38,941 bases of DNA from positions 1 through 38,941 of the forward strand of contig JACPBB010000004.1 in NCBI GenBank assembly GCA_016180525.1. The letters run 5' to 3'. The notes beneath the pieces were generated by a model, which worked only from the letters and a program-made list of their open reading frames with translations, made no database searches and had not been told where the DNA came from. The DNA is from Parcubacteria group bacterium. Its GTDB lineage: Bacteria > Patescibacteriota > Minisyncoccia > Phycocordibacterales > UBA2135. A program made the translations under genes and the position numbers. Positions 1 through 38,941 of the stretch are shown here, one piece after another. Position 1 is the stretch's first letter. The number at the start of each line of letters is the position of its first letter.

Positions 1-1
1 G

Positions 2-346
2 GATGCGGATGCTATCTTCCTGTCGGTCACCAATTCTCAATCCGGCAAGCGTTACACTATCCGGGGAGTAGGCGAGATGCTGAGGAAATACTCGCTCAAA
101 GCCAAAATTCCCATTCTCAATGCCCACAGCTTCCGGCACCGCGTGGGACACCACATTATCAAAAGTGGCGGATCAAGCGCCGATGTGATGAACATTCTCG
201 GACACTCCTCGGTCCAGAGCACGACTATCTACACGATGATGTCCGACCTCGAGCTCGAAAAAAGATACCGATTTTTTATGGAAGAGCCGGCCCAAGAAAA
301 AAGCCGAGTTGCGAGAGAGTTGCCCCCTGTGGGTAAGTCAGCTTGA
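2..346 (+). CDS. Tyrosine recombinase (integrase/XerC-D type), 3' part only
   Basis: The frame is open from base 2, so this is the C-terminal 114 residues of a gene entering from the left. It carries the end of the tyrosine recombinase catalytic domain: the HxxR box in HSFRHRVGHH, then LGHSSVQSTTIYTM, which holds the second catalytic His and the nucleophilic Tyr. Family knowledge: these enzymes cut and rejoin DNA at short core sites through a 3'-phosphotyrosine intermediate. The N-terminal core-binding domain and the first catalytic Arg lie outside the window, so a housekeeping Xer protein cannot be told from a mobile-element integrase. The repeat-rich, gene-free stretch directly downstream and the accessory gene set favour a mobile-element role; that is inference. 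Confidence 0.85.
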   Translation, partial: DADAIFLSVTNSQSGKRYTIRGVGEMLRKYSLKAKIPILNAHSFRHRVGHHIIKSGGSSADVMNILGHSSVQSTTIYTMMSDLELEKRYRFFMEEPAQEKSRVARELPPVGKSA

Positions 347-525
347 TGTTCGGTGCCGGTTGGATAGGGTTGTTGGTGGAACGAAAAATGACGAGGTTGC
401 GAGAGAATTCAACTTGATGAATCTGCGAGAATTGATATAATGAAAGAGATGCGAGAGTTATCCACTCCCCATCAGCTTGACTACACCGGTAGAGAGCATA
501 GGGTTGTGGGTGCGATAAAAAAGAG
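306..525. repeat. Imperfect tandem direct repeats downstream of the recombinase
   Basis: Two blocks, about 306-395 and 446-525, can be aligned by eye. Both start with TGCGAGAG.., continue with CAGCTTGA (340-347 and 473-480), then a CCGGT word, then ATAGGGTTGT (364-373 and 498-507). Between them sit two more GCGAGA words (400-407 and 425-430) and one CAACTTGATG. The first block overlaps the recombinase 3' end, so the repeat arose partly inside coding sequence. These could be recombinase accessory sites or relics of tandem duplication. Confidence 0.55.
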
Positions 526-543
526 AGCCCTTTGACAACCCGA

Positions 544-601
544 CTTTTACTCCCAGACGATCCGACGGCAACCTACCGGCGGGCCGTCTGGGGAGTAAAA
601 G
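544..601. repeat. Long imperfect inverted repeat (hairpin)
   Basis: CTTTTACTCCCAGACG at 544-559 is the reverse complement of 585-601 apart from one bulged G, around a 25-base GC-rich loop that can pair further (CCG with CGG). No T-run follows on either strand, so it does not look like an intrinsic terminator. It resembles a recombination site folded as a hairpin or a transposon end, but I could not fit it to the attC consensus. Confidence 0.6.
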
Positions 602-672
602 AAACTCTTTTCAGATGAAAAGTTTGTGGCTAAAAAATCCCTGTGACATTTTCTGTAATAGAAGAAATATAA

Positions 673-697
673 GAGATGTCACGGCAAGTGACATCTC
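673..697. repeat. Perfect 10-bp hairpin
   Basis: GAGATGTCAC (673-682) and GTGACATCTC (688-697) are perfectly complementary around a 5-base loop. There is no T-run after it. The TGACAT word also occurs just upstream (644-649) and again near 1041, so the hairpin belongs to the dispersed repeat described at 632-760. Confidence 0.6.
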
Positions 698-809
698 GCA
701 ATCCTTCCGTAGCTTTAGCGAAGGAGGATAAAAAGTGTCATGGGAGATGAGGAAAAGAAAAAAGCCCATTCCAAGAAATTGACGGGCCTATTGGGGCAAA
801 AAGGTCGGT

Positions 810-962
810 TTAATGCATGCCAATTAATGTTACCTTCCATCCCGATTTTTTAAGTTTTTCCTTGCACTGTAAACAAACTTCGAATTTAATCTTACCGGCC
901 TTCTCCATAGCGAAGAATCTTCCGGTTGGTCCATTACATTCAACACATTTTCCAGGAAACAT
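810..962 (-). CDS. Small zinc-knuckle protein, 50 residues
   Basis: The 50-residue reading begins MFPGKCVECNG and ends WKVTLIGMH. Two CxxC pairs (C6/C9 and C30/C33) are spaced as in a zinc ribbon, with a Lys-rich segment between and after. The start is well supported: AAGGAGG lies six bases before the ATG, the strongest Shine-Dalgarno sequence I saw in the window, and a good sigma-70-type promoter lies just upstream (1002-1029). I do not recognise a named family. The size and metal-site pattern suggest a nucleic-acid- or protein-binding zinc module; the function is unknown. It stands alone between two copies of a dispersed repeat, which may mean that it moved there with them. Confidence 0.75.
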   Translation of the reverse strand: MFPGKCVECNGPTGRFFAMEKAGKIKFEVCLQCKEKLKKSGWKVTLIGMH

Positions 963-1001
963 TTCTTTCCTCCTTGCGTGGGTAAATTGTGAACTGTTTG
1001 T

Positions 1002-1029
1002 ATGATAACATATGTAATGAATTTGTCAA
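1002..1029 (-). promoter_or_regulatory. Promoter of the zinc-knuckle gene
   Basis: On the minus strand TTGACA (1029-1024) is followed after 16 bases by TATCAT (1007-1002). The expected transcription start gives a leader of roughly 30 bases carrying the AAGGAGG ribosome-binding site. Confidence 0.65.
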
Positions 1030-1159
1030 GAAAAATCCGCATGACATTTTCTATTTTTGAGTCCATGAGGCAGTTCATAAATTTGAAAAATGGCTTAAAA
1101 TAAGGAAAATCCCTGCCTTCGCAAGGCCGTAGCATTGCTTCGGCAAGGCAAAAGGTATC

Positions 1160-1762
1160 ATGGGAAATGAGGATAACAACATGCACAGACTTTTAGAAGA
1201 ATCAAAGAGAATAAAAGCTCAAGCAGATAGGATTCTTAAAGAATCCGGTATTATTGAAATTTTGAAAACGTATGGGGAAGTAAAAATTGGTGGTAGCTAT
1301 GCCCTTAATGTCATGTTAAGGCCTGATCTTGACCTTTTTGTGATTGCTGAAAAACATGATTGGAACAAAGTACTGGATATTCAATCCAAAATAATGAAGA
1401 CAAAATATTTTCGAGAATTTGACTTCGTAAATTGGGTTGACTTTAAGACGAATGAGGAAGATTTTCTCCCTGGGTATTATTTCCAGCCCTGGGTTCCAAT
1501 AGATGATCAACTTTGGAAAATTGATGTTTGGTTATTTACTCAAGAATGTGATAAGTCAGCAGAAAACACTGAGTATTTTAAAAAGTTACTTAAAAAAAGC
1601 GATGAGTCAAAAAGAATTGCAATTTTAGAAATTAAAGAGGCTATGCGGCAAGGTTTAAAATATATTAAGGGCGTAAACGGAAAATTGATTTGTAAAGCCG
1701 TACTAGAGAGTGGAATCACTACTCCAAAAGAATTTAGAGAATTCTTGCAGATACAGAAATAA
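1160..1762 (+). CDS. Nucleotidyltransferase-fold protein
   Basis: This 200-residue protein shows the signature of a minimal nucleotidyltransferase fold: GGS at 44-46, then RPDLDLFV with carboxylates D56 and D58, and a third acid D122 in KIDVWLF. These three acids would bind the metal ions that carry an NTP. The N-terminal 35 residues are a charged helix. Known relatives transfer nucleotides to antibiotics, proteins or RNA; the substrate here cannot be read. The start is uncertain: the ATG at 1160 lies inside a word (TCATGGGAAATGAGGA) also found at 737-752 without this gene, while the ATG at 1181 has GAGG about 8 bases ahead and gives MHRLLEESK. It is convergent with the GNAT gene. Confidence 0.7.
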   Translation: MGNEDNNMHRLLEESKRIKAQADRILKESGIIEILKTYGEVKIGGSYALNVMLRPDLDLFVIAEKHDWNKVLDIQSKIMKTKYFREFDFVNWVDFKTNEEDFLPGYYFQPWVPIDDQLWKIDVWLFTQECDKSAENTEYFKKLLKKSDESKRIAILEIKEAMRQGLKYIKGVNGKLICKAVLESGITTPKEFREFLQIQK

Positions 1763-1790
1763 ATTAAAAAGCGCCGAAAAGTATAAAGAT

Positions 1791-1818
1791 AATAAAAAGA
1801 GCCAACGTTAGGTGGCTC
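1791..1818 (-). terminator. Intrinsic terminator of the GNAT gene
   Basis: Read on the minus strand, GAGCCA and TGGCTC form a 6-bp stem around 8 bases, followed by TTTTTATT. The stem overlaps the stop codon of the acetyltransferase gene. Confidence 0.65.
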
Positions 1819-2368
1819 TAGAGGGAAAGGTCTGCACCATGGCCGCACATTTCATGTATCGTTTGGCCGTAAACATCCAGTGTGATTTCAGGGGTTCAGA
1901 AAGGAATTTACGAGGCATGGTTTTGAAGCCGCGCCTCTTGAATCTCCTGAAATGATAGTACATGGTAATAAAGCCAATAGTGGTTGCGCCTTGAGTACGA
2001 ACATGATTGACGGCATGATTAAAAAGAGACATGCCGATACCTCGCTTGCGATATGGTTTTTCAACTGCAAGAGTGGTAAGAACTGCAGTACTGTTATCGA
2101 TCGTTGTTGCGCCCATGCTACCCACCACACGACCGCCTACCTTAGCTATCCAGTATTGACCATCAAGTTTCTCCATCGGACTTCCAATCTTGGCTTCGAC
2201 GATGAGACGGTTAATATCAGAAAGGTGTCGCTTATCCGCTTTACGGATTGTAAATTGCATTAATTCTTTCGGGCCAGGATGCCAAACGTGTTGACAACGA
2301 GGATTTTGACACCAATAGCCATCGGTAGGATCTTCAGCACACCAAGAACCGCATTTTGGACATTTCAT
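1808..2368 (-). CDS. Zinc-ribbon GNAT N-acetyltransferase
   Basis: The 186 residues have two parts. Residues 1-30 form a Cys-rich ribbon (C3, C6, C20, C25, with a further C10) of the kind that binds zinc. Residues 38-160 are a GNAT domain with a typical beta4 strand (AVLTTLAVEKPYRKRGIG), including the acetyl-CoA pyrophosphate loop RKRGIG at 107-112. The domain would move an acetyl group from acetyl-CoA to an amine; the acceptor is unknown. I chose the ATG at 2368 because GAGGG lies about 11 bases ahead; a TTG at 2386 would add six residues. A promoter lies at 2403-2431. The ribbon may steer the enzyme to a nucleic acid or protein partner, which is inference. Confidence 0.82.
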   Translation of the reverse strand: MKCPKCGSWCAEDPTDGYWCQNPRCQHVWHPGPKELMQFTIRKADKRHLSDINRLIVEAKIGSPMEKLDGQYWIAKVGGRVVGSMGATTIDNSTAVLTTLAVEKPYRKRGIGMSLFNHAVNHVRTQGATTIGFITMYYHFRRFKRRGFKTMPRKFLSEPLKSHWMFTAKRYMKCAAMVQTFPSRAT

Positions 2369-2402
2369 TATTTTTTCTACCCTCAAGAAGAATTCTGTCT
2401 AG

Positions 2403-2431
2403 ACAATAATATATTCATGTTATATAGTCAA
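2403..2431 (-). promoter_or_regulatory. Promoter of the zinc-ribbon GNAT gene
   Basis: On the minus strand TTGACT (2431-2426) is separated by 17 bases from TATTGT (2408-2403), about 35 bases ahead of the chosen ATG. The NUDIX gene diverges from the same 100-base gap. Confidence 0.5.
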
Positions 2432-2466
2432 TACGCTTACTAAAAAATATAAACTAAAATACAAAC

Positions 2467-2880
2467 ATGACGAATCACGCAGCAATTATTTTGAGAGATG
2501 AGAATAAAGTTTTGTTCGTACAGCGAAGCGCGAACAAAAAATCACTTCCCAATATTTGGGCATTTCCATCAGGCACGATAGAGGAAGGGGAATCACCAGA
2601 GGAAACTACGATTCGGGAGGCTAAAGAAGAATTAGGAATAGATATAGAGATTGAAAAATCACTTGCTACCGTTGAGTTACCAGAATTAGGAGCACGACTT
2701 CATTTTGTTACCTGTACAAGCAAGCATAACGGCAATATCGTGTGCGACCCGAATGAAATCCAGGCGACAAAATGGCTCACGTTTAAAGAATTTTTTAATG
2801 AGTTTACGGATGAAGAAATTGGTCACGGCCTCATACATCTCCGCAAGCACCCAGAAATCTGGCATTCTTCTTTTAATTAA
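2467..2880 (+). CDS. NUDIX hydrolase, MutT-like
   Basis: This 137-residue protein has a complete Nudix box at 36-58: G36, E42, R50-E51, E54-E55, G57, matching GX5EX7REUXEEXGU. These acids bind the Mg2+ used to cut a nucleoside diphosphate linked to another group. The short single-domain layout and opening (NHAAIILRDENKVLFVQR) resemble MutT/NTP pyrophosphohydrolases that clean damaged nucleotides, but substrate choice cannot be read from the motif. It diverges from the GNAT gene, has no evident Shine-Dalgarno sequence, and ends at a two-way terminator. A second Nudix domain occurs in the window, fused to NusB. Confidence 0.88.
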   Translation: MTNHAAIILRDENKVLFVQRSANKKSLPNIWAFPSGTIEEGESPEETTIREAKEELGIDIEIEKSLATVELPELGARLHFVTCTSKHNGNIVCDPNEIQATKWLTFKEFFNEFTDEEIGHGLIHLRKHPEIWHSSFN

Positions 2881-2910
2881 AAAAGCCACATTAAGTGGCT
2901 AAATTTTTTA
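2878..2910. terminator. Bidirectional terminator between the NUDIX and propeptide-like genes
   Basis: AGCCAC (2884-2889) and GTGGCT (2895-2900) form a stem with a 5-base loop, with an A-run before and a T-run after. It can therefore end both of the converging genes. Confidence 0.7.
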
Positions 2911-2914
2911 ACTA

Positions 2915-3259
2915 TTAGTCTGGTATTAGTTGCAAGAGAAAATTTAACTGAACATATTCAACTTCAGGAAATTTTTTCCAACAAGCAGCGGCATCTTCAA
3001 CAGAACTATTATCGGTTATTTTTAAAATGTATTCCTTTCCGCTTGTAATGCGAAGAACATTTGTTCCACATTTTATATTCATTTCCTGTAATCTTAGTTT
3101 TGATTCGTTGCCGTCTGTCTTGACGATAAGTTCATTTTGAATATGGGTTTGAGCATAAACACTTATTGTGCTACTTGCTACTAACATCATGAAAAAAAGT
3201 GGCAAAGTGCTTAATGCAACGACACCCAAAATCCAATCTTTCAATCTGAGTTTTGGCAT
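2915..3259 (-). CDS. Exported protease-propeptide-like protein
   Basis: In this 114-residue protein residues 8-34 are a hydrophobic segment ending near VYAQ, like a signal peptide or an uncleaved anchor. The rest (ELIVKTDG..., a Leu-Arg core, then EDAAACWKKFPEVEYVQLNF) follows the pattern of the N-terminal prodomain of subtilisin-like proteases (fervidolysin/inhibitor I9 type), which usually ends in ...PxVEYAEPN before the catalytic domain. Here no protease follows: the gene stops and the next gene on that strand is unrelated. A stand-alone propeptide could act as a chaperone or inhibitor of a protease outside the cell. Similarity was judged by eye, so the family is likely but unproven. GAGG/AGGTC lies just before the ATG. 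Confidence 0.55.
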   Translation of the reverse strand: MPKLRLKDWILGVVALSTLPLFFMMLVASSTISVYAQTHIQNELIVKTDGNESKLRLQEMNIKCGTNVLRITSGKEYILKITDNSSVEDAAACWKKFPEVEYVQLNFLLQLIPD

Positions 3260-3330
3260 TTGACCTCGCTCAATGTTTAATATCTGACATTAGTAAGTAT
3301 AAAGACATATTAATGAAAGTCAAACATGAC

Positions 3331-3355
3331 AAGAAAAAGCCGCATGGAAGCGGCT
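3331..3355 (-). terminator. Intrinsic terminator of the HAD gene
   Basis: On the minus strand AGCCGC and GCGGCT pair around 6 bases and are followed by TTTTTCTT. It lies directly after the HAD stop codon. Confidence 0.7.
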
Positions 3356-3361
3356 GTGCTC

Positions 3362-4003
3362 TTACATAAACCGAGTAATTTCTTGAAATGAATGGACAAT
3401 ATGGTCTGGCTTTGTGGCAAGCACCAAGTCGTGGGGTACGTGGTCATTCAGAAACGCGACTGCTTGTATGCCCGCTTGTTTTGCGTGGCGCATATCAGAT
3501 GGTGCGTCGCCTATAAAATAGCATTCATGGGGAGATACCCAGTCTCTGACAAATCGTCGTCTTTCAATTTCATTTGAAATAATTTTTGAAATCAGAACTT
3601 TTTTATCAAGCGCATGAAACTCAAGGTAGCTGAATAATGAGTCTATTCCAAACTGTTCAAGCATCGGAAGCGCGATTGCCTGTGGCTGTGCCGTTACGAG
3701 CGCAAGAGTGACCCTTGTTCTAAATAAAAATTGCAACACTTCTCTCACTTGAGGAAAAATAGTGGCGGAAGATGCGCGACATACGTATTCTTTTTCATAC
3801 ATTGCGTTTAATTCTTCGCGAGAGGCGTCAATGCCTCTTTTTCTGTAGACTTCCATATAATCTCCGCTTTCAAGAGCTCTGAAATATTCCGCAATCGTTG
3901 GAGGCTTTTTCCCAAACACCTGAAACAGAGCACCCATCGCTTGTTCCCAAATTATTGTGTCGTCAAGAAGTGTCCCGTTCCAATCACAAAAGAGAATTTT
4001 CAT
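3362..4003 (-). CDS. HAD-superfamily hydrolase (phosphoglycolate-phosphatase-like)
   Basis: The 213-residue protein shows the HAD motifs in order: motif I DWNGTLLDD (nucleophile D7), an alpha-helical cap after it, motif II in LALVTAQP, a Lys region (KKVLISKII), and motif IV GDAPSD near residue 168. The size and cap fit the HAD_2/Gph group, which removes phosphate from small metabolites. The usual second Asp of motif I (DxD), the general acid/base, is Asn (N9). DWNGT variants are known in this group, so the enzyme may still act but perhaps on an activated substrate. The gene has its own terminator and points away from the ABC pair, sharing a 48-base gap with it. Confidence 0.82.
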   Translation of the reverse strand: MKILFCDWNGTLLDDTIIWEQAMGALFQVFGKKPPTIAEYFRALESGDYMEVYRKRGIDASREELNAMYEKEYVCRASSATIFPQVREVLQFLFRTRVTLALVTAQPQAIALPMLEQFGIDSLFSYLEFHALDKKVLISKIISNEIERRRFVRDWVSPHECYFIGDAPSDMRHAKQAGIQAVAFLNDHVPHDLVLATKPDHIVHSFQEITRFM

Positions 4004-4034
4004 TCAGAAATCCCCACTATTCTGTATTTTAGTG

Positions 4035-4040
4035 TATAAT
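4035..4040 (+). promoter_or_regulatory. -10 box of the ABC operon, near-leaderless
   Basis: A perfect TATAAT ends 11 bases before the ATG at 4052. A start about 7 bases after the box leaves a leader of only about 5 bases and no room for a ribosome-binding site. No clear -35 is visible. Confidence 0.55.
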
Positions 4041-4051
4041 GTACAAGTTAT

Positions 4052-4783
4052 ATGTCAACGCATGCGCTTGAGATAAAAAATTTAAAAAAGTCATACGGAA
4101 AAAATGTCGCGGTGGACGGCATTTCTTTTTCTATAGAACAGGGAGAGTTTTTTGGACTCTTAGGGCCCAATGGCGCCGGAAAGACAACGACTATACATTG
4201 CATAACCGGTATCGGGACCATTACCTCAGGGAGTATTTCCATACTCGGCCTTGATGTGGTGAAAGAGTATCGCGAGACGCGAAAAAAGATAGGACTTTCT
4301 CCACAGGATTATAATGTCGATATTTTCGCGAAGGTTTGGAAGATTCTTGATTATGCCGGCGGCTATTACGGCATGCGAAAAAAAGAGCGCATGAATCGAA
4401 TTGAAAAGGTTCTTGCGGAATGCCGATTGACGGAGCATAAAGAAAAAGCATTCCAACATCTCTCCGGAGGCCTGAAGCGTCGGCTCATGCTTGCCCGCGC
4501 TCTGATGCATGACCCGGAAATCCTTATACTTGACGAGCCGACTGCCGGTATTGATGTTGAGTTTCGTCACGAACTATGGGAGTTTTTGCGGAAGTTAAAT
4601 AAAAGCGGGAAAACCATAATTCTGACCTCTCATTATTTGGAAGAGGTTGAGCTTCTCTGCAGTAGAATTGGAATTATTCACAAAGGGAATCTTGCCGCGC
4701 TTGGCAGGAAAGATGAATTTGTGAAAGACGGCAAAAAACTTGAAGATAAATATTTAATCATTACGAGGGGAGAACATTTTTAA
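4052..4783 (+). CDS. ABC-2 transporter ATP-binding protein
   Basis: This 243-residue nucleotide-binding domain has Walker A GPNGAGKTT (38-46), the Q-loop in LSPQDYN, signature LSGGLKRR (137-144), Walker B ILILDEPTAG (157-166) and the switch His in LTSHYLEE. It would hydrolyse ATP at the cytoplasmic face to drive the permease encoded four bases downstream. The short length and paired ABC-2 permease fit the DrrA/YadG/Nod exporter group; the cargo (drug, lipid or polysaccharide) is not visible. The start lies just after a TATAAT, suggesting leaderless translation, so the downstream permease probably depends on a GGGGAG sequence inside the end of this gene. Confidence 0.93.
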   Translation: MSTHALEIKNLKKSYGKNVAVDGISFSIEQGEFFGLLGPNGAGKTTTIHCITGIGTITSGSISILGLDVVKEYRETRKKIGLSPQDYNVDIFAKVWKILDYAGGYYGMRKKERMNRIEKVLAECRLTEHKEKAFQHLSGGLKRRLMLARALMHDPEILILDEPTAGIDVEFRHELWEFLRKLNKSGKTIILTSHYLEEVELLCSRIGIIHKGNLAALGRKDEFVKDGKKLEDKYLIITRGEHF

Positions 4784-4787
4784 TAGT

Positions 4788-5552
4788 ATGTTTAATTGGA
4801 TTGGATTATATACTCTCATACGACGTGAAGTTGAGAGAACGTTTCGCATCATTGCGCAAACGCTCGGGGCGCCCCTTATTTCCGCGTTTTTATTTATTTT
4901 TATTTTTGGTTTTGTGCTCGGAAGAAAAATTGAGCTCGTCGGAGGTGTTCCTTATATGCTTTTCGTGTTTCCTGGCATTTTAATGATGAATATGCTCACT
5001 GCGTCATTTGATAATGTTTCGCACACATTGTTTGTAAGTCGGTGGGTGAGAAACATTCACGAAGTACTTGTGGCGCCATTGTCTTATCTTGAGATGATTA
5101 TTGGATATGTAGTGGGTGCCATAACACGTGGACTTTTAATCGGGTTGGGAGTGCTCCTAATAGGACTTTTATTCGGAGCGGTACATATAGCGCACCCTCT
5201 CCTTTTTATATTTTACGCTATTGGAGTTACTACAATATTTGCCCTCCTTGGTATTCTCGCGGGACTTTGGGCGAAGGGGTTTGAACAGCTCGGCATCTTT
5301 AATATTTTTATTATAATGCCGCTTTCATTTTTGGGAGGAATGTTTTATTCAATTGAATTTTTACCCGAAACGGTTCGCGCGATTACGATTTACAATCCGA
5401 TGTTTTATTTCATTGATGGTATGCGATACGCGTCTCTTTCATACCACGAGTCAAATCTTATGGTAGGCGCGACACTTATCATAGGACTTATTTTATTTTT
5501 AGGAACCCTTGTATTTTATTTATTTAAAAAGGGGTGGCGCTTGAGGGAATAA
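4788..5552 (+). CDS. ABC-2 transporter permease
   Basis: The 254-residue membrane protein has about six hydrophobic segments: near 25-45, 58-80, 105-128, 135-160, 168-188 and 225-247. An ABC-2 signature region (IIMPLSFLGGMFYSIEFLP, then YNPMFYFIDGMRY) lies before the last helix. This matches the YadH/DrrB layout, including the basic C-terminus. It forms the exporter channel with the ATPase encoded just upstream (4-base gap). The cargo is unknown. Nothing obvious follows in the operon; the next gene has its own promoter. Confidence 0.9.
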   Translation: MFNWIGLYTLIRREVERTFRIIAQTLGAPLISAFLFIFIFGFVLGRKIELVGGVPYMLFVFPGILMMNMLTASFDNVSHTLFVSRWVRNIHEVLVAPLSYLEMIIGYVVGAITRGLLIGLGVLLIGLLFGAVHIAHPLLFIFYAIGVTTIFALLGILAGLWAKGFEQLGIFNIFIIMPLSFLGGMFYSIEFLPETVRAITIYNPMFYFIDGMRYASLSYHESNLMVGATLIIGLILFLGTLVFYLFKKGWRLRE

Positions 5553-5592
5553 TGCGGATACGCGCAAATTCTAAGTAGATACATACAGATAA

Positions 5593-5620
5593 TTGGAAAC
5601 TTTTTAGACAAAAATATGAT
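5593..5620 (+). promoter_or_regulatory. Promoter of the Cys-rich small gene
   Basis: TTGGAA (5593-5598) and TATGAT (5615-5620) are 16 bases apart; a further AT-rich box (TATATT) overlaps. The leader to the ATG at 5653 would be about 25 bases, with GGAG inside. Confidence 0.45.
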
Positions 5621-5652
5621 ATATTAAATAGAGAACGAAAACGGAGATCGCC

Positions 5653-5868
5653 ATGGATATGGAAGACCGTCGGTGTGATGATGGCGCATGTCACTGTAAC
5701 GGAGGAGAGGATAAAGATCATTGTGTATCCTGCAGAAAATGTGTCCTTATAGAAGAACTCAGGCCTCGTCGCGGAATATGTATGGAATGCGCGCTTTCAC
5801 ATCCGGAGAGCATGCCGGGCAAAGGATTATTCATAGCGTATGCTTTTGCGGGATTAGACGATTTTTAA
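5653..5868 (+). CDS. Cysteine-rich small protein, putative zinc binder
   Basis: In this 71-residue protein there are eight Cys in the first 50 residues: CDDGACHC, then CVSCRKC, then CMEC. Two CxxC pairs and the CHC cluster suggest one or two bound zinc ions, as in treble-clef or ribbon modules. The C-terminal third (GKGLFIAYAFAGLDDF) is hydrophobic but short. GGAG lies about 7 bases before the ATG, a promoter lies upstream, and a clear terminator follows, so it is a single-gene unit. I do not recognise the family. Confidence 0.7.
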   Translation: MDMEDRRCDDGACHCNGGEDKDHCVSCRKCVLIEELRPRRGICMECALSHPESMPGKGLFIAYAFAGLDDF

Positions 5869-5882
5869 TATTATCATTTGTA

Positions 5883-5910
5883 AACCGGTATGCCGGTTTT
5901 TTCTTTTTTC
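5883..5910 (+). terminator. Intrinsic terminator after the Cys-rich gene
   Basis: AACCGG (5883-5888) and CCGGTT (5893-5898) form a stem with a TATG loop, followed by TTTTCTTTTTT. Confidence 0.8.
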
Positions 5911-5934
5911 AAAAATAGTTTAATATATAGAGAT

Positions 5935-6279
5935 ATGATTCTTATCGCAAAATGGCTTATCGTTGCGCTTTCATTTCTACTCGCAGCATATTATGTGCCG
6001 GGTATTTCTGTGGAAACTTTTTATACGGCGCTTATCTTGGCATTTGTTTGGGGTGTTATAAGTCTCTTATTTCGCCCAATTTTAATTTTTCTTACATTGC
6101 CAATTACTCTCATTACATTCGGATTATTCACATTGGTTATCAACGCCCTGCTTTTTATGTTTTTAAGCACTTTTGTAAAAGGATTTGAAGTAGAGGGTTT
6201 CGTGAGCGCGTTTCTCGGGGCACTGATTGTGTCTCTTGCCTCCTGGTTTGGAAATAAAGTTCTTTCTCATCTTAAATAA
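5935..6279 (+). CDS. YvlD/phage-holin-4 family membrane protein
   Basis: This 114-residue protein has four hydrophobic segments spread over almost its whole length, with VPGISV after the first and a FRPILIFLTLPITLITFGLF block in the middle. This is the pattern of PF04020 (mycobacteriophage holin 4/YvlD), a conserved inner-membrane family of uncertain role that is rarely a true holin. I chose the ATG at 5935 because an upstream in-frame ATG at 5890 lies inside the terminator of the previous gene. AT-rich TTAATAT just ahead may be a -10 box, giving almost no leader. Confidence 0.8.
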   Translation: MILIAKWLIVALSFLLAAYYVPGISVETFYTALILAFVWGVISLLFRPILIFLTLPITLITFGLFTLVINALLFMFLSTFVKGFEVEGFVSAFLGALIVSLASWFGNKVLSHLK

Positions 6280-6355
6280 TTACCTCATGCTCTTGCGCGC
6301 GGTATTTTTAGTGGTATGCTGAGGAAATTATAAGTAATCTCTAAACTATTTAATT

Positions 6356-6430
6356 ATGAGCGAAGTTATATTTATTGCATCACTATTTGCGGCATTTATA
6401 TTGCTTGCAGCGAGTCAGATATATTTTTAA
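6356..6430 (+). CDS. Possible 24-residue single-span membrane peptide
   Basis: ATG at 6356 opens a frame for MSEVIFIASLF.. ending at TAA 6428-6430. The peptide is hydrophobic almost throughout and would span the membrane once. A TGG-TATGCT extended -10 (6312-6320) lies about 36 bases ahead. No Shine-Dalgarno sequence is close to the ATG. It could equally be chance, but the composition is strikingly membrane-like. Confidence 0.3.
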   Translation: MSEVIFIASLFAAFILLAASQIYF

Positions 6431-6488
6431 AAGAATTGGCCGATATTTTATGAGCAAAAGTGAAATAAAATATCGTTGCCAAACTTTT

Positions 6489-6763
6489 ACCCCCTCTTTT
6501 TGAGTTTTGCTTCAGTCGGCTATGTATTATGTATACGTAATAAAGAAAAAGAGTAGATATGGCGAGTTTTATATTGGATATTCTACTGATCTCCGTGGCC
6601 GACTGAAAGAGCACGCTGTTCGGAAAAATGATCTTGTATATTATGAAGCATACAAACACAAAAAAGATGCTTATATACGAGAGAAACAACTGAAGAAATA
6701 CAAAAGTGCGTGGGGTTAGTTTAAAAAGAGAACACAATTTAGCAGAATCTAAAAAGAGGGGGT
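6489..6763. mobile_element. Inverted-repeat-bounded GIY-YIG unit (putative mobile unit)
   Basis: The 23 bases at 6489-6511 (starting ACCCCCTCTTTTTGAG) are the inverse of 6741-6763 at 19 of 23 positions. Between them lies only the GIY-YIG gene. No clear target duplication is seen outside the repeats. The arrangement suggests a small unit that moves, or once moved, with its endonuclease. Confidence 0.45.
6522..6719 (+). CDS. GIY-YIG nuclease domain protein (UPF0213/UvrC-like)
   Basis: Read from the ATG at 6522 the protein has 65 residues. It shows the GIY-YIG core as MYYVYVIKK followed by EFYIGYSTDLRGRLKEH, with the two Tyr motifs, the Arg of the catalytic helix and a charged C-terminal helix. 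Family knowledge: such stand-alone domains cut one DNA strand, and many CPR genomes carry them as scattered small genes. The C-terminus is short (about 65 residues against the usual 80-100) but keeps the YIREKQLKKYKS helix; the final metal-binding Glu/Asn is not certain. An in-frame ATG at 6507 would lie inside the left inverted repeat. Confidence 0.8.
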   Translation: MYYVYVIKKKSRYGEFYIGYSTDLRGRLKEHAVRKNDLVYYEAYKHKKDAYIREKQLKKYKSAWG

Positions 6764-6802
6764 GATAATTTTAATACTCGTTACACTCGTTTAAAATCTA
6801 TC

Positions 6803-8584
6803 ATGTGTGGAATATTTGCATACGTCGGAAATGATAATCAATCCGTTTTAAAGGCGGTGCGGGGGCTCAAAGACCTTGAATATCGTGGATACGATAGTTG
6901 GGGGGTTGCGGTAAAAACACCTCAAGGGTTTTTTATAAGAAAAGAGACTGGAAAGATTTCAAATATTCCTGAGACCGATTTTGAAAAACATGAAGGCACA
7001 ATGTCTATTGGCCATACTCGGTGGGCAACGCATGGAGGTGTTTCCGCATATAACGCGCACCCACATTTTAATAGAGACAAATCGCTCGTTGTTGTTCATA
7101 ATGGCATTATTGAAAATCATGACGCTCTTCGCGAAGAGATAGCAGCCGTGTTTGGCAATGACGTATTTCGTTCGGAGACAGATACAGAGGTCATACCGCT
7201 TCTTATAGATATATGCATGGAAAGAGGACTCTCGTTTGAAAACGCTTTCACGGAGGTATGCAAAAAATTACATGGGCGATTTGCGTTTGTCGCGCTTCAC
7301 AAAGATGAGCCGTATATGCTTGCTGCACGAGACGGTTCCCCACTTGTTATGGGTCTTGCTGAAGGAGAATATTTTATTGCATCAGATACACCGGCGTTTT
7401 TGGATTACACAAATGAGGTATATTTTTTTGATAATGGCGAATACGCGAAGATTTCTAAAGATGCCGTAACATTTTTTAATCTTTTATCCGGCAATCATGT
7501 AGAAAAAAAGAAAGAAAAAATTTTATGGGAAAAAGAATCAGCAAGTAAGGGCGGGCACCCGCATTTTATGCTCAAAGAGATACTGGACCAACGTGAATTG
7601 ATTGAAAATACCGTGCGTCTTGGAGGCCCTGCTGTCTCAAAGGCCGCTCAAACACTGGAGAAAGCCGACAATATCTTTTTTACGGCGATGGGAACGGCTG
7701 CCCACATGGGTATGGTCGGGGAATATCTTTTCTCACGAATTGCCAAAAAGTCAGTGCAAGCAGTATACGCTGCAGAGTTTGATAAAGTTCTTCCGTTTAT
7801 AAACAAACAAAGCCTCGTCTGTGGTATAAGCCAGAGCGGAGAAACCGCGGATCTCTTGGAGGCGTTTAAAACAACAAAAAAGAAAGGAGGGAAGATTATG
7901 TCTGTTATTAATGTACGCGGGTCATCAGCTGAACGAGAATCATTTCTTTCTGTTCCGGTAAATGCTGGACCGGAGAGAGCTGTTGCCTCTACAAAAGCAG
8001 CCACAGCGCAATTTACCATACTTACTTTACTTGCATACGCACTTATAGGGAAAAGGATGCAGGGGGAGAAAAAACTTACAAATGCCTCTCATGCTATAAA
8101 AAAATGGCTCACCCAAGAACTGCTCATACATATTTCTCACATCGTAGAGACGATAAAACACAATGAAGATTTATATGTTATCGGCAAATCAGTTAATTAT
8201 CCAATTGCTCTTGAAGCGGCACTCAAGATAAAAGAAGTTTCTTATATTCACGCTGAAGGTTTTGCGGCAGGGGAGTTAAAACATGGCACGCTTGCGCTTA
8301 TTGAAAAAGGCACTCCGTGCGTTGTTTTAGTATCCAACGATGAATATAAACAAGATGTATTAAATGCTGCTCAAGAATTAAAAGCCCGTGGTGCCACAAT
8401 TATAGGCATTTCGCCGGAGGCGCATCCTGTTTTTGATCACACTATAGTAACTCCTGATTTGGAAAACGAAACGCCAATGGCGCTTATGATTTCTTCTCAA
8501 ATTCTTGCATATTATTTAGCGACGCTTCGCGGGCTTGATCCCGATAAGCCGCGTAACTTGGCAAAAAGCGTGACAGTGAAATAG
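6803..8584 (+). CDS. glmS: Glucosamine-fructose-6-phosphate aminotransferase
   Basis: This 593-residue enzyme makes glucosamine-6-phosphate from fructose-6-phosphate and glutamine, the first step towards UDP-GlcNAc for peptidoglycan. The start MCGIFAYVG places the catalytic Cys second, ready to become the N-terminal nucleophile. The glutaminase half (1-225) has GHTRWATHG and HNGIIEN; two SIS sugar-binding domains follow, with ISQSGETADLLEA in the first and EVSYIHAEGFAAGELKHG in the second, ending in the usual LAKSVTV. The length is close to the E. coli enzyme (609). No glmS ribozyme was recognised upstream. TAAAAT six bases ahead of the ATG hints at leaderless translation. Confidence 0.97.
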   Translation: MCGIFAYVGNDNQSVLKAVRGLKDLEYRGYDSWGVAVKTPQGFFIRKETGKISNIPETDFEKHEGTMSIGHTRWATHGGVSAYNAHPHFNRDKSLVVVHNGIIENHDALREEIAAVFGNDVFRSETDTEVIPLLIDICMERGLSFENAFTEVCKKLHGRFAFVALHKDEPYMLAARDGSPLVMGLAEGEYFIASDTPAFLDYTNEVYFFDNGEYAKISKDAVTFFNLLSGNHVEKKKEKILWEKESASKGGHPHFMLKEILDQRELIENTVRLGGPAVSKAAQTLEKADNIFFTAMGTAAHMGMVGEYLFSRIAKKSVQAVYAAEFDKVLPFINKQSLVCGISQSGETADLLEAFKTTKKKGGKIMSVINVRGSSAERESFLSVPVNAGPERAVASTKAATAQFTILTLLAYALIGKRMQGEKKLTNASHAIKKWLTQELLIHISHIVETIKHNEDLYVIGKSVNYPIALEAALKIKEVSYIHAEGFAAGELKHGTLALIEKGTPCVVLVSNDEYKQDVLNAAQELKARGATIIGISPEAHPVFDHTIVTPDLENETPMALMISSQILAYYLATLRGLDPDKPRNLAKSVTVK

Positions 8585-8585
8585 A

Positions 8586-8615
8586 AGATTTAAGATTTAT
8601 GATGTAAGATTTAAG
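8586..8615. repeat. Dispersed intergenic word repeat, copy 1
   Basis: The gap between glmS and gatB is filled by overlapping words of the type GATTTAAGATTTATGATGTA. Its inverse, AAATCTTACATCATAAATC, recurs with changes at 18446-18478 and 25138-25172. Confidence 0.5.
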
Positions 8616-8616
8616 A

Positions 8617-10032
8617 ATGGAATTTAAACCTACAATAGGCTTAGAAATTCACTCCGAGTTGAAGACAGAAACGAAAATGTTCTGCAATTCTAAAAATGAC
8701 CCCGATGAAAAACGGCCTAATGTTAATATTTGCCCCATCTGTATGGGTCACCCCGGGACACTTCCCGTTATTAATAAAGCGGCCGTAAAACATGTGCTTA
8801 AGGTTGGGCTTGCGGTTGGTGGCACATTGGCAGATTTCACCGAGTTTGACCGAAAAAATTATTTTTACCCCGACTTACCGAAGGGCTACCAAATAAGCCA
8901 GTACAAGTATCCGCTTGTATCAGGAGGAAATATTGCGGGGGTTTTACTTGAACGAATTCATCTTGAAGAAGACACAGCCCGTTCCACACACGATACGGGG
9001 GATTATAGTTTGGTTGATTTCAATAGAGCCGGAGTGCCGCTTATGGAGCTTGTCACAAAACCAGTCGTTAAAACTGCCGAGGAAGCAAGTTTTTTTGCAA
9101 AAGAATTACAACTGCTTTTGCAATATCTCGGCGCAAGTGATGCGAATATGGAAAAAGGAGAGATGCGCGTTGAAGCAAATATTTCTGTAAGTGAAAGCGA
9201 AACGTTTGGGACAAAGGTAGAAGTAAAAAATTTAAACTCATTTAAATCAGTTGAGCGGGCGATAGCGTATGAAATAAAACGACAAAGCGATCTGCTTAAG
9301 CGAGGAGAGAAAGTGGTGCAAGAAACAAGGGGCTGGGATGACAATAAAGGAAAAACATTTTCACAGCGGCTCAAAGAAGAATCGCATGATTATCGGTATT
9401 TTCCCGAGCCAGATTTGCCCAAGTTGCGCATAAGCACAGTTCCCGAATTTTCAAAAGAAAATCTTAAAAAAGAAATTCCAGAATTGCCATGGAAAAGGCG
9501 TGAGAGATATCAGATGGAATTCGGCATCACAAAAGAAGACGCGGATATGTATGTAAGCGACAAGGCATTCGGGGATTTATTTGGAAAAGCAGCGCAAGAA
9601 CTTAAAGGAGATAAAAAATTAATTAAACTTGCTTCAAATTATATCGCAAGCGATTTGCGCAGCCTTATTGGGAGAGACGCCCACACATTTATTGATAACA
9701 TAACTTCATTTACGGAGCTTATAACAATGGCTCATGAAGGAATTATCTCATCTCGCGGCACGAAAGATATTTTGGGAATACTGGTTGCCGAAGGAGGTAA
9801 TCCGCGCGAAATAGCGGAAAAAATGAATTTACTTCAACAAAGCGACGAGGGGGCGCTTCAGACTATTATTGAAAAAATTGTTGCAGAGCACCCTAATGTG
9901 GTTGCTGATTTTAAGGCAGGAAAAGAACGCTCAATTCAGTTTTTAATCGGACAAGCTATGAAAGAAACAAAAGGGTCTGCTAACCCAAAAGTGCTTGAAA
10001 AATTATTGCGTGAGTGGCTTAGTAAAGCATAA
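8617..10032 (+). CDS. gatB: Aspartyl/glutamyl-tRNA amidotransferase subunit B
   Basis: This 471-residue protein carries out the kinase/transamidase half of GatCAB, which turns Asp-tRNA(Asn) or Glu-tRNA(Gln) into the amide form. The N-terminal signature GLEIHSELKT, the CPICMGHPGTLPV zinc/cradle region, and YFYPDLPKGYQISQ are all present, followed by the helical and YqeY-like tail domain from about 325 that binds tRNA. gatA and gatC are not in this window, so the complex must be assembled from elsewhere. The start is 32 bases after glmS, and the gap is made of a repeat word with no ribosome-binding site. Confidence 0.97.
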   Translation: MEFKPTIGLEIHSELKTETKMFCNSKNDPDEKRPNVNICPICMGHPGTLPVINKAAVKHVLKVGLAVGGTLADFTEFDRKNYFYPDLPKGYQISQYKYPLVSGGNIAGVLLERIHLEEDTARSTHDTGDYSLVDFNRAGVPLMELVTKPVVKTAEEASFFAKELQLLLQYLGASDANMEKGEMRVEANISVSESETFGTKVEVKNLNSFKSVERAIAYEIKRQSDLLKRGEKVVQETRGWDDNKGKTFSQRLKEESHDYRYFPEPDLPKLRISTVPEFSKENLKKEIPELPWKRRERYQMEFGITKEDADMYVSDKAFGDLFGKAAQELKGDKKLIKLASNYIASDLRSLIGRDAHTFIDNITSFTELITMAHEGIISSRGTKDILGILVAEGGNPREIAEKMNLLQQSDEGALQTIIEKIVAEHPNVVADFKAGKERSIQFLIGQAMKETKGSANPKVLEKLLREWLSKA

Positions 10033-10042
10033 ATAATTTAGA

Positions 10043-10048
10043 TATAAT
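10043..10048 (+). promoter_or_regulatory. -10 box of gap, leaderless arrangement
   Basis: TATAAT ends 8 bases before the ATG at 10057, so transcription would begin at or next to the start codon. The box lies just after the gatB stop codon. No clear -35 is seen. Confidence 0.55.
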
Positions 10049-10056
10049 TAAATAAT

Positions 10057-11115
10057 ATGGATAAAAACAAAATACGAATCGCGATAAATGGGTTTGGGCG
10101 CATCGGGAGGGCATTTTTTAAGGTCACTCAGAAATACCCTGATTTTGAAATTGTTGCTATAAATGATTTGGGAGACCCTGAAAACCTTGTCTATCTCTTA
10201 AGATACGACACGGTCTACGGCAGGACGAATTCCGATATTTCTCTAGGGCATGCTGGACATAAGCCTGTTTTAAAAATTGGGAAAAAACACGTACTCTTGC
10301 TTAGTCAAAAAGACCCCGCGCTTCTTCCATGGAAAAATCTTGATATTGATATCGTAGTTGAAGCAACGGGCGTATTTGCAAGTTATGAAAAGTCACAAGT
10401 GCATTTATCTGCCGGAGCAAAAAGAGTTGTGGTGACAGCGCCGATAAAAGACAAGCCAATCGGCATAAATGGCGCAACAGTGCTCGTTGGAGTAAACGAA
10501 AAAGAATTAAAAACTTGCGATATTTCTTCAAATGCTTCGTGTACGACAAACGCCGGAAGCCCACTCGTCGCGATTTTAAATGAAGTAATCGGCATAGAGA
10601 AAGCAGTTTTGAATACAGTGCACGGATATACCGCGTCACAGGCGATTGTAGACGGTCCGGCAAAAAAAGATTTTAGACGCGGGCGGGCTGCGGCGCAGAA
10701 TATTGTACCATCTTCAACCGGTGCGGCAATTGCTACCACAAAAGCAATTAAATCACTTGAGGGAAATTTTGACGGTATCGCAGTACGAGTTCCAGTGCCT
10801 GTTGGGTCACTTGTTGACGTGACATTTATTGCAAAGAGAAACACTTCGGCAAAAGAAGTAAATGATATTCTTACAAAAGCTGGGAAGCAAGAACGATGGA
10901 AAAAGATTTTTTCAGTTACTGACGAGCCTATTGTCTCCTCCGACATTATTGGAAATCCGCATGCCTCCATTGCCGACCTTTCATTTACTCGTGTCGTGGG
11001 GGGCAATCTTGTAAAGGTACTTGCTTGGTATGACAATGAAATGGGGTATGTGAACGCACTTGCGGAGCACGTCCTTATAAGTGGAAGATATATTAAAACA
11101 GGCTCTAGGCTTTAG
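10057..11115 (+). CDS. gap: Glyceraldehyde-3-phosphate dehydrogenase
   Basis: The 352-residue enzyme oxidises glyceraldehyde-3-phosphate to 1,3-bisphosphoglycerate in glycolysis. The Rossmann start IAINGFGRIGRAFFK binds NAD(P), SNASCTTN holds the catalytic Cys, and HGYTASQAIVDGP, RGRAAAQNIVPSSTGAA and WYDNEMGY are the family blocks. After CTTN the usual Cys is Ala, which is tolerated in many homologues. It heads a stretch of central-carbon genes (rpiB, rpe-like, transketolase halves). Its own -10 box suggests that it can be transcribed separately from gatB. Confidence 0.97.
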   Translation: MDKNKIRIAINGFGRIGRAFFKVTQKYPDFEIVAINDLGDPENLVYLLRYDTVYGRTNSDISLGHAGHKPVLKIGKKHVLLLSQKDPALLPWKNLDIDIVVEATGVFASYEKSQVHLSAGAKRVVVTAPIKDKPIGINGATVLVGVNEKELKTCDISSNASCTTNAGSPLVAILNEVIGIEKAVLNTVHGYTASQAIVDGPAKKDFRRGRAAAQNIVPSSTGAAIATTKAIKSLEGNFDGIAVRVPVPVGSLVDVTFIAKRNTSAKEVNDILTKAGKQERWKKIFSVTDEPIVSSDIIGNPHASIADLSFTRVVGGNLVKVLAWYDNEMGYVNALAEHVLISGRYIKTGSRL

Positions 11116-11117
11116 GT

Positions 11118-11189
11118 AACTAGGCGCTAGGAATGTCAAATTTTCTAACGCCTAACGCCTAACGCCTAACGCCTAATGCCTAATGCCTA
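11118..11189. repeat. Heptamer tandem repeat (TAACGCC) ahead of rpiB
   Basis: From about 11146 there are six or seven tandem copies of TAACGCC, the last ones changed to TAATGCC. The upstream half holds the inverse words (TAGGCGCTAGG), so the block can fold back on itself. The array runs into the rpiB start codon: the C-to-T change in the repeat is what creates the ATGs at 11176 and 11183. Confidence 0.8.
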
Positions 11190-11638
11190 ATATAATTTTT
11201 ATTGCGTCGGACCACGCTGGTTTTGAATTAAAAAATAAACTCATTCCTCATTTGCAAAAACAAGGATTTAAAGTTGTTGACAAAGGTCCTTTTACGTATG
11301 TTGAAACAGATGATTATCCTGATTTTGCTTCCCTTGTTGCGCAGGAGGTTTTAAAAAATACAAAAGAACACCGTGGTATTATGGTATGCGGTTCAGGACA
11401 AGGCGAGGGGATGGTTGCGAATCGTTTTAAAGGCATACGAGCCGCTGTTTATTATGGCGGCAGTAGCGATGTCGTAAAAGCCTCCCGTGACCACAATGAT
11501 TCTAATGTTCTTGCCGTCGGAACACGGTTCGCAAAAGAAAAAGAACTTATTGATGCTGTTGATGTGTGGCTTCAAACTCCGTTTTCAAATGAGGAACGTC
11601 ATATTAGGCGGATTCGTAAGATTGATCAACTACCATGA
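11183..11638 (+). CDS. rpiB: Ribose-5-phosphate isomerase B
   Basis: This 151-residue enzyme interconverts ribulose-5-phosphate and ribose-5-phosphate. The family start IIFIASDHAGFELKN, the catalytic-Cys region MVCGSGQGEGMVANRFKGIRA, and HNDSNVLAVGTR are all present. It belongs to the LacAB/RpiB family. The start is unusual because the ATG at 11183 is the last unit of a heptamer array and no Shine-Dalgarno sequence exists; an ATG seven bases earlier is in another frame. The stop overlaps the next start as ATGA, so translation is probably coupled to the epimerase-like gene. Confidence 0.95.
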   Translation: MPNIIFIASDHAGFELKNKLIPHLQKQGFKVVDKGPFTYVETDDYPDFASLVAQEVLKNTKEHRGIMVCGSGQGEGMVANRFKGIRAAVYYGGSSDVVKASRDHNDSNVLAVGTRFAKEKELIDAVDVWLQTPFSNEERHIRRIRKIDQLP

Positions 11639-12339
11639 CGGAGGTTATTCCTGCGCTTATGCCGCGCTCCTTCAGCGAATTGCGCGAGTCCATTGAAAAA
11701 TTCATTGGCATTGTGCCACTTGTTCAACTTGATGTTATGGACGGCGTATTCGTACCGGAAAAAAGCTGGCCATACAGTGAAAATAAAAACGAGCTCCAAG
11801 AATTAATAAACGGTCACGATACAATCCCGTTCTGGGAAGATATTGATTTTGAGGTAGATTTAATGATAGAGAATCCCGAACAAGAAATAAAAAACTGGAT
11901 TTTATTTGGTGCCTCTCGAATTATTGTTCATGTTGAGAGCGTGCGACATATGGATTTTATTATTGAAGAAGTTCAAGGTTCTATTGCCGGGAAACAAGAG
12001 GAGGATGGACACGAAAAGAAAATAGAAATTGGTCTTGCAGTTAACATTGATACGCCAAATAAAATGATTGAACCGTTTATACGTTCTGTTGATTTTATTC
12101 AGTGCATGGGTATTGCAAAAATAGGATACCAGGGACAGTTGTTTGACGAGCGTGTAATTCATAAAATAGAAGATTTGCGTGAGCGATATCCTGACGTTAC
12201 AATAAGTGTTGATGGCGGAGTGAATTTTGAATCTGCTCCTAAATTGACTGCCGTGGGAGCAAATCGTCTTGTTTCTGGCTCTACTATTTTAAAAAGCAAG
12301 GACATAGAGGAAGCCATATCTTTGCTTCAAAATGCCTAA
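11635..12339 (+). CDS. Ribulose-phosphate 3-epimerase-like TIM barrel, divergent
   Basis: The 234-residue protein has the Rpe frame: LDVMDGVFVP near the N-terminus, VDLMIENP, IGLAVNIDTP, a GYQGQLFD phosphate loop and ISVDGGVN near the end. Its place between rpiB and transketolase fits ribulose-5-phosphate/xylulose-5-phosphate interconversion. However, two of the four metal ligands of classic Rpe differ: the His of HxDxMDG is Q31 and the His of the VHLM block is D75, while D33 and the Asp of VDGG remain. It may use another metal arrangement or another sugar phosphate. An insertion of about 15 residues (PYSENKNELQELING region) is also unusual. Confidence 0.8.
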   Translation: MTEVIPALMPRSFSELRESIEKFIGIVPLVQLDVMDGVFVPEKSWPYSENKNELQELINGHDTIPFWEDIDFEVDLMIENPEQEIKNWILFGASRIIVHVESVRHMDFIIEEVQGSIAGKQEEDGHEKKIEIGLAVNIDTPNKMIEPFIRSVDFIQCMGIAKIGYQGQLFDERVIHKIEDLRERYPDVTISVDGGVNFESAPKLTAVGANRLVSGSTILKSKDIEEAISLLQNA

Positions 12340-12354
12340 TATGTATCTGAAACA

Positions 12355-12783
12355 ATGCAGGCAAAACAAACAAAATACGGATATATTTTAAAATTAGAAC
12401 GCGGCGAAAAAGTCGTTGAAACTATCACGCAGTTTTGTAAAGACCACACCATTACATCAGGAATTTTTCATGGTATTGGTGCTGTGAAGAACACCACTAT
12501 TGGATACTATAGTTTGAAAAAGCGGGAATATTTTTTTAAATCTATTTCTGAAGACATGGAGGTTGCAAGTATGACCGGAAATATTGCTCTTGTTGATGAA
12601 CAGCCGTTTTTGCATACTCACGCGGTGCTTTCAAAAATGGATGAAACGCTTGCTTGCATCGGCGCGCACATAAAAGAAGCAGAAGTTGCGGTGACGCTTG
12701 AAGTGTTTTTAATAAATTACGAGGTGTCTATAAAACGAGAGCTCGATAAAAATATAGGATTAAAATTGCTTAAATTTGAGTAA
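12355..12783 (+). CDS. PCC/DUF296-domain protein
   Basis: This 142-residue protein consists of one PCC (plant and prokaryote conserved) domain: YILKLERGEKVVETI at the start, SGIFHGIGAVKN in the middle, and a PFLHTHAVLSKMD segment with two His that could bind a metal, as in bacterial PCC structures. The bacterial members form trimers and their role is poorly known; plant relatives link the domain to AT-hook DNA-binding proteins. No AT-hook is present here. It sits between the pentose-phosphate genes and may be cotranscribed with them (15 bases after the epimerase-like gene), but a metabolic link is only inference. Confidence 0.83.
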   Translation: MQAKQTKYGYILKLERGEKVVETITQFCKDHTITSGIFHGIGAVKNTTIGYYSLKKREYFFKSISEDMEVASMTGNIALVDEQPFLHTHAVLSKMDETLACIGAHIKEAEVAVTLEVFLINYEVSIKRELDKNIGLKLLKFE

Positions 12784-12816
12784 ATATGCCACATATACAC
12801 GATAACCCCAGTACCA

Positions 12817-12844
12817 CCAAGCACTCAATACGTTGAGTGCTTGG
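12817..12844. repeat. Perfect 12-bp hairpin in the transketolase leader
   Basis: CCAAGCACTCAA (12817-12828) pairs perfectly with TTGAGTGCTTGG (12833-12844) around a TACG loop. No T-run follows on either strand, so it is not an ordinary terminator. It lies 47 bases ahead of the transketolase start. Confidence 0.75.
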
Positions 12845-12890
12845 GCTACGGAGCAAGAAAAATAAAAGAAAGTATTTAAGTTTATATCAC

Positions 12891-13751
12891 ATGAGCCACA
12901 TTCACGATGAAAAACTAAAAAAACTTGAGCTTATTGCAAATCGCTTGCGTCAGCATGTAATTACTTCTGTTGCAACTGCGAAAAGTGGACACCAAGGAGG
13001 ACCGTTGGGTATGGCAGATATTTTCGCGGCGCTTTATTTTCATATTTTGTGTCATGACCCCAAAAATCCTGGATGGGATGAGCGGGACAGGCTCATTCTT
13101 TCAAACGGGCACATTTGTCCGGTGCGCTACGCCGCAATGGCAGAGGCCGGATATTTTCCCATTGAAGAGCTTAAGACATTGCGGAAATTTGGAACACGGC
13201 TTCAAGGCCACCCCGAGCGACTCCGCCTTCCGGGGTCAGAGACAACCTCAGGTCCTTTGGGTGCGGGCCTCGCGCAAGCAGCAGGCATGGCGCTTGCGCT
13301 TAAAATGAAAAAGAAAACGCCATATGTCTACGCGCTCACTTCAGACGGCGAACATGAGGCTGGGCTTCACTATGAAGCAATGCTTTTTGCAGGGAAAAAT
13401 AAGCTGGACAATCTGATTTGTGTCGTTGACCGCAACAACATTCAAATTGACGGTAATACGGAAGACATCATGCCCCTAGAGCCACTTCGTAAAAAATATG
13501 AGGCATTTAATTGGCATGTGATTGAAATTAATGGAAATGATATGGAAGAGGTGGTACGCGGATTTGAGGAGGCAAAAAGCGTGCATCAAATGCCTATTTG
13601 CATTATTGCGCATACAATCCCTGGCCGCGGTGTTTCATTTATGGAGAATAATTACAAATGGCACAGCCAACCGTTTAAAGAAGGAGAAGCGGAACAGGCG
13701 CTCAAAGAATTAAAAGGAATTGAAGCCAAGCTTTCAGCAGAACATAGATAA
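12891..13751 (+). CDS. Transketolase, N-terminal (thiamine diphosphate) subunit
   Basis: The 286-residue protein is the first half of a split transketolase. It has SGHQGGPLGMADIF near the start, the LSNGHICPVRYA block, GPLGAGLAQAAGMA, and the diphosphate/Mg2+ loop TSDGEHEAG followed by VVDRNNIQIDG. Together with the next gene it would move two-carbon units between sugar phosphates. I chose the ATG at 12891 (MSHIHDEK); the frame could be opened earlier from a TTG at 12837, but that part falls inside a hairpin. A short broken copy of the same start (MPHIHDNP) is found 106 bases upstream. Confidence 0.93.
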   Translation: MSHIHDEKLKKLELIANRLRQHVITSVATAKSGHQGGPLGMADIFAALYFHILCHDPKNPGWDERDRLILSNGHICPVRYAAMAEAGYFPIEELKTLRKFGTRLQGHPERLRLPGSETTSGPLGAGLAQAAGMALALKMKKKTPYVYALTSDGEHEAGLHYEAMLFAGKNKLDNLICVVDRNNIQIDGNTEDIMPLEPLRKKYEAFNWHVIEINGNDMEEVVRGFEEAKSVHQMPICIIAHTIPGRGVSFMENNYKWHSQPFKEGEAEQALKELKGIEAKLSAEHR

Positions 13752-13757
13752 TTAATC

Positions 13758-14735
13758 ATGATTTCTAAAAAAGCAAAACTTATTACAGACTTAAAGAAAG
13801 CGGTAGAGGTGCCGACACGAAATGGCTATGGCGAAGGTATAGTGCTTGCGGCGAAGAAAAATGAAAATGTCGTGGTACTTTGCGCCGACCTTACCGAGTC
13901 AACCCGCAACGAAGAATTTAAAAAGCAGTTTCCGGGCCGTTTCGTGCAGATGGGAGTGCATGAGCAGCTCTTAGCGGCTCTTGCCGCCGGCATGGCGCTT
14001 GAAGGAAAAATTCCATTTATTACTTCGTACGCCATGTTTTGTCCCGGACGGGCGTGGGAGATGGTACGAACTAATATTTGTCTTAACGAAGTGCCGGTAA
14101 AAATTATCGGAAGCCACGCGGGAGTCTCCGTGGGCCCAGACGGTGCGACACATCAAGCAATTGAAGACATTGCCATTATGCGCCCGATTCCCAACATGAC
14201 AATCATTGCTCCGGCTGACGTAATTGAGGCGAGGAAGGCAACCATTGCACTTCTTGATGTAGACGGTCCATGTTATGCACGATTTGCCCGCGAGAAAACG
14301 GCGGTATTCACCACTGAAGATACACCGTTTAAAATAGGGCGGGCAGAAGTTTTTAGAGACGGAACTGATGCGGCAATTATTGCCTGCGGCCCGCTTGTTT
14401 ACAACGCTTTGTTGGCGGCAGAAGATCTTGCGAAAAAAGGGCTTGATGTTCGTGTTATTAACTCTCACACAATAAAACCGCTTGATGAGAAAACAATTTT
14501 AGCGGCAGCAAAAGAATGCGGGGCAATCGTAACCGTTGAAGAACATCAGGTGACAGGCGGCCTTGGTGGAGCCATAACAGAATATCTTTCACAAATTTAC
14601 CCTGTTCCAATTCTACGCATCGGCGTTCAAAATAAATTCGGTCAGTCAGGCGAGCCTAAAGAACTTGTGGAATACTACGGCATGGGGGTTTCTCATATTA
14701 AAAAAGCGGTAGAGGAGGTGTTGAGGAGGAAGTAG
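13758..14735 (+). CDS. Transketolase, C-terminal (pyrimidine-binding) subunit
   Basis: The 325-residue second half of split transketolase follows the first half after 6 bases. It carries the Pyr domain with LCADLTEST, the GVHEQLLAALAAGMALEG block with the Glu that activates thiamine, SHAGVSVGPDGATHQ, and a C-terminal transketolase domain (VTVEEHQVTGGLGGA). The active site forms between the two chains. Split transketolases resemble the two halves of DXS/pyruvate dehydrogenase E1-type enzymes, but the DGATHQ and REKT blocks support transketolase. It ends the pentose-phosphate stretch. Confidence 0.93.
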   Translation: MISKKAKLITDLKKAVEVPTRNGYGEGIVLAAKKNENVVVLCADLTESTRNEEFKKQFPGRFVQMGVHEQLLAALAAGMALEGKIPFITSYAMFCPGRAWEMVRTNICLNEVPVKIIGSHAGVSVGPDGATHQAIEDIAIMRPIPNMTIIAPADVIEARKATIALLDVDGPCYARFAREKTAVFTTEDTPFKIGRAEVFRDGTDAAIIACGPLVYNALLAAEDLAKKGLDVRVINSHTIKPLDEKTILAAAKECGAIVTVEEHQVTGGLGGAITEYLSQIYPVPILRIGVQNKFGQSGEPKELVEYYGMGVSHIKKAVEEVLRRK

Positions 14736-14749
14736 AATGCTGATATACT
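14721..14749 (+). promoter_or_regulatory. Extended -10 promoter of the gene at 14781
   Basis: TTGAGG (14721-14726), a 17-base spacer, then TATACT (14744-14749) preceded by TGA. The promoter begins inside the transketolase 3' end, and the leader is about 25 bases. Confidence 0.55.
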
Positions 14750-14780
14750 TTTCCAAGATGTACTTTTGGGTGAGCACACA

Positions 14781-15161
14781 ATGGCCAAAAAGTCTAAGAA
14801 AACCAGATTTATTGAATTTAATCTACCTTTTGAAAGTCCGAATCAATCCGTTGAGTTCAAATTTAATCTCGCCATAAAAGTTGCTCCTAAGCATAAACAC
14901 GACATTATTCATTTTACCGTTATGGCGGGGAACACATCGAAATACGACTCAATGCTTGTTATAAAACGGTCCTTTTCACAAATTAAAGATATAAAACATT
15001 TTTTGATGAGCGTGGAATTCACGGGACTTTTTACGAGAATATTCAAAGAGAATTGTTCTGATGCTATCACTCAATTTTTGAAAACTGTGGACACCCGCTC
15101 ACTCAAAAAGAAGATTGAAGAGATCCGTACCGCTCATCCTCATTGCAAAAAGTCCCGCTAG
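14781..15161 (+). CDS. Uncharacterised 126-residue protein
   Basis: From the ATG at 14781 (MAKKSKKTRFIEF) the protein is soluble-looking and basic at both ends, with no membrane segment. An alternating beta-type pattern (VEFKFNLAIKVAPKHKHDIIHFTVMAG) is followed by helices ending in Lys-rich RSLKKKIEEIR. GGTGAG about 5 bases before the ATG supports this start over an in-frame ATG at 14766. It has its own promoter and its own terminator. I do not recognise a family. Its size, solo transcription and neighbour of similar size (15225) suggest two separately controlled accessory genes. Confidence 0.65.
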   Translation: MAKKSKKTRFIEFNLPFESPNQSVEFKFNLAIKVAPKHKHDIIHFTVMAGNTSKYDSMLVIKRSFSQIKDIKHFLMSVEFTGLFTRIFKENCSDAITQFLKTVDTRSLKKKIEEIRTAHPHCKKSR

Positions 15162-15171
15162 GGCTTTTTTC
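15150..15171 (+). terminator. Intrinsic terminator overlapping the stop at 15161
   Basis: AAGTCCC and GGGCTT pair (one bulged T) around GCTA, followed by TTTTC. The stop codon lies inside the loop. Confidence 0.65.
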
Positions 15172-15224
15172 TTGTTTATGCTATTTTAAAAAAAGAGAAT
15201 ATTTCTTGTTTATTGGGGGGTTCC

Positions 15225-15668
15225 ATGCAGCATGACGCAGAGGCTCATTGGAGTTCAGACCAAGTATTGTTAGATATACATGAAAATAATCTTGTCGTTC
15301 ACGCTGTTATTGGGTACATAGTGCGAGAATTTCCAAAAGAAGATAAATATTTTTTGACGTTCCGTATACATCTAAAAGACCCCGCCCATAAGGACAAGAT
15401 ACTGGAAGAAGCCTGTTTTAAGTTGCATTTTGAAACATGGGAAAATTTGGAATTTTGGATAAGTAATATTCCTTCGTTTATCACTCCACTTCTGTTCGTC
15501 AAAGACGAGGAAATGCTGCTTGATAATGCTCAGAAAATAAAAAAACAGCAAGATATGCGTAAAATTGCTGATTGTCTTGTGTCACAACTGCCAATAATTC
15601 GAGAAGGAGTTGAATATGCTCGATTCATTCCAGATAGAGAGCCGGGAGACCAGCAAAAGCTTCATTAA
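15225..15668 (+). CDS. Uncharacterised 147-residue protein
   Basis: Read from the ATG at 15225 (MQHDAEAHWSS) because the run GGGGGG lies 5 bases ahead and can serve as ribosome-binding site; a TTG at 15213 would lie inside it. The N-terminal half looks like beta strands (VVHAVIGYIVREF, YFLTFRIHLKD), the second half helical (NAQKIKKQQDMRKIADCLV). There is no signal or membrane segment. The layout (strands first, helices after) is like the neighbour at 14781, so the two may be distant paralogues, but direct identity is low by eye. I do not recognise a family. Confidence 0.65.
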   Translation: MQHDAEAHWSSDQVLLDIHENNLVVHAVIGYIVREFPKEDKYFLTFRIHLKDPAHKDKILEEACFKLHFETWENLEFWISNIPSFITPLLFVKDEEMLLDNAQKIKKQQDMRKIADCLVSQLPIIREGVEYARFIPDREPGDQQKLH

Positions 15669-15695
15669 GCCCCATCGCTTTTGGGGCTTTTTTTA
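15667..15695 (+). terminator. Intrinsic terminator ahead of alaS
   Basis: AAGCCCC (15667-15673) pairs with GGGGCTT (15683-15689), followed by a T-run. It separates the unknown gene from alaS. Confidence 0.85.
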
Positions 15696-15709
15696 CGCTT
15701 GATTTCTTA

Positions 15710-15715
15710 TATAAT
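15710..15715 (+). promoter_or_regulatory. -10 box of alaS, leaderless arrangement
   Basis: TATAAT ends 7 bases before the ATG at 15723, so the expected transcription start coincides with the start codon. A terminator lies right before it, so alaS must be started here. Confidence 0.65.
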
Positions 15716-15722
15716 AAACCTC

Positions 15723-17639
15723 ATGACATCAGAAGAAATACGAAAAAGATTTCTTTCTTTTTTTAAAGAGAGAGGCCACGCCATAATTCCATCGGCATCT
15801 TTAGTGCCCGAAAATGATCCTACAACGCTTTTTACCGGCTCAGGCATGCAGCCGCTTTTGCCATATCTTTTAGGAGAGAAGCACCCGCAAGGAACCAAAT
15901 TGGCAGATTCCCAAAAATGTTTTAGGACTCAGGATATTGAAGAAGTGGGCGATAATCGCCATACGACCTTTTTTGAAATGCTCGGGAACTGGTCTCTTGG
16001 AGATTACTGGAAAGAAGAGCAGATTCAATGGTTTTTTGAATTTTTAACAAAAGAAGTAAAAATCCTGCCTGAAAAACTCTGGGTTACTTGTTTTGACGGA
16101 GATGAAACATTGGGATTGTCAAAAGACACTAAATCCGCTGAAATCTGGAAAAAATTAGGCATACCGGAAAGCCGCATCAGGTTTTATGGAGCGAAAAAGA
16201 ATTGGTGGAGTCGCTCCGGAGTACCTGAAAATATGCCAGCAGGGGAGCCCGGCGGCCCTGATTCTGAAGTATTTTATGAATTCACACAGGTTGCGCACGA
16301 CCCTAAATTTGGAGCGGAGTGCCATCCGAATTGTGATTGTGGAAGATTTCTTGAAATTGGAAACTCTGTTTTTATGCAATATGTGAAAAAAGAGGACGGT
16401 TCATTTGAACTTCTCCCGAAAAGAAATGTTGATTTTGGCGGAGGACTTGAGCGTATTGCGGCAGCATCAAACAATAACAATGATATTTTTCTTGTAAATT
16501 ATAACTATATTATTAAAGGGATTGAAAGAGTAACCAAAACAAAGTATGAGGACAATTTACAGGCGTATCGCATTATTGCAGATCATATAAAAGCAGCAGC
16601 GTTTCTTATAGGAGACGGTGTGCTCCCATCAAATACAGATAAGGGTTATATACTCCGCCGTCTTATCCGTCGGGGGGTTAGATATAGTGATATTCTTGGT
16701 ATTGATAAAGAATTTCTATCTACGCTTGTAGATTTTGTTATTGAAAAATATAAAGATGTATATTCGAATTTATCTGAAAGAGCGCCTATTATAAAAAATG
16801 AAATTAAAAAAGAAGAAGAAAAATTTCGAGACACCCTTAGTAAGGGCCTTGCAGTCTTAAATAAAGAATTAAAAGCACAAATTGTGAAGCGCGGAGAAGC
16901 GGTTGAGGCACAAAAAATAAGCCTTATACAGGGTCCGGGAAATGTTCAAATATCGGATTACCGACCGCCAAATTCAATGGTTACTGGTAGATGGTTGTTT
17001 GATTTTTATCAGACGTTTGGCTTCCCTGTCGAAATGATTATAGAAGAATTAAAATCTCAAGGTTACTATTTCAGTCCGAAAGAATATAAAAGACTTGCTA
17101 ATGAATTTAAAGAGGAATTTGAAAAACACAAAGAAGTTTCTCGTGCCGGTCTGGAGAAAAAATTTAAAGGCGGGTTGGCAGACACAAGTGAGAAAACAAC
17201 AATGCTTCATACCACGACACACCTTATGCTCGCAGGACTACGGAATTTTTTAGGAGAGCACGTGCATCAGGCGGGCTCAAATATTACTCCAGAGAGAACA
17301 CGGTTTGATTTTAGTCATCCTGAAAAAGTTGGGAGAGACATTCTTGATAAGGTAGAAAAATATGTAAATGAGGCTATTTCAAAAAAATGCGATGTTATTA
17401 TTGAACAGATGCCTAAAGCAGAAGCGCAGAAAAAGGGAGTTGAAGGAAGCTTTTGGGAACGGTACCCCGATATGGTTAACGTCTATATGGTGAAATGCGA
17501 AGATGGGACAATATATTCACAGGAATTATGCGGAGGCCCTCACGTAAAAAATACCAAAGATATCAAGGGAGTCTTTAAAATAGTAAAAGAAGAAGCGGTT
17601 TCAGCGGGAGTGCGGCGTGTTAAGGCGGTACTTGAATAA
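15723..17639 (+). CDS. alaS: Alanyl-tRNA synthetase without the C-terminal domain
   Basis: The 638-residue enzyme charges tRNA(Ala). The class II core is complete (EIRKRFLSFFKERGH, FTGSGMQPLLPY, RTQDIEEVGDNRHTTFFEMLGNW; motif 3 at FGGGLERIAA). The tRNA-recognition helices follow, then the editing domain with metal ligands HTTTH and CGGPH. The protein ends right after the editing domain (GVRRVKAVLE). Usual bacterial AlaRS is about 870 residues and ends with the DHHA1/C-Ala part, which is absent here. Editing of Ser/Gly mischarge should be kept while tRNA elbow binding may be weaker. The start is set by TATAAT seven bases ahead. Confidence 0.95.
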   Translation: MTSEEIRKRFLSFFKERGHAIIPSASLVPENDPTTLFTGSGMQPLLPYLLGEKHPQGTKLADSQKCFRTQDIEEVGDNRHTTFFEMLGNWSLGDYWKEEQIQWFFEFLTKEVKILPEKLWVTCFDGDETLGLSKDTKSAEIWKKLGIPESRIRFYGAKKNWWSRSGVPENMPAGEPGGPDSEVFYEFTQVAHDPKFGAECHPNCDCGRFLEIGNSVFMQYVKKEDGSFELLPKRNVDFGGGLERIAAASNNNNDIFLVNYNYIIKGIERVTKTKYEDNLQAYRIIADHIKAAAFLIGDGVLPSNTDKGYILRRLIRRGVRYSDILGIDKEFLSTLVDFVIEKYKDVYSNLSERAPIIKNEIKKEEEKFRDTLSKGLAVLNKELKAQIVKRGEAVEAQKISLIQGPGNVQISDYRPPNSMVTGRWLFDFYQTFGFPVEMIIEELKSQGYYFSPKEYKRLANEFKEEFEKHKEVSRAGLEKKFKGGLADTSEKTTMLHTTTHLMLAGLRNFLGEHVHQAGSNITPERTRFDFSHPEKVGRDILDKVEKYVNEAISKKCDVIIEQMPKAEAQKKGVEGSFWERYPDMVNVYMVKCEDGTIYSQELCGGPHVKNTKDIKGVFKIVKEEAVSAGVRRVKAVLE

Positions 17640-17654
17640 TATATATAACTTTGC

Positions 17655-17660
17655 TACAAT
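17655..17660 (+). promoter_or_regulatory. -10 box of rpsB-tsf
   Basis: TACAAT lies 20 bases before the rpsB ATG, with TTGAAT 19 bases ahead as a weak -35. The leader would be about 13 bases with no Shine-Dalgarno sequence. Confidence 0.4.
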
Positions 17661-17680
17661 CATTCTTTCATTCTTTATAT

Positions 17681-18460
17681 ATGCAGAAAACAGAAGAAAA
17701 AAAGGATATAAAATCAACAAGTACCTCTCTCATTGAGGATATGTTCCATGCGGGGGCGCATTTTGGATATTCCAAAACTCGCAGACATCCTTCATTTAAG
17801 CCTATGGTATTTGGCGCCAAAAAAGGTGTCGATATTTTAAATTTAGAAAAAACAGGTGCTCAATTGATGAAGACGCTTGAACTCGTAGCAGAAAGCGCGA
17901 AATTGGGAAAAAATTTTCTTCTTGTGGGCACGAAGCATGAGGCACGAAAAGCAGTTGAGGAAGCCGCTCGCACGCTTGAATTACCCTATGTTACTAAACG
18001 ATGGATCGGAGGCACACTTACCAACTTTCCAGAAATTAAAAAAAGAGTTGCTCGCCTTACAACACTTGTAGAGCAAAAAAAAGAAGGAAAATTGGATGTG
18101 TATACAAAAAAAGAGCGGCTGTTGCTTGATAGGGAAATTGCCCGTCTTGAAACATTTTTCAGAGGTATAGTTAAAATGGAAAAAACTCCGGATATGTTGT
18201 TTATTATAGATCCTCGACACGAAAAAACAGCGGTTAAAGAAGCGATTCAAAAATCTATTCCCATAGTGGCGCTTGCGAGCTCGGACTGCAATCTTGCTGA
18301 TATACAATATCCGATACCAGCAAATGATTCTTCAATGACAAGTATCATATTCTTCATGAACAAATTTGTTAAGGCATACCAGGAAGGAAAAAAACAGCAA
18401 ACAGCACCTGCCATAGCAGAGAAAGTAAAGGAAAACAAGGAAAAAAATCTTAAATCATAA
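17681..18460 (+). CDS. rpsB: 30S ribosomal protein S2
   Basis: This 259-residue small-subunit protein binds 16S rRNA near S1. The family blocks are clear: MFHAGAHFGYSKTRRHP near the start, FGAKKGVDILNLEKT, LLVGTKHEARKAV, KRWIGGTLTNF and the ASSDCNLADIQYPIPANDS end block. The C-terminus is a Lys/Glu-rich tail. The ATG at 17681 is preferred; the earlier in-frame TTG at 17651 lies on the presumed -10 box. It is followed 22 bases later by tsf, the usual bacterial pair. Confidence 0.96.
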   Translation: MQKTEEKKDIKSTSTSLIEDMFHAGAHFGYSKTRRHPSFKPMVFGAKKGVDILNLEKTGAQLMKTLELVAESAKLGKNFLLVGTKHEARKAVEEAARTLELPYVTKRWIGGTLTNFPEIKKRVARLTTLVEQKKEGKLDVYTKKERLLLDREIARLETFFRGIVKMEKTPDMLFIIDPRHEKTAVKEAIQKSIPIVALASSDCNLADIQYPIPANDSSMTSIIFFMNKFVKAYQEGKKQQTAPAIAEKVKENKEKNLKS

Positions 18461-18478
18461 ATCTTACATCTGAAATTA
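18446..18478. repeat. Dispersed intergenic word repeat, copy 2
   Basis: Words AATCTTAAATCATAAATC and TTACATC cover the end of rpsB and the gap to tsf. The rpsB stop codon lies inside the repeat. See also 8586-8615 and 25138-25172. Confidence 0.5.
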
Positions 18479-18482
18479 ATCT

Positions 18483-19067
18483 ATGGTTTCCACAGACCAA
18501 GTAAAAGAATTAAGAGACAAAACAGGCATTTCTGTCATGCAATGCAAAAAGGCTCTTGAGGATGCTGGCGGGGATATGAATAAAGCGCTTGAAATGCTTA
18601 AGGCAAAAGGCGCCGAAATTGCGTCAAAAAAGAGCGCCCGTGCCCTTAAGGCAGGAGCTGTGGCCTCATACGTTCATAGCAATAATGCTGTAGGAGCAAT
18701 GGTTTTACTTTCATGCGAGACAGATTTTGTCGCAAGAAATGAAGAATTTAAGACGCTTGCATATGATATTGCAATGCATATAACAGCAATGAGTCCGGAG
18801 TTTGTGTCAGCAAAAGACATTACAACAAAACACAGGGAAAAGGCTCGTGAATTATTCAACAAGGAGGTAGATGAGAGTGGGAAGCCATCAGAAATAAAAG
18901 AGAAGATGCTTGCCGGTAAAATAGGAACATATTTTAAAGAACGGACGCTGCTTGATCAGCAATTCATTAAAGATGGAGAAAAAACGATCAGCGACCTAAT
19001 TACCAATGCTATACAAAAATTTGGAGAAAACATAGAGGTCGCTCAATTTGTTCGTTTCTCGGTTTAA
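18483..19067 (+). CDS. tsf: Elongation factor Ts
   Basis: This 194-residue exchange factor for EF-Tu has an N-terminal UBA-like domain (VKELRDKTGISVMQCKKALE) and the EF-Tu-binding TDFVARNEEF motif, followed by one core subdomain (FIKDGEKTISDLI..). E. coli EF-Ts is 283 residues; this form keeps the nucleotide-exchange parts but has a shortened core, as in other compact EF-Ts. It is cotranscribed with rpsB. No ribosome-binding site is visible ahead of the ATG, which lies after a repeat word. Confidence 0.96.
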   Translation: MVSTDQVKELRDKTGISVMQCKKALEDAGGDMNKALEMLKAKGAEIASKKSARALKAGAVASYVHSNNAVGAMVLLSCETDFVARNEEFKTLAYDIAMHITAMSPEFVSAKDITTKHREKARELFNKEVDESGKPSEIKEKMLAGKIGTYFKERTLLDQQFIKDGEKTISDLITNAIQKFGENIEVAQFVRFSV

Positions 19068-19072
19068 TCACT

Positions 19073-19471
19073 ATGTTCATCATTCTTTCTGTCTTTTTTA
19101 TATCACTCGCTGGATTATCTGGTATGATTCTATTTCGACGGTGGGAAATTAAAAAAGGAAAAGTTTTGGCAGCTACAAGTCTCAATGAACCATTTTTTTC
19201 TGAACAAGAAATAAAAATGCTTGTTCAAAGGTGTTATACATGCATACCAAGAGAATATTTTTTACGCCTGTTGGGAACAATGTCTATTCACGGCAAAGAT
19301 ACCACTCAAAAGTTGGTTAGTTTAATTCAGAATTCATTATTACATCAACGTATACGTGTATGTATTGAAGCAGTGAAAGGAAAATACAAAATACAGCATG
19401 GTACCAGGCCCTCTTCTCCTTTTATTCAAGATATACTGGCACATAAAGAACAAATTCGTAATAATAAGTAA
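19073..19471 (+). CDS. Uncharacterised membrane-anchored protein
   Basis: In this 132-residue protein residues 2-21 are strongly hydrophobic and followed by RRWEIKKGK, so the protein is held by one N-terminal helix with its main part in the cytoplasm (positive-inside rule). The rest is helical and basic, with an RCYTC pair near residue 53 that could be a metal or disulphide site. It starts 5 bases after tsf and is probably in the same transcript. I do not recognise a family. Confidence 0.7.
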   Translation: MFIILSVFFISLAGLSGMILFRRWEIKKGKVLAATSLNEPFFSEQEIKMLVQRCYTCIPREYFLRLLGTMSIHGKDTTQKLVSLIQNSLLHQRIRVCIEAVKGKYKIQHGTRPSSPFIQDILAHKEQIRNNK

Positions 19472-19551
19472 AACGCAGATTATTATTACACATAGATATA
19501 GTATAAAAACATACCTGAGCATTTTAATAGTAAGGTCTTAAAAAAATAATT

Positions 19552-19624
19552 GCCGCCTTAGCTCAGTTGGTAGAGCAACGGTTTTGTAAACCGTAGGTCC
19601 GGAGTTCGAGTCTCCGAGGCGGCT
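19552..19624 (+). tRNA. tRNA-Thr (anticodon UGU)
   Basis: All arms fit: acceptor GCCGCCT/AGGCGGC, D-arm GCTC..GAGC with AGTTGGTA loop, anticodon stem ACGGT/ACCGT with loop TTTGTAA (anticodon TGT), and T-arm CGGAG/CTCCG with loop TTCGAGT. The discriminator base is T and the CCA end is not encoded. It reads Thr ACN codons. The cognate enzyme, thrS, lies 4 kb downstream on the other strand. Confidence 0.96.
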
Positions 19625-19664
19625 ATGGTAAGGTAAATTTAAATTAAAAAAACATAATTTTCTT

Positions 19665-20804
19665 ATGAAGAAAAATAAGATTATTGAAATTGATTTCCCT
19701 GAAGAGAGGAAATTGTATCAAGAACTGAAACAGAGAAATGATTCGGAGGCAAAAAGACTTCTTCGTTTTTTAAATATGCCTGATTTGTCGCGAACCAAAG
19801 ATAGTCCTTTAAAAGAGGTTGTTACCCGAGCTTTGCAAGTCACGAGTCTTAAAGGCTTTGACATAATAAAAATTCCGGAAATTGTTCCTACACATGTTTT
19901 GTTTGATCTTTTCAATATGCCACCCGGACATCCTGCACGTAGTAAGTCAGATACCTATTATATAAACGATGAATATGTATTACGAACTCACGACACGGTC
20001 TTTTGGTATTACTATTTAAATCATCCGGATATTAAAAAAAGAATTGAAAATAAAGAAACACTTGGAGTGGTCTGTTTCGGCAAAGTGTACCGAAAAGATG
20101 AAATAGACCGAAGTCACATGAACGTGTTTCATCAGTTTGGCGGCTTATACATAGGGCCGGATGACAAAGTTATTATAACTCCGGATGATTTAAAAAGTGC
20201 GCTTTCAGAAATAGCAAAAAGTATTTTTGGTGATGTTAATTTTCGTTTTTATGACCACACATTTCCGTATACCGACCCTAGTTTTGAAATGGAAGCGGAA
20301 ATAAATAATCAGTGGATAGAAATTTTAGGTTCCGGCATGGCACGAAAAAGCGTACTTTCAAATTTTGGCTTAACGGGCTATCACGGCTGGGCATTCGGCT
20401 TTGGACTAGAACGTCTCGCGATTATGAACATGAGTTTGCCCGACATTCGACTTCTCTGGTCGGATGACCCACGTATTAGAAAACAACTGCATCTTGGTAA
20501 TACATATGTTCCGGTAAGCAAATATCCGCCTATCACTCGCGATATATCGTTTATAGTTCCAAAAAGTTTTGTACCAAATAATTATTTTGACTTGATACGA
20601 GACCTTGGCGGGACGTTGGTAGAAGAAGTAAAACTTCTTGATTCATATGAAAATCCTGAAAAATTTGGGAAAGATAAAATAAGTTACACATATCGGATAG
20701 TGTATCGCAGTAATGACAGGACATTGCTTAGTAAGGAAGTGGACAAAATTCAAGACGAAATTTACAAACAAACAGCGGTTCAATTTAACGCCGAGTTGCG
20801 TTAG
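19665..20804 (+). CDS. Single-chain phenylalanyl-tRNA synthetase (PheS core fused to FDX-ACB)
   Basis: The 379-residue protein joins the class II PheRS catalytic domain to a ferredoxin-like anticodon-binding domain. The core shows FNMPPGHPARSKSDTYY (83-99), motif 2 FGKVYRKDEIDRSHMNVFHQ (138-157), and motif 3 GFGLERLAIM (245-254). From about 286, KYPPITRDISFIVP and YTYRIVYRSNDRTLLSKEV form the FDX-ACB domain. That domain normally ends the bacterial beta chain; the joined form is the layout of mitochondrial PheRS (FARS2), which works as one chain. IPDIRLFW-type LPDIRLLWSDD is also mitochondrial-like. The usual N-terminal coiled coil of PheS is missing. No pheT is in the window. It follows tRNA-Thr by 40 bases. 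Confidence 0.9.
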   Translation: MKKNKIIEIDFPEERKLYQELKQRNDSEAKRLLRFLNMPDLSRTKDSPLKEVVTRALQVTSLKGFDIIKIPEIVPTHVLFDLFNMPPGHPARSKSDTYYINDEYVLRTHDTVFWYYYLNHPDIKKRIENKETLGVVCFGKVYRKDEIDRSHMNVFHQFGGLYIGPDDKVIITPDDLKSALSEIAKSIFGDVNFRFYDHTFPYTDPSFEMEAEINNQWIEILGSGMARKSVLSNFGLTGYHGWAFGFGLERLAIMNMSLPDIRLLWSDDPRIRKQLHLGNTYVPVSKYPPITRDISFIVPKSFVPNNYFDLIRDLGGTLVEEVKLLDSYENPEKFGKDKISYTYRIVYRSNDRTLLSKEVDKIQDEIYKQTAVQFNAELR

Positions 20805-20805
20805 G

Positions 20806-20828
20806 GGATATCCAAAATATCCTTATTT
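20806..20828 (+). terminator. Possible weak terminator after the PheRS gene
   Basis: GGATAT and ATATCC pair around 5 bases and are followed by TTATTTTA. The stem is AT-rich, so it would be weak. Confidence 0.35.
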
Positions 20829-20854
20829 TACAAGCTAAAAACACTGTTTTTTAC

Positions 20855-20883
20855 TTGTTTTAGGGGGTATCTTTTGTTATAAT
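20855..20883 (+). promoter_or_regulatory. gyrB promoter with extended -10
   Basis: TTGTTT (20855-20860), a 17-base spacer ending in TGT, then a perfect TATAAT (20878-20883). This is one of the best promoters in the window. The leader is about 50 bases. Confidence 0.75.
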
Positions 20884-20887
20884 AAAC

Positions 20888-20907
20888 ATGCACGTAAAGC
20901 CGTGCAT
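20888..20907 (+). promoter_or_regulatory. 5' hairpin in the gyrB leader
   Basis: ATGCACG (20888-20894) pairs with CGTGCAT (20901-20907) around 6 bases, right where transcription should start. It may protect the mRNA end or be an operator. There is no T-run after it. Confidence 0.5.
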
Positions 20908-20939
20908 TTCTTTAATTTTAAAGACTCTATTTTCCTACA

Positions 20940-23105
20940 ATGCCCCTCAAAAGACTAAAAATAAGAACAGAAAAAGACCGCAATCCTCTGCCTTCTAAAA
21001 AGGAGAAAGTAAAAACAGAAACAAAAAAGAAGAAATCCGTACCCATTCCGCAAAAAAAAGAAGCCGTAACAAAAGCAGAGTCACGCAAAAAAGGAGAATA
21101 TAAAGCTGCCGACATCACGGTGCTTGAAGGCCTTGAGCCGGTACGAAAGCGTCCTGGTATGTATATTGGCACAACAGGCACGGAAGGGCTTCATCATTTA
21201 CTATGGGAGACTTTTGATAACTCTCGGGATGAAGCAATGGGAGGGTTTGCAAACCGCATAGAAATTGTACTCTTGCCCGACCACATGGTGCGCGTTGCCG
21301 ACAACGGACGCGGTATTCCTGTTGATATCCATAAACAAACAAAAGTATCGGCGCTGCAAACAATTATGACCACGCTTCACTCTGGAGGAAAATTTGGAGG
21401 AGAAGGATACAAAATCTCAGGAGGTCTTCACGGCGTTGGTATCTCTGTCGTAAACGCTCTGTCTGTGTACACAAAAGCAGAAGTACATCGCGACGGAGGA
21501 AAATACCTGCAGGAATATAAACGCGGAAAACAACAAGCAAAAGTTAAAAAAGTCGCGTCTTCAAAATTAAACGGAACCATTATCACGTTTGAGCCTGATC
21601 CGGAGATATTTAAGGACAGAACATTAAATTGGAAAAAAATTGTTGATCACATTCGACAACAAGCATATTTAGTCAAAGGAATGTCTGTTACTATTATTGA
21701 TGCTCGAGAACATAAAAACAGCATTAATCTGAATGATATTTTTTATTTTAAAGAATTAGAGTTGGAAGTACCCGAGTTTTCTTTTTGTTTTGAGGGGGGT
21801 ATTAGTTCAATGGTTAAGTTTTATAACCAGGCCCTTAAACCAATTCATAAAAATGTATTTTATATTGAAAAAACAATTGATACCGTTGCTGTTGAAGTAG
21901 CGCTTCAATATGTTGACGACATATCATCTCGTGAAATTGCGTTTGCGAACAATACATATAACCAAGAGGGTGGCACGCATATGACGGGATTTCGCACGGC
22001 GCTTACCAGAACTCTTAATGATTACGCAAAAAAGAATAATCTCCTAAAGGGCGAGGATGACTCACTCTCGGGAGATGACGTGCGTGAGGGTCTTACTGCC
22101 GTTGTGTCGGTCAAGTTGCGCGAGATTCAATTTGAAGGGCAGACGAAAGGGAAACTTGGAAGCGTTGAAGCCCGCGGAGCCGTTGAAAAGGTCTTTTCTG
22201 ACGGTTTTAGCGCGTTTCTAGAGGAGAAACCAGAGGAAGCGCGCATAATTATTGGTAAGGTGGTTTTAGCTCTAAAAGCGCGAAAAGCCGCAAAAGCTGC
22301 TAAAGATAGCGTCTTGCGCAAAGGAGCTCTTGAGGGATTTACCTTACCGGGGAAATTAGCTGACTGCCAAACGCGCGATGCAAGCGAGGCTGAGCTTTTC
22401 ATTGTAGAAGGAGACTCTGCTGGAGGCTCTGCAAAAACTGGCCGTGATAGGAGGGTCCAGGCGATACTGCCACTTCGTGGAAAAATTTTAAATGTTGAGC
22501 GCGCGCGGCTTGATAAAATGCTTGCTTCAACCGAAATTAAGGCACTTGTGGTGGCGCTCGGAACAGCAATTGGGGACACATTTAACATTGAAAAATTACG
22601 CTATCATAAAATTATCATTGCGACAGACGCGGATGTTGATGGAGCACACATCAGAACATTATTACTTACCTTATTCTATAGATACTTTAAGCAATTGATT
22701 GAAGTAGGAAATATTTATATTGCAACTCCACCACTCTATAAAATTAAAACGGGGAAAGACGTGCGTTATGTATATACGGAAGCGGAAAAAACAAAAGCGA
22801 TTGGTAAAGATACCGACAGTCTTCTTATTGATGACAGCGTAAACGAAGACGAAGAAATTAATGAGGAGATGGAAAAAACAAAAACTAAAAAAGTAAGTAT
22901 TCAGCGCTATAAGGGTCTTGGAGAAATGAATCCGGAAGAGCTGTGGGAGACAACCATGAATCCAGTAACTCGTACATTAAAACAGGTTACTATTGAAGAC
23001 GCCAAAGAGGCGGACAAAGTATTTGACATCCTCATGGGCACTGATGTTCCGTCTCGTAAAACATTCATTCAGACACACGCCAAGGAAGCAGAACTGGATA
23101 TATAG
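20940..23105 (+). CDS. gyrB: DNA gyrase subunit B
   Basis: The 721-residue ATPase subunit of a type II topoisomerase shows the GHKL nucleotide pocket (DNSRDEAMGG, DNGRGIPVD, SGGLHGVGISVVNAL), the transducer domain, the TOPRIM core with EGDSAGGSA (490-498) and DADVDGAHIRTL (about 562), and the C-terminal YKGLGEMNPEELWETTM. Gyrase, rather than topoisomerase IV, is suggested by KTGRDRRVQAILPLRGKILNVE, but ParE cannot be fully excluded. Residues 1-57 are an added, very Lys-rich and probably disordered tail absent from ordinary GyrB (which starts near YKAADITVLEGLE). The gene has its own promoter and hairpin leader. Confidence 0.93.
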   Translation: MPLKRLKIRTEKDRNPLPSKKEKVKTETKKKKSVPIPQKKEAVTKAESRKKGEYKAADITVLEGLEPVRKRPGMYIGTTGTEGLHHLLWETFDNSRDEAMGGFANRIEIVLLPDHMVRVADNGRGIPVDIHKQTKVSALQTIMTTLHSGGKFGGEGYKISGGLHGVGISVVNALSVYTKAEVHRDGGKYLQEYKRGKQQAKVKKVASSKLNGTIITFEPDPEIFKDRTLNWKKIVDHIRQQAYLVKGMSVTIIDAREHKNSINLNDIFYFKELELEVPEFSFCFEGGISSMVKFYNQALKPIHKNVFYIEKTIDTVAVEVALQYVDDISSREIAFANNTYNQEGGTHMTGFRTALTRTLNDYAKKNNLLKGEDDSLSGDDVREGLTAVVSVKLREIQFEGQTKGKLGSVEARGAVEKVFSDGFSAFLEEKPEEARIIIGKVVLALKARKAAKAAKDSVLRKGALEGFTLPGKLADCQTRDASEAELFIVEGDSAGGSAKTGRDRRVQAILPLRGKILNVERARLDKMLASTEIKALVVALGTAIGDTFNIEKLRYHKIIIATDADVDGAHIRTLLLTLFYRYFKQLIEVGNIYIATPPLYKIKTGKDVRYVYTEAEKTKAIGKDTDSLLIDDSVNEDEEINEEMEKTKTKKVSIQRYKGLGEMNPEELWETTMNPVTRTLKQVTIEDAKEADKVFDILMGTDVPSRKTFIQTHAKEAELDI

Positions 23106-23160
23106 AATATAGAGAATAGTGGGTAGAAAGTAGATTTCTATATTTAAGAATCTTAATACA

Positions 23161-23195
23161 AAAGGAACAATTCGTGCGAAGTGTTCCTTTTTATT
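23161..23195. terminator. Terminator between gyrB and the convergent thrS unit
   Basis: AAAGGAACA (23161-23169) and TGTTCCTTT (23182-23190) form a 9-bp stem, followed by TTATT on the plus strand and TTTTG on the minus strand. It may act in both directions. Confidence 0.75.
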
Positions 23196-23210
23196 AATAA
23201 TCATCATTCA

Positions 23211-23567
23211 TCAATCAAATCCTAGTTCTTCTCTTTCATTGAAAATTTCTTGCGCGCGGGTGTGTATTTCTTGAAATATATTTTCAATTATTTTTCTGTT
23301 ATTTTCTGGCTCATTTGGGGGAAGTCGCCAAAAGTCCCATTGCTGATATCCTAGTTCGTTATCCCATCCAACTTGATGAAATGGTCCCAGTTTATGTTTC
23401 TTACTAACCTCTTCAATAGCTCTATTGTAAGCGATGTTTTGCTTTTTATCTTTTGCTCTAAAATTAATTCCCCACGTTAAATCTAAACCAGGAACTGATT
23501 CTTTGACCTTTAAGTCAGCCTTTTCAAAAAAATGTTCTTTCTGTTCATTTTTGGGCTCTTTTTCCAT
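23211..23567 (-). CDS. Uncharacterised 118-residue protein
   Basis: This is a soluble, charged protein with a Glu/Lys-rich N-terminus, then aromatic-rich GPFHQVGWDNELGYQQWDFW and a helical C-terminus. There is no signal or membrane segment. It starts 7 bases after the thrS stop and is followed by the shared terminator, so it is the last gene of a thrS unit. I do not recognise a family; linkage to thrS is its only context. Confidence 0.65.
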   Translation of the reverse strand: MEKEPKNEQKEHFFEKADLKVKESVPGLDLTWGINFRAKDKKQNIAYNRAIEEVSKKHKLGPFHQVGWDNELGYQQWDFWRLPPNEPENNRKIIENIFQEIHTRAQEIFNEREELGFD

Positions 23568-23574
23568 TTTATTC

Positions 23575-24816
23575 TTACTTTCTTTCTTTGATTTCTTTTT
23601 TGATTTTGGAGAGGAGGTTATCTATCACAAGTATTTCTTTTTTCCCGCTTCGGCCTTCAAGGGTTGTCGTGTTTGACTCTACTTCTTTATCCCCCACAAC
23701 GGCCAAGTAGGGTATTTTTTGCTGTTTGGCGGCTCTAATTTTTTTACCAAGCGTTTCATTTTCATTATAAAATTCAACCCTAATGCCATCGGCGTGCAAC
23801 TTCTCATATACTTCTTTGGCAAACTTTTCATGCTTTTCTCCGATGGGGAGAATCGCAACTTGAACGGGGGAGAGCCAGAGGGGAAAAGCGCCTCCATAAT
23901 GCTCAATAAGAAACGCCATGATGCGTTCAATGGCACCAATTGAAGAGCGGTGCACGACAAAAGCGCGTTTTTTGCTTCCGTCTTCTCCAATATAGGAAAG
24001 GTCAAAACGTTCTGGCATGCAAAAATCATATTGCACGGTAAATGCCGTATCTTCTTTACCGTTTGCATTTTTCATCTGAACATCAATTTTTGGTCCGTAG
24101 AATGCCGCTTCATTTTTTACTTCAACAAATTTATTTTTTTTCTTTTCAAGTAGATCACGAAGTAATGATTCGCCTTTTTCCCACGCCTCATCATTTTTAT
24201 AATATTTTTCCGTATTTGTCCTGTCTCCAAGCGAGAGGCGATAGTGATATTCTTTTCCATATTGCAGACCAAAAACGTGAGTGACATATTCAATCAAATC
24301 AAGCGCCCCGCCAATTTCTTCCACAGCCTCCTCTTCACTTTTGCAAATAATGTGCGCATCGGCAAGAGAAAACGTGCGGACTCGCTGAAGCCCCATCAAT
24401 TCTCCGGATTGTTCATAGCGATATAGTTTTGCAATTTCTGCGGTACGAATAGGAAGCTCGCGGTAACTATGCGGTTTTCGTAAGTAGAGCTGAAAATGAT
24501 GCGGGCACGTCATCGGCCGGAGCATGAATTTTTCATCATCAATCTCAATCGGCGCGTACATTGAGTCCTGATAGTGCGGATAGTGGCCAGATTTAATATA
24601 TAAATCAAGTTTTGCGATATCGGGAGTATAGACATGCTGATATCCGCGGCGAATTTCCTCATCAACAATAAATCGCTCAAGCTCGCGTCGTATCGCCGCG
24701 CCCTTGTGCGTAAAAAGCGGCAGTCCTTTGCCGACCGTCTCGTCAATATAGTAAAGGTCTAACTGTTTCCCTAAAATTTTATGGTCTCTCTCCGAATGAG
24801 ATTCATCATTATTCAT
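23575..24816 (-). CDS. thrS: Threonyl-tRNA synthetase lacking TGS and editing domains
   Basis: The 413-residue enzyme begins directly at the catalytic core (RDHKILGKQLDLYYIDE). Motif 2 (EIAKLYRYEQSGELMGLQRVRTF) and motif 3 (HRSSIGAIERIMAFL) are clear, and the zinc ligands of ThrRS are present as C in MTCPHH, H in ADAHIICK and H in VVHRSS. An HGTP anticodon domain follows (PVQVAILPIG to the end). Normal bacterial ThrRS is about 640 residues with N-terminal TGS and Ser-editing domains; both are absent. Similar loss is known in some mycoplasmas and archaeal ThrRS pairs. The ATG follows TATTAT after 7 bases, so there is no T-box leader. Confidence 0.95.
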   Translation of the reverse strand: MNNDESHSERDHKILGKQLDLYYIDETVGKGLPLFTHKGAAIRRELERFIVDEEIRRGYQHVYTPDIAKLDLYIKSGHYPHYQDSMYAPIEIDDEKFMLRPMTCPHHFQLYLRKPHSYRELPIRTAEIAKLYRYEQSGELMGLQRVRTFSLADAHIICKSEEEAVEEIGGALDLIEYVTHVFGLQYGKEYHYRLSLGDRTNTEKYYKNDEAWEKGESLLRDLLEKKKNKFVEVKNEAAFYGPKIDVQMKNANGKEDTAFTVQYDFCMPERFDLSYIGEDGSKKRAFVVHRSSIGAIERIMAFLIEHYGGAFPLWLSPVQVAILPIGEKHEKFAKEVYEKLHADGIRVEFYNENETLGKKIRAAKQQKIPYLAVVGDKEVESNTTTLEGRSGKKEILVIDNLLSKIKKEIKERK

Positions 24817-24823
24817 ACACTCT

Positions 24824-24829
24824 ATAATA
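24824..24829 (-). promoter_or_regulatory. -10 box of thrS, leaderless arrangement
   Basis: On the minus strand TATTAT (24829-24824) ends 7 bases before the ATG at 24816, so transcription should start at the start codon. Confidence 0.5.
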
Positions 24830-24864
24830 ACAAAAGAGTTCTAATTATTTTAATCTAAAAATGC

Positions 24865-24893
24865 TTGACAGAACAATTACAATATGCTAGAAT
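24865..24893 (+). promoter_or_regulatory. Strong promoter of the orphan ncRNA
   Basis: A perfect TTGACA (24865-24870), a 17-base spacer ending in TGC (extended -10), then TAGAAT (24888-24893). It points away from thrS and into a gene-free stretch. Confidence 0.8.
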
Positions 24894-24899
24894 AAATTC

Positions 24900-25080
24900 T
24901 GAACAAGGCGACAAGGTACGTCATTTCCGCATCACTTGAGATGTAGAAAGTGGCCGAGCTGTCATTTCACCTCCAAAGCGGCGAGGGAGACGGTCCCAGA
25001 AACGCTTGCGATTGAGTGGTCAAATGACTAGCTTTGTTTGAAGGCTCCTGGCATTACTTAAAACGCAGGGGCCTTTCTAT
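24900..25080 (+). ncRNA. Structured non-coding RNA, family not recognised
   Basis: Between thrS and dnaE lies no gene. A plus-strand transcript from about 24900 can fold into nested stems: P1 24901-24909 with 25031-25039 (9 pairs, three of them G-U); P2 24920-24926 with 25022-25028 (GUCAUUU/AAAUGAC); P3 24929-24933 with 24940-24944; P4 24976-24980 with 25003-25007 capped by GGGA/UCCC (24985-24997). A terminator follows at 25041-25075. The sequence GUCAUUUC also occurs at 24961, giving a second partner for AAAUGAC, so two folds compete. The closing stem recalls 6S RNA, but I see none of the marks of RNase P, tmRNA, SRP RNA or T-box. Confidence 0.7.
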
Positions 25081-25092
25081 TTGTCATTTTTT
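25041..25092 (+). terminator. Terminator of the ncRNA
   Basis: AAGGCTCCTG (25041-25050) pairs with CAGGGGCCTT (25066-25075; one G-U pair) around 15 bases. A T-rich run follows (TCTATTTGTCATTTTTT). Confidence 0.75.
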
Positions 25093-25137
25093 ATCTTTCT
25101 TTTATACCTCTAATTCGCACGAATATGTCCTAATAAC

Positions 25138-25172
25138 AAATCTGAAATCTTAAATCATACATCGTAAATCTC
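25138..25172. repeat. Dispersed intergenic word repeat, copy 3
   Basis: Words AATCTTAAATCATACATC and GTAAATC lie at the dnaE 3' end. They are shared in changed order with 8586-8615 and 18446-18478, each time at a gene boundary. Confidence 0.5.
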
Positions 25173-28100
25173 ATAGTTCTTTAACTTTTTCAATAATAAA
25201 ACTCGGCACTCCTTTTCTGTGCGATGTTTTTCCTCTTACTAAAATAGTTTTTTCCGTTTGTAAAAAATCTTTATATTCGTTAAATGCTCGGGGAAATACC
25301 ACTGTTTCTATGCTGTCGCCCAAGTCCGCGATTTTCAAAAACGCCATTTTTTCACCTTTTGCCGTTAAGATTGTTTTAACTTCCTCTACAATGCCGCCAA
25401 TAACGGTTGTTAACCCTTCACCCAATTTTTTTACCTTTTTAATATCAAGTTCAAGGCGTTTAAATTTTTCTTTATGTTCCAAAAGCGGATGTCCTGAAAT
25501 ATAAAGACCGAGTAATTCTTTTTCCCACGATAATTTTTCTTTTTGAGAAACAGGAGAAACTTCTTTGAGCCGCAGTTTTGGAACAGATTCTTGATTGCCC
25601 ATTAAGTTAAAGAGAGAATCTTGTTTTCGCGCATCCTTTTTTTGCTCTCGATTATACGCGAGCGCTTCTTCAGTATTCCCAAGCATTTGTTCTCTATTGC
25701 CAAACGCATCCATCGCCCCGCATTTAATGAGCGACTCCAGCGATTTTTTATTGAGATTTTTATGTTGAATACGCTCTAAAAAGTCAGCAAATGACTTAAA
25801 TTTCCCTCGCTCTTCTCGCTCGGCGATAATGGCGTTTCCAATTTCGTTACCAAAATTTTTTATGGAGTACAGTCCAAATCTGATCTTGTCGCCTGACAGA
25901 TTTTTAATAATAGTAAAATCTCCAAAGCTTTCATTTACATCGGGAGGAAGTACGGAGATGTTAAGTCGCACACACTCGGTAATCGCTTCGGCAATTTTTT
26001 CAACATCTCCAGCATCAGCATTGAGAATTGCCGCCATATATTCAGTGGGAAAATGTGCTTTCATATACGCGGTTTGATACGCAAATTTTCCATAACTTGC
26101 CGCATGTGCCTTATTAAACCCGTAGCCCTGAAATGGCTCAAAAAGCTTCCACATTGCCTCTGCCGCGTCTTTACTCATGCCTCCGTGTTTCTGACAACCC
26201 TCAACAAACATAATATGCTGTCGCGCCATCTCTTCGGGGATTTTCTTTCCGACTGCTTTTCTAAATTTATCAACCTCGCCCCAACTATACCCGGCGACTT
26301 CAATCGCGGTCATCAATAGGTCGTCCTGATATACTAAAACACCATATGTTGTATCAAGAAAATTTTTCATTTTAGGATGAGTATAAGTAACAGGTTTGCT
26401 GCCATGCTTTCTGGCAATATATTCATTAATGTTATCCATAGGTCCCGGACGATAAAGTGCTATCATAACATTGATGTCATGAATAGTGGTAGGCTTTAAT
26501 TCTTTCAAATACTGCGTCATACCAGAGCCGTTGAGCTGGAAAAGCCCCATTGTTTCTCCGCGCGCTAATTTTACAAATGTTTCTTTGTCATCAAGCGGAA
26601 TTCGTTCAATATCTATGTCCACTCCGTGGAATTTTTTAGCAAGCCGTATGGAATTACTCAAGATAGTAAGATTTTTAATTCCCAGAAAATCCAATTTCAA
26701 AAGCCCCACATCCTCTATTGCGTGCATATCATATTGAGTAATGACGCCTTTTTCGTGTGGGTCGTATTGGAGTGGTACCGTCTCCATAAGTGGATAAGGA
26801 GCTATGACCACTCCTGCCGCATGAACAGAGACGTGGCGCGCACAACCCTCAAGCCGTTTCGCGAGGTCAACAATTTCTCTTACTTCCTCTTCTTTTTCAT
26901 ACAGCTCACGCAGTTCGGGTGTTGTTTCAAGCGCTCGCTCGATGGTCATTGGAAACCCTTGCGAACCCATAGGAATAAGTTTTGCGATTCTATCGCCAAC
27001 AATATATGGTTTCCCTAAAGAACGGGCGACATCGCGCACTGCGCCTCGTGCCATCATGGTGCCGTATGTGCCGATTTGCGCGACGTGTGTTTCTCCGTAT
27101 TTTTGTTTTGCATACTGTATTACCTCATCCCGCCTTGTATCTTCAAAATCCATGTCAATATCAGGAGCAGAGGGCCGATGAGGGTTTAAAAATCTCTCAA
27201 ACGGAAGTTTATATTCAATAGGATTTACGTTAGTGATACCAAGCAGATACGAGACAAAAGAGCCAGCGGCAGAACCTCTGGTATTCGTTAAGATGTTATT
27301 TTCTCGAGAAAAACGAAGGAGGTCGGCAACGACTAAAAAGTAGGGTGAAAATTGTTTGGTTTTTATAATATCCAGCTCATAGGCAATGCGGGCAATATGT
27401 TCTTCTGTTTTAGATAAATTGCGAAACGAAAGCCCTTCGTATGTTAATCGTTCAAGCTCTTTGTCGTGCGTAGTCTCGGCACTAACTTTAAAATCAGGAA
27501 AAATCCAGCTGCCAAGCGAAAGCTCAATCTCGCACATATCCGCAATTTTTTTTGTGTTTTCTATTGCTTCTGGAATATCTTTAAAATTGTTCCATGCTGT
27601 TTCTGAATCTATAAAATGAAAATCATGTCCCGCAAACGTAAGCCGCTTTTCATCTCCAATATCGGTGTTCGTCTGGATTGCGATAAGCGTATCGTGCGCT
27701 CGCGCGTCATCTTCATGTAGATAATGCGAGTCATGTGTTGCGACAAGAGGAACATTGAATTTTTCCCCAAGTGCGATTGTTTGTTTTCGCACTTCATTAA
27801 GACCCTCTATGTCCGGGTGATGCATAATTTCAAGAAAATAATTTTCTTTTCCAAATATTTCTTGATGCTCTGTTATGACTTTCTCCGCCCCTTCCACGTT
27901 TTTATTTCGGAGAGCCCGTGAAAGTTCACTTCCAAAACATCCGGAAAGACAAATGAGCCCTTCACTATGCGCGCGAAGCAGTTCTTTGTCCATTCGCGGT
28001 TTGTAATAATACCCTTCAAGGTGCGAGAGGGTGACAAGCTTAATTAAATTTTTATATCCCGTATTATTTTTTGCCAAAAGCGTCAGGTGAAAACGCTTAT

Positions 28101-28359
28101 TATCAATTCCCGGCTGTTTATCATGCCGTGTTCGTTTTGCAATATACGCCTCAACGCCTATAATCGGTTTAATTCCTGCCTTTTTACATTCCTTATAAAA
28201 TTGAATGGCTCCATAAAGTGCTCCGTGGTCAGTTAAGGCAAGCGCTGGCATGCCGTAAGATTTCGTAAGCGAGACCATCTCCGTAATTTTTGACAGACCG
28301 TCTAAGAGCGAGTAGTGGCTATGCGTATGGAGATGAATAAAAGGAGTTTTTGAACCCAT
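25171..28359 (-). CDS. dnaE: DNA polymerase III alpha subunit
   Basis: The 1062-residue replicative polymerase (DnaE type) has an N-terminal PHP domain (HLHTHSHYSLLDG, LTDHGALYGAIQF), the C-family polymerase core with catalytic acids in PDIDMDFEDTRR (about 398-409) and GSAAGSFVSYLLG, the fingers (YQDDLLMTAIEVAGYSWGE; GYGFNKAHAASYG), a helix-hairpin-helix, and an OB-fold at the end (VIGGIVEEVKTILT...). It stops after the OB-fold, so the tau-binding tail of long DnaE is reduced or absent. All PHP residues seem present, so proofreading by this domain is possible. The ATG lies 9 bases after a TATACT. Confidence 0.96.
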   Translation of the reverse strand: MGSKTPFIHLHTHSHYSLLDGLSKITEMVSLTKSYGMPALALTDHGALYGAIQFYKECKKAGIKPIIGVEAYIAKRTRHDKQPGIDNKRFHLTLLAKNNTGYKNLIKLVTLSHLEGYYYKPRMDKELLRAHSEGLICLSGCFGSELSRALRNKNVEGAEKVITEHQEIFGKENYFLEIMHHPDIEGLNEVRKQTIALGEKFNVPLVATHDSHYLHEDDARAHDTLIAIQTNTDIGDEKRLTFAGHDFHFIDSETAWNNFKDIPEAIENTKKIADMCEIELSLGSWIFPDFKVSAETTHDKELERLTYEGLSFRNLSKTEEHIARIAYELDIIKTKQFSPYFLVVADLLRFSRENNILTNTRGSAAGSFVSYLLGITNVNPIEYKLPFERFLNPHRPSAPDIDMDFEDTRRDEVIQYAKQKYGETHVAQIGTYGTMMARGAVRDVARSLGKPYIVGDRIAKLIPMGSQGFPMTIERALETTPELRELYEKEEEVREIVDLAKRLEGCARHVSVHAAGVVIAPYPLMETVPLQYDPHEKGVITQYDMHAIEDVGLLKLDFLGIKNLTILSNSIRLAKKFHGVDIDIERIPLDDKETFVKLARGETMGLFQLNGSGMTQYLKELKPTTIHDINVMIALYRPGPMDNINEYIARKHGSKPVTYTHPKMKNFLDTTYGVLVYQDDLLMTAIEVAGYSWGEVDKFRKAVGKKIPEEMARQHIMFVEGCQKHGGMSKDAAEAMWKLFEPFQGYGFNKAHAASYGKFAYQTAYMKAHFPTEYMAAILNADAGDVEKIAEAITECVRLNISVLPPDVNESFGDFTIIKNLSGDKIRFGLYSIKNFGNEIGNAIIAEREERGKFKSFADFLERIQHKNLNKKSLESLIKCGAMDAFGNREQMLGNTEEALAYNREQKKDARKQDSLFNLMGNQESVPKLRLKEVSPVSQKEKLSWEKELLGLYISGHPLLEHKEKFKRLELDIKKVKKLGEGLTTVIGGIVEEVKTILTAKGEKMAFLKIADLGDSIETVVFPRAFNEYKDFLQTEKTILVRGKTSHRKGVPSFIIEKVKEL

Positions 28360-28368
28360 GATACAATA

Positions 28369-28374
28369 AGTATA
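28369..28374 (-). promoter_or_regulatory. Extended -10 box of dnaE
   Basis: On the minus strand TGA-TATACT ends 9 bases before the dnaE ATG. The rnhB gene diverges from the same 41-base gap, so the promoters must overlap. Confidence 0.5.
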
Positions 28375-28400
28375 TCATATAGAAATAACCTCTACGCTCT

Positions 28401-28988
28401 GTGGAAAAAAAATATTTGATAGGAATTGATGAAGTCGGAAGAGGCCCGCTCGCGGGACCTGTCGCCGTTGCAGCAGTCTTGTTTTTTCCGCACTTTGATA
28501 CGCGGCACCTCAAGGGAATCAAAGACTCAAAAAAACTCAGTCCTCAAAAACGTGAATTGTGGCTTGAAAAAGCTATTACTTTGAAAAAAGACGGGTATAT
28601 TGATTTTTCAGTTTCCTTTAGCAGTGAAAAGGTAATCGATAAAAAAGGCATTATGCACGCAATTCGACTTTCCCTAAAGCGTTCTGTAAAAAAAATGTGT
28701 AAAAGCCCCTATGAAACATATATATATCTTGATGGGGGACTTACCGCGCCCAAAATGTATCCGTTTCAAAAGACAATTATCCGAGGAGACGAACTTTTGT
28801 CAATTATTGCCCTCGCGTCCATTATTGCAAAAGTGGGGCGAGACAGAAAAATGGAAGAATATGCCGAACAATTTCCAGAATATGGATTCGAACAGCATAA
28901 AGGGTATGGCACCGACGCACACTATAAGGCAATTCAAAAATATGGTCTTTGCGCGATTCATCGGAGAAGTTTTTTGCATACAATATAA
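28401..28988 (+). CDS. rnhB: Ribonuclease HII
   Basis: This 195-residue enzyme cuts the RNA strand in RNA/DNA hybrids and single ribonucleotides left in DNA. LIGIDEVGRGPLAGPV carries the first Asp-Glu pair (D10, E11) and the Gly-Arg-Gly clamp; KGIKDSKKLSPQKRE, YIYLDGG and SIIAKVGRDRKMEE hold the other catalytic acids; HKGYGTDAHY and IHRRSF close the domain. The start is GTG (MEKKYLIG). It diverges from dnaE across 41 bases, a sensible pairing with a replicative polymerase that leaves ribonucleotides behind. Confidence 0.95.
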   Translation: MEKKYLIGIDEVGRGPLAGPVAVAAVLFFPHFDTRHLKGIKDSKKLSPQKRELWLEKAITLKKDGYIDFSVSFSSEKVIDKKGIMHAIRLSLKRSVKKMCKSPYETYIYLDGGLTAPKMYPFQKTIIRGDELLSIIALASIIAKVGRDRKMEEYAEQFPEYGFEQHKGYGTDAHYKAIQKYGLCAIHRRSFLHTI

Positions 28989-28992
28989 ATGC

Positions 28993-29020
28993 TTGCAATT
29001 ATAACAAAATAAGGTACAAT
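28993..29020 (+). promoter_or_regulatory. rpmF promoter, near-leaderless
   Basis: TTGCAA (28993-28998), 16 bases, TACAAT (29015-29020), then 8 bases to the ATG at 29029. Confidence 0.55.
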
Positions 29021-29028
29021 AGGATTTT

Positions 29029-29256
29029 ATGGTCGTACGAATGAGATCAACCCGTTCGCATACGCGAAATCGGCGCTCCCACCACAAATTAATGGAGCCC
29101 CGTTTTTCGATATGCGCAAAGTGTGGAGCAAAACACATCCGTCATGTGGCATGTCTTTCGTGCGGAACATATCGAGAAAGAATGGTTCTTGATGTCGCCA
29201 AAAAGGCGATTAAAAAAGAAAGGAAGGCAAAAAAACGAGAAACAGAAGTAAAATAG
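29029..29256 (+). CDS. rpmF: 50S ribosomal protein L32
   Basis: This 75-residue large-subunit protein has an N-terminal basic arm MVVRMRSTRSHTRNRRSHH matching the L32 start (usually MAVPKRRTSK...), followed by a zinc knuckle CAKCG..CLSCG and a long Lys-rich C-terminal tail. The tail is longer than in the typical 57-60-residue L32. The start at 29029 is kept over the next ATG (29041) because it matches the family N-terminus. It is followed by nusB, rnc and smc in the same direction. Confidence 0.93.
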   Translation: MVVRMRSTRSHTRNRRSHHKLMEPRFSICAKCGAKHIRHVACLSCGTYRERMVLDVAKKAIKKERKAKKRETEVK

Positions 29257-29356
29257 AATAATCGCGTAGCTCGAAGCGTGTAGCGCGCAACCCGGGAAGT
29301 TATTTACAATTACATATTTTTGAGTTATGTGCTACAAGTTATAAGACTCGAGACAT

Positions 29357-30250
29357 ATGGCTAATAGGCACCTTTCAAGAAGTATTGTTATGCAGTCACT
29401 CTTTGAGTGGGATTTTAATGACAGACAGGAAAAATTGGAAACAATTTTGGAACGCAACATAAAAGAATTTGCGCCCGGTATTAGTGTTGATGAATATCCA
29501 AAAGAATTAACAATAAATGTACAGAAAAAAATTAAAGTTCTTGACTCTATTATAGTCAAGGCTGCGCCAGAGTGGCCTATTCCTAAAATCGCGATTGTTG
29601 ACCGGAATATTTTACGTATTGGACTCTACGAATTACTTTTTATGGACAAGGGAGAAGTTCCCGCGAAAGTTGCCATAAATGAGGCGATAGAGCTTGCAAA
29701 AACATTTGGCGGAGAAACAAGCGGAAAATTTGTAAACGGTGTTTTAGGGGCGGTGTATAGAGAGCTTGGAGAGCCTGGAAAAGATGAAGGGAAAAAAAGA
29801 AAACATCCTCCCGCAACTGTTCCCTATGAGAAAATGCCGATTGAAAAATTGGGAGGTGCAGTGGTATACGCACAAAATAATAAAAAGATATATTTAGCGT
29901 TTGTGCATGATATTTTTGGACACTGGACTCTTTCAAAGGGGAAAATAGAAGCAAAGGAAGATGAAAGCGAGGGGACAATAAGAGAGATTAAAGAAGAAAT
30001 TGGGGTTGATATAAAAATACAAGGAGAGATTGGAAAAAACGAATATATTGCTTCTGACCCGGAGCGCGGCAAAATACGAAAACAAGTAACATATTTTCTG
30101 GGAGAGGCTCTATATATGCCTCTTACTCTTGGTAAATCGGGCGGCCTTGACGCAACACGATGGTTCTCGCTTGACGAAATATCCGGACTTAACATATATG
30201 ATGATATTTTGCCGATTCTTGCAAAAGGTATTAAAATGATTACAAAATAA
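29357..30250 (+). CDS. NusB-NUDIX fusion protein
   Basis: The 297-residue protein has two parts. Residues 1-137 are NusB: ANRHLSRSIVMQSLFEWDF, IAIVDRNILRIGLYELLF and AINEAIELAKTFGG..FVNGVLGAV match the antitermination factor that binds boxA RNA with S10. A Lys-rich linker (138-160) leads to a Nudix domain (165-297) with box G195 to V217 (GKIEAKEDESEGTIREIKEE), complete in its acids. The Nudix part resembles the Ap4A/diadenosine or NTP-type group (GHWTLSKGKIE). No stop or start separates the halves, so a single chain is made. The role of joining rRNA antitermination to nucleotide hydrolysis is unknown. It lies upstream of rnc and smc. Confidence 0.9.
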   Translation: MANRHLSRSIVMQSLFEWDFNDRQEKLETILERNIKEFAPGISVDEYPKELTINVQKKIKVLDSIIVKAAPEWPIPKIAIVDRNILRIGLYELLFMDKGEVPAKVAINEAIELAKTFGGETSGKFVNGVLGAVYRELGEPGKDEGKKRKHPPATVPYEKMPIEKLGGAVVYAQNNKKIYLAFVHDIFGHWTLSKGKIEAKEDESEGTIREIKEEIGVDIKIQGEIGKNEYIASDPERGKIRKQVTYFLGEALYMPLTLGKSGGLDATRWFSLDEISGLNIYDDILPILAKGIKMITK

Positions 30251-30358
30251 TAACTGAATAATACAAATATACAAATTGTACGAATGATACCAATGGATAC
30301 GAATATGTCTCATTAGTATTATTCGTATCATTCGCACGCATTAGTATATTGGTATTGC
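30251..30358. repeat. Intergenic inverted word repeat
   Basis: The gap between nusB-nudix and rnc consists of variants of the words ATACGAAT and GAATGATAC. The left half (GTACGAATGATACCAATG) is roughly the inverse of the right half (ATTCGTATCATTCGCACG), so it can fold as a long imperfect hairpin. There is no T-run typical of a terminator. Confidence 0.6.
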
Positions 30359-30365
30359 GTTTGAT

Positions 30366-31064
30366 ATGAAATCAATTGATTTTTCAGGGTTTGAGAAAAA
30401 AATACAAGTTACTTTTAAAGAAAAAGCTCTCCTAACACAAGCATTTACCCATCGTTCGTATTTAAACGAGAATCCAGAGAAAGCAACGCACCATAACGAA
30501 CGGCTTGAATTTTTAGGGGATGCGGTATTAGAGCTTATTGTTACTGAATTTTTATTTGGAAAATATCCGCACAAAACTGAAGGAGAACTCACTTCATATA
30601 GGGCGGCTCTCGTAAATACAAACGCACTTGCCGAAGTGTCGGGAGAATTGGGCGTAAATACATACCTGCTTCTTTCACGGGGAGAAAGCAAGGATGTTGG
30701 AAAGGCACGACAATATATTCTTGCAAATACCTTTGAGGCGATAGTTGGAGCACTATATCTTGATCAGGGATACGCAACAGTACGTGATTTTATCGCGCGC
30801 TCTGTGTTCCCACACCTCGACAAAGTGCTAAAAGAACGACTTTGGCAGGATGCCAAAAGCAGATTTCAAGAAAAAGCACAGGAAATAACGAGCATTACTC
30901 CACGATATGAAGTACTTACGGAGTCAGGCCCAGATCACAACAAAATATTTGTTGTGGGAGTATTTTTAAACAACGAGCTTATCGCGGAAGGAAGAGGGTC
31001 TTCTAAGCAAATTGCAGAACAGTACGCGGCAAAAAATGCCCTTGAAAAAAAGGGGTGGACCTAA
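30366..31064 (+). CDS. rnc: Ribonuclease III
   Basis: The 232-residue double-strand RNase has the RIII signature HNERLEFLGDAVLELIVTE (catalytic Glu and Asp) and the second acidic site ANTFEAIVGALYLDQGY. A C-terminal double-strand RNA-binding domain (about 158-230) starts at SRFQEKAQEITSITPRYEV and ends with SKQIAEQYAAKNALEK. It processes rRNA precursors and other duplexes. It is placed between nusB-nudix and smc; rnc-smc pairing is common in bacteria. Confidence 0.96.
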   Translation: MKSIDFSGFEKKIQVTFKEKALLTQAFTHRSYLNENPEKATHHNERLEFLGDAVLELIVTEFLFGKYPHKTEGELTSYRAALVNTNALAEVSGELGVNTYLLLSRGESKDVGKARQYILANTFEAIVGALYLDQGYATVRDFIARSVFPHLDKVLKERLWQDAKSRFQEKAQEITSITPRYEVLTESGPDHNKIFVVGVFLNNELIAEGRGSSKQIAEQYAAKNALEKKGWT

Positions 31065-31139
31065 ACATGAATTATGAATCTTGTAGCGTAGAACTCGAGT
31101 AAAAAAATCTTGCGTTACAAGTTACATGTTATACGATAT
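31065..31139. repeat. Intergenic word repeat ahead of smc
   Basis: Words such as CTTGTAGCGTAG, ACAAGTTACATG and ACTCGAG fill this gap. The gap ahead of nusB-nudix (29257-29356) has the related GTGCTACAAGTTATA and ACTCGAG words. The pattern is of degenerate words, not exact copies. Confidence 0.45.
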
Positions 31140-33389
31140 ATGTTACTTAAACGTCTTGAACTCTCCGGATTTAAATCATTCGCACGACCAACCGTACTTG
31201 AATTTACGACCCCTATAACCGGAATTGTCGGTCCAAATGGGTCAGGGAAATCAAACATTGCGGAGGCGGTTCGCTTTGTGCTGGGCGAACAATCAATTAA
31301 ATCCTTGCGCGGTAAACGCGGTGAGGATCTGATTTTTAATGGAACACCGTCTGTATCGCGACAGGCAAAAGCCTCTGTTGCGATCGTATTTGATAATAGT
31401 AAACGAGCGCTTTCCATTGACTATGACGAGGTTTCAATAAAAAGAATTGTATATAGAGACTCCACAAGCGAGTATGTAGTAAACGGGAGCCGCGTGCGGC
31501 TTAAAGATATATTAGAGATGCTTTCGTCAGTCCATATTGGGGCATCAAGCCACCATATAATTTCTCAAGGAGAAGCCGATCGAATACTTTTAGCGTCAAT
31601 AAAAGAGCGCAGAAGCATGATTGAAGACGCTCTTGGGCTTAAGATATATCACTACAAGAAATCGGAAAGTGAACGAAAATTAGATAAAACTAATGAAAAT
31701 CTAGCACAAGTAAAAGCACTTAAAAAAGAAATTGAACCTCATTTGCGATTTCTTGAGAAACAGGTAACAAAAATAAAACAAGCTGAACAATTTCGTGAGG
31801 AACTGAAAAATCTATACAAGGCATATTTTGAAAGAGAGGCATTTTATTTGGACAGTGAACGAAAAAAACTAGATAATGAACGCGCTGCTCCATCACAGGA
31901 GCTCTCCGTAGTTGAGCATTCAATAAAAAACATCGAGCAAACATTGCGCCTGGCAAATGAAGAAAAACAAGTATATCTTGAAATAGCAGAAATTGAAAAA
32001 AATATTGATCATGCTCGAAAAAGAAAAGATGAACTTTCACGCTCCCTCGGAAAAATTGAGGGATTTGTGGAGTATGAAAAAAGAAAACTTACTGAAGAGG
32101 AGCATAAAGCTGTTGAAAAAAAAGACATCATAGTGAATGAAGGGGCCCTTACTGAATTCCGCGCGTCCATCGGGACCATCAATAAAGAAGCCGAGCACGA
32201 GGAAAGCGTGGAAAAACTTCGAGCAGTAATAAATAATATATTTAAAATAACAGAAACATTTTGTGAAAAATTAATCAATAAAAATATTGGCGGCGCTCTT
32301 GTAACAGAATTAAAAAAAACGCTTGAGTCAAGACGGAACGAGCAAGAGAATCTTGAACATGAGATGGAGCGAATTAAAAAAGAGGAATCTGAGCTTTTGG
32401 AAAAACGCTTACAACTTCGACATGCCGTGGAAATAAAGGCAGGGAAAGAGCGGGAGAGTGAACGAGAAATGTTTGCGCTTCAAAATAAAAAAACAGAACT
32501 CCGCGCAGTTTTAAATTTAATAAAAGTAAAAGAGGAACAACTTACTATTCTGCAATTAGACTTTGAGTCATTTTTAAAAGAAGCAGAAGCACTCATTGGA
32601 GCTGTCTCATATAACCAGAGAGAAATTGTTTTACCCGAAGAACGCTCCGTGCAAAACGAAAGAAAAAATACCATTATTAGAATAAAGATTAAACTTGAGG
32701 AAATTGGCGTTGGAGGAGGAGAGATAATAAAAGAATATAAAGAAATAAAAGACAGAAATGAATTTTTAGAAAAAGAAATTACTGATTTAGAAAAAAGTGC
32801 GGAATCGCTTACAAATCTCATAGAAGAGCTTGCAGAAAAGATTAACGAGGAATTTAAAGTCGGTGTTCAAAAAATAAATAAAAATTTTCAAGAATTGTTT
32901 ATGGTTATGTTTGGCGGTGGGAAGGCTTCAATTCGTGTCATTACTCCCAAAAAACAAATAAAGAAAGATGAGTCAATAACATCCGATGAAGAAATTAACT
33001 CCGGTGATTTTGAAGAATCGGAGCCGGAAGAAGGCCTTGATATTTCTGTTTCTTTGCCAAGAAAAAAAATAAAGGGACTTATGATGCTCTCTGGAGGAGA
33101 GCGAGCACTTGTCTCTATTGCTCTTATTTTTGCGATGACTCGAGTCAATCCACCACCGTTTTTAATTTTAGATGAAACTGATGCCGCCCTAGACGAGGTA
33201 AACTCTAGAAAATATGGGGAGATGCTTAAAAATCTGGCAAAAGAAACAGAACTTATATTAATTACGCACAACAGAGAAACAATGGCTCATGCGGGAGTTT
33301 TATACGGAGTAACCGCTATAGACGGTGTTTCGCGTCTTCTATCAGTCAAGTTTGATGAAGCAGAAAGTCTGGCTGAAAAGACTACTTAG
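31140..33389 (+). CDS. smc: Compact SMC-type chromosome segregation ATPase without a typical hinge
   Basis: The 749-residue protein starts at the ATG at 31140 (MLLKRLELSGFKSF), which matches the SMC start. The N-terminal head has Walker A GPNGSGKSN (31-39) and the SMC-specific LRGKRGEDLIFNG. The C-terminal head has signature LSGGERALVSIA (650-661) and Walker B FLILDETDAALDE (675). Between about 165 and 580 is coiled coil. Usual bacterial SMC is about 1180 residues with a 150-residue hinge in the middle; here the region near 340-390 is Glu/Lys-rich with only a short IGGALVTELKK stretch and no hinge motif, nor a CxxC zinc hook. A Glu/Asp-rich insert (about 620-640) precedes the signature. Confidence 0.88.
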   Translation: MLLKRLELSGFKSFARPTVLEFTTPITGIVGPNGSGKSNIAEAVRFVLGEQSIKSLRGKRGEDLIFNGTPSVSRQAKASVAIVFDNSKRALSIDYDEVSIKRIVYRDSTSEYVVNGSRVRLKDILEMLSSVHIGASSHHIISQGEADRILLASIKERRSMIEDALGLKIYHYKKSESERKLDKTNENLAQVKALKKEIEPHLRFLEKQVTKIKQAEQFREELKNLYKAYFEREAFYLDSERKKLDNERAAPSQELSVVEHSIKNIEQTLRLANEEKQVYLEIAEIEKNIDHARKRKDELSRSLGKIEGFVEYEKRKLTEEEHKAVEKKDIIVNEGALTEFRASIGTINKEAEHEESVEKLRAVINNIFKITETFCEKLINKNIGGALVTELKKTLESRRNEQENLEHEMERIKKEESELLEKRLQLRHAVEIKAGKERESEREMFALQNKKTELRAVLNLIKVKEEQLTILQLDFESFLKEAEALIGAVSYNQREIVLPEERSVQNERKNTIIRIKIKLEEIGVGGGEIIKEYKEIKDRNEFLEKEITDLEKSAESLTNLIEELAEKINEEFKVGVQKINKNFQELFMVMFGGGKASIRVITPKKQIKKDESITSDEEINSGDFEESEPEEGLDISVSLPRKKIKGLMMLSGGERALVSIALIFAMTRVNPPPFLILDETDAALDEVNSRKYGEMLKNLAKETELILITHNRETMAHAGVLYGVTAIDGVSRLLSVKFDEAESLAEKTT

Positions 33390-34018
33390 CGTCTATTTTC
33401 AAGCGCTTGCCGTATAGTTTCGGAATCTGAATATTCTAATTCAGTTCCTGTAGACATGCCTCTTCCAAGAGTTGATATTTTAATTCCATGTTTTTTTGCA
33501 ATTGGGGCAATGATATTTTTAATATACGTAGTTGTATAGTCTCCGTTGGGGTGAGCACTAAGAGCTATAATAACTTCTTCTAATTTTTTTGTAGGAGCAT
33601 CTTTTTTTAATCTTGCGACAAGACTTGCTATTCGTGCCGACGACTCCTTATTTAAGGAAGATACGAGGCCACCCAAAACAAAATATGTTCCATGAAATGC
33701 GTTGCCTTTTTGAATATTTTCAAGATCAATATCTTTTTCAACGATAATAAGAATAGAGGAGTTGACATTTTTTACGCATAAAGAACACTCGTTTTTTTCT
33801 GGCTTTTCCGACTCGTCTCTACTTTGGCGAGACTGGTCTTCAAAAAAACGAAAACATCGAGTACATTGTTTAGTTTCTTTTTTAAGATTTTGTAGGAGAA
33901 ATATAAATTCTTCAATGTAACGAGGTTCTGCTAAAAGAAGATGGTACACAAACCTGCGTGCTTGACGAAGTCCTATACCTGGAAATTTTAGAAAAACAGA
34001 AACAAGGCGGTCAATCAT
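33386..34018 (-). CDS. recR: Recombination protein RecR
   Basis: The 210-residue RecFOR-pathway protein has an N-terminal helix-hairpin-helix (FPGIGLRQARRFVYHLL), a zinc finger with CTRC and CSLC, a Toprim domain (ILIIVEKDIDLENIQKG, GTYFVLGGLVS), a Walker-like ALSAHPNGDYTTTYI, and the typical end GTELEYSDSETIRQALENRR. The stretch between the two CxxC pairs is about 22 residues, longer than the usual 12-15. The last bases overlap the smc stop region on the other strand. It follows dnaB by 8 bases and is likely translated from the same message. Confidence 0.95.
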   Translation of the reverse strand: MIDRLVSVFLKFPGIGLRQARRFVYHLLLAEPRYIEEFIFLLQNLKKETKQCTRCFRFFEDQSRQSRDESEKPEKNECSLCVKNVNSSILIIVEKDIDLENIQKGNAFHGTYFVLGGLVSSLNKESSARIASLVARLKKDAPTKKLEEVIIALSAHPNGDYTTTYIKNIIAPIAKKHGIKISTLGRGMSTGTELEYSDSETIRQALENRR

Positions 34019-34026
34019 AGTAGATA

Positions 34027-35412
34027 TCAGAATTCCGCTTCTTCTAAAGATACGGTTTCCGAATCTTTAAAATTCTTTTCAAGCGACAAAAATGTCGTTC
34101 TCTTCTCATCAAAATATAATTTTACTTTGCCAAGAGGGCCATTTCTGTGTTTCGCAATGTCTATTTCAGCGACGTTTGTTTTTTCTTCATCGTCTTTGTA
34201 TTTATCACTTCGGTGAATAAACATAACAACATCGGCGTCTTGTTCTATGGAACCAGAATCGCGAAGGTCCGAGAGACGAGGTCTGTCTCGGCGTTGTTCC
34301 ACGGCGCGAGAGAGTTGTGAGAGGGCAATAACAGGAATATCTAGTTCACGCGCAAGAGCTTTGAGAGAGCGGGAAATTTCCGTTACTTGATGAACCATTG
34401 AATCATAGGTACGCGCGGTGCCAATGAGTTGTAAATAATCAACGATGAGTAGTTGAAGATTGTGTTCGCTTTTAAGTCTCCGAGCAACCGAGCGCATACG
34501 AAGCACAGTGTTTGTAGGGTAATCATCAATATAAATAGGAGACTTTGAGAGCCTGTCAAGAGAGTCGCGAATTTTTGAGAACTCTTCGTCTGTTTTTAGT
34601 TTTCCTGTTCTCAATTTCCATGCGTCTACCATAGATTCTGCCGCGACCATTCTGTCTACAAGTTGTTGCGAACTCATTTCAAGAGAAAAAATTCCAACTG
34701 GAATATTGTGTTCGCCAGCGGTCTTCCTGGCAATATCAAGCGCGAGAGTTGTTTTTCCCATTGAAGGACGAGCCGCTAAAATTATTAAATCAGACTTTTG
34801 AAATCCTGAAAGATAGTGGTCTAACTCTGAAAACCCAGTTGGTACGCCACGAATTTTTTGTTCTTCTTTGTGAAGTTTATCAAGCCGCTCCCATGCCTCC
34901 GCAAGTTCATCCCGTAACAGCAAGAATTTTTGATCAGAAGAAAGATTGGTAATACTAAAAATACTTTTTTCAGCTTTGTCTAAAATTTCTTCAATTTCGT
35001 CTTCTTCATTAAAGCCTAGATTGCCAATAAACTCGGATGCTTCTATCAAAGTACGGAGTACGTATTTTTTTTGGATCATTGAGGCATAATTTCGCGCATT
35101 TGCAGCAGATGGCACTCCACTCACAATCTCAGTAAGGTATCCACGCCCCCCAATTTGCTCAAGTTGCTTCTTGTCGTCTAGCCGAGATGACACTGAAAGT
35201 AAGTCAACTGGGTCGTTTTTGCTATGAATTTCAAGTATTGCTTGAAATATCATCCTATTTTTATTTGAGTAGAAAGAATGTGAAGAAACAATGTCCGCCA
35301 CATCATATATTGTTTCGGGACTAATCATTATAGAGCCTAAGAGAGCTTTTTCTCCCTCAATATTTTGAGGTGGTATTTTAATTTTTTCTTTTTGAGAAGA
35401 ATCAGGATGCAT
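34027..35412 (-). CDS. dnaB: Replicative DNA helicase
   Basis: This 461-residue protein from the ATG at 35412 is a hexameric helicase that opens DNA at the fork. The N-terminal helical domain (NIEGEKALLGSIMISPETI) is followed by the RecA-type core with Walker A ARPSMGKTTLALDIA, the FSLEMSSQQLVDRM block, Walker B LLIVDYLQLI and the Arg finger region QRRDRPRLSDLRDSGSIEQD. No intein is present. An ATG six codons upstream (35430) overlaps a TATGCT that looks like the -10 box, so the later start is preferred; AAAGGA lies 2 bases before it. recR follows. Confidence 0.95.
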   Translation of the reverse strand: MHPDSSQKEKIKIPPQNIEGEKALLGSIMISPETIYDVADIVSSHSFYSNKNRMIFQAILEIHSKNDPVDLLSVSSRLDDKKQLEQIGGRGYLTEIVSGVPSAANARNYASMIQKKYVLRTLIEASEFIGNLGFNEEDEIEEILDKAEKSIFSITNLSSDQKFLLLRDELAEAWERLDKLHKEEQKIRGVPTGFSELDHYLSGFQKSDLIILAARPSMGKTTLALDIARKTAGEHNIPVGIFSLEMSSQQLVDRMVAAESMVDAWKLRTGKLKTDEEFSKIRDSLDRLSKSPIYIDDYPTNTVLRMRSVARRLKSEHNLQLLIVDYLQLIGTARTYDSMVHQVTEISRSLKALARELDIPVIALSQLSRAVEQRRDRPRLSDLRDSGSIEQDADVVMFIHRSDKYKDDEEKTNVAEIDIAKHRNGPLGKVKLYFDEKRTTFLSLEKNFKDSETVSLEEAEF

Positions 35413-35557
35413 TTCCTTTAATAATAGCATAAAAGATTGAAATGCAAGAGCAAGTCTACTGAGTATTTGTGTATATATGGTGGAAAAGAATGCTTATTCT
35501 TAACTTATGACAGCGCAATTACTAATTCTAAAAAACTTATATCTCGTCATTACGAAC

Positions 35558-35566
35558 TTATCCACA
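35558..35566 (+). promoter_or_regulatory. Perfect DnaA-box-like nonamer
   Basis: TTATCCACA matches the strong DnaA box. It lies in the 280-base AT-rich gap between dnaB and the large surface gene. Only one exact copy was found here, so it may be a regulatory site or chance rather than an origin. Confidence 0.35.
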
Positions 35567-35692
35567 TTTTATTGGTTTTTCAGTGCTTTATTTCATACAA
35601 TTAGTAAATAGGTAGAAGCAATAAAAAGGTAAAGTAAACATCCTATCTGCTTGTAAAAGAAGGTTATTTAAAAAACATCAAACAAAAAACAA

Positions 35693-38600
35693 ATGGGTTC
35701 AGAATTTTTTTGGGGAGACAAAAAGTATGTGTCGTCTAAACGAGCAGCCGAGATTTCCGGCTATGCGCCTGATTATATAGGTCAGCTTTGCCGTAAAAGG
35801 AAACTTGAATGCCGGCTCATAGGTAGGGGATGGTTTGTAACAGAGGCCTCGCTTTTAGAACATAAAAACGCTACGAAAACAAGGCCTGCGTTTCAAACTG
35901 AAAAGACCCAAAAAATTCTAATTAAAAAAATAGAACCTGCTACACCTGAAAAATCGCCTCTAATTTCTCAAGTCCCGGACAGTTGGGACGCGTTTTTATT
36001 TAGAGAAGAATATCAAATACAAAAAAAGGAGTTACAGGATGCTTATGAGAGTAATTATAGTACGGAAAATTTTGGAGCAATATATCCGGATACTTTTTCT
36101 CAAAAAAATAAAGAAGAAAGGGGAGTATATTTCAAAAACATCAATGAAAGAAATAAAATTCTGTCTCCGTTTTTAAATTTTTCATATTCACTTTTTGTAA
36201 AAACACTTGTCCCAATGACCCTCGTTATAGCCACGGGAATTGGAGTTTTTTATGTCAAAGATATTGCGAGCCCTCTTCTTGCAAATTTATTAGATTCTCA
36301 AAAAATAGTTTTTAAAAATAATATTCGATCTTTTTCTCTTAATGAGTCAGGTAATTTCTCATCGCATTTTGAAAATACAGTACAAAAAATGCAGAGTTAC
36401 TTTGATAAAAAAATAATATATATAAACCAAGCCGCAGGAGGAATAAACGATAATTACCCATTAACCCAAAACGAAATTCCTTCTGAAGACAAATACAAAC
36501 AAAATATAAAAAATGTCGGAATGCTTATTGCCGCAGTTAATTTCACTGAGTTATTTTCAACCGAACTTCTCATGAATACGACACAAAATGTAAAAAGGGG
36601 GTATATTTGTATTTTAGAATATGTTTCTGGTAACACACATTGTTTTATAAAAACAGAAAAAGTCATTGCAAATAAAGGGTTTTCTACCTCTATACTCTCT
36701 AATTTTAGTCTTCAACTATATCATTTAACAAATAATTTAATGCAGCCCATCCGTCAAGAATTTTTTACCTCTCTTGTAACGAAGCTGGGGTCTCGGGTCT
36801 ACCAGACTACAAACAACGTAACCAAGGCCGTAAAAGAGAATACTTTTAAGCTATTTACTGCTCAATCTCCTATGCAAACTGAAACTCCAAACTTAAAAGA
36901 AGCTGCTCTGCGACTCAAACAAAAAAAAGAAGGAGAAATATCTGCAAATATAATTTCTGATATAGCCACGAGTACCACAAAAGAACAAAGTGTTGTTTTT
37001 AACCCGGTAAATGAAAACACACTCATTGCCAGAGAAGGAGTAAAAAATCTAGAGCAGAAAGGATTTGCGGTAGAATCTACAACAGGAGCGCAAACTATCG
37101 TAGAGCGAGTAATTGAACGAGTAGTAGCTGGCATTTCTCCTGAAGACATCGCAGCACAATTAAACGCATTAGAAAACAAATTGCGGCAGGAAATATTTAA
37201 AGTAGGGGAATCGGGAACGCGCGAAGTGCGCGTTGTTGAACGACAAGTCGCGCTCACCAATAAAATTGACCAATTGCCCGATGTTACGCTTATCAATGCG
37301 ACGGTATCCGGTAATTTTACCGGCCTCACTGACGCGCACATTCCCAATGATATTGTTGCCACAAATTACCTTGAGCTCGCGGGGGGAAATATTACAGGTA
37401 CATTGGGGGTTGGCACCACCACGCCAACGGAAGATTTTGCGGTTGCAAATCGAATATATGTGGGGGGCACTGGAACTTCTACTATTGAAAACAACCTTCA
37501 AGTTGGGGGCGCGCTCTCGGTTAGCGGTGTGTGTCTTAATTGCGCTGGAAATAATGTTTTGGGAAATGCCGCCCTTTCTGTAAGTGGCACTTCAACATTT
37601 TCCGGTCAATTATTAAGCACAAACGTGTCTACGGTTCCCCACTCATTCGGAACGTGGGCAATCGGCGCCGCAGGATCAAACCCGCTTACTGCATCATTTG
37701 TAGTTGACCCTGCATCTGCCGATTCAGATACAAACCTTTTCGCAATTTCTATTGGCGGAAGCGCGCGGTTTCTCGTTGACGCGGAGGGTGATGTGTTTGC
37801 TAATTCAATTACTGCCGTAGGAGGTGTCACCCTTTCTACCACCTCTGCGTCAACCTTCACCGTCGAGGGAGACACAACATTAGGAGATGCATCAACAACA
37901 GACAGAACATATTTTAACTCCCGCATTGGTTCATCTCTTATACCAACTGCGGATAATATATTAGATATTGGAGACACTACAAACAGCCTTGCGTGGCGCA
38001 CGGGCATTTTCGGTACATCGCTTGGTGTGGGGACGACATCACCCGCGTGGACTCTCTCTGTGGCTGGTACGGGCTCGTTTGATGATTATGTTCGAGCTTC
38101 ATACTTTATTGCTACCTCGACAGTAGCAACATCTACATTCTCAGGTTTTCTAGACGTTACCGGAACGAATTCTACCTCAACATTTAGCGGAGGACTCACG
38201 GCTGATGCATTCGCCGTAACCGGTACAGCAAGTTCAACATTTACCGGAGGACTCATTGTAACAAGTGGAAATCTTAGTTTGGCAACGAATGGAACATTTT
38301 TTATAAGTGACACGCTCGCGCTCTCTGCCAACACATTGGGCTCATCGGTAGTTAATTCTTCGCTTACATCAGTAGGAACACTTTCCTCACTTTCTGTTTC
38401 CGGTGCAGCCACCTTCTCTGATACACTTTCTGTCTCCGGGCTTGCTTCATTTATAAATGCCTCAACATCCCGCCTTTCGGTCTTTGACACCGCCTATTTC
38501 GGCGGCACCGCGACGTCAACGTTTGATTCAACAGGAGCGCTTGTTTTAAACGCGCTTGGATCGTTTAATTCGGGTTTTATTTCATCAGCAACATCAAGTT

Positions 38601-38941
38601 TCGTGACACTCCAGGGTTCTGATATCTTTGCCTCATCAACGCTTGTTGTTGACGGCCTTTCTGTGCTTGGAGGAGATATTGTGCCAGACATAACCGATGG
38701 TTCTTCCCTCGGCACTACTGCTTTAAACTTCTCCGATCTCTTTCTTGACCTTGGCGCAGTCATTAACTTTGACTCCGGCGATGTGACGATAACCCACGGA
38801 AGTAATGACCTTTCAGTTGCCGGAGGAACACTTTCAATCCTGGGCGGCTTCATCTCCTCCGCCTCATCCTCTGCAACCTCGCTCTCCGCGACTGACCTAT
38901 TCGCATCCTCAACTATAGTCGCAGATGGACAAGCGCTCTTT
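35693..38941 (+). CDS. Giant HTH-transmembrane-adhesin-like surface protein, 5' part
   Basis: The frame runs from the ATG at 35693 to the window end without a stop (1083 codons, open). Residues 11-60 form a MerR/excisionase-like helix-turn-helix (YVSSKRAAEISGYAPDYIGQ, then RKLECRLIGRGWFVTE). Residues 167-188 are one membrane helix (LFVKTLVPMTLVIATGIGVF). Residues about 190-460 are unassigned, 463-520 a likely coiled coil (IVERVIERVVAGISPEDIA). From about 545 the chain is Ser/Thr/Gly-rich with repeats such as SVSGTSTFSG, VTGTASSTFTGGL, GVGTTSPAWTLSVAG, like phage tail-fibre or CPR surface fibres. The HTH should lie inside and the repeats outside the cell. Confidence 0.85.
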   Translation, partial: MGSEFFWGDKKYVSSKRAAEISGYAPDYIGQLCRKRKLECRLIGRGWFVTEASLLEHKNATKTRPAFQTEKTQKILIKKIEPATPEKSPLISQVPDSWDAFLFREEYQIQKKELQDAYESNYSTENFGAIYPDTFSQKNKEERGVYFKNINERNKILSPFLNFSYSLFVKTLVPMTLVIATGIGVFYVKDIASPLLANLLDSQKIVFKNNIRSFSLNESGNFSSHFENTVQKMQSYFDKKIIYINQAAGGINDNYPLTQNEIPSEDKYKQNIKNVGMLIAAVNFTELFSTELLMNTTQNVKRGYICILEYVSGNTHCFIKTEKVIANKGFSTSILSNFSLQLYHLTNNLMQPIRQEFFTSLVTKLGSRVYQTTNNVTKAVKENTFKLFTAQSPMQTETPNLKEAALRLKQKKEGEISANIISDIATSTTKEQSVVFNPVNENTLIAREGVKNLEQKGFAVESTTGAQTIVERVIERVVAGISPEDIAAQLNALENKLRQEIFKVGESGTREVRVVERQVALTNKIDQLPDVTLINATVSGNFTGLTDAHIPNDIVATNYLELAGGNITGTLGVGTTTPTEDFAVANRIYVGGTGTSTIENNLQVGGALSVSGVCLNCAGNNVLGNAALSVSGTSTFSGQLLSTNVSTVPHSFGTWAIGAAGSNPLTASFVVDPASADSDTNLFAISIGGSARFLVDAEGDVFANSITAVGGVTLSTTSASTFTVEGDTTLGDASTTDRTYFNSRIGSSLIPTADNILDIGDTTNSLAWRTGIFGTSLGVGTTSPAWTLSVAGTGSFDDYVRASYFIATSTVATSTFSGFLDVTGTNSTSTFSGGLTADAFAVTGTASSTFTGGLIVTSGNLSLATNGTFFISDTLALSANTLGSSVVNSSLTSVGTLSSLSVSGAATFSDTLSVSGLASFINASTSRLSVFDTAYFGGTATSTFDSTGALVLNALGSFNSGFISSATSSFVTLQGSDIFASSTLVVDGLSVLGGDIVPDITDGSSLGTTALNFSDLFLDLGAVINFDSGDVTITHGSNDLSVAGGTLSILGGFISSASSSATSLSATDLFASSTIVADGQALF

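Follow-up and report, generated by a model that had tools for sequence, protein, structure and literature searches.

Bacterial phenylalanyl-tRNA synthetase (PheRS) is, in textbook terms, a large four-part proofreading enzyme that is assigned to all bacteria. A 38,941-nucleotide stretch of patescibacterial DNA (hereafter the window) holds an ORF that raises the question of whether a bacterium can charge tRNA-Phe with a single chain. A 2010 review described the heterotetrameric organisation of prokaryotic PheRS as kept in all known species and called the monomer mitochondrial (PMC3275996). AARS Online lists a one-chain PheRS-M, with FARS2 as the human gene (PMC11580382), and a protein-family study of the CPR gives PheRS as two subunits (PMC6744442). 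NCBI's model for the 'PheS-related mystery ligase SrmL' (NF051887) shows that bacterial one-chain PheS-like proteins had already been noticed, with no function assigned. Literature searches (subscription papers and preprints aside) turned up no account of a one-chain enzyme serving as the sole bacterial PheRS, or occurring in Patescibacteria.

One-chain architecture and predicted fold

The ORF is open throughout and encodes 379 amino acids (Table 1). Domain profile searches of the protein placed the class II PheRS core (PF01409) at residues 41-274 (E 6e-53) and FDX-ACB (PF03147) at exactly residues 285-379 (E 1.1e-22), as a first-pass annotation had proposed from the letters alone. A single polypeptide with the class II core followed by FDX-ACB is the architecture of PheRS-M, or FARS2. 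Upstream of the core, the AlphaFold model has a stretch of about 40 residues that forms a pair of short helices, not the PheS coiled coil. The annotation had noted that this coiled coil is missing, which holds, but the feature does not set the one-chain form apart: in two-chain relatives from the same order, a PheS of about 230-277 aa that lacks it is also normal. Its reading of the motif words as FARS2-like was borne out, with LPDIRLLWSDD in the window against IPDIRLFWCED in human FARS2, and SKYPPITRDISF against SKYPAVINDISF. The class II motif residues R143, E146, H151 and R250 and the GWAFG strand vary little or not at all among 69 homologues, and Ala243, which aligns with Ala294 of E. coli PheS, is Ala in 68 of them. 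The gene is under purifying selection, with dN/dS values of 0.05-0.11 among four close homologues.

Table 1. Features of the one-chain PheRS gene and the borders of its slot (window coordinates)
Feature	Position	Strand	Basis or remark
tRNA-Thr(UGU), upstream border of the replaced slot	19552..19624	+	conserved in G000-G003 and G039
pheRS, one-chain phenylalanyl-tRNA synthetase, 379 aa	19665..20804	+	domain matches, curated profiles, structure comparison
N-terminal segment, aa 1-40, with short helices at 12-23 and 27-37 and the motif LNMPDLS; coiled coil absent	19665..19784	+	model, alignment
Class II PheRS catalytic core, aa 41-274; motif-2 stretch VYRKDEIDRSH, motif-3 FGLER, Ala243	19785..20486	+	PF01409, alignment
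Short linker, aa 275-284; fusion point same as in FARS2 and SrmL	20487..20516	+	alignment
FDX-ACB anticodon-binding domain, aa 285-379, counterpart of PheT domain B8	20517..20801	+	PF03147; TIGR00472 positions 692-798
gyrB, downstream border of the replaced slot	20940..23105	+	74-80% identity to same-family genomes

The protein passes none of three curated NCBI cut-offs: it scores 225.9 bits with pheS_mito (TIGR00469, cut-off 258.35), 224.3 bits with SrmL (cut-off 300) and 169.1 bits with PheS alpha (TIGR00468, cut-off 237). TIGR00469 gave no match above its cut-off in the genomes of 60 relatives, and four true SrmL members score 360-524 bits with NF051887. An AlphaFold model built from the 69 homologues (pLDDT 92.9) superposes on human mitochondrial PheRS from residue 15 to residue 379 (351 residues, 2.5 A, Z 38), and thus has the mitochondrial fold over its whole length as far as the prediction goes. 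Against bacterial PheS, the core alone was matched (about 218 residues, Z 27). Human mitochondrial PheRS provides the closest solved structures both by sequence and by fold.

Absence of PheT and of the B3/B4 editing domain

The window's genome (G000) is assembled in 5 contigs totalling 945,633 bases and is 97% complete. Profile searches of this assembly found no B3/B4 editing domain, hence no separate PheT chain of the kind that marks the bacterial PheS-PheT enzyme; the full PheT profile (TIGR00472) matched only the FDX-ACB C-terminus of the one-chain gene itself. The proposals that no pheT lies elsewhere and that the beta-chain editing site is lost therefore stand for this genome. A PF01409 search found no second PheS; its one further match, weak and split (C3:92892, a 492-aa ORF, E 7e-5), is not full length and was set aside, and our guess is that this ORF is a lysine-type class II synthetase. 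No tRNA-Phe(GAA) was found among the 41 tRNA matches in the genome or by pattern search, which may reflect an assembly gap, an intron or a divergent gene. Taken with the 97% completeness, this indicates that a few genes are missing or unrecognised in the assembly.

Our survey covered Patescibacteria, with a threshold of over 370 bits against a one-chain family profile for counting a genome in the phylum sample as a carrier; the relatives from the genome scan were the best 80 of 146. The one-chain PheRS occurs in 33 of 380 phylum genomes (about 9% of the sample), and B3/B4 was found in none of these carriers versus 327 of the 347 other genomes (Fisher p 5e-34). Within the order, 52 of 297 genomes (17.5% of the sample, roughly one in six) carry it. 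The 48 order carriers outside the phylum sample also had no B3/B4, while the two-chain control G027 was positive in the same run, bringing the total to 0 of 81 distinct carriers. A missing piece of one assembly therefore cannot account for the absence of PheT. The one-chain PheRS is a recurrent trait of Patescibacteria and not that of a single odd cell, and it and B3/B4 are mutually exclusive in the sampled genomes. Both forms are found within single genera: one-chain G191 beside two-chain G412 in g61, G492 beside G027 in g27, and G619 and G642 beside G281 and G394 in g63. Viral contigs gave 32 pattern matches, none of them a relative.

Some loci in the survey depart from these two forms. In G305 and G032, a PheS of about 250 aa adjoins a PheT of 432-439 aa without B3/B4 (L139 1177-3206 and L149 716-2715, respectively); this short PheT is a second route to editing loss. 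One one-chain gene is broken into two overlapping frames by a frameshift or an assembly error (L152; G310, C6:9800-12200). Another contig has two adjoining one-chain genes on opposite strands with equal scores (G517:C23, 7805-8932 and 8975-10102), perhaps an assembly palindrome.

The B3/B4 site of the PheRS beta chain hydrolyses Tyr-tRNA(Phe). With the whole beta chain absent this site is gone, and no recognisable PheRS domain is left to edit Tyr-tRNA(Phe). The window carries a second synthetase without an editing domain, a ThrRS of only 413 aa (23575-24816, minus strand) that has the core and the anticodon domain and lacks TGS and the SAD editing domain; relatives G001, G003, G191 and G412 have short ThrRS frames as well (418-436 aa). 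The AlaRS of the window (15681-17639, plus strand; 652 aa) is below the usual length and retains its SAD domain. Such cells may be able to tolerate lower fidelity, as the editing-less ThrRS would suggest.

Replacement of pheS-pheT in its chromosomal slot

The gene order in the window's family (f1) is rpsB, tsf, tRNA-Thr(UGU), PheRS, gyrB. Between tRNA-Thr and gyrB, the window's genome and G003 have the one-chain gene, as does G002 (seen from tsf onward), and G001 has pheS-pheT. Within this family, the one-chain PheRS replaces pheS-pheT in place. Elsewhere, the one-chain gene runs opposite to gyrB, both in G039, where it lies between tRNA-Thr and gyrB, and in G034, G191 and one Nomurabacteria locus, where it adjoins gyrB. 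The inverted orientation suggests that these are separate replacements.

The window's GyrB is most similar to that of its own family (G003 80%, G002 75%, G001 74%), followed by other genomes of the order (67-71%), Giovannonibacteria L043 (65%) and Doudnabacteria L049 (about 60%). Its PheRS is 80% identical to that of L043, 74% to that of L049 and 67% to that of G003. In a tree of 90 one-chain enzymes, the window PheRS nests with Giovannonibacteria (support 98/91), starred branches part it from G002 and G003, and none of 200 bootstrap trees unites the three same-family copies. Since it groups with Giovannonibacteria and not with its own family, the window PheRS was acquired by horizontal replacement from a Giovannonibacteria-like lineage. 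Contamination of the contig was ruled out, as its gyrB, rpsB and tsf resemble those of same-family genomes and keep their order. These comparisons of sequence and gene order show that the one-chain PheRS moves horizontally among Patescibacteria and displaces pheS-pheT, and that a four-chain synthetase is swappable for one chain by horizontal transfer, even inside a genus.

We consider it very probable that the one-chain gene is the cell's only PheRS, that it replaced pheS-pheT horizontally and that it works without Tyr-tRNA(Phe) editing. The carriers are all uncultured organisms known from assemblies, and we describe the working of the enzyme by analogy with mitochondrial PheRS. The class II core would activate phenylalanine and load it onto tRNA-Phe, with the anticodon read by the FDX-ACB domain fused at its C-terminal end, so that one chain, presumably a monomer, could take over the work of four chains in other bacteria. 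The gene came from the Giovannonibacteria-like lineage and took the place of pheS-pheT between tRNA-Thr and gyrB. An active-site alanine, Ala294 in E. coli, governs the selection of Phe over Tyr. With the B3/B4 site gone, accuracy would have to rest on the amino-acid pocket, in which the Ala aligned to E. coli Ala294 is retained, and fidelity is probably reduced. A role in Phe-over-Tyr selection is described for the conserved active-site Ala of PheRS (PMC7373986).

Origin and comparison with known systems

We built a deep tree from a joined alignment of the core and FDX-ACB, with FARS2 represented by one human sequence taken from PDB alignments. In this tree, a 100/100 branch separates all two-chain enzymes, patescibacterial ones included, from the one-chain enzymes, SrmL and FARS2. 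The split between two-chain and one-chain forms is retained with the core alone (100/98). The one-chain enzymes of Patescibacteria and SrmL make up separate clades (97/98 and 100/100, respectively), the window PheRS lying outside that of SrmL.

The first-pass annotation had suggested a link to mitochondrial PheRS. In structure this link holds, through the whole-length fold match; by sequence it is suggestive, and the tree does not place FARS2. One reading is that the patescibacterial enzyme and FARS2 descend from one fused ancestor, mitochondria having received their PheRS from such a bacterium, or the reverse. Domain order is the same and the fusion border near-identical in FARS2, SrmL and the patescibacterial enzymes, which makes a common origin attractive. 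The match of the predicted model, the Trp in GWAFG common to FARS2 and the patescibacterial enzymes, and the mean identity of FARS2 (39% to one-chain enzymes, 33% to two-chain PheST and 27% to SrmL) point the same way. However, the one FARS2 sequence can be held with one-chain enzymes (p-AU 0.45) or with two-chain enzymes (p-AU 0.39) and stands with SrmL, unsupported at 32/4, in the best tree, and the diagnostic columns split 9 to 7. We therefore regard shared ancestry as possible and hold it tentatively. It concerns origin only and is compatible with the one-chain gene being the cell's sole PheRS. A more specific version, in which an old bacterial one-chain PheRS circulates in Patescibacteria and eukaryotic mitochondrial PheRS descended from it by transfer, seems unlikely to us; if true, the 'mitochondrial' form would be a bacterial invention that has repeatedly ousted the four-chain enzyme.

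Alternatively, FARS2, SrmL and the patescibacterial enzyme could be independent fusions, in keeping with the long branches that separate the three groups without resolution. We find this doubtful given the shared domain order and border and the strong support for a branch with all three on the same side, to which long branches could nevertheless contribute.

Two further alternatives concern the gene itself. It could be an accessory ligase of the SrmL type, with the true pheST in an assembly gap; its NF051887 score is near its pheS_mito score, and real SrmL genes were found on plasmids and a huge phage. This is very improbable, as the score is below the SrmL cut-off, SrmL is a separate clade, none of the 81 carriers has B3/B4 and the window gene occupies the pheS-pheT slot. 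An in-place deletion within the lineage's native pheS-pheT, fusing the core of the first to the end of the second, would leave exactly the domains present in that same slot, but we give it hardly any credence, as the PheS and the PheT ends of Patescibacteria fall with the remaining two-chain enzymes, across the 100/100 branch from the one-chain forms, the core alone gives the same split and the nearest kin of the window copy are in other families.

The SrmL genes lie on a 634-kb uncultured phage genome (L135 5992-7071, LR745206) and on Glutamicibacter and Azotobacter plasmids (L133 5974-7092 and L134 5815-6927). In addition, a 97%-complete patescibacterial genome (G017) lacks B3/B4, and the only PheRS-like gene found in it is an SrmL (L150 316-1539, 360 bits against the cut-off of 300). 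SrmL may be the PheRS of G017, in which case the mystery ligase would gain a function.

Across 81 sampled bacterial genomes, no PheRS type other than the one-chain form is detectable, and the domain that edits Tyr-tRNA(Phe) is wholly lost. The carriers offer bacterial material for testing the origin of mitochondrial PheRS, and a compact bacterial PheRS for study and engineering.

Among known systems, FARS2 (PheRS-M, TIGR00469) is likewise one chain of a PheRS core with a C-terminal FDX-ACB domain, without a beta chain or an editing domain. The patescibacterial enzyme differs in being bacterial, chromosomal and the cell's only PheRS, and in human FARS2 motif 2 is followed by an insertion of roughly 30 residues that the window PheRS does not have. 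SrmL, too, joins a PheS core to FDX-ACB in a single bacterial chain; the fusion border is the same and a DLS/DLT motif close to the N-terminus is similar, but SrmL copies are on plasmid or phage and probably accessory, and identity is about 27%. The PheS/PheT heterotetramer has a homologous core and B8/FDX-ACB domain and is encoded at the same chromosomal position in sister genomes, whereas the window form lacks PheT, B1-B7, the editing site and the coiled coil. Mycoplasma PheRS is a further case of Tyr-tRNA(Phe) editing lost in a reduced bacterium; there, PheS and PheT are retained with a degenerate editing site, whereas the window's genome lacks the whole beta chain (PMC7373986).
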